Assembly: GCA_944321765.1 (NCBI GenBank)
Contig: CALUMQ010000033.1
Location: 1-49,898, forward strand
DNA from: an uncultured Alistipes sp.
GTDB taxonomy: Bacteria; Bacteroidota; Bacteroidia; Bacteroidales; Rikenellaceae
Length of the DNA stretch: 49,898 nt
Reading direction: 5' to 3'
Below the pieces are notes generated by a model that searched no databases, was not told the origin of the DNA, and was given only the letters and a program-made list of their open reading frames with translations. Below are positions 1 through 49,898 of the stretch, piece after piece; positions within the stretch are counted from its first letter, which is position 1, and each line of letters starts with the position of its first letter. The position numbers and the translations under genes were made by a program.

Positions 1-110
1 ATGATGTTGCCCGCCTTTGCGAACTGACCTCCGAACAGTTTGACGCCGAGTCGCTTGCTTTCCGACTCACGGCCGTTCTTCGAGCTACCTACACCTTTCT
101 TGTGTGCCAT
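1..110 (-). CDS. rpmA: 50S ribosomal protein L27 (partial, N-terminal part)
   Basis: The reverse strand reads [16 protein letters not shown] and continues to the window edge, which is the L27 N-terminus. L27 sits in the 50S subunit and its N-terminal tail reaches the peptidyl-transferase centre. Only about 36 codons are present because the window cuts the gene. The ATG is at 110-108. It lies 21 bases after the rplU stop on the same strand, the usual rplU-rpmA order, so the two are almost certainly co-transcribed from the promoter at 481-511. The start MAHKKG shows no Firmicutes-type cleaved leader. Confidence 0.97.
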
Positions 111-131
111 GATGATTCAGTTTTTAAGGGG

Positions 132-443
132 TTATGCAACGATGTCCTCGACGAGAATCTGCGTAAGGTACTGGCGGTGTCCGTTGCACTTCTGATAGCC
201 GGTGCGACGTTTCTTCTTGAAGACCAGAACCTTGTCATCCTTCAGATGCTTCAGGATCTTGCACTTTACTGCGGCGCCTTCTACTACAGGTGCGCCAACT
301 TTGACCTGACCGTCGTTGTCTGTGAGCAGGACTTTGTCGAAACTTACGGACGAATTCTCTTCGCCCTGAAGACGGTGAACATAAAGTTTCCGACCTTTTT
401 CAGCCTTAAACTGCTGACCTGCAATCTCTACTATAACGTACAT
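132..443 (-). CDS. rplU: 50S ribosomal protein L21
   Basis: A 103-residue protein, normal length for L21, beginning [17 protein letters not shown] and carrying the family signature near the C-terminus ([18 protein letters not shown]). L21 binds 23S rRNA in the large subunit. It is the first gene of the rplU-rpmA pair. The start ATG at 443 lies about 38 bases downstream of a Bacteroidetes-type promoter (-7 at 481-488, -33 at 508-511, reverse strand). The leader between promoter and start is AT-rich without a clear Shine-Dalgarno site, which is normal for this phylum. Confidence 0.98.
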
Positions 444-480
444 TAAGATCGATTATGTATTTGAACATAAATTCGGAGTG

Positions 481-511
481 CAAATATAGGCATAATTCTC
501 CAAGAAACAAA
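481..511 (-). promoter_or_regulatory. Bacteroidetes-type promoter for rplU-rpmA
   Basis: On the reverse strand TTTG (511-508) is followed after 19 bases by TATATTTG (488-481), a full match to the phylum's consensus TTTG-N19-21-TAnnTTTG. It lies just upstream of rplU. Confidence 0.75.
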
Positions 512-705
512 CTTTTCGGTATTTTTTCCTTTCGGGGATCCGTGGCACGGTTTTCGTTTCGAGCGGGCGGGGCCTGCGGGTTCCGTCCGCTGGTCCGAGG
601 GGTTTGAAAAGTGTCCAATTTGGTGTTAAAAATTTCACAATATCATAAATTCTTGTTACCTTTACCATGGCAATAGTCACAACCGGTATCCAAAAGGAGC
701 AAACG

Positions 706-1551
706 ATGATAAACGACAAGGTGAGAATGTATCTGCTGCCGCCGTTGTTCAACGCGGCGGTGCGGGCCGGCGCCGCCATCATGCAAGTATACAAGAATCG
801 CGACGATTACGACATAAGTCTCAAGAACGACCATACGCCGATCACGCAGGCCGACCGTGTGGCGCACCGCACGATCCGCGAGTACCTGGGCCCCACGCGC
901 ATACCGATTCTTTCGGAGGAGGGGCGCGAGATGCTCTACGACGAGCGGCGCAACTGGGAGCTCTACTGGCTGGTGGATCCGCTGGACGGGACGGTTGAGT
1001 TCATCAAGGGCAACAACGAGTTTACGGTCAACATAGCATTGATGGAGAACAACGTCTGCATCGGAGCGGTGATCTATGTTCCCTATTTTGAAAAGATGTA
1101 CGTCGCCGGGCGCGGTGCGGGCTCCTTCCTCAAGGAGCATATCGCTCCGAGTGCGGCGGCCGACTACAGCTACGAGGAGATCGTCCGCGACTGGACGCCG
1201 CTGCCGCTTCCGGGCGAGGCGTCACATGACCATCTTGTCGTGGCGGTGTCGCGTTCGCACCAGACGCCCGAGACGGCCGCATATGTCGAGGCGCTGCGCC
1301 GGGATCACCCCGATCTGGAGGTTGTCGAGCAGGGCAGCTCCTACAAGTTCTGCCTGCTGGCCGAGGGCCGCGTGGACTATTACGTGCGCACGACACACAC
1401 CTATGAGTGGGATACGGCGGCCGGGGAACTGATCCTCGCGGAGGCCGGAGGCTCCACGCGCTCGCTGCCCGACGACCGGGAGTTGCGTTACAACGAGGAG
1501 GACCTCCACAATCCGTGGTTCCATTGCCGATCGAAGTACTGCAAATTGTAA
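706..1551 (+). CDS. cysQ: 3'(2'),5'-bisphosphate nucleotidase, inositol-monophosphatase family
   Basis: About 281 residues. CysQ removes the 3' phosphate of PAP or PAPS, by-products of sulfate activation and sulfotransfer. The metal-dependent phosphatase signature is intact: the acidic EEG motif near residue 80, DPLDGT around residue 95 and WDTAAGELILAEAGG near residue 230. The start is placed at 706 because AAAAGGAG at 692-699 lies six bases before it; an in-frame ATG at 667 would add 13 unlikely residues. A weak -7-like TACCTTTA is at 657-664. No sulfate-assimilation neighbours lie next to it, so the exact substrate (PAP versus another small phosphomonoester) is inferred from family resemblance. 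Confidence 0.88.
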   Translation: MINDKVRMYLLPPLFNAAVRAGAAIMQVYKNRDDYDISLKNDHTPITQADRVAHRTIREYLGPTRIPILSEEGREMLYDERRNWELYWLVDPLDGTVEFIKGNNEFTVNIALMENNVCIGAVIYVPYFEKMYVAGRGAGSFLKEHIAPSAAADYSYEEIVRDWTPLPLPGEASHDHLVVAVSRSHQTPETAAYVEALRRDHPDLEVVEQGSSYKFCLLAEGRVDYYVRTTHTYEWDTAAGELILAEAGGSTRSLPDDRELRYNEEDLHNPWFHCRSKYCKL

Positions 1552-1624
1552 ATGGCCAGGCCGGCAGCCGCAAGCAGATCTTCGCTTGACAGACCGGTCC
1601 CGGCCGTTGAGGTCCGATTTTCAT

Positions 1625-1658
1625 AAAAACCCCGCAGGTCTTGCCTGTCGGGGTTTTT
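1625..1658. terminator. Bidirectional intrinsic terminator
   Basis: AAAAACCCCG and CGGGGTTTTT flank a short CAGG/CCTG inner stem, with one bulge. The A-tract and T-tract allow it to serve both cysQ (rightward) and the small membrane-protein gene (leftward), which converge here. Confidence 0.8.
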
Positions 1659-1676
1659 CATGGCTCCTCGGAGCGC

Positions 1677-1937
1677 TCAGGCCTTGTGTTCGATGTCGCA
1701 GGCTCCGCAGTTGCCCGAGCATCCGGCCAGGGTATGGCTGTCAGAGCACTCGGCCGAGCCGTCCGCCTCGCGCGTCTCCTGTACGGCGCACTTGATGCCC
1801 AGGCGCTGCATGTTCTTGTTGGTCGAGATCTCCGAATCGATGTGGTGCCCCTTGATCATCAGGGTCAGCGACATGCCGAGGACAAACAGCGCCACGGCCG
1901 CTGCAGAGCACAGAATGACGATTAACCACGCAGGCAT
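1677..1937 (-). CDS. Small membrane protein with cysteine-rich C-terminal tail
   Basis: 86 residues starting MPAWLIVIL. One hydrophobic segment (about residues 4-28) is followed by a soluble part with a basic GHH (30-32) and a C-terminal cluster C50, C64, C73, C77, C80, the last three within GCSGNCGAC. Single-span proteins with a short Cys-rich tail can bind iron or other metal. The general layout recalls NqrM, the iron-delivery maturation factor of Na+-NQR, but the cysteine spacing is not clearly that family, so function is unassigned. It is transcribed divergently from trkA from a shared symmetric promoter. The ATG at 1937 gives a hydrophobic start; a longer frame back to 2030 would run through the promoter and is rejected. 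Confidence 0.8.
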   Translation of the reverse strand: MPAWLIVILCSAAAVALFVLGMSLTLMIKGHHIDSEISTNKNMQRLGIKCAVQETREADGSAECSDSHTLAGCSGNCGACDIEHKA

Positions 1938-1964
1938 ATTTTCACAGGTTTTTACGTTCCGAAA

Positions 1965-1996
1965 TTTGGGGTTTCGGCGACAAATGTATACATTTG
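1965..1996 (+). promoter_or_regulatory. Promoter for trkA (right half of a symmetric divergent promoter)
   Basis: TTTG at 1965-1968, 20 bases, then TACATTTG at 1989-1996: full match to the Bacteroidetes consensus. The predicted start of transcription near 2003 gives a leader of about 80 bases before trkA. Confidence 0.75.
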
Positions 1997-2012
1997 TCAG
2001 ATAAATTGCAAA
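1981..2012 (-). promoter_or_regulatory. Promoter for the cysteine-tailed membrane protein (left half)
   Basis: On the reverse strand TTTG (2012-2009), 20 bases, then TACATTTG (1988-1981). It is the exact mirror image of the trkA promoter about position 1988.5. The two -7 elements abut and form a perfect 20-base palindrome at 1979-1998. Confidence 0.75.
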
Positions 2013-2083
2013 AATGTTGCCTGACTGCACCGTGGCTCTCCGGATACCCGGTGCGGGGGCGGAACGAACGAAATGCTGAATCT

Positions 2084-3421
2084 ATGAAAATCGTGATTGC
2101 GGGCGCGGGGGAGATGGGAAGCCACCTGGCCCGGATGTTGAGCGGCAACGGCCATGACATCACCGTCATCGACAGCGATCAGAAGCTGCTTTCGGAGGTG
2201 AGCAACCTGGCCGACGTGATCACCGTCGAGGGGGACTCGACCGTTTTTGCGGTCCTGCGCCAGGCGTCGGTGCGCAAGTGCGACCTCTTCATCGCCGTGA
2301 ATCACGAGGAGAATGCCAACATCGTCTCGGCGATGCTGGCCAAGAAGCTCGGGGCCAAGAAGTCCATCGCCCGCATCGACAACAACGAATACCTCGAACC
2401 CAACAACAAGGAGATGTTCATCGACATGGGCATCGACTACCTGTTCTATCCCGAAAAGGTGGCGGCGCGTGAGGTGATCAACCTGCTGGGGCACACCTCG
2501 ACGACCGAATATGTGGACTTTTCGAGCGGCAAGCTCTCGCTGGTGGTCTTCCGCCTGGAGCCGACCTCCCCGCTGGTGGGGCGCGTGCTGGAGGGCTTCA
2601 GCGACGATACGCCGCCGAGCTACCGCACGGTGGCCATCACGCGGGGCGGGCAGACCATCATTCCGCGCGAGGGGGAGCAGTTCATGGAGGGCGACACGGT
2701 TTATCTCATCGCCCGCCAGGACGCCGTCCACGAGGTGATGGAGTTTTCCGGGCAGAAGAACATCGAGATCAACAACCTGATGATTCTGGGCGGTTCGCGC
2801 ATCGGAATCCGCATCGCCACGGAGCTGCAGGACGAGATCAACATCAAACTGGTGGACTATAACGCCGAGAAGGCCTACCGGCTGGCCGAGATGCTCGACA
2901 AGACGTTGATCATCAACGAGGACGGCCGCAATACCGAGGCCATGATGGAGGAGGGCCTGTCGAACATGGACGCTTTTGTGGCGGTGACCGGACGCAGCGA
3001 GACGAACATCCTGGCGGCGATGCTGGCCAAACGCATGGGTGTGAAGAAGGTGATCGCCGAGGTCGAGAATCTCAACTACATCAACCTGGCGGAGTCGATC
3101 GGCATCGACACGATCATCAACAAGAAGCTCGTCACGGCGTCGAACATCTTCCGTTTCACGATGTCGACCGACGTGCAGGCGATCAAGTGCCTGACGGGCA
3201 GCGATGCCGAGGTGCTGGAGTTCATCGTCAAGCCCAACTCTCCGGCCACGAAGGTGCGGATCAAGGATCTGGGGCTTCCGGAGGATACGATCATCGGCGG
3301 CATCGTGCGCGGTGACAAGGTCTTCATTGCCGTGGACAACATGGAGATCAACCCCTACGACCGCGTGGTGGTCTTCTCGATGCCCGGATCTGTCGGCACG
3401 GTGGGACGCTATTTCAACTGA
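2084..3421 (+). CDS. trkA: Trk system potassium-uptake regulatory subunit TrkA
   Basis: 445 residues, standard TrkA length with two RCK modules. Each module has a Rossmann NAD-binding half: the first begins IAGAGEMG (residues 5-12, GxGxxG), the second has ILGGSRIG near residue 230. Each is followed by a TrkA-C type ligand-binding half. TrkA forms a cytoplasmic ring that gates the membrane channel TrkH or TrkG. No trkH lies in this window, so the partner is encoded elsewhere. The start at 2084 (MKIVIAGAG) is chosen because the nucleotide fold begins at once; the longer frame from 1994 would start inside the promoter. A 47-base gap separates it from the next gene. Confidence 0.93.
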   Translation: MKIVIAGAGEMGSHLARMLSGNGHDITVIDSDQKLLSEVSNLADVITVEGDSTVFAVLRQASVRKCDLFIAVNHEENANIVSAMLAKKLGAKKSIARIDNNEYLEPNNKEMFIDMGIDYLFYPEKVAAREVINLLGHTSTTEYVDFSSGKLSLVVFRLEPTSPLVGRVLEGFSDDTPPSYRTVAITRGGQTIIPREGEQFMEGDTVYLIARQDAVHEVMEFSGQKNIEINNLMILGGSRIGIRIATELQDEINIKLVDYNAEKAYRLAEMLDKTLIINEDGRNTEAMMEEGLSNMDAFVAVTGRSETNILAAMLAKRMGVKKVIAEVENLNYINLAESIGIDTIINKKLVTASNIFRFTMSTDVQAIKCLTGSDAEVLEFIVKPNSPATKVRIKDLGLPEDTIIGGIVRGDKVFIAVDNMEINPYDRVVVFSMPGSVGTVGRYFN

Positions 3422-3468
3422 TCCGGCATCTGGAAGAAAACGGATAACGTACAACGTTACGCAACGAT

Positions 3469-4965
3469 ATGTCTCTGAGAAATTCCTTGCTGCGAGCCTG
3501 GTTTGCACGGCGCGAACGGGCGATTGACCGCTTTCGGCAGCATCCGCTGCTGACGCAGGAGCGGATGTTCCGCCGGTTGCTGCACCGCGGAGCCTCCACG
3601 GCCTTCGGACGCGAGTTCGGACTGGGAACCGTCCGCACGGTCGAGCAGTTTCAGACACAGGTTCCGACGTTCGGCTATGAGCGTTTCAAACCCTATATCG
3701 AACGGATGCGTTCCGGCGAACGCGACGTGACCTTTCCCGGGCGGGTAACGCTCTTTGCCCGCTCGTCGGGGACGACCTCCGACCGCAGCAAGTACATTCC
3801 CGTGACGCGGGAGTCGCTGTGGTGGAACCATACGCTGGGCATGCGCGACGTGGCTGCGGTCTACGCCGCGAACTACCCCCGGTCGAAGGTCCTCGACGGC
3901 AAGACGCTGACACTCGGGGGCTCGTGTACCCGCGAAGGGGAGACGCTGGTCGGGGATCTTTCGGCGCTGCTCATTCACGAAACGACCTTCTGGAGCGGAT
4001 GGTTCCGGGCTCCGAAGATCGCCACGGCGATTCTTGCGGATTTTGACGCCAAATGCGAGGCGATCTGCCGCGAGTGCGTCGGTGAACGCATTACGGCCTT
4101 TGCGGGGGTTCCGTCGTGGAATCTTGCGCTGATGCGCCGGGTGCTGGAGTATACCGGGAAGTCGAATCTGCTGGAGGTGTGGCCCCATCTGGAGATGTTT
4201 GCCCACGGAGGCGTGGAGTTCACCCCCTACCGACGTTCGTTCGAGGAGCTGATCCCTTCGGCAGGGATGCACTACATGGAGACCTACAACGCTTCGGAGG
4301 GCTTCTTTGCCCTGGCCGACGACCCGTCGCGCAGCGACATGCTGCTGATGCTCGACTACGGCACGTTCTTCGAATTCCGCCACGGCGAGCAGATCGTTCC
4401 GCTCGAAGGGGTCGAGTGCGGCAAGGTATATGCCCTGCTCATCACGTCGAACAACGGCCTGTGGCGTTATGAGATCGGCGACACGGTGGAGTTCACTTCG
4501 ACGAACCCCTACCGGATCCGTTTTGCGGGACGTACACGCCAGTATATCAATGTCTTCGGCGAGGAGCTGATTGTCGACAACGCCGAGGCCGCGTTGCAGG
4601 CTGCCTGCCGTGCAACGGGTGCCGTGGTGAGCGAATACAGCGTGGCGCCGTGCTACATGTCGCTGCGCGAACGCGGAGCCCACGAGTGGATTGTGGAGTT
4701 CGAACGCCGGCCCGATGACATGGAACGTTTCGAGGCGACGCTGGACGAGCAGCTGCGTGCCGTGAATTCGGACTACGATGCCAAACGGCGCACGACCCTT
4801 GAGCGGCAACACCTGACGGAGGTCGCCCCGGGGCTGTTCCTGGCCTGGATGCGGGCCCGGGGCAAGAACAAGGTGCCGCGGCTGTCGAACGACCGCCGGG
4901 TGGCCGAAGACGTGCTGGCCTTTGCCGCAGGGTGGGGCGGAAGCATGCAAACGAAGGAGCGATAA
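3469..4965 (+). CDS. GH3-family acyl-acid-amido synthetase-like protein
   Basis: 498 residues, close to the usual length of the bacterial GH3 group. The adenylate-forming motifs are visible: SSGTTS (residues 99-104), a YNASEGFFAL segment near residue 270 and YEIGDTVEF near residue 337. GH3 enzymes are related to the ANL superfamily; plant members adenylate a carboxylic acid such as jasmonate or auxin and join it to an amino acid. The substrate of bacterial homologues is generally unknown, and I do not assign one. It sits between trkA and a deoxynucleoside kinase, 18 bases before the latter, and is probably co-transcribed with both. A short inverted repeat lies about 10 bases before the start codon. 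Confidence 0.87.
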   Translation: MSLRNSLLRAWFARRERAIDRFRQHPLLTQERMFRRLLHRGASTAFGREFGLGTVRTVEQFQTQVPTFGYERFKPYIERMRSGERDVTFPGRVTLFARSSGTTSDRSKYIPVTRESLWWNHTLGMRDVAAVYAANYPRSKVLDGKTLTLGGSCTREGETLVGDLSALLIHETTFWSGWFRAPKIATAILADFDAKCEAICRECVGERITAFAGVPSWNLALMRRVLEYTGKSNLLEVWPHLEMFAHGGVEFTPYRRSFEELIPSAGMHYMETYNASEGFFALADDPSRSDMLLMLDYGTFFEFRHGEQIVPLEGVECGKVYALLITSNNGLWRYEIGDTVEFTSTNPYRIRFAGRTRQYINVFGEELIVDNAEAALQAACRATGAVVSEYSVAPCYMSLRERGAHEWIVEFERRPDDMERFEATLDEQLRAVNSDYDAKRRTTLERQHLTEVAPGLFLAWMRARGKNKVPRLSNDRRVAEDVLAFAAGWGGSMQTKER

Positions 4966-4983
4966 CATTAAAACGATACGGTC

Positions 4984-5604
4984 ATGTATATAGCCATTGC
5001 GGGAAATATCGGAAGCGGGAAGACGACGCTGACCCAGATGCTGACGGAGCATTACCATGCGAAGTGCTACCTGGAGGAGAGCAACAATCCCTACATCGGG
5101 GATTTTTACGAGGATATGAACCGTTGGGCGTTCAACCTGCAGATCTCGTTTCTCGGGAGCCGTATCCAGCAGACGATGGACATGCTTTCGGACTGTGGCG
5201 GGGGAGTGATCGTGCAGGACCGCACGATCTACGAGGATGCGCACATCTTTGCGGAGAATCTTCACGAGATGGGGCTGATGTCGACGCGTGATATCGAGAC
5301 CTACATGAAGATCTTCCGTCTGGTGACCTCGCTCATTCCGCGTCCCGACCTGCTGATCTACCTGCGGGCGAGTGTTCCGACGCTGATTTCGCAGATCCGC
5401 AAGCGGGGCCGCGAATACGAGATGAACATCGACGAGCTCTATCTCAAGCGCCTGAACGACAAATACGACCACTGGATCGATACGATCTACGAAGGCGAGA
5501 TGCTGGTGATCGACAAGGACCGGGAGGATTTTGTCTCGGATCCTGCGGTGCTGGAGAAGATCTGCGCCCATATCGACGCCATGCGTGCGAAGCTGAACAA
5601 ATAA
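4984..5604 (+). CDS. Deoxynucleoside kinase
   Basis: 206 residues. It begins with a P-loop (GNIGSGKTT, residues 7-15), followed by the substrate-site ExxNNP segment (EESNNPY), the DRTIYED motif (about residue 80; DRS/DRT type) and an arginine-rich lid (RKRGREYE, about residue 140). These mark the dNK/dGK/dAK family, which phosphorylates deoxynucleosides with ATP in nucleotide salvage. Which base is preferred cannot be read from sequence alone. It is tightly packed between the GH3-family gene (18 bases) and the rRNA methyltransferase (6 bases), which suggests one transcript. Confidence 0.92.
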   Translation: MYIAIAGNIGSGKTTLTQMLTEHYHAKCYLEESNNPYIGDFYEDMNRWAFNLQISFLGSRIQQTMDMLSDCGGGVIVQDRTIYEDAHIFAENLHEMGLMSTRDIETYMKIFRLVTSLIPRPDLLIYLRASVPTLISQIRKRGREYEMNIDELYLKRLNDKYDHWIDTIYEGEMLVIDKDREDFVSDPAVLEKICAHIDAMRAKLNK

Positions 5605-5610
5605 TAGACG

Positions 5611-6993
5611 ATGACGACGCAACTTCCCGAATCCTTCCGGCGGCGCGTGCTCGACGACCTGGGGGCCGAGGAGGGCCGTGCGCTCTGCGCGGCGCTTGAC
5701 GGCGAGTCGCCCGTTTCGGTGCGGCTGAATTCAGCGAAGCGCGACGGCGGATCCTTGCCGGGCGTGGTCGCGGAGCGTGCCGTGCCGTGGTGTGCGGAGG
5801 GTCTGTACCTGCGCGAACGTCCGTCGTTCACGCTCGACACCGATTTCCACGCCGGGATGTACTACGTGCAGGAGGCTTCGTCGCAGTTCGTCGGACGGCT
5901 GCTCGACGGGGTGGCGCTCGACGGAGCGCGCATCCTCGACCTGTGCGCCGCCCCGGGCGGCAAGACCACCCTCTACGCCTCGCTGGTGGGTGACGACGGA
6001 CTGGTCGTGGCCAACGAGATCGACCGCCGCCGCGCCTCGGTGCTGGCCGACAACGTGCGTAAGTGGGGGACGGGCAACGTGGCCGTTACAACTTGCGAGC
6101 CGCGGGCGGTTTGCGATTTTGAGGCGTGGTTCGACGTCGTGGCGGTGGATGCCCCCTGTTCGGGCGAAGGAATGTTCCGCAAGGACGACGAGGCGCGCCG
6201 GGAGTGGAGCGAAGGCAACGTGCGGATGTGTGCGGCGCGTCAGGATGCCATTCTGCGCGAGGCGTGGCGGGCGCTGAAGCCCGGAGGCCGCCTTGTGTAC
6301 AGCACCTGCACGTTCAACCGCGACGAGGACGAAGGTACGCTGGAGCGGATGCTGACATGGGCTGGCGGGGAGGTTGTCGAGGCACCGGAGGTTGCCGTGG
6401 ATGCGGCATGGGGCATCGTGTGCGGAGCCGTGGGGCCGTGGCGCACCTTCCGTTTCTATCCGCACCGGGTCTGCGGCGAAGGCTTTTTTGCGGCCGTGGC
6501 GTGCAAGTCGCCCGAGGCGGAGGGGCGTATGCGCGTGCCGAAGGCGCGGCGTGAGGTGATCATGCCTGCCGCTCGGAAAAGCATCGGGGAGCTCTCCCGC
6601 TGGGTGCGGAATCCGGAGCGCATGCATTTTGTCGAGGCGGCCGGCACCTGTTACGCCTGGCCGGCATCCCAGCAGACGGCTCTGAAGGCCCTGTCGGGAA
6701 GCCTGCCGGTCATCTATTCGGGCGTTGCGCTGGGGCAGCTCTTCAAGGGAAGTCTGAAGCCCGATCCGGCCCTGGCCCTTTACGCCGGACTCTACCGCCG
6801 GGCGATTGCCGTGGCGGAGCTCGACGGGGAGCGGGCTTTGGCCTACCTGCGACGTCAGGAGATTGCGCCCGAGGGACTGACGGAGGGCCTCGATCTGATC
6901 TGCGCCCGGGGGCGTGCGCTGGGATTTGCCAAGCGCATCGGACGCCGTGTGAACAACATGTATCCCAATTCGTTGCGAATCATAAAACAGTAG
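5611..6993 (+). CDS. RsmF-like 16S rRNA (cytosine-C5) methyltransferase, NOL1/NOP2/Sun family
   Basis: 460 residues. The SAM-binding core has LDLCAAPGGKTT (about residue 110), the motif IV cysteine in DAPCSGEGMFRKDDE (about residue 180) and the motif VI nucleophile in YSTCTFNRDEDE (about residue 230). The C-terminal 150 residues resemble the RsmF/PUA-like extension that helps bind RNA. The family makes m5C in rRNA; RsmF acts on 16S rRNA C1407 in E. coli, and I infer a comparable target. The gene overlaps no neighbour but is only 2 bases from the MerR-type gene downstream. Confidence 0.9.
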   Translation: MTTQLPESFRRRVLDDLGAEEGRALCAALDGESPVSVRLNSAKRDGGSLPGVVAERAVPWCAEGLYLRERPSFTLDTDFHAGMYYVQEASSQFVGRLLDGVALDGARILDLCAAPGGKTTLYASLVGDDGLVVANEIDRRRASVLADNVRKWGTGNVAVTTCEPRAVCDFEAWFDVVAVDAPCSGEGMFRKDDEARREWSEGNVRMCAARQDAILREAWRALKPGGRLVYSTCTFNRDEDEGTLERMLTWAGGEVVEAPEVAVDAAWGIVCGAVGPWRTFRFYPHRVCGEGFFAAVACKSPEAEGRMRVPKARREVIMPAARKSIGELSRWVRNPERMHFVEAAGTCYAWPASQQTALKALSGSLPVIYSGVALGQLFKGSLKPDPALALYAGLYRRAIAVAELDGERALAYLRRQEIAPEGLTEGLDLICARGRALGFAKRIGRRVNNMYPNSLRIIKQ

Positions 6994-6995
6994 TT

Positions 6996-7577
6996 ATGGC
7001 CGAGAAACTTTTCTATACGATGGGCGAGGTGGCGGAGATGTTCGACGTCAATCAGTCGTTGCTCCGTTACTGGGAGTCGCAGTTCAAGATCCTGCGCCCC
7101 AAGCGCAACAAGAAGGGCAACCGGCTCTTCACGCAGGAGGATATCCGGAACCTGAAGCTGATCTATCACCTGGTCAAGGAGCGCGGCATGACCCTCGAGG
7201 GGGCCAAGAAGGCGTTGCGCGGAGCGCAGACCGACGGCGGAAGCGACATGAACCGCGATGCCGAACTGATGGAGCGTCTGCAACGCATCCGTTCGCTGCT
7301 GGAGGAGGTGCGTGAGGATCTGAAGTCCGAGGCACCCGAGGTGGAGGAGCATGCTGTGAAGCCGGCGCCGGAGCGCAGATCCGGGCGGCGTCCCGTGGTG
7401 AAGATCGACGAATCGGGAGCGGCGACGTCCGCCGAAGGGGCCGAAGGAGCCGAGGCGTCCGGGAGCACCGGGAAGACGCCGGCAGCCACCCGGCGTACGA
7501 CACGCCGTCCACGGCGCAAGAAGGAGGAGTCGGAGAACAAGGAGCTTTTCGCCTTTTATGAGCAGTCGCTCTTCTGA
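6996..7577 (+). CDS. MerR-family transcriptional regulator
   Basis: 193 residues. The N-terminal MerR helix-turn-helix covers about residues 6-75 (YTMGEVAEMFDVNQSLLRYWE, then the wing KGNRLFTQEDIRNLKLIYHLV). It is followed by a coiled-coil of about 45 residues and a low-complexity tail rich in Ala, Gly, Thr and Arg/Lys (residues 115-185). There is no recognisable ligand or metal-binding cysteine site, so the effector is unknown. This short MerR type with a disordered tail is common in Bacteroidetes. It is co-directional with the rRNA methyltransferase and starts 2 bases after its stop. Confidence 0.88.
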   Translation: MAEKLFYTMGEVAEMFDVNQSLLRYWESQFKILRPKRNKKGNRLFTQEDIRNLKLIYHLVKERGMTLEGAKKALRGAQTDGGSDMNRDAELMERLQRIRSLLEEVREDLKSEAPEVEEHAVKPAPERRSGRRPVVKIDESGAATSAEGAEGAEASGSTGKTPAATRRTTRRPRRKKEESENKELFAFYEQSLF

Positions 7578-7670
7578 GTCCCTTCTGATTTCCCCGGCTG
7601 CCTGCAGACCGGGAGTTGCGTATTGCCATTCATTATTTTGAAAACGTATCATCTTTAATATCCTGAAAAT

Positions 7671-8456
7671 ATGTTGATCCGGGAGATAACCGATGCCATC
7701 GAGCGGTTTGCCCCGCTCGGATGGCAGGCCTCATATGACAATGCCGGACTGATCGTCGGTCGTGCGGACGACGAGGTGCACCGGGCGCTGCTGGCCGTCG
7801 ACGTCACCGAGGAGGTGCTCGACGAGGCCGAGGCCGAGGGGTGTGACATCATCATCACACACCATCCGATCGTGTTTCATGCCCTGAAACGCTTCAATTC
7901 GGCCGATTACGTGCAGCGGTGCGTCGAGCGCGCCATCCGCCGCGGCATCGCGCTCTATGCCTGCCATACGAACCTCGACAGCGCTCCCGAAGGGATGAGC
8001 TGGCGTGTGGCTCACAAACTGGGGGTCGAAGGGCTTGAGGTCCTGCAGCCTGCCGAGCCCGGGAGTGCCGTGGGATTCGGTGTCGTGGGGGAGCTTCCGC
8101 AGGAGGTGCCGACGCGGGAGTTCATGGAACGGATCCGTGAGCGGCTCAACGTGCGGGTGATCCGTCACAGCGACGTGGCGACGGCTACGGTCCGCCGTGT
8201 GGCGGTCTGCACGGGAGCCGGGGCGTCGATGATCGGCGACGCACGGCGCGCGGGAGCCGATTTCTACCTGACGGCAGACCTCAAGTACAACGATTTCATG
8301 ACGCCCGATAACGCCCTCACGGTGGCCGATATAGGTCATTTTGAGAGTGAATATTGTGCAATTGAGATTTTATTTGATATTTTATCGAAAAATTTACGTA
8401 CCTTTGCGGTTCGCAGGAGTGAACGCTCGCGCAATCCGGTGAATTATCTGGTGTAA
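7671..8456 (+). CDS. Nif3-like dinuclear-metal-centre protein
   Basis: 261 residues, the short form of the family without the central insert seen in longer homologues. Metal-ligand motifs are present: ITHHPIVFHALK (about residues 59-70), HTNLDSAPEG (about residue 98) and HFESE (about residue 223). Nif3/YbgI proteins form hexameric rings with a two-metal site; the biochemical role is not settled, with hydrolase or GTP cyclohydrolase-like activity proposed. It is followed after 23 bases by a coiled-coil zinc-ribbon protein, a pairing seen in many bacteria that hints at a joint role. The 93 bases before it hold no clear promoter. Confidence 0.9.
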   Translation: MLIREITDAIERFAPLGWQASYDNAGLIVGRADDEVHRALLAVDVTEEVLDEAEAEGCDIIITHHPIVFHALKRFNSADYVQRCVERAIRRGIALYACHTNLDSAPEGMSWRVAHKLGVEGLEVLQPAEPGSAVGFGVVGELPQEVPTREFMERIRERLNVRVIRHSDVATATVRRVAVCTGAGASMIGDARRAGADFYLTADLKYNDFMTPDNALTVADIGHFESEYCAIEILFDILSKNLRTFAVRRSERSRNPVNYLV

Positions 8457-8479
8457 GTCTAAATTATACAACACAATAT

Positions 8480-9247
8480 ATGGCAACGCAAAAGAAAACG
8501 GCCGACGTCGATTACTCGATGCAGGAGAAGATTCTGGCACTTTACGAGCTGCAGAAGATTGACAGTAAAGTGGACGAGATCAACAAGGTGAAAGGCGAAC
8601 TGCCCCTCGAGGTTCAGGACCTGGAGGACGAGATGACCGGAATGAAGACCCGTATCGACAACATCAATGCCGAGATTGACGAACTCAATGCCCTGACCAA
8701 ACAGCGCAAACGCGAGGTGGATCAGGCCCGGATCATGATCAACAACTACAAGGAGCAGCAGAACAACGTACGCAACAACCGCGAGTTCGATGCCATCACC
8801 AAGGAGATCGAGTACCAGGAGCTCGAGATCGAACTTGCCGAGAAACGGCTCAAGGAGTATGCTGCAGGCATCAAGGCCAAGAAACTCCAGCTGGAGGAGG
8901 CCGAGGCAGCCGTTGCGGAGCGTACGGCGGACTTCAACGCCAAGAAGGCCGAACTGGACGGTATCGAGGCCGAGACGGCGCCTCTGGTGGAGCAGTATGA
9001 GGCTCAGGCTGCCGCAGCGCGCGAGAAGATCGACGAACGGCTGCTTGCGGCCTACGAGCGCATCCGCCACAATGTCCGCAACGGACTGGCCGTGGTGACC
9101 GTGAAGCGCGATGCCTGCGGAGGCTGTTTCAATCGTATTCCGCCCCAGCGTCAGGTCGAGATCCGTCAGGGCAAGAAGATCATCATCTGCGAGTACTGCG
9201 GACGTATTCTTGTGGCCGATCCCGAGGCGTCGCAACCCCAGGAGTAG
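8480..9247 (+). CDS. Coiled-coil protein with C-terminal C4 zinc ribbon
   Basis: 255 residues. About residues 15-190 are a long charged coiled coil. The C-terminus is a zinc ribbon of the CxxC...CxxC type: CGGCFNRIPPQ (about residue 214) and CEYCGRIL (about residue 237). The family is widespread, often lies beside nif3 as here, and its role is not well defined; nucleic-acid binding is a common guess. It is the last gene of the trkA-side series and is followed by the terminator at 9278-9313. Confidence 0.9.
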   Translation: MATQKKTADVDYSMQEKILALYELQKIDSKVDEINKVKGELPLEVQDLEDEMTGMKTRIDNINAEIDELNALTKQRKREVDQARIMINNYKEQQNNVRNNREFDAITKEIEYQELEIELAEKRLKEYAAGIKAKKLQLEEAEAAVAERTADFNAKKAELDGIEAETAPLVEQYEAQAAAAREKIDERLLAAYERIRHNVRNGLAVVTVKRDACGGCFNRIPPQRQVEIRQGKKIIICEYCGRILVADPEASQPQE

Positions 9248-9277
9248 GCATCTTCAGGGCCATTTTTCAAACATCCA

Positions 9278-9313
9278 GGGAGCTTCCTTTTCGCGGGGAA
9301 GTTCCCTTTTTTG
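9278..9313 (+). terminator. Intrinsic terminator after the zinc-ribbon gene
   Basis: GGGAGCTTCC pairs with GGAAGTTCCC (one G-T pair) around a 9-base loop, followed by six T residues at 9307-9312. Confidence 0.85.
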
Positions 9314-9376
9314 TTATTAAAAAATTTTTCTTTCTCCCCGGGCGACAACAGATGTTAATTTATTAACATTAAAATC

Positions 9377-9408
9377 TTTCCGTCTTTTGCAAATTATCCT
9401 TAACTTTG
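9377..9408 (+). promoter_or_regulatory. Promoter for the nadE-rseC-rnf operon
   Basis: TTTC at 9377-9380, 20 bases, then TAACTTTG at 9401-9408. The -7 element is a full match and the -33 matches 3 of 4. It is the only candidate between the terminator at 9313 and nadE at 9440. Confidence 0.65.
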
Positions 9409-9439
9409 TTGCGTTTGAATGCCGACTTAAATTACTGCC

Positions 9440-11020
9440 ATGAAAATAGCTATCGCCCAGTTGAACTACACGGTCGGAGATGTGGACGGAAATACCTCGA
9501 AGATCATCGAGGCGATCAACAAGGCCAAGAGCCAGCGTGCCGATCTGGTGATCTTCGCCGAGCAGTCCGTCAGCGGAACCCCGGCTTTCGACCTTCTGCG
9601 CAAGACAACCTTTCTCGAATTGTGCGAGGATGCCCTGGTGGAGATCGCCTCGTGCTGCGACGGCATTGCCGCCATCGTGGGACTTCCGATCCTGACACAC
9701 GAGGGAACGATCAGCGCCGCCGCCCTGATTCAGGACCGCAAGGTGCTGCGATACATAGGAAAGAAATACATTACCGCCCGTCGTGAGATGGGCTTTCTCG
9801 TTCCTTCGAAGGGCTATGAGTACGCCACGATCAAGGGACACAAATGCGTGATTATCGTCGGCGACGACCTGAGCCGTGAGCACGACTTCGACAAGTCGGT
9901 CGAGACGATCATCTCGATCAACGCCCGCAAGTACGGTCGGGGCACCATGACCTACCGCTACGAGATGATGCGCAACCTGGCCTTCGTCGAGGGCAAGAAC
10001 ATCGTCATGGTCAACCAGGTCGGAGGCTCCACCGAGATCGTGTACGACGGAACCTCCGGAGCGTTGAACAAACACGGCGAGCTGGTGCTCATGATGAAGA
10101 ATTTCGAAGAGGACTTCCAGATCTTTGACACCCGGGCCACGCCGAAACCCATCACCGTTCCGTCGACCTACAACGACCGTACGCGGCTGGTCTACGAAGC
10201 GGCGCGCTGCGGGTTGCGCGACTTTTTCCACAAGAACAACTACGCGAAGGCTGCAATCGGACTTTCGGGCGGTATCGACTCGGCCGTCGTGGCGTGCATC
10301 GCCGCCGATGCGCTTGGTGCGGAGAATGTCCGGGCGCTGATGATGCCCTCGCCCTTCTCGTCGAACAGCTCGGTTGAGGATGCCAAGCTGCTGGCCCGCA
10401 ACCTCGGCATCGAATACAACGTAATCCCCATCTCGGAGATCTATACCAGCGTGGTGAACACGCTCAAGCCGGTGATCGGCGGCACGGAGTTCGACGCCAC
10501 GGAGGAGAACATTCAGACGCGTATCCGTACGGTGCTGCTCATGGCGTTGCAGAACAAGACGGGGCACATCCTGCTGAACTCCTCGAACAAGAGCGAAAAC
10601 GCCCTGGGCCTCTGTACGCTGTACGGCGATACGGCCGGCGCCTTCAGCCCCACGGGCGATCTCTACAAGAGCGAGATGTACGATCTGGCACGCTATATCA
10701 ACCGCATGCAGGGCAATCCCATTCCCGAGGCGATTCTCACCAAGGAGCCGTCGTCGGAGCTGCACCCCGGTCAGAAGGACAGTGACATCCTGCCTCCGTA
10801 CGAGGTGGTCGACGCCATTCTGTTCCGCATGATCGAGGAGGGGCAGCATCGTGAGGAGATCGTCAATGCGGGCTTCGACTCGGAGGTCGTGGAGAAGATC
10901 CACTCCATGATCATGCGCAACGAAAAGAAACGCTACCAGTTCCCTCCGGTGCTGCGTCTCTCGGCCTGCTCGTTCGGCCACGAACGGCTGATGCCGCTTA
11001 CCAACAAGTACGGCGACTGA
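9440..11020 (+). CDS. nadE: NAD+ synthase with N-terminal nitrilase-type domain (amidotransferase Cys apparently lost)
   Basis: 526 residues in the two-domain arrangement of glutamine-dependent NAD synthases. Residues 1-230 are a nitrilase-fold domain: Glu41 (FAEQSVSG) and Lys108/109 fit the catalytic E and K. Where the usual ICED motif carries the nucleophilic Cys, this protein reads IVGDD, with Gly141 (codon 9860-9862) in the Cys position. Residues 245-526 are the synthetase with the P-loop SGGIDS (276-281), which adenylates nicotinic acid adenine dinucleotide and amidates it. By eye the enzyme may therefore depend on free ammonia, an inference from one motif. It is the first gene of the operon that continues into rnf. 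Confidence 0.9.
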   Translation: MKIAIAQLNYTVGDVDGNTSKIIEAINKAKSQRADLVIFAEQSVSGTPAFDLLRKTTFLELCEDALVEIASCCDGIAAIVGLPILTHEGTISAAALIQDRKVLRYIGKKYITARREMGFLVPSKGYEYATIKGHKCVIIVGDDLSREHDFDKSVETIISINARKYGRGTMTYRYEMMRNLAFVEGKNIVMVNQVGGSTEIVYDGTSGALNKHGELVLMMKNFEEDFQIFDTRATPKPITVPSTYNDRTRLVYEAARCGLRDFFHKNNYAKAAIGLSGGIDSAVVACIAADALGAENVRALMMPSPFSSNSSVEDAKLLARNLGIEYNVIPISEIYTSVVNTLKPVIGGTEFDATEENIQTRIRTVLLMALQNKTGHILLNSSNKSENALGLCTLYGDTAGAFSPTGDLYKSEMYDLARYINRMQGNPIPEAILTKEPSSELHPGQKDSDILPPYEVVDAILFRMIEEGQHREEIVNAGFDSEVVEKIHSMIMRNEKKRYQFPPVLRLSACSFGHERLMPLTNKYGD

Positions 11021-11036
11021 TCAGAGACCCGGAGTT

Positions 11037-11456
11037 GTGACCGAACAAATCGAGCATAGCGGGATTGTCGATCGTGTCGAGGGCGATACGGTCCATGTGC
11101 GCATTACGTCGCACAGCGCTTGTGGAAGCTGTCGGGCGCGGGAGGCGTGCGGACTGGCCGAAACGCAGGAGAAGATCGTCGCGGTGCGATGTGCCGCCGC
11201 CGGGGAGTATGCCGCCGGCGAGGCCGTTACGGTGGGTGTCCGTCGCGGCGTGGGGCTGCGTGCCGTGGCTTTGGCCTACGGCGGGGCCCTGGTCGTCCTG
11301 CTGGCGGTGCTGATCGTCGCCCAGAGCGTGTTGAAATGGAGTGAAGGCATGAGCGCCCTCGCCGCATTGGCCGGTGTGGGCGTTTATTATGTCGCGCTGT
11401 GGCTGCTGCGCCGTAGAATCGAACACACAATTCAATTTACAATAACTAAAATCTGA
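11037..11456 (+). CDS. rseC: RseC/MucC-like protein of the Rnf operon (SoxR-reducing system type)
   Basis: 139 residues from a GTG start at 11037 (GTG-ACC-GAA, reading MTEQIEHSGIVDRVEG). GGAG lies only 2 bases before it, so initiation may rest mainly on the leader. The N-terminal half has a cysteine motif, CGSCRAREACG (about residues 25-35), and the C-terminal half two membrane segments (about 72-95 and 103-122). RseC-family proteins accompany Rnf complexes and are part of the SoxR-reducing system in gamma-proteobacteria; in anaerobes they are thought to aid Rnf assembly or redox function. The stop overlaps the rnfB ATG by one base (TGATG). Confidence 0.88.
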   Translation: MTEQIEHSGIVDRVEGDTVHVRITSHSACGSCRAREACGLAETQEKIVAVRCAAAGEYAAGEAVTVGVRRGVGLRAVALAYGGALVVLLAVLIVAQSVLKWSEGMSALAALAGVGVYYVALWLLRRRIEHTIQFTITKI

Positions 11457-12445
11457 TGCAAGTATTACTATTCACGATCCTGACGCTGTGCGCGTTGGGA
11501 ATCCTCTCTGCGGTAATCCTCTACTTCGTGGCACAGAAGTTCCGCGTCGAGGAGGATCCGCGGATCGACGAAGTGGAGAAGATGTTGCCCGGGGCCAACT
11601 GCGGAGGTTGCGGATTTGCCGGATGCCGCGGCATGGCCGATGCGCTGGTCAAGCAGGACGACATCTCGAATCTCTTCTGCCCGGTGGGTGGCGGTGACTG
11701 CATGAAGGCCATTGCCTCGTATCTTGGCAAGGCGGCGGCGGAGAAGCAGCCCGAGGTGGCAACGGTCCGTTGCGGCGGGACGTGCGAGAAACGTCCCCGC
11801 ACCAACGAGTACAACGGCGCCAGGTCGTGTGCCGTGGCCGCATCGCTCTATGTGGGCGAGACGGGGTGTGCCTACGGGTGCCTCGGGTTCGGCGACTGCG
11901 TGGCGGCCTGTACCTTCGATGCCATTCGGATGAATCCCCAAACGGGGCTTCCGGAGGTCGATCCCGACAAGTGTACGGCCTGCGGGGCGTGCGTCAAGGC
12001 GTGCCCGAAGAAGATCATCGAACTGCGCAAGAAGTGGCCCAAGAATCGTGCGGTCTATGTTTCGTGCGTTTCGAAGGACAAGGGCGCCGTGGTGATGAAG
12101 GCCTGCAAGGCCGGATGTATCGGTTGCGGCAAGTGCGTGAAGGTTTGCTCCTTCGGGGCCATTATCGTTGAGAACAACCTCGCCTACATCGATCCGCAGA
12201 AGTGCAAGCTGTGTCGCAAGTGCGTGAACGAGTGTCCGACGGGAGCCATCCGGCTGGTGGGCATGGATCCGCTGCCGAAGGAGCCCAAGACGCCGGCAGC
12301 TCCGAAGGCCGCTCCGGCGGCCGAAAAGTCCGCAGCCGTGAAGAGCGCGCCCGTTGCAGCGAAAGCCGAGACGGTCAAGGCCGCCGCGGCGGCTCCGGCT
12401 ACCGAGAAACCCGCTGCCACGCAGACGCCCAGTAAAGAATCGTAA
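11456..12445 (+). CDS. rnfB: Rnf complex subunit RnfB (polyferredoxin)
   Basis: 329 residues. One N-terminal membrane anchor (about 3-25) is followed by the 4Fe-4S domain GANCGGCGFAGC (about residue 46) with its fourth Cys in NLFCPVGGG, then several ferredoxin motifs (CLGFGDCVAACTF, CTACGACVKACP, CIGCGKCVKVCS, CKLCRKCVNECP). RnfB is the entry point for ferredoxin electrons. The last 55 or so residues form an unusual Ala/Pro/Lys-rich tail after the final cluster. It overlaps rseC by one base and lies 18 bases before rnfC. Confidence 0.96.
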   Translation: MQVLLFTILTLCALGILSAVILYFVAQKFRVEEDPRIDEVEKMLPGANCGGCGFAGCRGMADALVKQDDISNLFCPVGGGDCMKAIASYLGKAAAEKQPEVATVRCGGTCEKRPRTNEYNGARSCAVAASLYVGETGCAYGCLGFGDCVAACTFDAIRMNPQTGLPEVDPDKCTACGACVKACPKKIIELRKKWPKNRAVYVSCVSKDKGAVVMKACKAGCIGCGKCVKVCSFGAIIVENNLAYIDPQKCKLCRKCVNECPTGAIRLVGMDPLPKEPKTPAAPKAAPAAEKSAAVKSAPVAAKAETVKAAAAAPATEKPAATQTPSKES

Positions 12446-12463
12446 AAATTTGCAAGCATAGAT

Positions 12464-13813
12464 ATGAAGACATTTCCAATGGGCGGAGTCCATCCGTCGG
12501 AAAACAAGTTGAGCAGTGCCAAGCCGATCGAAGTGCTCCCGCTGCCCGAGGTGGTCAACGTCCCCCTCGCGCAGCACATCGGAGCTCCGGCGGTCGCCAA
12601 GGTTGCCAAGGGTGACAAGGTGCTTGCGGGGCAGCTCATCGCCGAAGCCGGCAGCTTCATGTCGGCCAACATTCATGCGCCCGTTTCGGGAACGGTGACG
12701 GCCGTTGATCTGGTGCCCAACGGGCAGGGTCTGCGTCAGATGATGATCACTATCAAGCGCGAGGGCGACGAATGGGCCGAGGGCATCGACCGCTCCGAGA
12801 CTCTTGTCAGGGAGTGCACGCTCTCGTCGCAGGAGATCATCGCACGCATCAAGGAGGCCGGCATCGTCGGTATGGGCGGTGCGACGTTCCCCACGCATGT
12901 GAAACTTTCGATCCCCGCGGGCAAGAAGGCCGAGTGCGTGATCATCAACGGTGTGGAGTGCGAGCCCTACCTTACGTCGGACCATCGCATGATGCTCGAG
13001 CACGGCGAGGAGATCGTCGTGGGCGTAACCATCCTGATGAAGGCCGTGGGTGTCGAGCGGGCCTATATCGGTATCGAAAACAACAAGCCCGACGCCATTG
13101 CGCACCTCACGCAGATCGCTGCATCGTATCCCGGTGTGGAGGTCGTGCCGCTGAAGGTCCGCTATCCGCAGGGCGGTGAGAAGCAGTTGATTGCCGCCGT
13201 GACGGGGCGTCAGGTGCCGCCCCCGCCGGCGCTGCCGATCGACGTCGGAGCCGTGGTCTGCAACGTCTCGACGACCTATGCCGTTTATCGTGCCGTGCAG
13301 AAGCGCATGCCGCTCGTCGAGCGCGTGGTGACCGTCACGGGCAAGAGTCTGAAGGAGCCGCGCAACCTGCTGACCCGCATGGGAACGCCCGTTGCGACAC
13401 TGCTGGAGGCGGCCGGCGGTCTTCCCGACGCCGTGTGCAAGGTGATCAACGGCGGTCCGATGATGGGTCGAGCGATGGTCGACCTGGCGTCGCCCGTCAC
13501 GAAGGGCTGCTCGGGAATCACCGTCATGACGGGTCGGGACGCTGAGCGCCGCACGGCCTCGCAGTGCATCAAGTGCGCGAAGTGTGTGGCCGCCTGCCCG
13601 ATGGGTCTCGAACCCTATTACCTCTCGAAGATGACGCAGAAGAAGCGTTGGGACGAAGTGGAGGCCTCGATGATCACCTCGTGCATCGAGTGCGGCTGCT
13701 GCCAGTCGACCTGTCCGGCCTACCTGCCGCTGCTGGACTGGGTGCGTCTGGGCAAACAGACCGTCATGGGCATCATCCGTTCGCGCGCCGCTGCCGGGGC
13801 ACCTAAAAAGTAA
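12464..13813 (+). CDS. rnfC: Rnf complex subunit RnfC
   Basis: 449 residues. It has an N-terminal biotinyl-like domain (about 30-100, HAPVSGTV), the FMN/NADH-binding Nqo1-like domain with GMGGATFPTHVKL (about residue 140) and EPYLTSDHRMMLE, a SLBB-type part, and two C-terminal 4Fe-4S motifs (CIKCAKCVAACP, CIECGCCQSTCP). RnfC binds NAD(H) and passes electrons between the flavin and RnfB. The long C-terminal repeats of enterobacterial RnfC are absent, as is normal in Bacteroidetes. rnfD follows with no gap. Confidence 0.96.
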   Translation: MKTFPMGGVHPSENKLSSAKPIEVLPLPEVVNVPLAQHIGAPAVAKVAKGDKVLAGQLIAEAGSFMSANIHAPVSGTVTAVDLVPNGQGLRQMMITIKREGDEWAEGIDRSETLVRECTLSSQEIIARIKEAGIVGMGGATFPTHVKLSIPAGKKAECVIINGVECEPYLTSDHRMMLEHGEEIVVGVTILMKAVGVERAYIGIENNKPDAIAHLTQIAASYPGVEVVPLKVRYPQGGEKQLIAAVTGRQVPPPPALPIDVGAVVCNVSTTYAVYRAVQKRMPLVERVVTVTGKSLKEPRNLLTRMGTPVATLLEAAGGLPDAVCKVINGGPMMGRAMVDLASPVTKGCSGITVMTGRDAERRTASQCIKCAKCVAACPMGLEPYYLSKMTQKKRWDEVEASMITSCIECGCCQSTCPAYLPLLDWVRLGKQTVMGIIRSRAAAGAPKK

Positions 13814-14803
13814 ATGAAAAACGATTCAAATATGGCAAACAAACTCATTGTCTCTCCCGCACCCCACGTGCAGACGGCGCAATCGACGGCCCGCATCATG
13901 CGCGACGTGGTGATCGCCCTGCTGCCGGCGCTCGTCGTGTCGACCGTGGTCTTCGGTGCGGACGTGCTGCGCGTGACGGCCATTTCGGTGGTGGCGTGTG
14001 TGGCGTTCGAGTACCTGATTCAGAAATTCATGTTCCGCGGCCCGCTGACGATCTCCAACTGGTCGGCTGTCGTGACGGGCGTGCTGCTGTCGTTCAACCT
14101 TCCGGCGTCGATTCCCTGGTGGATCGTGGTGATCGGCGCGTTCGTGGCCATTGCCGTGGCGAAGATGACCTTCGGTGGCCTGGGCAAGAACCCCTTCAAT
14201 CCCGCGCTGGTGGGTCGAGTCTTCCTGTTGATCGCCTACCCGGTGCAGATGACCACCTGGCCCATGCCCGTTCGGAGCGAAGCTCTCGATGCCCTGTCGG
14301 GCGCTACGCCGCTGGCCGCCGTCAAGCACGGCATTGTGGGGCCCGACGGCCTCGGCGTGCAGCACCTGCTGCTGGGCAACATGCCCGGATCGCTGGGTGA
14401 GGTTGCCACGCTGGCTCTGCTCGTGGGCTTCGTCTACCTGCTGTGGCGCCGCGTCATCACATGGCACATCCCCGTGACGATCCTCGTGACGATGGCCGTA
14501 TTTGCCTTCGTCGCGGCGCTCTGCGAAGGAGAGTCGGGGGCGGTGCTGTGGCAGCTGCCTCTGTTCCACATACTGGCCGGCGGTGCGATGCTCGGTGCCA
14601 TCTTCATGGCCACGGACTACTCGACCTCGCCGATGACGGTCAAGGGCGGGGTGATCTTTGCCGTCGGCATCGGTGTCATCACGATGTGCATTCGTCTGTG
14701 GGGTGCCTATCCCGAGGGAATGTCGTTCGCGATCCTCTTGATGAACGCCTGCGTGCCGCTGATCAACAAATATGTCAAACCCAAACGCTTCGGCGTGAAA
14801 TAA
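13814..14803 (+). CDS. rnfD: Rnf complex subunit RnfD
   Basis: 329 residues, an integral membrane protein with about nine to ten predicted segments. The covalent FMN site is the Thr in SGATPLAAVK (about residue 162; S/T-GA-T motif). RnfD is a core part of the ion-translocating membrane domain. The ATG at 13814 follows the rnfC stop directly; a second in-frame ATG at 13832 (MANKLIVSPAPH) gives the more family-like N-terminus and could be the true start, so the first six residues are uncertain. Confidence 0.95.
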   Translation: MKNDSNMANKLIVSPAPHVQTAQSTARIMRDVVIALLPALVVSTVVFGADVLRVTAISVVACVAFEYLIQKFMFRGPLTISNWSAVVTGVLLSFNLPASIPWWIVVIGAFVAIAVAKMTFGGLGKNPFNPALVGRVFLLIAYPVQMTTWPMPVRSEALDALSGATPLAAVKHGIVGPDGLGVQHLLLGNMPGSLGEVATLALLVGFVYLLWRRVITWHIPVTILVTMAVFAFVAALCEGESGAVLWQLPLFHILAGGAMLGAIFMATDYSTSPMTVKGGVIFAVGIGVITMCIRLWGAYPEGMSFAILLMNACVPLINKYVKPKRFGVK

Positions 14804-14816
14804 GGAGGATGGAACC

Positions 14817-15473
14817 ATGAAAAGCACACTTGTAAACATGACCGCCGTCCTCTTCGGCATTACGCTCGTGGCTTCGGCCGGCGTCGGCGTGGTGAACATG
14901 ATCACCGAGGAGCCGATTGCTCTGGCCAAGGAGGCTGCGACGAAAGAGGCATTGACACAGGTGCTCCCGCCGTTCGATGCGACGCAGAGCGAGGAGATGA
15001 CCATCGACGAGCTGCCCATCACGGTCTATACGGCCACGAAGGGGGATGCGGTTGCCGGCTATGCCGTGCAGACGATGACCAAACAGGGCTTCAACGGCGT
15101 GGTGCGGCTGATGGTCGGCTTCACGCCTGAGGGCGAGGTCGTCAACGTCAACGTGCTGGAGCAGTCCGAAACCCCGGGCCTCGGAACAAAGATGGCCGAC
15201 GAGGGCAACCCGTTGCTGGGCAGCATCCAGGGCCAGAAACTCGATGCGAAGAAACTTGTCGACGGCAAGCTGGCCGTGAAGAAGGACGGCGGCGACGTCG
15301 ATGCGCTGACTGCTGCGACGATCTCGTCGCGGGCCTATGTGGATGCCGTGAACCGTGCATGGATGGCCTATAAGAGCGTGACGACGGGCACGGAGCCCAC
15401 CGATGTGGCTTCGGGAGCCTCGGCGGCACAAACCAACGAGCCGAAGGCTCAGAAAGGAGGTACCAATGAATAA
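14817..15473 (+). CDS. rnfG: Rnf complex subunit RnfG (FMN-binding)
   Basis: 218 residues. One N-terminal membrane segment (about 8-26) is followed by an extracytoplasmic FMN-binding domain, with the covalent FMN Thr in LTAATISSRAYVDAV (about residue 165; DALTAATIS corresponds to the usual SGAT motif). The C-terminal 25 residues are low complexity. A strong Shine-Dalgarno AAGGAGG at 14802-14808 lies 8 bases before the start, which is uncommon in this phylum. The 3' end overlaps rnfE by 8 bases. Confidence 0.95.
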   Translation: MKSTLVNMTAVLFGITLVASAGVGVVNMITEEPIALAKEAATKEALTQVLPPFDATQSEEMTIDELPITVYTATKGDAVAGYAVQTMTKQGFNGVVRLMVGFTPEGEVVNVNVLEQSETPGLGTKMADEGNPLLGSIQGQKLDAKKLVDGKLAVKKDGGDVDALTAATISSRAYVDAVNRAWMAYKSVTTGTEPTDVASGASAAQTNEPKAQKGGTNE

Positions 15474-16050
15474 ACTGCGAATTATCCTGAGCGGCATCAT
15501 CAAGAACAACCCGACGTTCGTGCTGGTGCTGGGCATGTGCCCGACGCTGGGTACGACGACCTCGGCCGAGAACGGCATGGGCATGGGGCTGGCAACGACC
15601 GCCGTGCTGATCATGTCGAATCTCGTGATCTCGCTCATCAAGAATCTGATTCCCGACAAGGTGCGCATCCCGGCCTTCATCGTCGTGATCGCCTCGTTCG
15701 TGACCGTCATCCAGATGCTGATGCAGGCCTTCGTGCCGGCACTCTACGCCTCGCTGGGCGTCTTCATCCCGCTGATCGTCGTGAACTGCATCATTCTGGG
15801 ACGTGCCGAGGCCTTTGCCTCGAAGAATTCGCCTTTCGATTCGATGCTGGATGGTGTTGGCATCGGTCTGGGCTTTACCCTTTCGCTGACGGTCATCGGT
15901 TCGGTCCGCGAGATTCTGGGCAGCGGCGCCATCTTCGGCGTCAACCTCGGAATCGCCGACTACACGCCGCTGATCTTCGTGCTGGCTCCGGGCGCCTTCC
16001 TGGTGCTGGGCTACCTGATGGTTCTGTTTAACAAATTAGCCAAGAAATAA
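15466..16050 (+). CDS. rnfE: Rnf complex subunit RnfE
   Basis: 194 residues with six predicted membrane segments, one of the paired inverted-topology subunits of the Rnf core. The start ATG at 15466 ([29 protein letters not shown]) has AAGGAGG at 15454-15460, five bases upstream, and lies inside the end of rnfG. The conserved Cys in VLGMCPTLG belongs to the membrane Fe-S site that RnfA and RnfE share. The longer frame from 15403 is read-through of rnfG sequence. Confidence 0.95.
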
Positions 16051-16055
16051 CCGTT

Positions 16056-16634
16056 ATGGAGCTTTCCTATTTTGCAATCATCGTCGGCGCCATCTTCGTT
16101 AACAACGTCGTTCTGGCGCAGTTCCTCGGCATCTGCCCCTTCCTGGGCGTTTCGTCGAAGGTCGAAACATCGTTGGGCATGGGAGCCGCCGTAACGTTCG
16201 TCATGGCGTTGACGGCCCTCGTGGCGTGGCCCATCCAGACCTATGTCCTCGTACCGCTGCATATCGAGTACATGCAGACGATCGTCTTCATTCTGGTGAT
16301 CGCCGCGCTGGTGCAGATGGTCGAGATCATCCTCAAGAAGGTCTCGCCGTCGCTCTATCAGGCGCTGGGAATCTTCCTGCCGCTGATCACCACCAACTGC
16401 GCCGTGCTGGGTGTGGCGATTCTGATGATCCAGAAGGAGTTCACACTGCTGCAAAGCGTTGTCTACTCCGTGTCGACGGCTCTGGGATTCGCCGTGGCGC
16501 TGGTGCTCTTCGCGGGTATCCGAGAGCGCCTCGACTTCGAGGATGTGCCCCGATCGTTCCGGGGTGTGCCCATCGCCCTGGTGACGGCCGGCATCCTGGC
16601 CATGGCCTTCATGGGCTTTTCGGGGCTGGTTTAG
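16056..16634 (+). CDS. rnfA: Rnf complex subunit RnfA
   Basis: 192 residues and six predicted membrane segments, the homologue of RnfE with opposite topology. The conserved motifs [16 protein letters not shown] (about residues 14-29) and [12 protein letters not shown] (about residue 110) carry the Cys ligands of the intramembrane Fe-S centre. It is the last gene of the operon, 5 bases after rnfE. The hairpin at 16654-16685 follows it. Confidence 0.96.
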
Positions 16635-16653
16635 GCCCTGTGCTGCAGGACGC

Positions 16654-16685
16654 GGGCCCGGGTTCCTGTCGAGGAGCCCGGGCCC
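16654..16685 (+). terminator. Strong hairpin after rnfA (terminator-like, no T-tract)
   Basis: GGGCCCGGGTTCCT pairs with AGGAGCCCGGGCCC over 14 positions (one G-T pair) around a GTCG loop, 20 bases after the rnfA stop. No run of T follows directly (only ATTTTA further on), so it may protect the 3' end or terminate with help rather than be a classic intrinsic terminator. Confidence 0.6.
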
Positions 16686-16808
16686 ACGGCATTTTACAGA
16701 GGTACGGAGACGTCTGCCGGAGCGGTATTTTGCGAATATTTTGTCCTCCGAGATGGATATTTATCGTAAATCGTTATTTTTGCATAATCTTACCAAACCG
16801 TAAAGCAA

Positions 16809-17351
16809 ATGGAGGATATCATACAGCTGCACGATAAAAGATTCCGGGTGATGATCCCTGCCGATGAGATTGACCGTGCAGTCAGCGCCGTGGCCGAGCG
16901 CCTCAATGCGGATTATGCCGACAAGCCGACGCCGTTGTTTCTGGGCATTCTCAACGGCTCGTTCATGTTCATGAGCGATCTGATCAAGAAGATCGAGTTT
17001 CAGAACGAGCTGTCGTTTGTCAAACTTGCCTCGTACGAGGGTACGGCGTCGACGGGCGTTGTGAAGAGCCTGATCGGATTGAACGGTTCGATCGAGGGAC
17101 GTCACGTGATCATCGTCGAGGACATTGTCGATACGGGCGAGTCGATCGAGCACATGATTCGCGATCTCGAAGCCCGCAAGCCCGCCTCGATCGAGGTGTG
17201 CACGCTCTTCTTCAAGCCGGCGTCGTACCGCAAGACATTCCCGATCAAGTACCGCGCCATGGAGATCGGCAACGAGTTTATCGTGGGCTACGGGCTCGAC
17301 TACAACCAGCTGGGCCGCAGTCTGAAGGATATTTACGTGGTGACGGAATGA
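16809..17351 (+). CDS. hpt: Hypoxanthine phosphoribosyltransferase
   Basis: 180 residues, standard length. It makes IMP (and usually GMP) from hypoxanthine or guanine and PRPP in purine salvage. The PRPP-binding loop is VIIVEDIVDTGESI (about residues 99-112), with the flexible loop containing LASYEGTAS (about residue 76). An isolated -7-like TATTTTTG at 16775-16782 has no good -33, so the promoter is uncertain. The stop overlaps the queE ATG by 4 bases (ATGA), suggesting translational coupling. Confidence 0.96.
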   Translation: MEDIIQLHDKRFRVMIPADEIDRAVSAVAERLNADYADKPTPLFLGILNGSFMFMSDLIKKIEFQNELSFVKLASYEGTASTGVVKSLIGLNGSIEGRHVIIVEDIVDTGESIEHMIRDLEARKPASIEVCTLFFKPASYRKTFPIKYRAMEIGNEFIVGYGLDYNQLGRSLKDIYVVTE

Positions 17352-17986
17352 GCCGTATGAATCAAGATCCGTCGCTCTTTGACGGCGGACGGCTCCTGCC
17401 GCTCGTCGAGGATTTCTATACGATTCAGGGGGAGGGGTTTCACGCCGGGAAGCCGGCCTATTTCATTCGTCTGGGAGGTTGTGACGTGGGGTGCCGGTGG
17501 TGCGACGCCAAGTACACGTGGAATCCCAAACTCTACCCGCCGACTGACGTACGGACGGTGATCGACCGTGCCACGGCATGTCCGGCACAGGCAATCGTCA
17601 TCACGGGCGGCGAGCCGCTGCTCTATCCGCTGGGCGTGCTGACCGAGACGTTGCGCGACCGGGGACTGGAGATCTTTCTCGAAACTTCCGGGTCGCATCC
17701 CTTCAGCGGGGTGTTCGACTGGGTATGCCTTTCGCCGAAGCGCCGGCAGCCTCCGCTGGACGAGGCTTTCGACCGTGCCGACGAACTGAAGGTGATCATC
17801 GAGTCGGAGGAGGATTTTGCCTGGGCCGAGCAGAATGCCGCCCGGGTACGTCCGACGTGCCGGCTCTACCTGCAGCCCGAGTGGAGCGTGTCGGAGCGTG
17901 TGATGCCTGCGCTGGTCGAATATGCCAAGGCGCATCCGCGGTGGAACATCTCCATCCAGACGCACAAATACATGAAGATTCCTTAA
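17348..17986 (+). CDS. queE: 7-carboxy-7-deazaguanine synthase (radical SAM)
   Basis: 212 residues. The radical-SAM motif is CDVGCRWC (CX3CX2C, about residues 41-48), followed by ITGGEPLL (about residue 83). QueE converts 6-carboxytetrahydropterin into 7-carboxy-7-deazaguanine in queuosine biosynthesis. The other pathway genes (queC, queD, queF) are not in the window. The ATG at 17348 overlaps the hpt stop by 4 bases; the longer frame from 17198 is antisense-free but lies within hpt and is not likely used. Confidence 0.93.
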   Translation: MSRMNQDPSLFDGGRLLPLVEDFYTIQGEGFHAGKPAYFIRLGGCDVGCRWCDAKYTWNPKLYPPTDVRTVIDRATACPAQAIVITGGEPLLYPLGVLTETLRDRGLEIFLETSGSHPFSGVFDWVCLSPKRRQPPLDEAFDRADELKVIIESEEDFAWAEQNAARVRPTCRLYLQPEWSVSERVMPALVEYAKAHPRWNISIQTHKYMKIP

Positions 17987-18032
17987 CGGCCGCGAGAGCC
18001 GCAGGAGCCGGGACGAACTTCCGAAACACCGC

Positions 18033-18308
18033 ATGAATATTCACCTGGGACGCAGATTCTGGATCGCCGCTACGGCGTTCATCATCCTCTTCACGATCTT
18101 CATCGTGGGGCGCAATGCCCTGCATGCCTTGAAGATCAAGCGGCAGATCAAGGTCCTGACGCGCGAAGAGGCCTATTATCGGGAGGCGATTGCCCGCGAC
18201 AGCACGCTGCTCGAGCGTTTGCGGTACGACGATTATCTGGAGGAGTATGCCCGGGAGCACTACCGCATGCAGCGTCGCGACGAGCATGTCTATATTATGG
18301 AGGATTGA
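18033..18308 (+). CDS. FtsB/DivIC-like septum formation initiator protein
   Basis: 91 residues. A single N-terminal membrane segment (about 10-28) is followed by a coiled-coil (about 30-65) and a short charged C-terminus containing YLEEYAREHYRMQRRDEHVYIME. This is the DivIC/FtsB layout, the periplasmic coiled-coil partner of FtsL and FtsQ in the division complex. It starts 46 bases after queE and is convergent with thiL across the terminator at 18353-18390. Confidence 0.87.
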   Translation: MNIHLGRRFWIAATAFIILFTIFIVGRNALHALKIKRQIKVLTREEAYYREAIARDSTLLERLRYDDYLEEYAREHYRMQRRDEHVYIMED

Positions 18309-18352
18309 GTGGAATCTGTGGCCGCCGGTCTGCGTTGTAAAGGATAATTTGA

Positions 18353-18390
18353 CAAAACGGACCCTTGCCGGGAGGCAGGGGCCCGTTTTG
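18353..18390. terminator. Bidirectional intrinsic terminator
   Basis: CAAAACGG-ACCCTTGCC pairs with GGCAGGGGCCCGTTTTG (one mismatch, one G-T pair) around a short GGGA loop; A and T runs at both ends serve the ftsB/divIC-like gene and thiL, which converge here. Confidence 0.82.
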
Positions 18391-18438
18391 TCTGATGACT
18401 TTTACGACCGGAGACTGCGGGGGCGCTCCTGTCTGTTA

Positions 18439-19377
18439 TTAGTAGTGCTCGAATCCGTGCCAGTCGAGTTCCTGAACCATCCCGTCGTGCAGCCACGTAA
18501 GGCCCGGCCGGGCGACAATGCGCCCGACAGGGTAGAGGGGCGCCCCGAAGCGGGCCTCGAAGGCTGCGGCCAGCGTGTCGGCCGCCTTCGCATCGGCGGT
18601 CAGCAGCAGCTTGTAGTCCTCGCCGCCGCAGGCGGCCGTGCGCAGGTCGGCACCTGCCGCTACGGGAATCGTTTCGAGGTCGATCTCGGCCCCGACACCC
18701 GACTGATCGAGGATGTGGCCGATGTCCGAGGCCAGTCCGTCGGAGAGATCCATCATGGCATGCACTTCAGGGTGCTCACCGAGCCAGATGCCTTCGGCTA
18801 CCTGCGGCTCGGGACGACGATGTGCATCGGCCAGCGGAGTCTCCAACCGTCCATCGAGAAGGTCGCGCAACCCGGCTCCCGACGCTCCCAATCGTCCTGC
18901 TACAAAAATCCTGTCGCCCGGGCGTGCGGCGCTGCGGCGCTTGATCCGCCCGGCGGCAACGCGTCCTATGGCCGTGACGTTGATCGTGATGCCGTTTTTC
19001 GAAGCGGTCGTATCGCCGCCGACCAGTGCCGCGCCGTAGCGCTCCGAGAGTTCCCGGTACCCCTCCATGAAAGCTTTGGCCCAGTCACCCGTGGCGTCCG
19101 ACGGCAGAGCTATCGAGAGCAGCGTCGCCACGGGGCGAGCGCCCATGGCCGCCACGTCGCTCAAGTTGACGGCCAGCGCTTTGGCGCCGAGGTCGCGGGC
19201 CGAGGTTGCGTGGCGCAGGAAGTGAACCCCCTCGACAAGCAGATCGGCGGTGAATACCAGTGCGTCGCCGTCTCCGAGGGGCAGTACGGCACAGTCGTCG
19301 CCGATTCCTTCGAATCCGTTTGTCGGGAGTGCGGCGAACGTGCGGCGGATATGGTCGATGAATCCGAATTCGGTCAT
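18439..19377 (-). CDS. thiL: Thiamine-monophosphate kinase
   Basis: 312 residues. ThiL phosphorylates thiamine phosphate to thiamine diphosphate with ATP. Motifs: GDDCAVL (about residue 26), FTADLLVEGVHF (about residue 42), NLSDVAAMGARP (about residue 70), GGDTTAS (about residue 116), and the C-terminal DLSDGLASD (about residue 210). The ATG at 19377 (MTEFGFIDHIRRTF) begins the PurM-like fold; the frame open upstream to 19854 is antisense to aroQ. A -7-like TACCTTTG is at 19410-19403 on the reverse strand, without an obvious -33. It is divergent from aroQ. Confidence 0.94.
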   Translation of the reverse strand: MTEFGFIDHIRRTFAALPTNGFEGIGDDCAVLPLGDGDALVFTADLLVEGVHFLRHATSARDLGAKALAVNLSDVAAMGARPVATLLSIALPSDATGDWAKAFMEGYRELSERYGAALVGGDTTASKNGITINVTAIGRVAAGRIKRRSAARPGDRIFVAGRLGASGAGLRDLLDGRLETPLADAHRRPEPQVAEGIWLGEHPEVHAMMDLSDGLASDIGHILDQSGVGAEIDLETIPVAAGADLRTAACGGEDYKLLLTADAKAADTLAAAFEARFGAPLYPVGRIVARPGLTWLHDGMVQELDWHGFEHY

Positions 19378-19461
19378 GATAGCGGTATGGTGGCTTTGAC
19401 GGCAAAGGTACCAAAAAATCGGCGCTTTTCTACTCCGGACCTCCGTTCCGGGGCGATAAAA

Positions 19462-19493
19462 TTTGGCAGTGCGCGCCGCATGCACTATCTTTG
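19462..19493 (+). promoter_or_regulatory. Promoter for aroQ
   Basis: TTTG at 19462-19465, 20 bases, then TATCTTTG at 19486-19493, a full match to the Bacteroidetes consensus. The predicted transcript starts about 28 bases before the aroQ ATG. Confidence 0.75.
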
Positions 19494-19527
19494 TCGGAGA
19501 TAAAAAACTTAGGGAAATCTCCAAACC

Positions 19528-19956
19528 ATGAAGATACTGATTCTCAATGGCCCGAATCTCAACCTGCAGGGTCGGCGCGATCCGGGTGTCTACGGGTCGC
19601 AGACCTTCGAGAGCTATTTCAAACAACTTCAGGCTCGTTATCCGCAGGTGACGTTCGGCTACTTCCAGTCGAATATCGAGGGCGAACTCATCGATGCCGT
19701 TCAGCAGGCTGACGGCTGCTACGACGGAGTGGTGCTCAACGCCGGAGGGTATACCCACACCTCCGTGGCGCTGCGCGATGCCGTGTCGGCCGTCTCGGTG
19801 CCGGTGGTCGAGGTACACATCTCCTCGATCCTCGCCCGCGAGGAGTTCCGCCACGTCTCGCTGCTGGCTCCCGTGGCCAAGGGGTCGATCATGGGCTTCG
19901 GACTCGATTCCTACCGCCTGGGTGTCGAGGCGTTGCTGCCCGGAGTGCAGCAGTAG
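19528..19956 (+). CDS. aroQ: 3-dehydroquinate dehydratase, type II
   Basis: 142 residues, normal for the dodecameric type II enzyme of the shikimate pathway. The N-terminus NGPNLNLQGRRDPGVYG holds the catalytic Arg (17) and Tyr (22). NAGGYTHTSVALRDA (about residue 71) and EVHISS (catalytic His, about residue 96) complete the site. No other aro genes are adjacent, and pyk follows after about 176 bases. Transcription is probably monocistronic from the promoter at 19462-19493. Confidence 0.96.
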   Translation: MKILILNGPNLNLQGRRDPGVYGSQTFESYFKQLQARYPQVTFGYFQSNIEGELIDAVQQADGCYDGVVLNAGGYTHTSVALRDAVSAVSVPVVEVHISSILAREEFRHVSLLAPVAKGSIMGFGLDSYRLGVEALLPGVQQ

Positions 19957-20132
19957 CGCAGCGATACGCAGGACGCGGCCTTTGGCCGAAAGCGCAGGGA
20001 CATTGCGCGCGTTGGAGGCTGTCTTCCCGACGGGAGACTGAATTCTGACGTGTGTCGACCCTTGCGGAGATGTCCGGCACGCTCCGTGCCGGGTGATTGT
20101 TAACTTTAGCAGATTGTCGTTTTATGTACAGA

Positions 20133-21602
20133 ATGAAAAAAACCAAGATCGTCGCCACGATGTCGGACTTCCGCTGCACGGAGGACTTCGTTGCCAAACT
20201 TTTCGATGCCGGCATGGATGTCGTGCGCATCAATTCGGCGCACGTCACCGAGCAGGGAGCCACGCAGATTGTCGAGACGGTGCACCGGGTGAATCCGGCC
20301 ATACCGATCATGATCGACACCAAGGGCCCCGAAATCCGTGTCACGACGATCGCCGACGAATACGGCAACAGCATCCATTTCGTTGCCGGCGACCGCGTGG
20401 CGGTGCGTGGCTCCGACGGCTCGGACCTCACCACCCGCAAGGTGGTCTACATGAATGTTCCCTCGATCGTGCGTGAAATTCCCGTGGGGGCCCGCATGCT
20501 CATTGCCGACGGCGAGCTGGAGATCCGCGTCGTGGGCAAGAACGACGAGGAGCTGGAGTGTGAATTCACGGTCGGGGGTGCGTTGCGTTCGCGCAAGAGC
20601 GTCAATGTCCCCGGGGTGTCGATCTCGCTTCCCTCGGTTACGGAGAAGGACCGGCGCTTCATCGAGTGGGCCGTGCGTCACGACGTCGACTTCATCGCCC
20701 ACTCGTTCGTGCGCTCGGCGCGCGATATCCGGGCCGTGCAGGAGATTCTCGACGCCCACGACAGCAAGATCAAGATCATCTCGAAGATCGAGAACCAGGA
20801 GGGGCTCGACAACATCGACGAGATCATCGAGGCATCGTACGGCATCATGGTGGCGCGCGGCGACCTGGGCGTGGAGCTTCCCGCGGAGGCGATCCCCAAC
20901 ACGCAGCGGCGGATTGTCGAGAAGTGCATCTGCGCCAAGCGCCCGGTGATCATCGCCACACAGATGCTCTATTCGATGGTCCATTCGCCTCGCCCGACGC
21001 GTGCCGAGGTGAGTGACGTGGCCAGCGCCATCTACGAGCGTGTCGACGCCGTGATGCTGAGCGACGAGACTGCCATGGGCGATTTCCCCGTGGAGTCTGT
21101 CGAGACGATGGCCCGTATTGCGCGGGAGATCGAGCGGGACGAGAAGCACTTCAAGCCGATGATCGACATGGACATGGTCTCGGTGAACCACGAAATCACG
21201 GCGCAGCTGGCCCGTTCGGCCGTGCGCGCCTCGACGAACCTGCCGATCAAATACGTGGTGCTCGACACGAAGACGGGCCGTACGGGGCGTTACCTGGCGG
21301 CATTCCGCGGGCGCAAGACCGTGATGGCCGTCTGCTATTCGCTGCATGCACAGCGCATTCTGGCTCTTTCGTACGGCGTGGTGCCGATCCTTCGCAACCA
21401 GGAGCTGCGGGACCGTTACCACTTCCTGGTCGACGCCCTGGAGTTCATCGACCAGTATCGCAAACTCGACGATGAGGATCTGCTGGCCATCGTGGGCGGC
21501 AGCTTCGGCCCCGACGGAGGCGCCTCGTACGTCGAGATCGCCAACGTGCGCAACATCCGCAAACGCAATGCGGAGATTGCGGCGCGGATTCCCGAACTCT
21601 AA
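20133..21602 (+). CDS. pyk: Pyruvate kinase
   Basis: 489 residues from the ATG at 20133 (MKKTKIVATMSDFRC); an ATG at 20124 would add three residues, and a TTG at 20097 twelve. Motifs: IMIDTKGPEIR (about residue 54), the active-site IISKIENQEGLDN (about residue 218) and MVARGDLGVELP (about residue 243). The C-terminal allosteric domain is present. The enzyme makes pyruvate and ATP from phosphoenolpyruvate at the end of glycolysis. A -7-like TAACTTTA at 20101-20108 lies before it without a clear -33, implying a leader of about 20 bases. The next gene starts 18 bases after its stop. Confidence 0.96.
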   Translation: MKKTKIVATMSDFRCTEDFVAKLFDAGMDVVRINSAHVTEQGATQIVETVHRVNPAIPIMIDTKGPEIRVTTIADEYGNSIHFVAGDRVAVRGSDGSDLTTRKVVYMNVPSIVREIPVGARMLIADGELEIRVVGKNDEELECEFTVGGALRSRKSVNVPGVSISLPSVTEKDRRFIEWAVRHDVDFIAHSFVRSARDIRAVQEILDAHDSKIKIISKIENQEGLDNIDEIIEASYGIMVARGDLGVELPAEAIPNTQRRIVEKCICAKRPVIIATQMLYSMVHSPRPTRAEVSDVASAIYERVDAVMLSDETAMGDFPVESVETMARIAREIERDEKHFKPMIDMDMVSVNHEITAQLARSAVRASTNLPIKYVVLDTKTGRTGRYLAAFRGRKTVMAVCYSLHAQRILALSYGVVPILRNQELRDRYHFLVDALEFIDQYRKLDDEDLLAIVGGSFGPDGGASYVEIANVRNIRKRNAEIAARIPEL

Positions 21603-21620
21603 TTCCGGGGAGCGACGACC

Positions 21621-23075
21621 GTGGCGGAGCAGCAACTCAGGGAGAAGGTGACGCAGGGCGTGGCGTGGAGCATGGCCGAGAAGATCGGCTCGATGCTCCT
21701 CTCGATGGCCGTGCGTCTGGTGATCCTGCGCCTGCTCACGCGCGAGATCATGGGTTACATGGCTATTCCCACGGCCATCGTCACCGTGCTGCTGGTGTTG
21801 GTCGACGGCGGCTTCTCACAGAGCCTCATCCGCCGCAAGGACCCTTCGCGCACGGACTACAAGTCGGTCTTTCTCTTCAACATGACCATTGCCGTGGCCT
21901 GCTACCTGCTGATGGTGGCCACGGCGCCGCTCGTGGCCCGGTGGTACGACATGCCTGTCATCGCCCAGATCGCTCCGGTCTTCTACCTGCTGCTGCCTCT
22001 GACGGCCCTGTGCGCCGTGCAGAATACGATCTTCATCCGGCAGTTCCGCTTCGCCCTGCTCTCGAAGGTCACCTTCTTCGCCTCGTTTGTCGGCGGGCTG
22101 GCGGCCATCGCCTGCGCGCTGGCCGGGTGGGGCATCTGGAGTCTTGTGGCCGAACGTGTCATCTCGGTGGGATTGCGTACGGCGATTCTGTGGTGGCTGA
22201 GCGACTGGCGCCCCCGGGGACGTTTCTCGATGCGCCCTCTGCGCGAGATGTCGGAATTCGGCTGCAGCCTGATGGCTACCGACCTGATCTCGAACTTCTA
22301 CAACAAGATCCCGCAATTCTTCCTCGGGTCACTCTATCCGGCCGCGACGCTCGGATCGTTCGACCAGGCCGTGAAGCTCAAGGACATGCCTGCCGTCACG
22401 GGTGTGCAGGCCGTGCAGAACGTCACCTATCCGGCCTTCTCGAAGATCCGCGACGAAAGGCCCAAACTCACCGAAAGCTACCGCCAGGTGGTGATGGTCG
22501 TCGCCTATGTCATGTTTCCCGTCATGCTGGGGCTCTCGGCCGTGGCTCACGATATGTTTGCCGTGCTGCTTTCTGATGAGTGGATGCCTACGGTGCCTTA
22601 CTTCGAGGTGGTCTGCCTGGCCGGACTCTTCTATCCCGTGGCTGTCATCTCGATGAACATCCTCAAGGCACGGAGTGCCGGACCGTTGATCGTGCGGCTC
22701 GAGATCCTCAAGAAGATCGTCATGACGGCGATCTTTGCCGTGACGATTCCCCATAGTGTCATGGCGGTCGTGTGGGGACTGGTGGCCATTGCCTTCTGTG
22801 AAATGACGATCAACTTCTTGGCGACCCTGCGCTTCACCGATCTTTCGCTGTACCGCTTCGTGCGTACGCTGCTGCCCGTGGCGCTGGTCTCCGTGACGAT
22901 GTATGCCGCCGTGCGGGGCGTGGCGCAGCTCCTGCCCGAAGAGGGGTTGCTGCGGCTGCTGGCCGAGATCGGCACCGGTGCCGTTGTGTACCTTCTGCTC
23001 TCGGTGGTATTCCGCCTCGAAGCGTTCCGCGAGGTGGCGGAGTTGCTGCGGAATCAACTGAAAAAGCGCTCCTGA
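21621..23075 (+). CDS. Polysaccharide flippase, Wzx/MOP family
   Basis: 484 residues from a GTG start at 21621, with GGGGAG at 21607-21612 at suitable distance. The N-terminus VTQGVAWSMAEKIGSMLLSMAVRLVILRLLT is typical of the lipopolysaccharide/O-antigen flippase group, and 12 to 14 hydrophobic segments are visible. The family moves lipid-linked sugars across the inner membrane. No glycosyltransferases are adjacent, so the substrate cannot be inferred. It follows pyk by 18 bases and probably shares its transcript, ending at the terminator at 23121-23160. Confidence 0.88.
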   Translation: MAEQQLREKVTQGVAWSMAEKIGSMLLSMAVRLVILRLLTREIMGYMAIPTAIVTVLLVLVDGGFSQSLIRRKDPSRTDYKSVFLFNMTIAVACYLLMVATAPLVARWYDMPVIAQIAPVFYLLLPLTALCAVQNTIFIRQFRFALLSKVTFFASFVGGLAAIACALAGWGIWSLVAERVISVGLRTAILWWLSDWRPRGRFSMRPLREMSEFGCSLMATDLISNFYNKIPQFFLGSLYPAATLGSFDQAVKLKDMPAVTGVQAVQNVTYPAFSKIRDERPKLTESYRQVVMVVAYVMFPVMLGLSAVAHDMFAVLLSDEWMPTVPYFEVVCLAGLFYPVAVISMNILKARSAGPLIVRLEILKKIVMTAIFAVTIPHSVMAVVWGLVAIAFCEMTINFLATLRFTDLSLYRFVRTLLPVALVSVTMYAAVRGVAQLLPEEGLLRLLAEIGTGAVVYLLLSVVFRLEAFREVAELLRNQLKKRS

Positions 23076-23120
23076 CGATCGGATGCCGAGTCATTCGGTC
23101 TCCGGGCCGCTCCGGCCCGC

Positions 23121-23160
23121 ATGAAAAAAAGCAGACGATTGCTTCGTCTGCTTTTTTCAT
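23121..23160. terminator. Bidirectional intrinsic terminator between flippase and buk
   Basis: A long stem ATGAAAAAAAGCAGACGA pairs with TCGTCTGCTTTTTTCAT around a 5-base loop, with one extra A in the left arm. It ends both the flippase transcript and the leftward ackA-ptb-buk transcript. A weaker G/C hairpin lies just left, at about 23104-23118. Confidence 0.88.
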
Positions 23161-23176
23161 GCCTGTTCAGCCCGGC

Positions 23177-24244
23177 TTATTTATAAACCTTCGGCGAGAT
23201 CTGGCCGCGCAGTACCGCCAGAGCATTGTGTACCAGCGCTTCGAGTTCGTTCTCTCCCGGGTAGACCGTGACGGGGGCGATGAACTGGCAATGCCGGCGA
23301 ATGTACTCCACCACCGGTTCGTTGTAGGCGATGCCTCCGGTGAGCAGGATACCCTGCACGTCGCCTTCGAGCACTGCGGCCATGGCTCCGATCTGTTTCG
23401 AGATGTTGTAGCACATGGCATCCAGCACCTTGCGGGCGCGTTGGTCTCCGCGGGCAATGCGCTCCATCACCTGGATGACGGAGTTCGTACCCAGGTAGGC
23501 GACCAGTCCGCCCTTGCTCGACACGAATTTGAGCAGCTCCTCCTCGGAATGCTGTCCCGAGAAGCAGGCTTTGATCAACTCGCTCGAAGGGATGCTTCCG
23601 GCGCGGTCGGGCGCAAAGGGCCCGTCGCCGTCGAGGGCGTTGTTCACATCGACGATCCTTCCCCTGCGATGTGCGGCTACCGATATGCCGCCACCCATGT
23701 GGGCGACGATCAGCCGGGCCTCCTCGTAGACAAGTCCCGTACGGCTGCAGTGCAGCCGGGCGATGGCCTTCTGGTTCAACGCATGGAAAATCGATTTGCG
23801 CTGACACATCGGCATGCCTGTGATGCGTGCCACGTCGTCCATCTCGTCGACCACCGGAGGATCGGCGATGTAGGCCTTCACCTTGGCCATGTGGGCAATT
23901 TGTGCCGCGAGGAGTCCCCCGAGGTTGCAGGCATGCTTCATCCGGGCGTTGCGCAGGTCGTAACGCATCCGCGAGTTGACCTCGTAGACGCCTGCCGGGA
24001 TGGGGCGGATCAATCCGCCGCGTCCGATGACGGCCGACAGATCGGCGAGTCGGAACTCTTTCTCCCGCAAGGCCGCGAGGATCAGCCCCCGCCGCCAGTC
24101 GAGTTGATCGAGGATATCCGGGTATTGGGCAAGTTCTTCGGTTGAGTGTCGAAGGGTTAAATCCAACAAAGGCCGCTCCTCATCATAGAGGGCGACCTTT
24201 GTGGATGTAGAGCCGGGATTTATTGCTAAAATCTTGTAGCCCAT
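23177..24244 (-). CDS. buk: Butyrate kinase (acyl kinase of the acetate kinase fold)
   Basis: 355 residues. The N-terminal ASKHA phosphate motif is ILAINPGSTSTKVALYDEE (about residues 5-22), with VAHMGGGISVAAH (about residue 205) and ILLTGGIAYNEPVV (about residue 320). Butyrate kinase converts butyryl phosphate and ADP to butyrate and ATP; members also act on branched-chain acyl phosphates. It is the last gene of the leftward ackA-ptb-buk run. The 52-base spacer before it holds an unusual short repeat at 24250-24299. Substrate assignment among C4/C5 acids is inference. Confidence 0.93.
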   Translation of the reverse strand: MGYKILAINPGSTSTKVALYDEERPLLDLTLRHSTEELAQYPDILDQLDWRRGLILAALREKEFRLADLSAVIGRGGLIRPIPAGVYEVNSRMRYDLRNARMKHACNLGGLLAAQIAHMAKVKAYIADPPVVDEMDDVARITGMPMCQRKSIFHALNQKAIARLHCSRTGLVYEEARLIVAHMGGGISVAAHRRGRIVDVNNALDGDGPFAPDRAGSIPSSELIKACFSGQHSEEELLKFVSSKGGLVAYLGTNSVIQVMERIARGDQRARKVLDAMCYNISKQIGAMAAVLEGDVQGILLTGGIAYNEPVVEYIRRHCQFIAPVTVYPGENELEALVHNALAVLRGQISPKVYK

Positions 24245-24249
24245 AAAGT

Positions 24250-24299
24250 TCTCGGTTCTGAGTTTAGGTGTTTGGTTTCAGGTTCAGGTTTCAGGTTTA
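24250..24299. repeat. Short tandem CCTGAAA-type repeat between ptb and buk
   Basis: On the plus strand imperfect units run GGTTTCA, GGTTCA, GGTTTCA, GGTTTAT at about 24274-24299, preceded by the related GAGTTTAGGTG. In mRNA sense the spacer is nearly free of G-rich ribosome-binding sequence. Its composition differs from the flanking genes. Confidence 0.7.
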
Positions 24300-25202
24300 T
24301 TTGGACGCCAGGCAGGCCAGGGCGATCGAGTAGAGCTTGGTCTTGCTCGTGTCGCCGCGCGAGGTGAGTACGCAGGGCACCTTCGTTCCCATAACCATGG
24401 CGGCGAGTTCGCCTCCGCAGAGGTGCGTCGTGCACTTGAAGAAGACGTTTGCCGATTCGAGGTTCGGGAAGAGCAGGCAGTCGGGATCTCCGGCTACGGA
24501 CGAGCCCTTGACCTTCTTGTGCTCGGCAACTTCCTTATAGAGAGCTACGTCGAGCGACAGGGGGCCGTCGATGATGACGTTTCCCAGCTGTCCGCGGTCG
24601 CCCATCTTGGCCAGCAGAGCGCCCTCGGTCGACGAAATGACACTCGGAAGCACCTGCTCCGAGGGGGCGATGCAGGCGATTTTGGGTGTGGTGATACCCA
24701 GCAGGTTGGCCGTGCGTGCGAGGTAGCCGATCTGGACCATCTTCTGCTTGAAGTCCGGCAGGGGGATCACCGCCACGTCCGAGATGATAAGCAGCTTGTG
24801 GTAGCAGGGCATCTCGACGATCGAGACGTGGCTCAGCACGCCCTTCGGCGGGAAGAGCCCGGCGTCCTTGTTCAGAATGCCGCGCATGTACTTGTCGGTC
24901 GACACGAGACCCTTCATCAATACGTCGGCGTTGCCCGACACGACGGCTGCCACGGCCTGCTGCACGCATTTCACATCGTTGGGTTCATTGACGATGTTGA
25001 AGGCCTTGATGTCGATGCCGTTCTCTTCGCACACCTGGGTGATGACCTCCTTGTCGCCATAGAGCGTCGGCTCCACGAGCCCCTCCTTGTAGGCCTCGTA
25101 GACGGCCTGCAGCGTGTGCGAGTCCTGACCGTAAGCTACGGCAAGACGTTTTTTACCCCGTTTTCTCGCCTCTTCGACGATTTCGGTAAGATGCTGAATC
25201 AT
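24297..25202 (-). CDS. ptb: Phosphate butyryltransferase-like acyltransferase
   Basis: 301 residues of the phosphate acetyl/butaryl transferase family. It exchanges CoA for phosphate on an acyl group. The conserved segments KGLVSTDKYMRGILNKDAG (about residue 96), LPDFKQKMVQI (about residue 148) and LLFPNLESANVFFK (about residue 246) match the Ptb type rather than the long Pta with a P-loop domain. It lies between ackA (41 bases) and buk (52 bases), so acyl-CoA to acyl phosphate to acid plus ATP can be carried out by this trio. No separate pta is in the window. Confidence 0.9.
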   Translation of the reverse strand: MIQHLTEIVEEARKRGKKRLAVAYGQDSHTLQAVYEAYKEGLVEPTLYGDKEVITQVCEENGIDIKAFNIVNEPNDVKCVQQAVAAVVSGNADVLMKGLVSTDKYMRGILNKDAGLFPPKGVLSHVSIVEMPCYHKLLIISDVAVIPLPDFKQKMVQIGYLARTANLLGITTPKIACIAPSEQVLPSVISSTEGALLAKMGDRGQLGNVIIDGPLSLDVALYKEVAEHKKVKGSSVAGDPDCLLFPNLESANVFFKCTTHLCGGELAAMVMGTKVPCVLTSRGDTSKTKLYSIALACLASK

Positions 25203-25243
25203 GACTTTCTGTTTTTATGTCGGAATAATCTGTTTGTTGCGGT

Positions 25244-26446
25244 CTATTTAACCAGGTTGTAGGTGTCGGTGGCGATGACCAGCTCCTCGTCGGTGGCGAT
25301 GGTGGCCACCTTGACCTTCGAGTCGGGGGTCGAGAGGATCTTGTTGACGCCCCGGGCGCCCTTGTTGGCCTCGGCGTCGAACTTCACGCCCATGAACTCC
25401 AGGCCGTTGCAGACCCACTGACGCAGTTCTGCAGAGTTCTCGCCCACGCCGCCCGTGAAGACGATCAGGTCGACACCGCCCATCTCGGCGGCATAGGCTC
25501 CGACGAACTTCTTCACCCGCGTGTAGTACATGTCTCGGGCCAGGATAGCCTGTTTGTTGCCCTCGTCGTAGGCACGGTCGATATCGCGCATGTCGCTCGA
25601 GAGATCGGTCAGGCCCAGAACGCCCGACTTCTTGTTCATCATGGTGTTCACCTCGGCATAGCTCATGCCCTCCTTTTCACCGATGAAGGTGATGGCGCTG
25701 GCGTCGACCGCTCCGCAGCGGGTTCCCATGACCAGTCCGTCGAGGGGCGAGAAACCCATCGAGGTGTCGAACGACTTGCCGTTGAGCACGGCCGTCACCG
25801 ATCCTCCGTTTCCGATGTGGCAGGTGATGATCTTCGAGTTGTCGAGATCGAGACCTGCGAGCTCGGCGCCCACGCGGGCAACGTACTTGTGGCTGGTTCC
25901 GTGGAATCCGTACTTGCGCACGCGGTACTTTTCATAATAGGCGTGGGGCAGGGCATACATGTAGTTGAAGGCCGGGATGGTCTGGTGGAACGAGGTGTCG
26001 AAGACCGTCACCTGCGGTACGCCGGGCAGCACCTTCTCGATCGACAGTACGCCTTCGAGGTTGGCGGGGTTGTGCAGCGGGGCGATCTGGAACAGCGAGC
26101 GGATCTTCTCCTTGACATCCTCGGTGACGATGCAGCTGGCGGGGAAGAACTCTCCGCCGTGGGCCACACGGTGTCCGACGGCCTTCACCTCGTCGAGCGA
26201 TGCGATTACGCCGTGCTGAGCGTCGGTCAGGGCGTCGAGCACCAGGCGGATACCCGTCGTGTGGTCGGGGATCGGCTGGCGGAGTTCGAAGGGCTCCTTT
26301 CCTACGGGTTTGTGGGTCAGAATGCCATCGGAGAGGCCGATGCGTTCAACGAGACCTTTGGCGAGCAGCTTGCTCGAGGTGTCGGTCATGTCGATCACCT
26401 GGTATTTGATCGACGAAGAGCCGCAGTTCAATACGAGAATAACCAT
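25244..26446 (-). CDS. ackA: Acetate kinase
   Basis: 400 residues, standard length. VLVLNCGSSSIKYQVID (about residues 3-19) is the first phosphate motif; the catalytic Asp-His region shows FDTSFHQTIPAFNYMYALP (about residue 147), with CHIGNGGSVTAVLNGKSFDTSMG near residue 205 and a C-terminal GVGENSAELR. It makes acetate and ATP from acetyl phosphate. An isolated -7-like TAAATTTG is at 26579-26572 (reverse strand) without a good -33. It heads the leftward trio ackA-ptb-buk. Confidence 0.96.
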   Translation of the reverse strand: MVILVLNCGSSSIKYQVIDMTDTSSKLLAKGLVERIGLSDGILTHKPVGKEPFELRQPIPDHTTGIRLVLDALTDAQHGVIASLDEVKAVGHRVAHGGEFFPASCIVTEDVKEKIRSLFQIAPLHNPANLEGVLSIEKVLPGVPQVTVFDTSFHQTIPAFNYMYALPHAYYEKYRVRKYGFHGTSHKYVARVGAELAGLDLDNSKIITCHIGNGGSVTAVLNGKSFDTSMGFSPLDGLVMGTRCGAVDASAITFIGEKEGMSYAEVNTMMNKKSGVLGLTDLSSDMRDIDRAYDEGNKQAILARDMYYTRVKKFVGAYAAEMGGVDLIVFTGGVGENSAELRQWVCNGLEFMGVKFDAEANKGARGVNKILSTPDSKVKVATIATDEELVIATDTYNLVK

Positions 26447-26645
26447 GATATGTAACGATTTTTTAAGTTTTGTCCGTTGGGCTTCGCTTTTCGGTCTTCT
26501 TCCCGGAATTGCCCGGGAGCAGGCGGAAGTGCGAAATTATTAATAAAAGTATGCAATATTCTACGAATATGCAAATTTAAACATTATTTGCTTGCGATCC
26601 GTATTTTTTTTGAGCCTTCAGCAGCGGTTTTTCCGTGTTTCGACA

Positions 26646-27902
26646 CTAGGGTTGTCGGATTTGTCCTTCGCCGCAGATCACGTACTTGTAGGTCGTCAGC
26701 TCGGGGAGACCCATCGGCCCCCGGGCGTGAAGTTTCTGGGTCGAGATGCCGACCTCGGCGCCGAAGCCGAACTGTGCGCCGTCGGTGAAGGCCGTCGAGA
26801 CATTGACGTAGACGCACGCGGCGTCGACCGATTGGGTGAAGCGCCGGGCCGCCGCGTCGTTTTCGGTGATGATCGCCTCGCTGTGGCGCGACGAGTAGCG
26901 GGCAATGTGGGCGAGTGCATCGTCGAGTGAGTCCACCGTGCATATGGCCATCTTGTAGTCGAGAAACTCCGTACCGAAGTGCTCTGCGGCGGCGTGCCGG
27001 AGCAGACAGGCCGGATAACGGCCCGTGAGTGCACCGTAAGCCTCCTCGTCGGCGAAAATCTCCACGCGACGGGCTGCCAGCGGATCGCACAGCGCCGCGA
27101 GGTCGCCGAGGCGGGCGCGGTGAATGACAAGACAGTCCAGGGCGTTGCAGACGCTGACACGGCGCGTTTTGGCATTGCAGACGATGGCGCGGCCCTTGTC
27201 GAGGTCTCCGTCGCGGTCGAAATAGGCGTGGACGATTCCCGCACCGGTTTCGATCACCGGGACCCGGGCATTCTCCCTTACGAAGCGGATCAATCCTGCA
27301 CCGCCGCGCGGAATCACTACGTCGACCTGTCCCACGGCGCCGAGCAGCGCTCCAACTGCCTCGTGCTCCGAGGGCAGCAGCGTGAACGACGCTTCGTCGA
27401 GCCCTTCGCCGCGCAGCGCTTCGCGCAGCAGGGCGGCGATCGCTTCATTCGAATGCCGGGCGTCGCTGCCGCCCTTCAGCACGCAGGCGTTGCCGGTCTT
27501 CATGCAGAGCGAGAAGATGTCGGCCGTGACGTTGGGCCGCGCCTCGCAGATCATGCCCACGACGCCGAACGGTACCCGTACCTTGCGGATGGTCATGCCG
27601 TTGGGACGTGTCCAGGCGGCGAGCGTCTCGCCCTGGGGGGATGACAGTTCGGCTACCGCCTCCATGTCCGAGGCGATGGAGGCGATGCGCTCTTCGGTGA
27701 GCAGCAGACGGTCGCGCAGCGGAGAATCGACGGCCATGGCCGCCAGATCCCGGGCATTGGCTGCGAGCAGCATGGCCGAATGTTCACGCAAGAGATGTGC
27801 GGCACGCTTCACGACGCGGCCCAACACCTCGGAATCGGTCTCTCCCAGGAGGTTCGCGGCACGCCGTGCGGCCTCGAATAGAGGTTCAAATCTTGCATCC
27901 AT
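26646..27902 (-). CDS. proA: Gamma-glutamyl phosphate reductase
   Basis: 418 residues. It reduces gamma-glutamyl phosphate to glutamate-5-semialdehyde with NADPH, the second step of proline synthesis. The NADP-binding part carries VPFGVVGMICEARPN (about residue 110). The catalytic Cys is in RRVSVCNALDCLVIH (about residue 250), and FGFGAEVGISTQKLHARGPMGL (about residue 380) is a strong family signature. It follows proB by 21 bases on the same strand. Confidence 0.96.
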   Translation of the reverse strand: MDARFEPLFEAARRAANLLGETDSEVLGRVVKRAAHLLREHSAMLLAANARDLAAMAVDSPLRDRLLLTEERIASIASDMEAVAELSSPQGETLAAWTRPNGMTIRKVRVPFGVVGMICEARPNVTADIFSLCMKTGNACVLKGGSDARHSNEAIAALLREALRGEGLDEASFTLLPSEHEAVGALLGAVGQVDVVIPRGGAGLIRFVRENARVPVIETGAGIVHAYFDRDGDLDKGRAIVCNAKTRRVSVCNALDCLVIHRARLGDLAALCDPLAARRVEIFADEEAYGALTGRYPACLLRHAAAEHFGTEFLDYKMAICTVDSLDDALAHIARYSSRHSEAIITENDAAARRFTQSVDAACVYVNVSTAFTDGAQFGFGAEVGISTQKLHARGPMGLPELTTYKYVICGEGQIRQP

Positions 27903-27923
27903 TGCTTCAGAGCGTTTGCAGAT

Positions 27924-29021
27924 TCATTGTTGTTCGATGTAGAGGTAGTCGCAGTGTACCAGCGGTTTGAGCCCCTTCAGGCCGAGGCTTTCGCGGGCCG
28001 TCCGGCTGTCACAGGCTGCCCGTCCGATGCCCAGCTGCCTGCCGTCGGGGGCGAGAATCCGTACGATGTCGTCGCGCTCGAAATCCCCCTCGATCCGTGT
28101 GACGCCCACCGGAAGGATGCTGGCCGCCTTGCTGCGCGTGACGGCTTCGGCGGCTCCGGCGTCGAGCTGCAGGGCTCCTTTGGCGAACCCCTCGCTGCTG
28201 GCGATCCAGCGCTTGACGCCCGAGGCGCCGTGCGGCGCCGCCTCGAAGCGCGTGCACACGATGTCACGCCCTTCGAGCAGCAGGTCCGTGAGGATTCCGT
28301 CGCGCCGTCCGTTGGCGATGATCACCTCGATGCCTTCGCCGGCCACGCGCGACGCGATGCGGTTCTTGGAGACCATTCCCCCGCGGCCGCGCGACGACCG
28401 GACCGGATCGATATATTGCGAAAGGTCGCGCCCCGGCTCCACGCGGCGGATCACCTGCGAGGCGGGGTCGGCGGGCGAGCCGTCGTAGATGCCGTCGATG
28501 TTGCTCAGGATAATGAGCGCCTCGGCATCCATCATTGCCGCAACGAGCCCCGAGAGCTCGTCGTTGTCGGTAAACATCAGCTCGGTGACGGAGATCGTGT
28601 CGTTCTCGTTGACGATCGGCACCACGCCGGCCGCCAGCATCGTCTCCATGCAGTTGCGCTGGTTGAGGTACTGGCGGCGTGTGGAGAGGCTTTCGCGGGT
28701 GGTGAGCACCTGTCCGCAGATGATTCCGTAGTCGTTGAAGAGATCGTAGTAGCGGTTGAGGAGCTTCACCTGCCCGACGGCCGAGAAGAGCTGCCGCGCG
28801 GAGACGGGGTCGAGTCGTCCGACGTGCGTTCCGAGCATCCCGCGTCCCGAAGCCACGGCTCCCGACGAGACGAGAATCACCTCGAGACCCTCGCGGTGGA
28901 GTCGGGCGATCTGATCCACGAGGGCCGAAATGCGGGTGGTATCGGGTCGTCCGTCGTCGCGTGTGAGGACGTTGCTGCCGATCTTGATGACGATGCGGCG
29001 GTATTTTTTGATGACTGACAT
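27924..29021 (-). CDS. proB: Glutamate 5-kinase with PUA domain
   Basis: 365 residues. The kinase domain has IVIKIGSNVLT (about residues 9-19), VLVSSGAVASGRGMLG-type sequence (about residue 51) and VNENDTISVTEL (about residue 139); residues after about 275 form the PUA domain. ProB phosphorylates glutamate for proline synthesis, and in many bacteria proline inhibits it. The ATG at 29021 has AAAGGAG (29035-29029 on the reverse strand) seven bases upstream, which settles the start. It follows the response regulator by 32 bases and is followed by proA. Confidence 0.96.
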   Translation of the reverse strand: MSVIKKYRRIVIKIGSNVLTRDDGRPDTTRISALVDQIARLHREGLEVILVSSGAVASGRGMLGTHVGRLDPVSARQLFSAVGQVKLLNRYYDLFNDYGIICGQVLTTRESLSTRRQYLNQRNCMETMLAAGVVPIVNENDTISVTELMFTDNDELSGLVAAMMDAEALIILSNIDGIYDGSPADPASQVIRRVEPGRDLSQYIDPVRSSRGRGGMVSKNRIASRVAGEGIEVIIANGRRDGILTDLLLEGRDIVCTRFEAAPHGASGVKRWIASSEGFAKGALQLDAGAAEAVTRSKAASILPVGVTRIEGDFERDDIVRILAPDGRQLGIGRAACDSRTARESLGLKGLKPLVHCDYLYIEQQ

Positions 29022-29053
29022 GTCTCTGCTCCTTTGTCCGGGCGGGGCTCCGC

Positions 29054-29728
29054 TCAGGGTTCGTACTTGTATCCCACGCCCTTGACCGTAACAATCCGTC
29101 CTTCGCCGATCTTCTGGCGCAGCTTGCGGATGTGCACGTCGATCGTGCGGTCTCCGACGATGACCTCCGAACCCCATACCGTGGCGTAGATCTCCTCCCG
29201 CGTGACGAGTCGTCCGGGTGTGGCGCAGAGCAGCGCCAGCAGTTCGAACTCCTTGCGGGGCAGCGGGAGGGGCTTTCCGTCGATTGTCGCCCGGTAGCTT
29301 TCGCGGTCGATCGTGATGCCCGATGGCTTGGCTTCGGACGGCTGCTCGCGGCCGATGTCGATACGCTTGAGGATGGCCTGCACGCGGCTTACGAGCAGCT
29401 TCATCTTGATGGGCTTGGTGAGATAGTCGTCGGCGCCGACGCCGAATCCCGCCAGCTGTTGCTCCTCTTCACCCAGGGCCGAGAGAAAGACGACCATCGT
29501 GTCCTTGAGCAACGGGTTTTCCCGAATGGCGCGACACGTCTGCGCGCCGTCCATCACCGGCATCATCATGTCGAGCAGAATCAGGTGCGGACGGCACTCG
29601 AGGGCGACCTTCAGCGCTTCGGCGCCATTTTGGGCCGTGAAGACTTCGTAGCCCTCGCGAACGAGGTTGTAGCGGACGAATTCGAGGATATCGACCTCGT
29701 CGTCGACCAAAAGAATGCGGTGGCTCAT
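29054..29728 (-). CDS. OmpR/PhoB-type two-component response regulator
   Basis: 224 residues. The receiver domain covers about residues 1-118, with acidic pocket LLVDDEVD, phospho-acceptor Asp in LLDMMMPVMDG (about residue 52), and the Lys in DYLTKPIK (about residue 104). The winged-helix DNA-binding domain covers about residues 130-224 (PLPRKEFELLALL, VTREEIYATVWG, RTIDVHIRKLRQKIG, VKGVGYKYEP). No sensor kinase is next to it. It precedes proB by 32 bases, so it may be co-transcribed with proBA. The upstream frame to 29974 is not used; the start at 29728 begins the receiver. Confidence 0.93.
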   Translation of the reverse strand: MSHRILLVDDEVDILEFVRYNLVREGYEVFTAQNGAEALKVALECRPHLILLDMMMPVMDGAQTCRAIRENPLLKDTMVVFLSALGEEEQQLAGFGVGADDYLTKPIKMKLLVSRVQAILKRIDIGREQPSEAKPSGITIDRESYRATIDGKPLPLPRKEFELLALLCATPGRLVTREEIYATVWGSEVIVGDRTIDVHIRKLRQKIGEGRIVTVKGVGYKYEP

Positions 29729-29794
29729 GGTGCTGGATTCGGATTCGTCTCTCCGGAGGCGGAGCGGCCGCTGCCGGGAGGCACATAACATCGG

Positions 29795-29826
29795 CGAATA
29801 TACGAATTTCCCGCGAATAAACCAAT
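29795..29826 (-). promoter_or_regulatory. Possible promoter for the response regulator
   Basis: On the reverse strand ATTG (29826-29823), 20 bases, then TATATTCG (29802-29795); one mismatch in each element. About 67 bases before the start codon at 29728. Confidence 0.4.
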
Positions 29827-29960
29827 TCCGGATGGGGCTGACAGATGTGCAAAACTCGTGTGTAAAGGCACCGGACGGGGGTTTGCGAGCCTCTTCGGAC
29901 GAAAAACGGACGTTTCGGGTGGTCCGGAAGCCGCAGGTGTTGTATGTTTTGACGAAAACT

Positions 29961-29992
29961 TTTCCTCGTTCCATATAAAATGGTTATATTTG
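29961..29992 (+). promoter_or_regulatory. Promoter for the DUF349-pyrG-yidC series
   Basis: TTTC at 29961-29964, 20 bases, then TATATTTG at 29985-29992, matching the Bacteroidetes consensus with one -33 mismatch. It lies about 49 bases before the ATG at 30041. Confidence 0.65.
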
Positions 29993-30040
29993 CAGGAATT
30001 ATGTACTCCCGTGTCTACGGAGCTAAAAACGCGTACTGAG

Positions 30041-32215
30041 ATGGCTACTGAAAAACCTACACTTCCTGCTCCCGAGGAGCAAGTCAGCCCCCGGGCTGAG
30101 GATGCACAAGCACGTCCTGCCGAGACTGTCGAAGTCCCCGAACCCGAAACGTCCGCTGCTGCGGAGACCCCCGCAACGACCGAAGCCGCCGAGGCGGCTC
30201 CGGCACCTTCCGAAGCGCCTGCCGCCCCGGAACCCATTGCGGACAACACGACCCCCGGGACCGAATCCGGCGCGGCGGCACCGCGTGCCAAACGGGCCCG
30301 CATTCCGTCGGCCGCCGAAGCGGTGCCTGTCGAGGATGAGGAGACGGAGCCTGTCGAACCGCAGGTGGACTTTGCCGACGAGGAGGCGGCCCTGGCAGCT
30401 CAGCACGCCGGACTGGAGATCGAGGGTGAGACGGCCGAGGAGGAGGCTGCCGAGCAGCTTGCCGAAGCGGAGTCGGCGCCTGCCGAAGAGAAGTTTGCCG
30501 GCAAGAGCAAGGAGGAGTTGGTCGGGCTGTTTGCCCGGATGCTTGAAGAGCAGCCCGTGCAGTCGCTGCGCCGCGATGTCGAGGCGTTGAAGATCGCCTT
30601 CTACCGCATCCGCCGCAACGAGGTGGAGAGTGCCCGGCGGAAGTTCCTTGCCGACGGGGGCGCCAAGGAGGATTTCACTCCGCCGGTTGACGGTGTCGAG
30701 GTGCAGTTCAAGGAGCTCTTCAAGGAGTACCGGCAGCGTCGGGATGAATTCATCGCCAACCTCGAAGCCGAGAAGGAGGCGAATCTCAAGATCAAGCAGG
30801 GCATCATCGAGGAGCTCAAGGAGCTGGTCAACTCGGATGAGACGCTCAACCATACCTTCACGAAGTTCCGCGAGCTGCAGCAGCGCTGGAAAGAGACCGG
30901 TCCCGTTCCGCAGCAGTACGTCAAGGATCTGTGGGAGACCTACAACCTGCACGTCGAGAACTTCTACAACTTCATCAAGATCAACAAGGAGCTGCGGGAC
31001 CTCGACCTGAAGAAGAACTACGAACAGAAGGTCGCGCTCTGCGAGCAGGCCGAGGCGCTGGTTCTGGAGCCTTCGGTGGTCGAGGCGTTCCACAAGCTGC
31101 AGAAACTCCACGACGAGTGGCGCGAGACGGGTCCCGTGGCCAACGAATACAAGGAGGCGCTCTGGGAGCGTTTCAAGGCAGCTTCGAGCCGTATCAACAA
31201 GCAGCATCAGGAGCACTTCGAGGCGTTGAAGGCCGAGCAGGTGCGGAACCTCGAACTCAAGACGCAGCTGTGCGTGACGACCGAGGAGCTTGCCGCACAG
31301 CCGCTGACTACGCGCAAGGAGTGGAACCGTGCGAGCGACCGCCTGCTGGAGATCCAGAAGACATGGAAAACCATCGGCTTTGCCCCCAAGAAGGACAACA
31401 ACCGCATCTACGAACGTTTCCGCACGGCCTGCGACCGGTTCTTCGAGGCGAAGCGCCGCTTCTACGCCGGGCTGAAGGCCGAGATGGAGCACAACTATCA
31501 ACTGAAGACCGAGATCTGCGAGGCTGCCGAGTCGCTCGCAGGGAGCGAAGAATGGAAGAAGACGACCGACGAACTGATCGCCCTGCAGGCGCGGTGGAAG
31601 CAGATCGGCGCCGTGTCGCGCCGCCATTCGGATGCCGTCTGGAAGCGCTTCCGTGCGGCGTGTGACAAGTTCTTCGAGCGCAAGGCCGCGCATTTTGCCT
31701 CGGTGGACGGAGAGCATGAGGAGAACCTCAAGAAGAAGCTTGCCCTGCTTGATGAGATGGCCGCTGCCGATGTGAAGACGGGCGGATACGAGGTGATCCG
31801 CGACTTCCAGCGCCGCTGGGGAGAGATCGGCTTCGTGCCCATCAAGCAGAAGGATGCCATTCAGAAACGCTACAAGGCCGCTGTCGACGAACTTTTCGCC
31901 ACGCTGCGCGGCACGGAGCGCGACCGTTCGATGGGGCGCTTCCGCGAGAAGCTCTCGTCGATGAAGGGGGCGGGCGACCGCCGGCTTCGTTCGGAGCGCG
32001 AGCGTCTTTATAACAAGGTGCGGCAGCTTGAGCAGGAGATCGCCCTGCTGGAGAACAACATCGGCTTCTTTGCGAAGTCGAAGAACGCCGAGGCGCTGAT
32101 TGCCGACGTGCGTGCGAAGATCGACCGCGCGCGTGAGGAGATGGCCGCCACCATCGAGAAGGTCCGGCTGATCGACAGCCAGGAGCAGGAGGAGCATCAA
32201 ACGGAAAACAAGTAA
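30041..32215 (+). CDS. DUF349-repeat protein
   Basis: 724 residues from the ATG at 30041 (MATEKPTLPAPEEQV). About the first 175 residues are acidic and rich in Glu, Ala and Pro. The rest consists of roughly seven DUF349-like helical repeats, each with a pattern such as ALWERFKAASSRINKQH and AVWKRFRAACDKFFERK. The C-terminus has a coiled-coil with NNIGFFAKSKNAE. The family is common in Bacteroidetes and its function is not established. It starts a rightward run with pyrG (29 bases later) and yidC. The frame open upstream to 29858 reaches across the promoter and is rejected. Confidence 0.88.
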   Translation: MATEKPTLPAPEEQVSPRAEDAQARPAETVEVPEPETSAAAETPATTEAAEAAPAPSEAPAAPEPIADNTTPGTESGAAAPRAKRARIPSAAEAVPVEDEETEPVEPQVDFADEEAALAAQHAGLEIEGETAEEEAAEQLAEAESAPAEEKFAGKSKEELVGLFARMLEEQPVQSLRRDVEALKIAFYRIRRNEVESARRKFLADGGAKEDFTPPVDGVEVQFKELFKEYRQRRDEFIANLEAEKEANLKIKQGIIEELKELVNSDETLNHTFTKFRELQQRWKETGPVPQQYVKDLWETYNLHVENFYNFIKINKELRDLDLKKNYEQKVALCEQAEALVLEPSVVEAFHKLQKLHDEWRETGPVANEYKEALWERFKAASSRINKQHQEHFEALKAEQVRNLELKTQLCVTTEELAAQPLTTRKEWNRASDRLLEIQKTWKTIGFAPKKDNNRIYERFRTACDRFFEAKRRFYAGLKAEMEHNYQLKTEICEAAESLAGSEEWKKTTDELIALQARWKQIGAVSRRHSDAVWKRFRAACDKFFERKAAHFASVDGEHEENLKKKLALLDEMAAADVKTGGYEVIRDFQRRWGEIGFVPIKQKDAIQKRYKAAVDELFATLRGTERDRSMGRFREKLSSMKGAGDRRLRSERERLYNKVRQLEQEIALLENNIGFFAKSKNAEALIADVRAKIDRAREEMAATIEKVRLIDSQEQEEHQTENK

Positions 32216-32244
32216 CTCTCAATAAGATATAAGCAAGAACGGAA

Positions 32245-33867
32245 ATGAAACTGACGAAACCCAAGTACGTATTCGTTACGGGCGGTGTAGCCTCGTCGCT
32301 CGGTAAAGGAATCATTTCGGCCTCGATCGCCCGCCTGCTTCTGGCCCGCGGGTACTCGGTGACCATACAGAAACTCGACCCCTACATCAATGTCGACCCG
32401 GGAACGCTCAACCCCTACGAGCACGGCGAGTGCTACGTGACGGAGGACGGCGCCGAGACCGACCTCGACCTGGGCCACTACGAGCGTTTCACGGACCATC
32501 CCACGTCGAAGGCCAACAACGTCACGACGGGCAAGATCTACAAGAGCGTGATCGAGAAGGAGCGCAAGGGCGAGTATCTGGGCAAGACCGTGCAGGTCAT
32601 TCCCCACATCACCGACGAAATCAAGCGTCGCATCCAGCTGCTGGGGCAGACCAAGAAATACGACGTGATCATCACCGAGATCGGCGGTACGGTGGGTGAC
32701 ATCGAGTCGCTGCCGTTCATCGAAACGGTGCGGCAGTTGCGCTACTCGCTCGGTTACAAGAATACGGCGCTGGTTCACCTGACGCTGATTCCCTACCTGG
32801 CTGCTTCGGGTGAGTTGAAGACCAAGCCTACGCAGCACTCCGTGAAGGCGCTTCTCGAAAACGGTCTGCAGCCCGACATTCTCGTGCTGCGTACGGAGCA
32901 TCCGCTGTCGATGAACCTGCGGCGCAAGGTGGCGCAGTTCTGCAACGTCGATGCCAACGCCGTGATGGAGTCGATCGACGTGCCGACGATCTACGAAGTG
33001 CCGATGAAGATGCACGAGCAGCATCTCGACGAGGTAGTGCTCGACAAGCTGGATCTCCCGGCCGACAAGGAGCCCGACATGAAGGAGTGGGTGGAGCGTG
33101 TTGACCGCATCAAGCACCCTTCGAAGACGCTCGAGATCGCTTTGGTGGGCAAGTATACCGAGCTGCCCGATGCCTACAAGTCGATCTGCGAATCGTTCAT
33201 CCATGCCGGGGCGGTCAACGACTGCAAGGTGAAGCTCCGCTACGTGAATTCGGAGAAGATCACCCGGGAGAACGTCGCTTCGCACCTGGGCCGCATGGCC
33301 GGCATTCTCGTCGCTCCGGGCTTTGGAAACCGCGGCATCGAGGGCAAGATCGAGGCTGTGCGCTTTGCGCGTGAGAACAACATCCCCTTCCTGGGCATCT
33401 GCCTGGGCATGCAGTGCGCCGTGATCGAGTTTGCCCGCAACGTGCTGGGCATCGCCGACGCCAATTCGAGCGAGATGGAGCAGACGCCCCATCCGGTAAT
33501 CGACCTCATGGAGGAGCAGAAGGGTGTGACGGCCAAGGGCGGTACGATGCGTCTGGGGGCCTATCCGTGTACGCTGAAACGCGGTTCGAAGGTCGCCGCA
33601 GCCTACGGCAAACTCAATATCTCGGAGCGTCACCGCCACCGTTACGAATTCAACAACGACTATCTGGCACAATTCGAGGCTGCCGGCATGAAGGCCGTGG
33701 GCGTGAATCCCGATACGGGACTGGTCGAGGTGATCGAGATCGAGAACCATCCGTGGTTCGTCGGCACGCAGTATCACCCCGAATACAAGAGCACGCTGTT
33801 GAATCCTTCGCCGTTGTTCATCGACTTCGTGAAGGCGGCCCTGGCCTATGATGCCGCAAGAAAGTAA
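32245..33867 (+). CDS. pyrG: CTP synthase
   Basis: 540 residues, standard. The N-terminal synthetase domain starts [16 protein letters not shown] (about residues 8-23), with [12 protein letters not shown] (about residue 150). The C-terminal glutaminase has the nucleophile in [15 protein letters not shown] (about residue 382), VAPGFGNRG, and the His-Glu pair in QYHPEYKS (about residue 515). It converts UTP to CTP with glutamine nitrogen. It lies between the DUF349 gene and yidC, co-directional with both. Confidence 0.97.
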
Positions 33868-33895
33868 CCACCGCAGAAAAGGAACATATCTCTGA

Positions 33896-35842
33896 ATGGA
33901 TAAAAAATCAATTACCGGCATTGCCGTTGTGGCGCTTCTCTTCCTGGGATTCGCCTTCTTCAATGCCCGTGACCAGAAGAAATTACAGGAACAGAAGGCT
34001 ATCTGGCAGGCCTATCAGGATTCGTTGGCTGCCGTGCAGCGGGCCGCACAACCCGCCGTTGATTCGCTGACGCTCGACGGTGCGGAGCCTGACTCCACGA
34101 CGCTGGCGGCCCAGGCCGCCGCTGCGCGGGAACGTCGGGTCGAGACTCTCGGTGAGACGCTGACCTCGGCGCGCGAGGCAACTCCCGCGAACTTCTCGGT
34201 CGAGAACGACGTGATGACGGTGACCTTCTCGACCCTGGGTGGACAGATCACCGACGTTACGCTGAAGGACTATACCAAGTACGGACCGCGCGGCGAACGT
34301 ACGCAGCCCATCGAACTGATGGATCCCTCGACGGCACGTTTTGCCCTGTCGTTCTACCTGAAGAACGGACTGCGCAACGTCCCTGTCAATACGATGGATT
34401 ACGTCTTCGAGACGTTGCCCGTCGAGACGACGGCCGATGGGGCGCAGCGTGTGGCGATGCGCCTTCCGGTGTCGGAGGATTCGGCGCTCGAGTACAGCTA
34501 CCTTATATATAATACGCAGACGCCCGAGCGAGACTACCTCGTCGACTTCGACGTACGCCTGATCAATATGGCCGGAGAGATGGCCAATCAGACGCAGATC
34601 CAGATCGACTGGTCGAACACCTCGTACCAGAACGAAAAGGGCTTCAAGAACGAGAACATGTACACCACACTGGCCTACCGCTTCCCGGGCGAGAGCTCGA
34701 TCGAGGAGCTGGGCATGAGCGAGGAGTCGAAGTCCAAGGAGATCACGACACAGCTCAACTGGGTGGCTTTCAAACAGCAGTTCTTCTCGTCGGTCTTCAT
34801 CGCCCCGGAGAATGTCTCCTACGCCAACGTGTCGTTCGATACGGCGGCTCCGGAGTCGACGCTGCTCAAGTCCTTCTCTGCGCAGATGGGTGTGCCCTAC
34901 ACGCCGCAGACCGAGGCCTATGACTTTGCCTTCTACTTCGGACCGAACAAGTATTCGATCCTTCGCAAGGTTGTAGGACCCGACGGCGAAAAGCTCCATC
35001 TTGAGCGGCTGGTACCGCTGGGCTGGGGTATTTTCGGATGGGTTAACCGCTGGTGCGTGATTCCGGTCTTCGACTTCCTCCGCAACTACATCTCCAACTT
35101 CGGCATCATCATTCTGATTCTGGTGATTCTGGTCAAGCTGGTGATCTCACCCCTTACCTACAAGAGCTACGTCTCGATGGCGAAGATGCGCCTGATCAAG
35201 CCACAGGTTGACGAACTGGCCAAGAAGTATCCCAAGCAGGAGGATGCCATGAAGCGTCAGCAGGCTACGATGGAGCTCTACAAGAAGGCGGGTATCAATC
35301 CCATGGGAGGCTGTATCCCGATGCTGATCCAGTTGCCGATCCTCTACGCCATGTTCCGCTTCTTCCCGGCGTCGATCGAGTTGCGCGGCGAATCGTTTCT
35401 GTGGGCCGACGACCTCTCGTCGTATGACAGCGTGCTGGACCTTCCCTTCTCGATCCCCTTCTACGGAGATCACATCTCGCTCTTCGCCCTGCTGATGGCC
35501 GTGTCGCTGTTCGCCTACTCGTGGTTCAGCTACCAGCAGACGGCCTCGTCGCAGCCTCAGATGGCCGGCATGAAGTTCATGATGGTCTATCTCATGCCGT
35601 TGATGATGCTGTTGTGGTTCAACGACTACGCCAGCGGACTGTGCTACTACTATCTGCTCTCGACACTCTTCACCGTGGGCCAGACGCTTGTCATCCGCAA
35701 ACTGGTCGATGACGACAAGATCCACGCCATCATGCAGGCCAATGCCGCGAAGAAGTCCAAGGGCAAGAAATCGAAGTTCCAGTTGCGCTACGAAGAGTTG
35801 ATGCGCCAGCAGGAGGCTCAGCAGCGCAATCGGAAGAAGTAA
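33896..35842 (+). CDS. yidC: Membrane protein insertase YidC
   Basis: 648 residues. A first membrane segment (about 4-22) is followed by a large periplasmic domain (about 60-360) and the conserved insertase core with five further segments (about 375-610), including PLTYKSYVSMAKMRLIKPQVDEL and GCIPMLIQLPILYAMFRFFPASIELR. The basic C-terminal tail (KKSKGKKSKFQLRYEELM) is typical of ribosome-binding YidC tails in Bacteroidetes. It inserts proteins such as respiratory and Rnf subunits into the inner membrane. It follows pyrG by 28 bases and ends at the terminator at 35901-35939. Confidence 0.96.
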   Translation: MDKKSITGIAVVALLFLGFAFFNARDQKKLQEQKAIWQAYQDSLAAVQRAAQPAVDSLTLDGAEPDSTTLAAQAAAARERRVETLGETLTSAREATPANFSVENDVMTVTFSTLGGQITDVTLKDYTKYGPRGERTQPIELMDPSTARFALSFYLKNGLRNVPVNTMDYVFETLPVETTADGAQRVAMRLPVSEDSALEYSYLIYNTQTPERDYLVDFDVRLINMAGEMANQTQIQIDWSNTSYQNEKGFKNENMYTTLAYRFPGESSIEELGMSEESKSKEITTQLNWVAFKQQFFSSVFIAPENVSYANVSFDTAAPESTLLKSFSAQMGVPYTPQTEAYDFAFYFGPNKYSILRKVVGPDGEKLHLERLVPLGWGIFGWVNRWCVIPVFDFLRNYISNFGIIILILVILVKLVISPLTYKSYVSMAKMRLIKPQVDELAKKYPKQEDAMKRQQATMELYKKAGINPMGGCIPMLIQLPILYAMFRFFPASIELRGESFLWADDLSSYDSVLDLPFSIPFYGDHISLFALLMAVSLFAYSWFSYQQTASSQPQMAGMKFMMVYLMPLMMLLWFNDYASGLCYYYLLSTLFTVGQTLVIRKLVDDDKIHAIMQANAAKKSKGKKSKFQLRYEELMRQQEAQQRNRKK

Positions 35843-35900
35843 TTCCTGTCGGGAGCCGGCCGGTTTGCATTTTGCATTATCCGCCGGCGGCCCGGATCGC

Positions 35901-35939
35901 AAACGAGGCCCCCTTCTCTCAGAGAAGGGGGCCTCGTTT
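35901..35939. terminator. Bidirectional intrinsic terminator after yidC
   Basis: A perfect 18-base stem (AAACGAGGCCCCCTTCTC with its complement) around a TCA loop, with T residues after it in both directions. It separates yidC from the leftward esterase gene. Confidence 0.9.
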
Positions 35940-35960
35940 TATGTTGCGGGGACTCCTGCG

Positions 35961-36806
35961 CTACTTGTCGAATCCGTTGGAGACAAACGTCAGTACGTCG
36001 GGCAGTACCGTTTGCCAGTACCGCCATGTGTGTCCGCCGTCGCGCATGCGGTATTGCAGCGGGATGTTGCGCTCGCGCATGAGGGTGTAGAACTCTACGT
36101 TGCTGCGCCATAGAAAATCGTCGTCTCCGCAGTCGACCCACCAGCGTATGGAGCGTACGGCGTTGAGCTGTTCCTCCGTCATGTTTCGGAGCGTGGCTAC
36201 GGGCGAGTTGTCGGCGAGCGATTTCTGCAGGGCGTCGGTATAGTTGCGGGGTCCGGGAGGCACGTCGAGCAGACCGCTCATCGGGCAGGCGGAGCTGAAG
36301 AGCTCGGGGTGGTGGAAAGCATAGGCTGCCGTGCCGCCTCCGCCCATCGAAAGACCCGAGATGGCGCGGTGCTGCTTGTCGCCGATGATGCGATAGCGAC
36401 GCTCCATATCGGGCATGAACTCCTCAAAAAAGAAACGTTCATACTCCCAGTCCGGGACATTGAAGTATCCCATGTGCAGTCCGGTGTGGTTGGGGCCTTC
36501 GCCCGAGGCATCGGGCATGATGACGATCATCTTCCGTGCGGCACCCGAAGCGAAGGCTTCGTCGGCAATCTGCCGCATGTTGCCCTTCTCAACCCAGGCT
36601 GTATGGGTGTCGCTGGCTCCGTGCAGCAGATAGAGCACGGGGTAGGACTCTTGTGTATGATCGTATCCGTCGGGCAGATAGACCGTGCAGTCCTTGTCGG
36701 CGTTGAGGATCTCGCTGTGCAGCGTGATGGTCTCGATGCGGCTTTGTGCGGAGACCGTCATGGCGGCCGCCACAGTCAGCAGGGTGGTGACAATAAGTTG
36801 TTTCAT
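35961..36806 (-). CDS. Exported alpha/beta-hydrolase esterase (EsteraseD/CE1-like)
   Basis: 281 residues. The N-terminus MKQLIVTTLLTVAAAMTVSAQ is a signal peptide with cleavage expected near residue 21. The fold shows YLPDGY, YPVLYLLHGASD (oxyanion region, about residue 55), nucleophile Ser in GLSMGGGGTA (about residue 151), Asp in WWVDCGDDDFL (about residue 228) and catalytic His in GGHTWRYW (about residue 262). This matches the esterase D/CE1 group, which includes feruloyl and acetyl-xylan esterases; the substrate is not readable here. It is the last gene of the leftward recQ-side series, 27 bases after the RlmI-like gene. Confidence 0.88.
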   Translation of the reverse strand: MKQLIVTTLLTVAAAMTVSAQSRIETITLHSEILNADKDCTVYLPDGYDHTQESYPVLYLLHGASDTHTAWVEKGNMRQIADEAFASGAARKMIVIMPDASGEGPNHTGLHMGYFNVPDWEYERFFFEEFMPDMERRYRIIGDKQHRAISGLSMGGGGTAAYAFHHPELFSSACPMSGLLDVPPGPRNYTDALQKSLADNSPVATLRNMTEEQLNAVRSIRWWVDCGDDDFLWRSNVEFYTLMRERNIPLQYRMRDGGHTWRYWQTVLPDVLTFVSNGFDK

Positions 36807-36833
36807 GGCTCTTTTGGGGTATGTTCTGTCAGT

Positions 36834-38033
36834 TTATTCGACGTAGAGCACCAGCCCCTTGAGGTATTCACCTTCGGGGTGATAGATGTTGATCGGGTGG
36901 TCGGCGGGTTGCGAGAGCTGATGCAGGATGCGCACCTTGCGTCCGGCGATCGCCGCGGCCGAGAATACCGTCGTGCGGAAGAGTTCCTTCGACACGGCCT
37001 GCGAACAGGAGAAGGTGAAGAGAATGCCTCCGGGACGTATCTGTGACAGCGCACGGGCATTCAGCCGCTTATACCCCTGCACGGCATTTCCCAGCACCTT
37101 GTGATGCTTGGCGAAGGCCGGCGGATCGAGGATGATCAGGTCGTAGCGGTCTCCGATCTCGCGCAGATACTCCACGGCATCGGCCACGACTTCCGAGTGT
37201 GCCGCCGTGTCGCCGAAGTTGAGCCGCATGTTCTCGGCAGCCAGTGCCACGGCGCGCTCCGAGGAGTCTACCGAGCAGACCTCCCGGGCGCCGCCCGAGA
37301 GAGCATAGACCGAGAATCCGCCCGTATAGCAGAACGTATTGAGTACGGTGCGCCCTGCGGCATATCGTTTCACGAGTTCGCGGTTTTCGCGCTGGTCGAG
37401 GAAGAATCCCGTCTTTTGACCCTCCTCCCAGTTGACCAGAAAGCGCTGGCCGTTCTCCAGCACCTCCTGTGCGGCGCTCGCGGCATGCCCCCAGAGATAT
37501 CCGTCGACGGCGCCGACGTGAGCCTTGTAGGGGAGCGTTTGCGACGACTTGTCGTAGATGGCCGTCAACCGTCCGCCATAGACCGTGCGCAGTGCCTCGG
37601 CAATCTCCATCCGTGCGCGGTACATGCCCACGGAGTGACACTGCACGACGGCCGTCGTGCCATAGATATCCACGACAAGTCCGGGCAGCGAGTCACCCTC
37701 GCCATGCACGAGCCGGTAGCAGGTCGTTGCGGGGTTGTCCAGCAGGCGGAGCGTGCGGCGCACGTCGTGTGCCACGGCGATGCGGCGGTTCCACCACGCC
37801 TGGTCGATGGGCTCCCGGTCGAACGAGAGCACCCGTACGGCGATCGAACCTCCCTGGTAGTGTCCCTGGGCGATGAATTCTCCCTGATGGGTGTAGACTT
37901 CGACCAGCGCACCTTCGGCAAAGTCCTCTTCGCTTTCGGCCTTGATGTGGTCGATGGCTCCGGAGAAGATCCACGGGTGGCGGCGCAGGAGCGACTCCTC
38001 CTTCCCTTTGCGCAGAATGATTTGGGGTATCAT
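36834..38033 (-). CDS. rlmI: RlmI-like 23S rRNA (cytosine-C5) methyltransferase
   Basis: 399 residues. An N-terminal PUA domain (about 1-75, LRKGKEESLLRRHPWIFSGAI) is followed by a linker domain and a SAM-binding core with GQKTGFFLDQRENR (about residue 199), NTFCYTGGFSVYAL (about residue 222) and DLIILDPPAFAKHH (about residue 286). The C-terminal FSCSQAVS holds the catalytic Cys. RlmI makes m5C1962 in E. coli 23S rRNA; the exact target here is inferred. The ATG at 38033 overlaps the stop of the exonuclease gene by 4 bases (ATGA). Confidence 0.9.
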   Translation of the reverse strand: MIPQIILRKGKEESLLRRHPWIFSGAIDHIKAESEEDFAEGALVEVYTHQGEFIAQGHYQGGSIAVRVLSFDREPIDQAWWNRRIAVAHDVRRTLRLLDNPATTCYRLVHGEGDSLPGLVVDIYGTTAVVQCHSVGMYRARMEIAEALRTVYGGRLTAIYDKSSQTLPYKAHVGAVDGYLWGHAASAAQEVLENGQRFLVNWEEGQKTGFFLDQRENRELVKRYAAGRTVLNTFCYTGGFSVYALSGGAREVCSVDSSERAVALAAENMRLNFGDTAAHSEVVADAVEYLREIGDRYDLIILDPPAFAKHHKVLGNAVQGYKRLNARALSQIRPGGILFTFSCSQAVSKELFRTTVFSAAAIAGRKVRILHQLSQPADHPINIYHPEGEYLKGLVLYVE

Positions 38034-38638
38034 GAGCGTTTCTTTTTTTTCGGCGTGTGCAGCAGTTTGTCGTAGATGCGGATGCAGACCCAGGCGTCGG
38101 TGGCTGCGTAGAGCTGTTGTTTGTCGGTGAGCGTCGCGGCCTCCCAGTTGCTCAGCCGCTGGGCCTTCGAGACGCGCTGTCCGAGGACGATGGCCGAGAG
38201 CTTGCGCAGACTCTTCTCCTCGATGCCCCATTGGGGAGCGATGGTTTGCAGGTCGATGAATCCCTCGTCGCGGAAGTGGCGGATCTGGCGCAGCGAGCGC
38301 AGGTCTCCGGCGACGTCGGCGCCGATCTTCAGCACCTGCCTGTTCTCGAAGAGCTGCAGAATGGGCTTGGCCAGCGGAATCTTGTTGAGCCGGAAGAGGT
38401 AACAGACTGTCGGTGTGGAGAGCTGGAGCAGCGAGACGCGGAATGTCACACCCGGACGGAACGAGGGGCGTGTTTCGGTGTCGAACCCGATGACCGGTTC
38501 TGCGGCGAGACGCTTGCAGGCCTCGACGATGTCGCGCTCGGCGTCGACAATGCGGATCTCGCCGCCGAACTCGATGGCCGGAAGTTCTGCGGTCTCTTCG
38601 TTGCTGATTTTCGCTGTGAATGAATTCGTGGTTGTCAT
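38030..38638 (-). CDS. 3'-5' exonuclease, DEDDy (RNase D-like) family
   Basis: 202 residues. Exo I is VIGFDTETRPSF (about residues 49-60), Exo II covers ILKIGADVAGDLRSLR-like sequence (about residue 100) and Exo III is YAATDAWVC (about residue 180), which contains the Tyr and Asp of the DEDDy type. These proteins resemble the WRN/RNase D exonuclease domain without helicase or HRDC. It probably trims DNA or structured RNA; which one is unknown. It lies just downstream of recQ (79 bases) and overlaps the RlmI-like gene by 4 bases. Confidence 0.9.
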   Translation of the reverse strand: MTTTNSFTAKISNEETAELPAIEFGGEIRIVDAERDIVEACKRLAAEPVIGFDTETRPSFRPGVTFRVSLLQLSTPTVCYLFRLNKIPLAKPILQLFENRQVLKIGADVAGDLRSLRQIRHFRDEGFIDLQTIAPQWGIEEKSLRKLSAIVLGQRVSKAQRLSNWEAATLTDKQQLYAATDAWVCIRIYDKLLHTPKKKKRS

Positions 38639-38717
38639 CCGGAGTGTTGTTCCCGCAAAAATACCAAAAAAGTTTCAGAATCCGAGACTCCCCGGCGACT
38701 ATTTTGTGCCCCGGAGG

Positions 38718-40664
38718 TTATTCCGCACGTTCGAGCCATCCGTCGCGGCGTGTGCGGATAGCGCCCTTGTCGAGCAGCGTGCGTACCGCCCGGCTCAGCA
38801 GGTCGGGGGCGCATGCCACGCGGAGGGACAGCATCCTCGGATCGGCAGGGCCCTCGGCGAGCAGCCGGAGCAGCTCGTCGCACAGGGCGCTCTGCGGGTC
38901 TTCGCGAACCTCGGATGTTGCGGCGGCTGCGGTGGTTTTGGCGGCCCGCTTGCGGGCCAGGCAGATGTCGCAGATGCCGCACGCAACGGGATGCTCTTCG
39001 CCGAAATAGCGCTGCAGCAGGACGCTGCGACACTCTGTCTCGTTGGCCGTGTAGGCAATCATCCGCTCGAAACGTTCGTGCATGAGCTCCTGCCGGCGGC
39101 TGTAGGTCTCCGGAGCGATGTAGAGGTCGGCGCGCGGAAGGCGCTCCTCGTTGAAGTAGAGAATCGGCGAGCGGTTCGAAGGTATGTAGCGGATGACGCG
39201 CAGCTGCCAGAGTCGTTTGAGCAGTTCGCGGACTCGCTCGACGGTGTAGCCGCTCCAGGCGGCCAGCTCCCCCTCGTCGATGGGCCGGAAGTCGGTGAAG
39301 ATGCCGTTGTAGAGGCGCAGCATCGTGCGGATGAGGGGATCCAGTTCGTCGCGCTTCAGCCGCAGCCGGTAGAGGTCGTCGCGGCTCACGCAGAACATCA
39401 CCCGGGCGGGATTGTCCTGGGCGTCGGTCAGCGTGAGGTATCCGTTCTGCTGCAGCAGTTTCAGCGCGCTCTGCACCGTCCCGGAGTAGAGCTTCGACCG
39501 CATGCAGAAGTCGTGGATGTTGAACAGGAACGAGGCTCCTCCTCCGTCGCCGATGCCGACCTGGAGAAACGAGCAGACCGCCTCGTAAATATCCTTGACC
39601 TTTTCGAGCGGCGGGAACTCCCGGTCGAAACGCCTCACGATGCGTTCGCGGTCGTCCGAGGCCGCCAGCAGCAGGGCGTATGCGCGCTGTCCGTCGCGCC
39701 CGGCGCGTCCGGCCTCCTGGTAGTAGCTCTCCAGCGAGTCGCACGGGGCATAGTGGACGACGAATCGCACGTCGGCCTTGTCGATGCCCATGCCGAAGGC
39801 GTTGGTGGCCACCATCACGCGGGTACGCCCGCTGAGCCACTCCTCCTGCCGCAGCGACCGTTCGGCATGCCCCAGGCCGCCGTGGTAGGCCGCAGCCGTG
39901 ACCCCCTCCTGACGCAGCAGGTCGGCAATCTGCTCCGTTCCTTCGCGTGTGCGCATGTAGACGATGCCCGATCCGGCAACGTTGTGGACCAGACGCAGCA
40001 GCTGCCCGTTCTTGTCGTCGGTGTGGCGGACGCTGTACGAAAGATTGGGACGTGCGAAGCTGCTGCGGATGATGTGCGGCTCGGCGAAGTGCAGGTGATA
40101 CATGATGTCTTCGGCGACCTTTGCCGTGGCCGAGGCGGTGAGCGCCAGCACGGGAACCTCGGGAAACTGCTCCCGAAGCTCGGCGATGCGCAGGTACGAG
40201 GGTCGGAAGTCGTAGCCCCACTGCGAGATGCAGTGGGCTTCGTCGACAGCCAGCAGCGAGAGCTTCATCCGCGCGACACGCAGGCGGAACACCTCCGTCG
40301 AGAGCCGCTCGGGGGCTACGTAGAGAAACTTCACATCGCCGTAGACGCAGTTGTCGAGGGCGATGTCGATCTGCCGGGGCGAGAGTCCCGAATGGATCGC
40401 TACGGCGCGAATGCCGCGGGTACGCAACCGGTCCACCTGATCCTTCATCAGGGCGATGAGGGGGGTGACGACCACGCAGATTCCCTCGCTGACGAGTGCC
40501 GGGATCTGATAGGTCAGCGATTTTCCGCCTCCGGTGGGCATCAGGGCCAGCGTGTCGCGTCCGTCGAGCACCGAGCGGATGATCTGCTCCTGTGCGGGGC
40601 GGAACGCGGTGAATCCCCAGTAGCGGCGGAGCACCTCGAAAATCTTCTCCTGAGCGGCTTCCAT
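38718..40664 (-). CDS. recQ: RecQ-family ATP-dependent DNA helicase
   Basis: 648 residues. Helicase motifs are clear: Walker A MPTGGGKSLTY (about residue 42), DEAH (about residue 140), and VI SYYQEAGRAGRDG (about residue 312). Unlike E. coli RecQ, where the zinc motif directly follows the helicase core, a helical segment of about 200 residues separates it, and the CGICDIC cluster is near residues 562-568, followed by a short winged-helix-like tail instead of an HRDC domain. It heads a leftward series recQ, exonuclease, RlmI-like, esterase. A -7 TACCTTTG is at 40677-40670 on the reverse strand, close to the ATG. Confidence 0.93.
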   Translation of the reverse strand: MEAAQEKIFEVLRRYWGFTAFRPAQEQIIRSVLDGRDTLALMPTGGGKSLTYQIPALVSEGICVVVTPLIALMKDQVDRLRTRGIRAVAIHSGLSPRQIDIALDNCVYGDVKFLYVAPERLSTEVFRLRVARMKLSLLAVDEAHCISQWGYDFRPSYLRIAELREQFPEVPVLALTASATAKVAEDIMYHLHFAEPHIIRSSFARPNLSYSVRHTDDKNGQLLRLVHNVAGSGIVYMRTREGTEQIADLLRQEGVTAAAYHGGLGHAERSLRQEEWLSGRTRVMVATNAFGMGIDKADVRFVVHYAPCDSLESYYQEAGRAGRDGQRAYALLLAASDDRERIVRRFDREFPPLEKVKDIYEAVCSFLQVGIGDGGGASFLFNIHDFCMRSKLYSGTVQSALKLLQQNGYLTLTDAQDNPARVMFCVSRDDLYRLRLKRDELDPLIRTMLRLYNGIFTDFRPIDEGELAAWSGYTVERVRELLKRLWQLRVIRYIPSNRSPILYFNEERLPRADLYIAPETYSRRQELMHERFERMIAYTANETECRSVLLQRYFGEEHPVACGICDICLARKRAAKTTAAAATSEVREDPQSALCDELLRLLAEGPADPRMLSLRVACAPDLLSRAVRTLLDKGAIRTRRDGWLERAE

Positions 40665-40683
40665 ATCCGCAAAGGTATGAAAA

Positions 40684-40715
40684 ATTGGTGGATTCGGGAA
40701 TTTTTCCTACATTTG
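40684..40715 (+). promoter_or_regulatory. Promoter for the metal-handling locus
   Basis: ATTG at 40684-40687, 20 bases, then TACATTTG at 40708-40715, full -7 match and one -33 mismatch. The region overlaps the leftward recQ -7 (TACCTTTG, 40677-40670), so the two promoters are divergent and close. The leader to the first gene is long (about 170 bases) and holds no gene. Confidence 0.6.
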
Positions 40716-40888
40716 CTCCCAGGGCTCCCATCCGGCAGGAGGGGCGCCCGGACGGCTCCGGGAAGCGAAGGGGCGGTCCGTGGGAAACGGATCGGAATGA
40801 TAGCCCCTTGTCGGAGCGGAACCGTGATAAAGTGCACGGGGCCCGTGCGGACGATTTTCCGGCGGGATCCTGCTGCGGAAGTGGGAAG

Positions 40889-41320
40889 ATGAAAGCTCGA
40901 AAACGCATATCGTTGCTGTTGCTTGCAGCCTACCTGTTCGCTACGGTGGGTGTTGCCGTGGCGTCGCTTACGTGCCATTGCGTGGCGGCGAAGGCTGCTG
41001 CCGTCGAGCACCTCTGCTGCAGTCACTGCCAGCATCCCGATACGGCGCTGCCTGCCGACAGCGAGATGCACGCTCCCTGCTGCGGGAACCGTCACTCGAC
41101 GGAGGTCGATCTCTATACGTCAACCCATCTCGAAGAGAACGAGCAATCTGTCAAGTGTGCCGTTTGTGACCTTCCTTTTTTCGCGATGACGGGTGAGTCC
41201 TTCGTGTCGCTGCCGTTGTTGCCGGCACGTGCCTGCGGCACCATCTGTTTGTCGGTTCCGCCGCTTCGGTCCGCGGTCTCCGAATGCTTCGGATTGCGGG
41301 CACCTCCAGTGCGTGGCTGA
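40889..41320 (+). CDS. Exported Cys/His-rich protein, HYC_CC_PP-like
   Basis: 143 residues from ATG 40889. A signal-like hydrophobic stretch (about residues 7-26) precedes a Cys/His-rich region: TCHC (29-31), CCSHCQH (43-49), HAPCCGNRH (61-69), CAVC (90-93), and the C-terminus ends LRAPP (137-140). The order of Cys pairs and the RAPP end recall the HYC_CC_PP family of Bacteroidetes, small exported proteins found beside metal-related genes; the family match is by memory and moderate. Metal binding is likely. It leads the locus with a Fur-family regulator, TonB-dependent receptor and HMA protein. Confidence 0.75.
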   Translation: MKARKRISLLLLAAYLFATVGVAVASLTCHCVAAKAAAVEHLCCSHCQHPDTALPADSEMHAPCCGNRHSTEVDLYTSTHLEENEQSVKCAVCDLPFFAMTGESFVSLPLLPARACGTICLSVPPLRSAVSECFGLRAPPVRG

Positions 41321-41324
41321 GTCC

Positions 41325-41377
41325 GCGCAGGATGCGCAACGATCCTGCGCCGCAATGCCGCAAATGTATCTGCGGCA
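41325..41377. repeat. Two tandem hairpins between the Cys/His-rich gene and the Fur-family gene
   Basis: First: GCGCAGGAT (41325-41333) with ATCCTGCGC (41342-41350), 9-base perfect arms. Second: TGCCGCA (41356-41362) with TGCGGCA (41371-41377), 7-base arms. The sequence CAATTTCTTT follows. They could attenuate, terminate partly, or stabilise the mRNA. Confidence 0.6.
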
Positions 41378-41447
41378 CAATTTCTTTCCGCATTTTCATT
41401 GTTCGTTCCGCGGGGTCTCGGCCTCCGGATCAATTTCCCCATAAACC

Positions 41448-41870
41448 ATGTGCAACCATTCGTGTGAAGAGATGCTCGTGCGGCACGGAATACGTCCTAC
41501 GGCAGTCCGGATTCTGGTGCTTGAAGCCATGTCGCGCTTCAGGAATACGTTCAGCCTTGCCGATCTCGAAACGGCGGCCGATACGCTCGACAAATCCTCG
41601 ATCTTTCGATCGCTGACGCTCTTTGCCGAGCACCACCTGCTCCATGTCGTCGAGGACGGCAGCGGTGCCACGAAGTATTGTCTGTGTCACAACGACCATG
41701 CCTGCCGCGTTGAGGAGCTGCACTGTCACTTCCATTGCGAGGTGTGCGGAAAGACCTACTGCCTGGACCACGTCCATATTCCTCCGGTGAGCTATCCGGC
41801 AGGTTATGAGGTCCGTGAGATCAACTACCTGATCAAGGGACGCTGTCCCGCATGCCGGTCGAAGAAGTGA
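41448..41870 (+). CDS. Fur-family transcriptional repressor
   Basis: 140 residues. The winged helix covers about residues 1-80 (HGIRPTAVRILVLEAM, SLADLETAAD, SSIFRSLTLFAEHHLLHVV). The dimerisation half has LHCHFHCEVCGKTYCLDH (zinc Cys 97 and 100) and the second pair CPAC (133-136). The family members regulate iron (Fur), zinc (Zur) or peroxide (PerR); which metal is not decided by sequence, but the surrounding genes point to metal uptake. It lies before the TonB-dependent receptor and probably controls this locus. Confidence 0.92.
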   Translation: MCNHSCEEMLVRHGIRPTAVRILVLEAMSRFRNTFSLADLETAADTLDKSSIFRSLTLFAEHHLLHVVEDGSGATKYCLCHNDHACRVEELHCHFHCEVCGKTYCLDHVHIPPVSYPAGYEVREINYLIKGRCPACRSKK

Positions 41871-41960
41871 AGAACCGCTACAGGCCTTCGGAAGCCCTCC
41901 GCACACCGTTTGCGGAGGAGTGTGCTGCTTCAGCCGGTGAAATTTATCGAAGACCTTTCC

Positions 41961-44336
41961 ATGAAACATTTGCAAAATATTCTTTTGGCGACCGCCCTGC
42001 TCGGAGGTTGCCGCATGGCTGCGGCCCAGGATCTGCGGGGCGTGGTGCGTGATGCCGAACGTCAGCCGTTGGCCGGCGCTTCGGTCTACTGGGCCGGGAC
42101 GACCGTCGGCGCCGGTACCGATTCCGAAGGGGCCTTTCTCCTGCACCGTGTAAAGGGGTATGACCTTCTTGTAGCCTCCTTTCTGGGGTATGTCAACGAC
42201 ACGGTCCGCGTGGCGCACGGCTCCGACCATGTCGAGTTCTCGCTGCGCACCGAGGGCGTGGCCCTCGAGGATGTCGTGGTCGAGGGTGCCGTCAGCGGCA
42301 ATTTCGTCAAGCGTGACGGCATCGTCAAGGGCGAGATGATCTCCTTTGCGGGCCTCTGCAAGATGGCCTGCTGCAACCTTGCCGAGTCGTTCGAGAACTC
42401 CGCGTCGGTGACCGTCGGCTACAGCGACGCCATCTCGGGGGCGCGTCAGATCAAGATGCTCGGACTCGCCGGCACCTATACGCAGATCCTCGACGAGAAC
42501 CGCCCGATCATGCGGGGTCTGAGCTCGCCCTACGGTTTGAGCTACACGCCCGGCATGTGGCTCAACTCGATCCAGGTGTCGAAGGGTGTGGCGTCGGTGA
42601 CGGCCGGACACGAGGCCATCACCGGACAGATCAACCTCGAACACCGCAAGCCGACCGACGAAGAGCGGCTCTTCCTGAACCTCTACCTCGACGACGAACT
42701 GCGCCCGGAGGTGAACCTTTCGTCGGCCTTTCCGGTGACGAAGGACAAGCGGCTTTCGAGCATCATCCTGCTTCACGGCTCGATGGACACCGACGTGCGC
42801 AAGATGGACCACAACGACGACGGATTCCGCGACCTGCCGCTTTCGGACCAGATCAACGTGGCCAACAAGTGGCTCTATGCCGCCGACAACGGCACACAGA
42901 TCCGTTGGGGCTGGAAATTCGTGCAGGAGAACCGCCTCGGCGGAATGCTCGGATACCGGAATACCGCGGCCCTGCGCGAGGCGATGACGCGCGACTGGGA
43001 CTGGGAGCAGAAGGATGAGCCGATGCCGCTCTACGGGTCGCACATCCGCAACCGCAATGCCAACGGTTATTTCAAGGTGGGCATGCCCGTGGGCCCGGCG
43101 GTCTACGATGCCGACGAAGCGGAGGAACTGCGTTCGAACCTTGCGTTCGTGGCCGACTACGACCACTTTAACGAGGATGCCTACTTCGGGCTCAACCAAT
43201 ACGACGGAACCCAGCACTCCGTGTCGCTGAATCTGATGTACAACCACTATTTCACTACCCGTTCCTCGCTGATCGTCGGGGCCCAGGCACACCTGGATTA
43301 CTTCCGCGAGGGATTGCTGAACCGTACGCCGTGGATCGCGTCGCTTGCCGCCGCCGACTACGACTTCGACCGCAACGAGCAGGAGGCGGGCCTCTACGCC
43401 GAATATACCTACGCCATCAAGGAGAGGTTTTCCGTCGTGGCGGGCCTGCGCGGAGATTACAACGGCTTCTACGACCGTTTCTTCGCCACGCCCCGCGGCC
43501 ATGTGAAGTGGAACATTACCCCCTCGACGACGCTGCGCGCCTCGGCCGGCCTGGGTTACCGATCGACGAACCTCCTGACCGACAACATCGGCGTGCTGGC
43601 CACCGGTCGGGCGATCCAGCCCGTGGCGTTTCGCGACGGACAGCTGGCGGTCGTGTCGTTCGGCGACATCGACCGCATGGAGAAGGCCCTCACGGTGGGC
43701 GGAAGCCTTACGCAGAGCTTCGGCATCGTCAATCCGGACGACGCGACGCTGAGCATCGACTACTTCCGCACGCAGTTCTACCACTCGGTGGTCACCGACC
43801 AGGAGATGTTTGCCGACCGCATCGTCTTCTACGACACCGACGGACGTTCGTTTACCGATACCTACCAGGTCGACTTCTCGTGGACACCCGTCGAGCGGCT
43901 CGACATCTTCGCGACGTTCCGCTACACGGACAGCGAGATGACGATCCGCCGTGCCGACGGTACGTCGGCGCGCGTCGAACGGCCGCTGATCAGCCGTTAC
44001 AAGACGCTGCTCAACATCCAGTATGCGACGAAATTCCGCCGATGGGTTTTCGACGCCACGGCACAGCTCAACGGACGCTCCCGCATTCCCACGCAGACGG
44101 GCAACCTCGACGACAGCTACTATTCGCCGCGCTACCCGATGTTCTATGCGCAGGTGAGCCGCAAGGTCGGGAAGTTCGATATCTACGTCGGCTGCGAGAA
44201 CATCGCCGACTACATTCAGCATGACCCGATCCTGAATGCCGACAATCCCTACGACTACCGTTTCAACTCGATGAACGTCTGGGGACCGCTCATGGGGCGC
44301 AAGTTTTATGTCGGCATGCGGTTGAATATCTATTAA
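41961..44336 (+). CDS. TonB-dependent outer-membrane receptor (probable metal or metal-complex importer)
   Basis: 791 residues. A signal peptide (MKHLQNILLATALLGGCRMAAAQ) is followed by a carboxypeptidase-like regulatory domain (about 24-110), the plug (about 120-230) and a 22-strand barrel ending in the C-terminal KFYVGMRLNIY. Plug motifs LGLAGTYTQILDENRPIMRGL and VSKGVASVTAGHEAITGQINLE are visible. An unusual C133-x3-CC137/138 cluster (CKMACCNLAES) is in the plug. Start at 41961 is set by the signal peptide; the longer frame from 41910 is not needed. Context (Fur-family gene before, HMA protein after) suggests import of a metal such as copper, zinc or iron, not resolved here. Confidence 0.9.
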   Translation: MKHLQNILLATALLGGCRMAAAQDLRGVVRDAERQPLAGASVYWAGTTVGAGTDSEGAFLLHRVKGYDLLVASFLGYVNDTVRVAHGSDHVEFSLRTEGVALEDVVVEGAVSGNFVKRDGIVKGEMISFAGLCKMACCNLAESFENSASVTVGYSDAISGARQIKMLGLAGTYTQILDENRPIMRGLSSPYGLSYTPGMWLNSIQVSKGVASVTAGHEAITGQINLEHRKPTDEERLFLNLYLDDELRPEVNLSSAFPVTKDKRLSSIILLHGSMDTDVRKMDHNDDGFRDLPLSDQINVANKWLYAADNGTQIRWGWKFVQENRLGGMLGYRNTAALREAMTRDWDWEQKDEPMPLYGSHIRNRNANGYFKVGMPVGPAVYDADEAEELRSNLAFVADYDHFNEDAYFGLNQYDGTQHSVSLNLMYNHYFTTRSSLIVGAQAHLDYFREGLLNRTPWIASLAAADYDFDRNEQEAGLYAEYTYAIKERFSVVAGLRGDYNGFYDRFFATPRGHVKWNITPSTTLRASAGLGYRSTNLLTDNIGVLATGRAIQPVAFRDGQLAVVSFGDIDRMEKALTVGGSLTQSFGIVNPDDATLSIDYFRTQFYHSVVTDQEMFADRIVFYDTDGRSFTDTYQVDFSWTPVERLDIFATFRYTDSEMTIRRADGTSARVERPLISRYKTLLNIQYATKFRRWVFDATAQLNGRSRIPTQTGNLDDSYYSPRYPMFYAQVSRKVGKFDIYVGCENIADYIQHDPILNADNPYDYRFNSMNVWGPLMGRKFYVGMRLNIY

Positions 44337-44372
44337 CAGAGCAACAATTACCTTAAAACAGACAATACGAAG

Positions 44373-44702
44373 ATGAAAAAACTGTTGATCGTGTGCCTGA
44401 CTCTCATGATGGGGACGGGCCTGGCGATGGCTGAGAAGCCCGCCTCGAAGAAGAGTGTGACGACGGTCTTTACGACCGATATCGACTGCGAGCACTGCGT
44501 GCAGAAGATCATGAACAACGTGCCGTCGCTCGGCAAGGGTATCAAGGATGTGCAGGTGGACCTGTCCAAGAAAGAGGTGACCGTCGTTTACGATGCCTCG
44601 AAGAACAACGATGCGAACATTGTCAAGGGCTTTGCCTCGCTCAAGGTAAAGGCCGAGCCGAAGGCTGCTGCCGAAAAGAAGAGCGACGCTCAAAAAAAGT
44701 AG
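44373..44702 (+). CDS. Exported heavy-metal-associated (HMA) domain protein
   Basis: 109 residues. A signal peptide (about 1-20, MKKLLIVCLTLMMGTGLAMA) precedes an HMA fold with the metal-binding CEHC (39-42) and DLSKKEVTVVYD strand. The last 20 residues are Lys/Ala-rich. HMA proteins of this size, exported, act as periplasmic metallochaperones (MerP or CopZ-like). The position directly after the TonB-dependent receptor, 36 bases away, suggests it takes up the imported metal in the periplasm. The terminator at 44725-44754 follows. Confidence 0.9.
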   Translation: MKKLLIVCLTLMMGTGLAMAEKPASKKSVTTVFTTDIDCEHCVQKIMNNVPSLGKGIKDVQVDLSKKEVTVVYDASKNNDANIVKGFASLKVKAEPKAAAEKKSDAQKK

Positions 44703-44724
44703 AACCGGCGATCCGGAGACAGAG

Positions 44725-44754
44725 GGGGCGCGTTCCGATACAGGAACGCGCCCC
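44725..44754 (+). terminator. Terminator after the HMA gene
   Basis: GGGGCGCGTTCC pairs perfectly with GGAACGCGCCCC around a 6-base loop; the following T content is modest (GTTCGTTTG). Confidence 0.7.
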
Positions 44755-44787
44755 GTTCGTTTGTCGGGAGCTGCATCCCGGATGACG

Positions 44788-45252
44788 CTATTTGCGCAGG
44801 GATGCGATCCGCCGCCGGATCAGCAGATCGGCGATGAGCAGCGCGAGTCCCGCTGCGGCCAGCAGCCCGCACAACTTCCATAGTCCGACGTCCCCCGGAA
44901 CGTGTGCCGACAGGTCGAGTTGTGGCAGCGACAGGTCGAGTTGTGGCCATGCCCAGTCGGTCTCCGACACGGTTCCTCCGTCCGGCAGCGGCTTGAACAA
45001 CGACAACTCTGATCCATCCGGACCTTCCGCCTCCCGGGTGAGGAGCCATCGTCCCGCGGCGGCCAGCCCCGCCAGCACTCCGGCGCTGCAGACTCCCGCC
45101 AGCACCCCTTCGATGTGCCGCCTCCGCCGCTCGGCACGGTGCAGACGCTCCATCACCCGTGCCGTAAGGTCTGCGGGCGGCTCGGGGACCGGAATCCGTC
45201 CGGCAGCCCGGCGAATCGCTTCACTCCGTTTCATCCGTTGTTGCTGTTTCAT
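44788..45252 (-). CDS. Membrane protein downstream of ECF sigma factor, anti-sigma-like
   Basis: 154 residues. A basic cytoplasmic N-terminus (about 1-45) leads to a membrane segment (about 47-68), a middle region containing the repeat PQLDLS-L-PQLDLS, and a second segment (about 123-143), with a short basic end. No HxxxCxxC zinc anti-sigma motif is visible. Position directly after and overlapping the sigma gene by 32 bases is the usual place for an anti-sigma factor, so that role is inferred from context alone. The DNA holds two identical 18-base units (44909-44926 and 44930-44947). Confidence 0.75.
   Translation of the reverse strand: MKQQQRMKRSEAIRRAAGRIPVPEPPADLTARVMERLHRAERRRRHIEGVLAGVCSAGVLAGLAAAGRWLLTREAEGPDGSELSLFKPLPDGGTVSETDWAWPQLDLSLPQLDLSAHVPGDVGLWKLCGLLAAAGLALLIADLLIRRRIASLRK
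44909..44947. repeat. Tandem 18-base repeat inside the anti-sigma-like gene
   Basis: Plus-strand GACAGGTCGAGTTGTGGC occurs at 44909-44926 and again at 44930-44947, 21 bases apart, encoding PQLDLS twice with one residue between. Confidence 0.85.
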
Positions 45253-45796
45253 CCTTAACCATCAGGTATAATTTCTTACGCAGGCGATGCAGCCGCACCT
45301 TGACGTTGCTCTCCGAGAGCTCCAGAATTGCGGCGCATTCGCTGACCGGGCGCTCTTCGTAGTAGAAGAGCGTTACCAGGGCCCGTTCCGCGGGTTCGAG
45401 CCTCGCGACGGCACGCGTCAGCGCTTCGAGCTGTCGCTCGTGCACCGCCCACTCCTCCATCCGTTCAACCTCCTCGTCGGGCAGCAGGACCAGGCGTCGC
45501 TCGTCGATCTCCGTATAATGGCGCCGCGTGCGTCGTGCGCGCGTGAGCGCTTCGTTGCAGGCGATGCGGTAGATCCAGGTCCGGAAGCTGCTCCGGCCTT
45601 CGAAACGGTCGAGCCGGCTGAATGCCTTCAGAAAGGCATCCTGCGTCACCTCTTCGGCCTCTTCCGGGCGATCGACGATTCGTGCGACCAATGCATAAAC
45701 CATCCGTCCGTAGCGGTCGACCAGATGTCCGTACAGCCGGGTCTCTCCGCTGCGAATGCGTCGTATGAGTTCCACTTCCTGATCTTCGCTCTGCAT
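45221..45796 (-). CDS. ECF-type RNA polymerase sigma factor
   Basis: 191 residues. Region 2 covers about residues 20-85 (HLVDRYGRMVYALVARIVDRPEEAEEVTQDAFLKAFSRLDRF, then SSFRTWIYRIACNEAL), and region 4 about 125-175 (LEPAERALVTLFYYEERPVSECAAILELSESNVKVRLHRLRKKL). Regions 1 and 3 are absent, as in ECF sigmas. Upstream lies a matching ECF-type promoter (45805-45834), ending 8 bases before the ATG, so the mRNA would be nearly leaderless. It overlaps the membrane protein gene by 32 bases and is divergent from another membrane-protein gene. Confidence 0.93.
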   Translation of the reverse strand: MQSEDQEVELIRRIRSGETRLYGHLVDRYGRMVYALVARIVDRPEEAEEVTQDAFLKAFSRLDRFEGRSSFRTWIYRIACNEALTRARRTRRHYTEIDERRLVLLPDEEVERMEEWAVHERQLEALTRAVARLEPAERALVTLFYYEERPVSECAAILELSESNVKVRLHRLRKKLYLMVKDETATTDETE

Positions 45797-45804
45797 GACA
45801 TTTC

Positions 45805-45834
45805 GTTAGACGCCGCCTTCGGCAAAAGGTTACA
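45805..45834 (-). promoter_or_regulatory. ECF-type promoter for the sigma gene (autoregulation)
   Basis: On the reverse strand TGTAACC (45834-45828) and CGTCTAAC (45812-45805), with AAC and CGTC separated by 16 bases. It mirrors the promoter at 45858-45887 about 45846. Confidence 0.7.
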
Positions 45835-45857
45835 TCCGCAGAAAAAAATCGGCCTGC

Positions 45858-45887
45858 TGTAACCTTTTTGCATGACGGGCGTCTAAC
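45858..45887 (+). promoter_or_regulatory. ECF-type promoter for the divergent membrane protein
   Basis: TGTAACC (45858-45864) and CGTCTAAC (45880-45887), with AAC and CGTC separated by 16 bases; AAC in -35 and CGTC in -10 are the usual ECF pattern. About 45 bases to the ATG at 45940. Confidence 0.7.
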
Positions 45888-45939
45888 AGAGCAAAGGTCG
45901 CAAAAAGAGAAGTAAAACCATTAAAAAATCGTTTGAATC

Positions 45940-46347
45940 ATGCTGGATTTTATTGTCGTGCCGTTGGTGGTCGGAATGATCACACTGGGGGTTTACAAAT
46001 TCTTCGAACTGCTCGTCTGCCGTCGCGAACGGCTCAACATCATCGAGAAACTCGATCCGGGCGCGTTGATCGACTATCTGAAGAACGTCCGGTTGGGGCT
46101 TCCGCTTGATGCCCTGACTACGGGTGGACGTACAAGCGCATTCTCGTCCGGAGCGCTGCGCCTGGGGTGTTTGCTGGTGGGCCTGGGACTCGGGCTGCTT
46201 GTCGGATACTGGATCGTGGCCTGCGATCCCGATATTGGATACGCCCAGAGTGTCGTGTATGGCGGTTCGGTGCTTTGCTTCGGGGGAATGGGCTTGATTG
46301 TCGCCTTCATCGTCGAGCGTCTGGTCAGCCGCAAGGATCGCGCCTGA
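45940..46347 (+). CDS. Small inner-membrane protein, DUF6249-like
   Basis: 135 residues. Three hydrophobic segments: about 3-25, 72-93 and 101-125, with a basic loop between the first two (CRRERLNIIEKLDPGALIDYLKN). By memory this resembles the DUF6249 proteins that often lie near ECF sigma genes in Bacteroidetes; the match is moderate and the function unknown. It is transcribed away from the sigma gene and preceded by an ECF-type promoter, which suggests it belongs to the same regulon. A terminator follows at 46369-46402. Confidence 0.82.
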   Translation: MLDFIVVPLVVGMITLGVYKFFELLVCRRERLNIIEKLDPGALIDYLKNVRLGLPLDALTTGGRTSAFSSGALRLGCLLVGLGLGLLVGYWIVACDPDIGYAQSVVYGGSVLCFGGMGLIVAFIVERLVSRKDRA

Positions 46348-46368
46348 GCCGTTCCATTTCCGAAAACA

Positions 46369-46402
46369 GTATCCCCGACCTTCATACGAAGGCCGGGGAT
46401 AC
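46369..46402. terminator. Intrinsic terminator after the DUF6249-like gene
   Basis: GTATCCCCGACCTTC pairs with GAAGGCCGGGGATAC (one mismatch) around ATAC, followed by TTGTCTTTT. It lies between convergent genes and can also serve the MBL-fold gene. Confidence 0.8.
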
Positions 46403-46475
46403 TTGTCTTTTCGGGCCGGAGGGCCGGATCCATGTTGTCCGGACCCCGCCTGTCGTCCTGACCGCTCCGGATCCC

Positions 46476-47237
46476 TTATTCCAGCGGGCGGATGCGGACC
46501 TCGGTGACACCCTCCAGTTCACGTACCAGCCGGTCGATGTCGGTCTTTTCGTCCACCTCACCGTAGTGATAGGGGTAGAAGATCTTCGGACGAATCGCCT
46601 TTACGGCCTCGACAGCCTGGTCGACGGTCATCGTGTAGGGCTGGTTCACGGGAAGGAAGGCGATGTCGATATCCTTGAGCCGCTTCATCTCGGGGGTAAG
46701 CTCCGTGTCACCGGCAATGTAGATGCGCGTGCCGCCAATGGTGAGGATGAATCCGCAGTCTTCACGGTTTTTGGGATGGAATTGCAGGTGCCCCTGCGAG
46801 GTGTTGTAGGCGGCCGTTGCCTCGATCTTCACGTAGTCGCGCGGCGTGGCGACGCTTCCCGGACGCATTGTGTAGCAGTTCATTTCGAAGGCTTCGGCCG
46901 AGGTGCGGTCGCACAGAATCTCGGTGTCGGGCGTAAGAATCTTCTCCACGGCCTGGATATCCAGGTGATCGTGGTGCGAGTGGGTGATCAGCACCACGTC
47001 GGCTTTCGGCAGCGACGCGTAGTCGGCATTTGCGCCCACGGGATCAATGTATATGTACTTTCCGTTTACGGCTATCGACAGCGAAGCGTGCTTGAAGAAT
47101 GTCAGTGTGATCTCCGTCCCGTTACGGGTTGTGACAGTATCGGACGGATATTCAAGCGTTTTCGGACGTCCGCAGCCGAAGATAGAGAGTATCGACATAA
47201 GAGAGAGTATGAGTATGGTTGGTTTGCGTGTTTTCAT
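46476..47237 (-). CDS. MBL-fold metallo-hydrolase lipoprotein (UlaG-like)
   Basis: 253 residues. The N-terminus ends in a lipobox (LSIFGC, Cys 22), so the protein is lipid-anchored; no acidic run follows the Cys, so a periplasmic-facing position is likely. The metallo-beta-lactamase motif THSHHDHLD is near residue 86, AGDTELTPEM near residue 173 and YPYHYGE near residue 224. Members of this group hydrolyse phosphate esters, lactones or similar; substrate unknown. A promoter lies at 47257-47288. It is divergent from the lipoprotein gene at 47473. Confidence 0.9.
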   Translation of the reverse strand: MKTRKPTILILSLMSILSIFGCGRPKTLEYPSDTVTTRNGTEITLTFFKHASLSIAVNGKYIYIDPVGANADYASLPKADVVLITHSHHDHLDIQAVEKILTPDTEILCDRTSAEAFEMNCYTMRPGSVATPRDYVKIEATAAYNTSQGHLQFHPKNREDCGFILTIGGTRIYIAGDTELTPEMKRLKDIDIAFLPVNQPYTMTVDQAVEAVKAIRPKIFYPYHYGEVDEKTDIDRLVRELEGVTEVRIRPLE

Positions 47238-47256
47238 GGTGGGGTGTTTCCTGGAA

Positions 47257-47288
47257 TAAAGATAGGAAATTGCCGTGAAAAGTCCAAA
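47257..47288 (-). promoter_or_regulatory. Promoter for the MBL-fold lipoprotein
   Basis: On the reverse strand TTTG (47288-47285), 20 bases, then TATCTTTA (47264-47257), one mismatch in the -7 element. About 20 bases to the ATG at 47237. Confidence 0.65.
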
Positions 47289-47290
47289 TC

Positions 47291-47321
47291 CTTGTCGGAC
47301 GTTGAAAAAATTGTACCTTTG
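47291..47321 (+). promoter_or_regulatory. Promoter for the lipoprotein gene at 47473
   Basis: CTTG at 47291-47294, 19 bases, then TACCTTTG at 47314-47321. It begins 3 bases from the leftward promoter of the MBL gene. Confidence 0.65.
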
Positions 47322-47385
47322 TGGCGGATTTGCTTTTCATCTGGTTGTGACCGCTTTGTCCGGTTCCGGAGGAGGGTGGAGTCGC

Positions 47386-47409
47386 GGAGGACAATTTTTT
47401 TTGTCCTCC
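47386..47409 (+). promoter_or_regulatory. Perfect hairpin in the 5' leader of the lipoprotein gene
   Basis: GGAGGACAA (47386-47394) and TTGTCCTCC (47401-47409) pair perfectly around a TTTTTT loop. It lies between the promoter at 47291-47321 and the ATG at 47473. A regulatory or mRNA-stabilising role is inferred. Confidence 0.55.
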
Positions 47410-47472
47410 CCATGCAGTAAAATGCCCCGAAATACGTTTATCCAAAAACTTAACTTTTTATATTTTGCACCA

Positions 47473-48426
47473 ATGAAGAGAATAATGACTTTTATGTTGG
47501 CCGCCGCAGCGATGTTGTCGTTCGAGGGGTGCCTCAAGAACGACGAATCCTGGAACAAGTACCAGTCGGTCATGCCGGGTATGACCATCTATCAGCTGGC
47601 CATGAATCAGAACACCATCTCCCTGATTCCGGCCGATGCCGGCATGCGCATGGCCATACTTGTCGCCGAGGCGCTGTCGCAGGATCCGGAATCGGATCTT
47701 TCGAACCTGGATCAGCTCACCGTGTCGAGCGTGCGCGTGCTTCCGTCGCTGTTCAACAGCCTGACGAAGGTCGAGACTCTTTCCGACGGCAATTATCGCA
47801 TCACCTTCAGTGATGCGGCGCAGCAGGCCGGCAGCGGACTGGTGGTTTCCGGTTCTGTACTGATTCAGACCTATGGTACGAAGTCGCTTGCCGAGGGTGG
47901 AAGTTGGAGTATTGTGATGGAGAATCTGACGGTATCGTCGGGAACCTCCTCGTCGGGATCCACCACCTCGAAGTTGCTGCTTGAAAGCGGTGCGACGACC
48001 ATTGCCTGCGATGGTGCCGGAGTTTTCACCATCTCGGTCAACGGATTCCGTTCCCATTTCGACGGCAATTCGATCTATTCGAACTGGTCGGGGCAGTTTG
48101 TGGTGACGGCTCCCGATGCGTCGATGACCTACGCGAAGTGCTCGAAGAAGAATTTCAAGGTGTCGGGCAGCGCCAAAGGCCCCACGATATACACGGCCGA
48201 TGCTATTCTGAGCCAGCCGCTGACGATCAACTATACGCTGACCGACGGACTCTACCGGGGCCTGCAGATCATCGACGGAACACAGACCTGCACGCTTCCC
48301 AACTCCATTGAATACAGTGCATCGGACTTCCCTGCCGCCACGGTAGTCTATTATTGGACTTATAACGAGTCGTCCAATTCGGCAACCTACCAGGTTTCGT
48401 ACAACGGATCGGTTTACCCCAACTGA
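47473..48426 (+). CDS. Lipoprotein, probably surface-exposed, unknown function
   Basis: 317 residues from ATG 47473. The lipobox is LSFEGC (Cys 20), followed by LKNDE, a Lys/acidic run after the Cys that resembles the Bacteroidetes lipoprotein export signal for surface display. The rest is Ser/Thr/Gly-rich and mostly beta-strand, with no domain I recognise. Both ends of the frame before 47473 (open to 47275) read over the promoter and hairpin and are not used. A strong terminator follows at 48453-48491. Confidence 0.82.
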   Translation: MKRIMTFMLAAAAMLSFEGCLKNDESWNKYQSVMPGMTIYQLAMNQNTISLIPADAGMRMAILVAEALSQDPESDLSNLDQLTVSSVRVLPSLFNSLTKVETLSDGNYRITFSDAAQQAGSGLVVSGSVLIQTYGTKSLAEGGSWSIVMENLTVSSGTSSSGSTTSKLLLESGATTIACDGAGVFTISVNGFRSHFDGNSIYSNWSGQFVVTAPDASMTYAKCSKKNFKVSGSAKGPTIYTADAILSQPLTINYTLTDGLYRGLQIIDGTQTCTLPNSIEYSASDFPAATVVYYWTYNESSNSATYQVSYNGSVYPN

Positions 48427-48452
48427 TCCGGGAAGCCCCCTATATATAATGT

Positions 48453-48491
48453 AGCCGGGAGCAGTCCATAGACTGCTCCCGGCTCTTTTTT
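48453..48491 (+). terminator. Intrinsic terminator after the lipoprotein gene
   Basis: AGCCGGGAGCAGTC pairs perfectly with GACTGCTCCCGGCT around CATA, followed by C and six T residues. Confidence 0.9.
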
Positions 48492-48549
48492 GTACGTTCG
48501 GGATGTGTATGTTTGCTGGTTTACTGTCGCGTTCTCATTCAGACCGATC

Positions 48550-49764
48550 TTATTCCGGCTTTTGCGGCGCATCGAGACGCCGCACCGAAGGGATGCAGAA
48601 GGCCACGATCCCGAGCAGACAGATGATTCCTCCGGCCAGCGTGAACGTGGTGGTCAGCCCCAGACTTTCGGCCAGAAATCCGGTGCTTAGAAGCCCGATG
48701 ACCGAGGGCAGCAGTCCGAAGCTGCGGTAGAGTGACAACACGCGTCCGAGCAGTCCAGCATCGATGCGGGCCTGCAGTACGGAGATGAACGAGGCGTTGA
48801 AGATGCTGCTTGATATGCCGGCTGCGGCTGTGAGTGCCGCAAATACATAGAATGCCGATTCCGGGAGCAGCCCCGAGAGGAGGAACGACAGTCCGACGAC
48901 CAGATACATGAGGTTGATCAGCACGATGCGGCTGATGCGGTAGACCCGGGCGCCCATGATGGCGCCGCCGAGCAGGGCGCCGCCTCCCCAGATGATTTCG
49001 ACGAAACTCATCTCCCAGGTCCCGCCTCCGAAGTGGTTGAGCGTCATCAGGGGAAAGAGCACGCCGACGGGCATGATGAAGAACCACACGGCAATGGCCA
49101 GAGCGAAGAACCAACCCAGCCCCGGTTGGGAGTGCATGGCGGCGAACCCTTCGCGGAATTCGCGCCACAGATCCGGTCGGCGTTGCGCGTGTTCGGGATT
49201 CGGAATGTACACGAGGAGCAGCGTCAGACAGCCGATGGCCGCCCCGAGGACATCGAGCAGCAGGATGTTGCCAATGGAGGTGAGGCCCAATAGCAGGGCC
49301 CCGAGAGCCGGACCCGCGATGTCCGAGAGCGAGACGATGACCTGATTGACGCCGGCGATGCGTGTGAGTTGCGACTGAGGGGCCAGCAGCGGCACGGAGG
49401 CCTGCATGGCCGGGACATGGAAGGCCGAGCCGGCGGAGCGGCAGGCCAGCAGCAGGTAGACGTGCCACAACTGGGCCGTGCCGCGCCAGAAGAGGATGGC
49501 CAGTCCCAGGGTACAGAGGGCGATGAACGTGTCGGCGAGGATCATCGTGCGTTTGCGGTCCCAGCGGTCGATGTATACCCCGACGAAGAGCCCCAGCAGC
49601 GCCTGTGGAAGCATGCCCGATATGGCCGAGAGTGCGAGGACCTCGGCCGAGCGGGTTTCGATGCTCATCCAGAAGACGATGGCGTAGGCGACGATCGAAC
49701 TGCTGAGGATCGAGGCCAGTTGTCCGCTCCAGATGATGGCGAAAGTCTGTTTCCAGCTCTTCAT
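48550..49764 (-). CDS. Major facilitator superfamily transporter, DHA3/EntS-like
   Basis: 404 residues with about 12 hydrophobic segments. The N-terminus FAIIWSGQLASILSSSIVAYAIVFWM and the loop GVYIDRWDRKRTMILAD (about residues 62-78) match the MFS group that includes EntS and macrolide exporters of the DHA3 type. It presumably exports a drug or small metabolite by proton antiport; the substrate is not readable. It lies on the same strand downstream of rplT, with only about 20 bases between the rplT terminator and the ATG at 49764, so no separate promoter fits there. Confidence 0.87.
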   Translation of the reverse strand: MKSWKQTFAIIWSGQLASILSSSIVAYAIVFWMSIETRSAEVLALSAISGMLPQALLGLFVGVYIDRWDRKRTMILADTFIALCTLGLAILFWRGTAQLWHVYLLLACRSAGSAFHVPAMQASVPLLAPQSQLTRIAGVNQVIVSLSDIAGPALGALLLGLTSIGNILLLDVLGAAIGCLTLLLVYIPNPEHAQRRPDLWREFREGFAAMHSQPGLGWFFALAIAVWFFIMPVGVLFPLMTLNHFGGGTWEMSFVEIIWGGGALLGGAIMGARVYRISRIVLINLMYLVVGLSFLLSGLLPESAFYVFAALTAAAGISSSIFNASFISVLQARIDAGLLGRVLSLYRSFGLLPSVIGLLSTGFLAESLGLTTTFTLAGGIICLLGIVAFCIPSVRRLDAPQKPE

Positions 49765-49783
49765 GGGGTGAGTGGCTGCGGCG

Positions 49784-49820
49784 AAAGAAAAACGGCGGAC
49801 ACCTTGGGAGGAGTCCGCCG
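49784..49820 (-). terminator. Terminator after rplT
   Basis: On the reverse strand CGGCGGAC and GTCCGCCG (outer stem, 49820-49813 and 49800-49793) with an inner CCT/AGG stem, followed by TTTTTCTTTC. It sits between rplT and the MFS gene. Confidence 0.82.
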
Positions 49821-49841
49821 TGCCAACCCTCTTTCGGAAGG

Positions 49842-49898
49842 TTATTTAACTGCGTTAACTATTGCCTCGAATGCCTTCGGCTCGTTCATGGCCAGGTC
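49842..49898 (-). CDS. rplT: 50S ribosomal protein L20 (partial, C-terminal end)
   Basis: The last 18 codons and stop, reading DLAMNEPKAFEAIVNAVK, which matches the C-terminus of Bacteroidetes L20. L20 is an assembly protein of the 50S subunit. The gene continues past the window edge, where rpmI and infC would be expected. The identification rests on a short tail. Confidence 0.8.
   Translation of the reverse strand, partial: DLAMNEPKAFEAIVNAVK

Follow-up and report, generated by a model that had tools for sequence, protein, structure and literature searches.

Paired ECF-type promoter candidates between a sigma factor gene and a divergent DUF6249 gene in Alistipes and other Bacteroidota

Autoregulated operons that join an ECF sigma factor to a membrane anti-sigma factor are well known, examples being SigW and SigM of Bacillus subtilis and RpoE of Escherichia coli. 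In Bacteroides and Phocaeicola, the accessible parts of three reports (PMC9308784, PMC13114119, PMC13088901) describe the EcfO/Reo and Das/Dma systems, whose own genes are strongly induced when the systems are active, and Das2 is described there as ECF21. Searches of the literature did not find a description of the module considered below, which is no proof that it is unpublished; those on DUF6249 gave nothing pertinent, an unrelated plant paper aside, and those on TGTAAC with CGTC and ECF sigma factors found nothing. TGTAAC has no occurrence in the accessible main text, figures aside, of a paper on the B. thetaiotaomicron ECF factors (PMC12596196).

Here we analyse a locus in a 49,898-nucleotide stretch of DNA from an uncultured Alistipes sp. 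(the window). On our reading of the sequence, the locus very probably holds two back-to-back promoters, both served by the adjacent ECF sigma factor, one for an autoregulated sigma/anti-sigma operon and the other for a divergent DUF6249 gene.

The paired motif and its genes in the window

The features of the locus are collected in Table 1. The sigma protein has the architecture of an ECF factor, with only regions 2 and 4 in about 190 aa; profile searches matched it to Pfam Sigma70_r2 (1e-18) and Sigma70_r4_2 (1.3e-13), it scores 108.3 bits against NCBIfam sigma70-ECF (cut-off 42.9), and its nearest named relative among the matches listed is an Alistipes record (57%). The divergent gene product scores 35.6 bits against PF19762, over the cut-off of 33 for DUF6249, and its gene gives the single PF19762 match at E <= 1 in its own genome; the structure model of the DUF6249 protein is of low certainty (pTM 0.47). 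The identities first proposed for the two genes, a sigma factor and a divergent DUF6249-like protein, are thus upheld by the Pfam matches. Elsewhere in the window, a TonB-dependent receptor-type gene and then a heavy-metal-associated (HMA) domain gene lie at 41910-44702 on the forward strand.

Table 1. Positions of the candidate promoters and genes of the locus in the window
Feature	Position	Strand	Details
Probable membrane anti-sigma factor gene	44788..45252	(-)	154 aa as listed, two predicted TM helices
ECF-type sigma factor gene	45221..45796	(-)	191 aa; regions 2 and 4
Candidate sigma-gene promoter	45807..45834	(-)	-35 TGTAAC 45834-45829, 16-nt spacer, -10 CGTCTA 45812-45807; exact match
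Candidate DUF6249-gene promoter	45858..45885	(+)	-35 TGTAAC 45858-45863, 16-nt spacer, -10 CGTCTA 45880-45885; exact match
DUF6249 membrane protein gene, divergent partner	45940..46347	(+)	135 aa, 3 predicted TM helices

The original prediction placed AAC and CGTC 16 bases apart on both strands, which agrees with the sequence, and both arms have the make-up of ECF-type promoters (AAC in the -35, CGTC in the -10, 16-17 nt apart). The repeat comprises four blocks, GTTAGACGCC (45805-45814), AAAAGGTTACA (45824-45834), TGTAACCTTTT (45858-45868) and GGCGTCTAAC (45878-45887), forming two inverted-repeat pairs that are 100% complementary and, as had been proposed, symmetric about 45846. The A-rich centre is likewise present, with seven A at 45842-45848. 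Compared over 30 bases, the arms are alike at 22 of 30 positions, 21 of which fall within the -35 block TGTAACCTTTT and the -10 block GGCGTCTAAC. The string originally offered for scanning, TGTAAC-N15-CGTCTA, has a spacer that is off by one, the correct form being TGTAAC-N16-CGTCTA.

A scan of the window's own genome (2,313,139 bases in 40 contigs, 88.63% complete), which the prediction had called for, gave exactly two exact matches to the corrected string, both at the window locus. Imperfect matches in this genome are uninformative by themselves because they lie at or below the chance or control level. At up to 2 mismatches the scan gave 63 matches and its reversed control 231, an extended motif at up to 3 mismatches gave 38 against 49 for its reversed control, and the window at up to 3 mismatches gave 19 where 19.9 were expected. 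Follow-up covered the exact matches of each pattern, plus one weak match upstream of another ECF gene. The latter (G000:C19:58465-58492, CGTTACC...CGTATA) was rejected because it continues into TATATTTG, which is a -7 box of housekeeping type 25 nt upstream of that gene's ATG.

Recurrence of the motif and of the partner gene

We assessed conservation in 105 related loci, namely 25 from 61 relative genomes (own included), of which 20 have a sigma match at E <= 1e-20, and the best 80 of 493 GTDB loci; L080, L081, L082 and L106 are near-duplicates within this sample. The strict pattern was TGTAAC-N15..17-[C/G]GTC within 300 bases upstream of the sigma match. Of these loci, the best 80 of 493 included, 33 had it on each strand; a further 16 had a site for the sigma gene alone, 2 had one for the divergent gene alone and 54 had none, so that a sigma-side site is present in 49/105 and a divergent-side site in 35/105. 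With identity taken relative to the window sigma factor (best segment for the GTDB loci), the class at >=40% held 18 loci with both sites, 9 with the sigma side only, 1 with the divergent side only and 3 with none (n = 31). The corresponding counts were 10, 5, 0 and 13 at 35-40% (n = 28), and 5, 2, 1 and 38 below 35% (n = 46). Dinucleotide shuffles (50 per locus) gave at most 0.08 expected sites per strand and identity class and no locus with both. Conservation next to related sigma genes was a test that the original prediction had set for itself, and at >=40% identity, again counting the best 80 of 493, the motif is found on at least one strand in 28/31 loci (27/30 without the window's own) and on both strands in 18/31 (17/30). 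The spacer is N16 in 34 of the 49 sigma-side and 26 of the 35 divergent sites of this sample, N17 in 12 and 9, and N15 in 3 and 0, respectively.

A tree of 102 of the sigma proteins (L081, L082 and L097 left out) was rooted at its midpoint, with support of 92/90 for the dividing split. At least one site accompanies 46 of the 52 rows on one side of the midpoint and 3 of the 50 on the other, and 6 of the 54 loci without the strict motif sit on the motif-rich side (sample with the best 80 of 493). The three motif-bearers on the motif-poor side (L132, L142 and L163) each have a divergent ORF belonging to the DUF6249 set. When the tree labels were shuffled 500 times, none of the shuffles was as low as the data for 'none' or for 'both', and one was for 'one'. 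Motif-bearing sigma factors are clustered in the tree; a single origin is not demonstrated. Among the matches listed, paired-motif loci occur in Bacteroidales, Flavobacteriaceae, Chitinophagaceae and a record named Chlorobiota. Inspection by eye shows drift of the -10 in some Chitinophagaceae and Flavobacteriaceae, for example to GTAGTC.

The third gene of the window locus overlaps the sigma gene, and use of an internal ATG at 45234 would yield a 14-nt overlap, as in several relatives. Its product has no Pfam match and no curated family over cut-off (16.1 bits against NCBIfam 'antisigma', cut-off 100). The structure model predicts helices at residues 2-19, 29-74 and 123-153, with a helical N-terminus, at low certainty (pTM 0.45). 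An ORF of 90-190 aa that encodes a TM helix starts near the sigma stop in 47 of the 51 loci with a site, and in the remaining four such an ORF is present with a frame that opens at an earlier GTG; loci without a site have one in 16 of 54 cases (both counts include the best 80 of 493). Position, size and TM helices make this short membrane protein a likely anti-sigma factor.

We then consider the divergent partner. Thirty-nine divergent ORFs were scanned, from 31 of the 33 double loci and from 8 others that appeared similar by eye (best 80 of 493 included); the double loci left out were L083 and L107 (merged frame, contig end). DUF6249 was matched at E <= 0.01 in 38/39, the miss being L103, and at least 30 of the 31 double loci scanned have DUF6249 as their divergent gene. 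The divergent ORF of L083 gave a sub-threshold PF19762 score of 21.7 bits, and G001 too gave a sub-threshold match only. Within the genus, PF19762 was matched (E <= 0.001) in 4/9 sigma-bearing versus 0/28 sigma-lacking genomes. Outside the genus it was matched in 7/11 genomes with a sigma match (E <= 1e-20) versus 6/13 without, and some of the DUF6249 genes there lie on contigs other than that of the sigma gene. Given this looser link, DUF6249 is not confined to the sigma module.

Other layouts are also seen. L095 (1101-1484) and L133 (1922-2470) each have a DUF6249 gene (57.4 and 38.7 bits) that is co-directional with the sigma gene and stops shortly before it, and such a promoter was not found with the co-directional gene at either locus; L113 resembles them by eye over 96 bases. 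In four genomes of the same genus (G020, G024, G027 and G034) a 3-TM partner lies downstream of the sigma gene, co-directional and behind its own promoter copy with a -10 of CAGTCTA or CGTCAA. Against PF19762 these relocated partners score below threshold in G024 (20.0 bits) and G020 (18.2 bits), and the partners of L103, G027 and G034 have no match at E <= 1. The two relocated partners that were compared share 47% and 45% identity with the divergent protein of L103, a locus that keeps the divergent pair and is sister in the tree to the sigma group with relocated partners.

The gap from arm to arm ranges from 2 to 202 bases over the 33 double loci (best 80 of 493 included). Since the partner gene has been relocated with a promoter copy of its own, the arms follow the genes, and together with the variable gap this points to two independent back-to-back promoters rather than a fixed palindrome. 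The perfect two-block symmetry about 45846 would also suit a palindromic operator through which a dimeric repressor or activator controls both genes, the likeness to ECF promoters being incidental. Such an operator needs a fixed half-site spacing, and the observed gaps do not provide one; moreover, the sigma-side arm stands alone in 16 loci of the sample with its best 80 of 493, and each arm is oriented from -35 to -10 toward its own gene. Nothing speaks more strongly against a symmetric operator shared by the two genes than the presence of an arm in front of the partner gene at its new place. We regard an operator of this kind as extremely improbable and as already largely refuted by the variable spacing. 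Of the original proposal, then, transcription of the sigma gene and its divergent neighbour by this sigma factor withstands the conservation test and is supported by comparison, and the single symmetric control region is too strong a reading in view of the gaps and the relocated partners. Nor can mutual exclusion of polymerases be a conserved property, because the gaps reach 202 bases.

A further reading takes the sigma-side arm alone as an autoregulatory promoter and the divergent arm as a fossil or weak site, as might be suggested by the 16/49 loci where a sigma-side site has no strict divergent counterpart. We find this scarcely credible in view of the 33 loci in which the divergent arm has the sequence and spacing of the sigma arm (both counts from the sample with the best 80 of 493), of the DUF6249 gene that follows it in nearly every double locus scanned, and of the promoter copies that precede relocated partners. 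The window arms are most likely two promoters of the window sigma factor. Because the back-to-back layout with the same motif recurs in many Bacteroidota, our analysis suggests that the sigma factor and the DUF6249 gene would be switched on as one module.

Transcript leaders and further motif sites

Transcripts of ECF promoters usually start 6-9 nt after the -10. On the sigma side, the first in-frame ATG follows the end of the -10 hexamer at a distance of 6-12 nt in 44/49 loci (best 80 of 493 included), so that a leader of about 0-5 nt, and hence a nearly leaderless sigma mRNA, is predicted. The other five distances are 0, 1, 2, 2 and 26 nt, and in two of these loci, L100 and L135 (distances of 1 and 2 nt), another in-frame ATG follows at 10 and 11. 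On the divergent side the distance is 24-117 nt, with 40-50 nt in 19 of the 34 measurable sites (of 35) in the same sample, best 80 of 493 included, and an A-rich CAAA is conserved at the expected start. In the window, the sigma mRNA is expected to start near 45800-45798, 2-4 nt before the ATG, and the DUF6249 mRNA near 45892-45894.

The accessible part of PMC7366714 gives about 3.7% of B. thetaiotaomicron leaders as shorter than 10 nt, describes the phylum as lacking Shine-Dalgarno sequences, and reports TAnnTTTG as the consensus of the Bacteroidota housekeeping -7 box. We found this box fused to the -35, as TAnnTTTGTAAC, in 13/49 sigma-side and 0/35 divergent sites (best 80 of 493 included; examples are L084, L089, L103, L116 and L126), at least 5 of the 13 loci being close relatives. 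Prefix shuffles gave a mean of 1.0 and never reached 13 in 1000. Over the intergenic regions of the 33 double loci, drawn from the same sample with its best 80 of 493, TAnnTTTG points toward the sigma gene in 14 and toward DUF6249 in 1; that of the window (L075) has no such box in either direction. Where present, the -7 box would give a basal, normally leadered transcript competing with the ECF promoter.

Across the 61 genomes, TGTAACCTTT-N12-CGTCTAA with at most one mismatch gave 23 matches in 13 genomes, the reversed control giving 2; 16 of the 23 lie at sigma or partner genes and 11 of the 13 genomes have the sigma gene. In 7 further genomes TGTAACC-N15-CGTCWAA gave 15 exact matches, 13 of them at sigma/DUF6249 loci, and 0 in controls. 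The motif thus serves, as originally suggested, as a usable string for genome searches; the regulon it was meant to reveal has almost no other genome sites and looks tiny.

Both arms could be ECF promoters and yet be recognised by another of the cell's ECF sigma factors. The sequence by itself does not tell which sigma factor recognises the motif, alternatives are available among the 15 Sigma70_r4_2 matches of the own genome (13 over cut-off), and G018 and G054, two of the 13 relatives with the motif at up to one mismatch, have no sigma orthologue at E <= 1e-20 and carry single imperfect sites. Against this, the other 11 have a window-type sigma gene, most sites adjoin it, and no exact motif copy was found upstream of any other ECF gene in the own genome. 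We therefore judge recognition by another sigma factor to be very unlikely and retain the adjacent sigma factor as the probable one.

Eight other sites fall in sigma-bearing genomes, seven of them from the two scans above (G013, G016, G024, G041, G051, G063 and G067) and one in the own genome, and thioredoxin-fold genes lie behind four of them: those of the own genome, G016 and G067, over Pfam cut-offs, and that of G013, where the match is below cut-off and the frame is cut by the locus end. With 13 Thioredoxin_8 matches in the own genome (12 over cut-off), four of eight is well above a rough expectation of less than one. Three of the four genomes belong to one genus, and the four proteins are alike only over short stretches. 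An envelope or thiol theme of the regulon is a lead, no more.

The own-genome site (G000:C1:223677-223704; L009:1501-1528), found with the looser extended pattern, reads TGCAACCTTTT-N11-CGTCAA (TGCAACC...CGTCAA) and lies 120 nt upstream of a gene for a 629-aa thioredoxin-fold lipoprotein (L073:5826-7715). The G013 orthologue of the lipoprotein (84% identical) has TATAACC...CGTCTAAC with a 15-nt spacer 205 nt upstream. No upstream site is seen for the orthologues of G015, which lacks the sigma gene, or of G001, which has it, and those in G036 and G016 start at a contig end and fall outside the comparison. The site is possibly a third own-genome target, with weak conservation. Among the other sites, a motif copy in G041 (C16:5465-5493; L182) lies 22 nt upstream of a PspC-domain gene. 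Phocaeicola vulgatus ATCC 8482 (G063; L207) has an exact TGTAACC-N15-CGTCTAA at NC_009614 1539904-1539932, 65 nt upstream of an outer-membrane-type gene with a CarboxypepD_reg domain. The G051 site is, by eye, upstream of an ABC-transporter-like ATPase gene, and the extra site of G024 has no clear gene behind it.

Proposed mechanism and comparison with known systems

In the mechanism that we propose, an envelope signal would free the sigma factor from the short membrane anti-sigma factor. The freed sigma factor would transcribe its own sigma/anti-sigma operon, giving positive feedback together with re-synthesis of the inhibitor, and, if it is the factor that recognises the motif, would also transcribe the divergent DUF6249 membrane protein gene. 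From the predicted start points, the self-made sigma mRNA would be nearly leaderless and the DUF6249 mRNA would carry an ordinary leader. An extension that we hold to be unlikely is an envelope module of three parts, found throughout the Bacteroidota, with DUF6249 as a dedicated third regulator of the sigma/anti-sigma pair. In several lineages of this extended model the sigma factor would come from two mRNAs, a basal leadered one, made from a housekeeping promoter with a -7 box overlapping the ECF -35, and a near-leaderless one from its own promoter; if true, positive feedback would also alter translation of the sigma factor.

For a sigma family of Bacteroides, Phocaeicola, Alistipes and several Flavobacteriaceae, the analysis supplies a conserved partner gene as well as a promoter motif and a compact candidate regulon. 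It would thereby place DUF6249, a membrane family of unknown function, in a signalling pathway. The distance of 6-12 nt from -10 to ATG is a clear prediction of nearly leaderless translation in a phylum described, in the accessible part of PMC7366714, as without Shine-Dalgarno sequences.

The module resembles the SigW, SigM and RpoE operons in its AAC-type -35, CGTC-type -10 and 16-nt spacer, and in having a membrane protein gene behind the sigma gene and the sigma factor's own promoter in front of it. It differs from them in having a second promoter copy, on the other strand, for DUF6249, and in a -10 that lies only 6-12 nt before the start codon in the great majority of related loci (44/49, best 80 of 493 included). 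Within the phylum, the accessible part of PMC12596196 includes transmembrane BT0247 and lipoproteins in the set co-expressed with the B. thetaiotaomicron ECF factor BT0248, a likeness that serves as a lead only. SigH of Porphyromonas gingivalis and SigH-1/SigR-1 of B. thetaiotaomicron (ECF114) are likewise Bacteroidota stress ECF factors in the parts of the reports accessible (PMC8999054, PMC12596196); unlike the window module as proposed, ECF114 SigH is tabulated in the latter among ECFs without an anti-sigma factor. Like EcfO/Reo and Das/Dma, as far as the accessible parts of those reports describe them, the module would be a Bacteroidota ECF sigma/anti-sigma pair in an envelope setting. The anti-sigma factors of those systems reach an outer-membrane beta-barrel, whereas the window candidate, at 154 aa with two predicted TM helices, has neither the very large size nor the C-terminal beta-barrel of the EcfO/Reo type.
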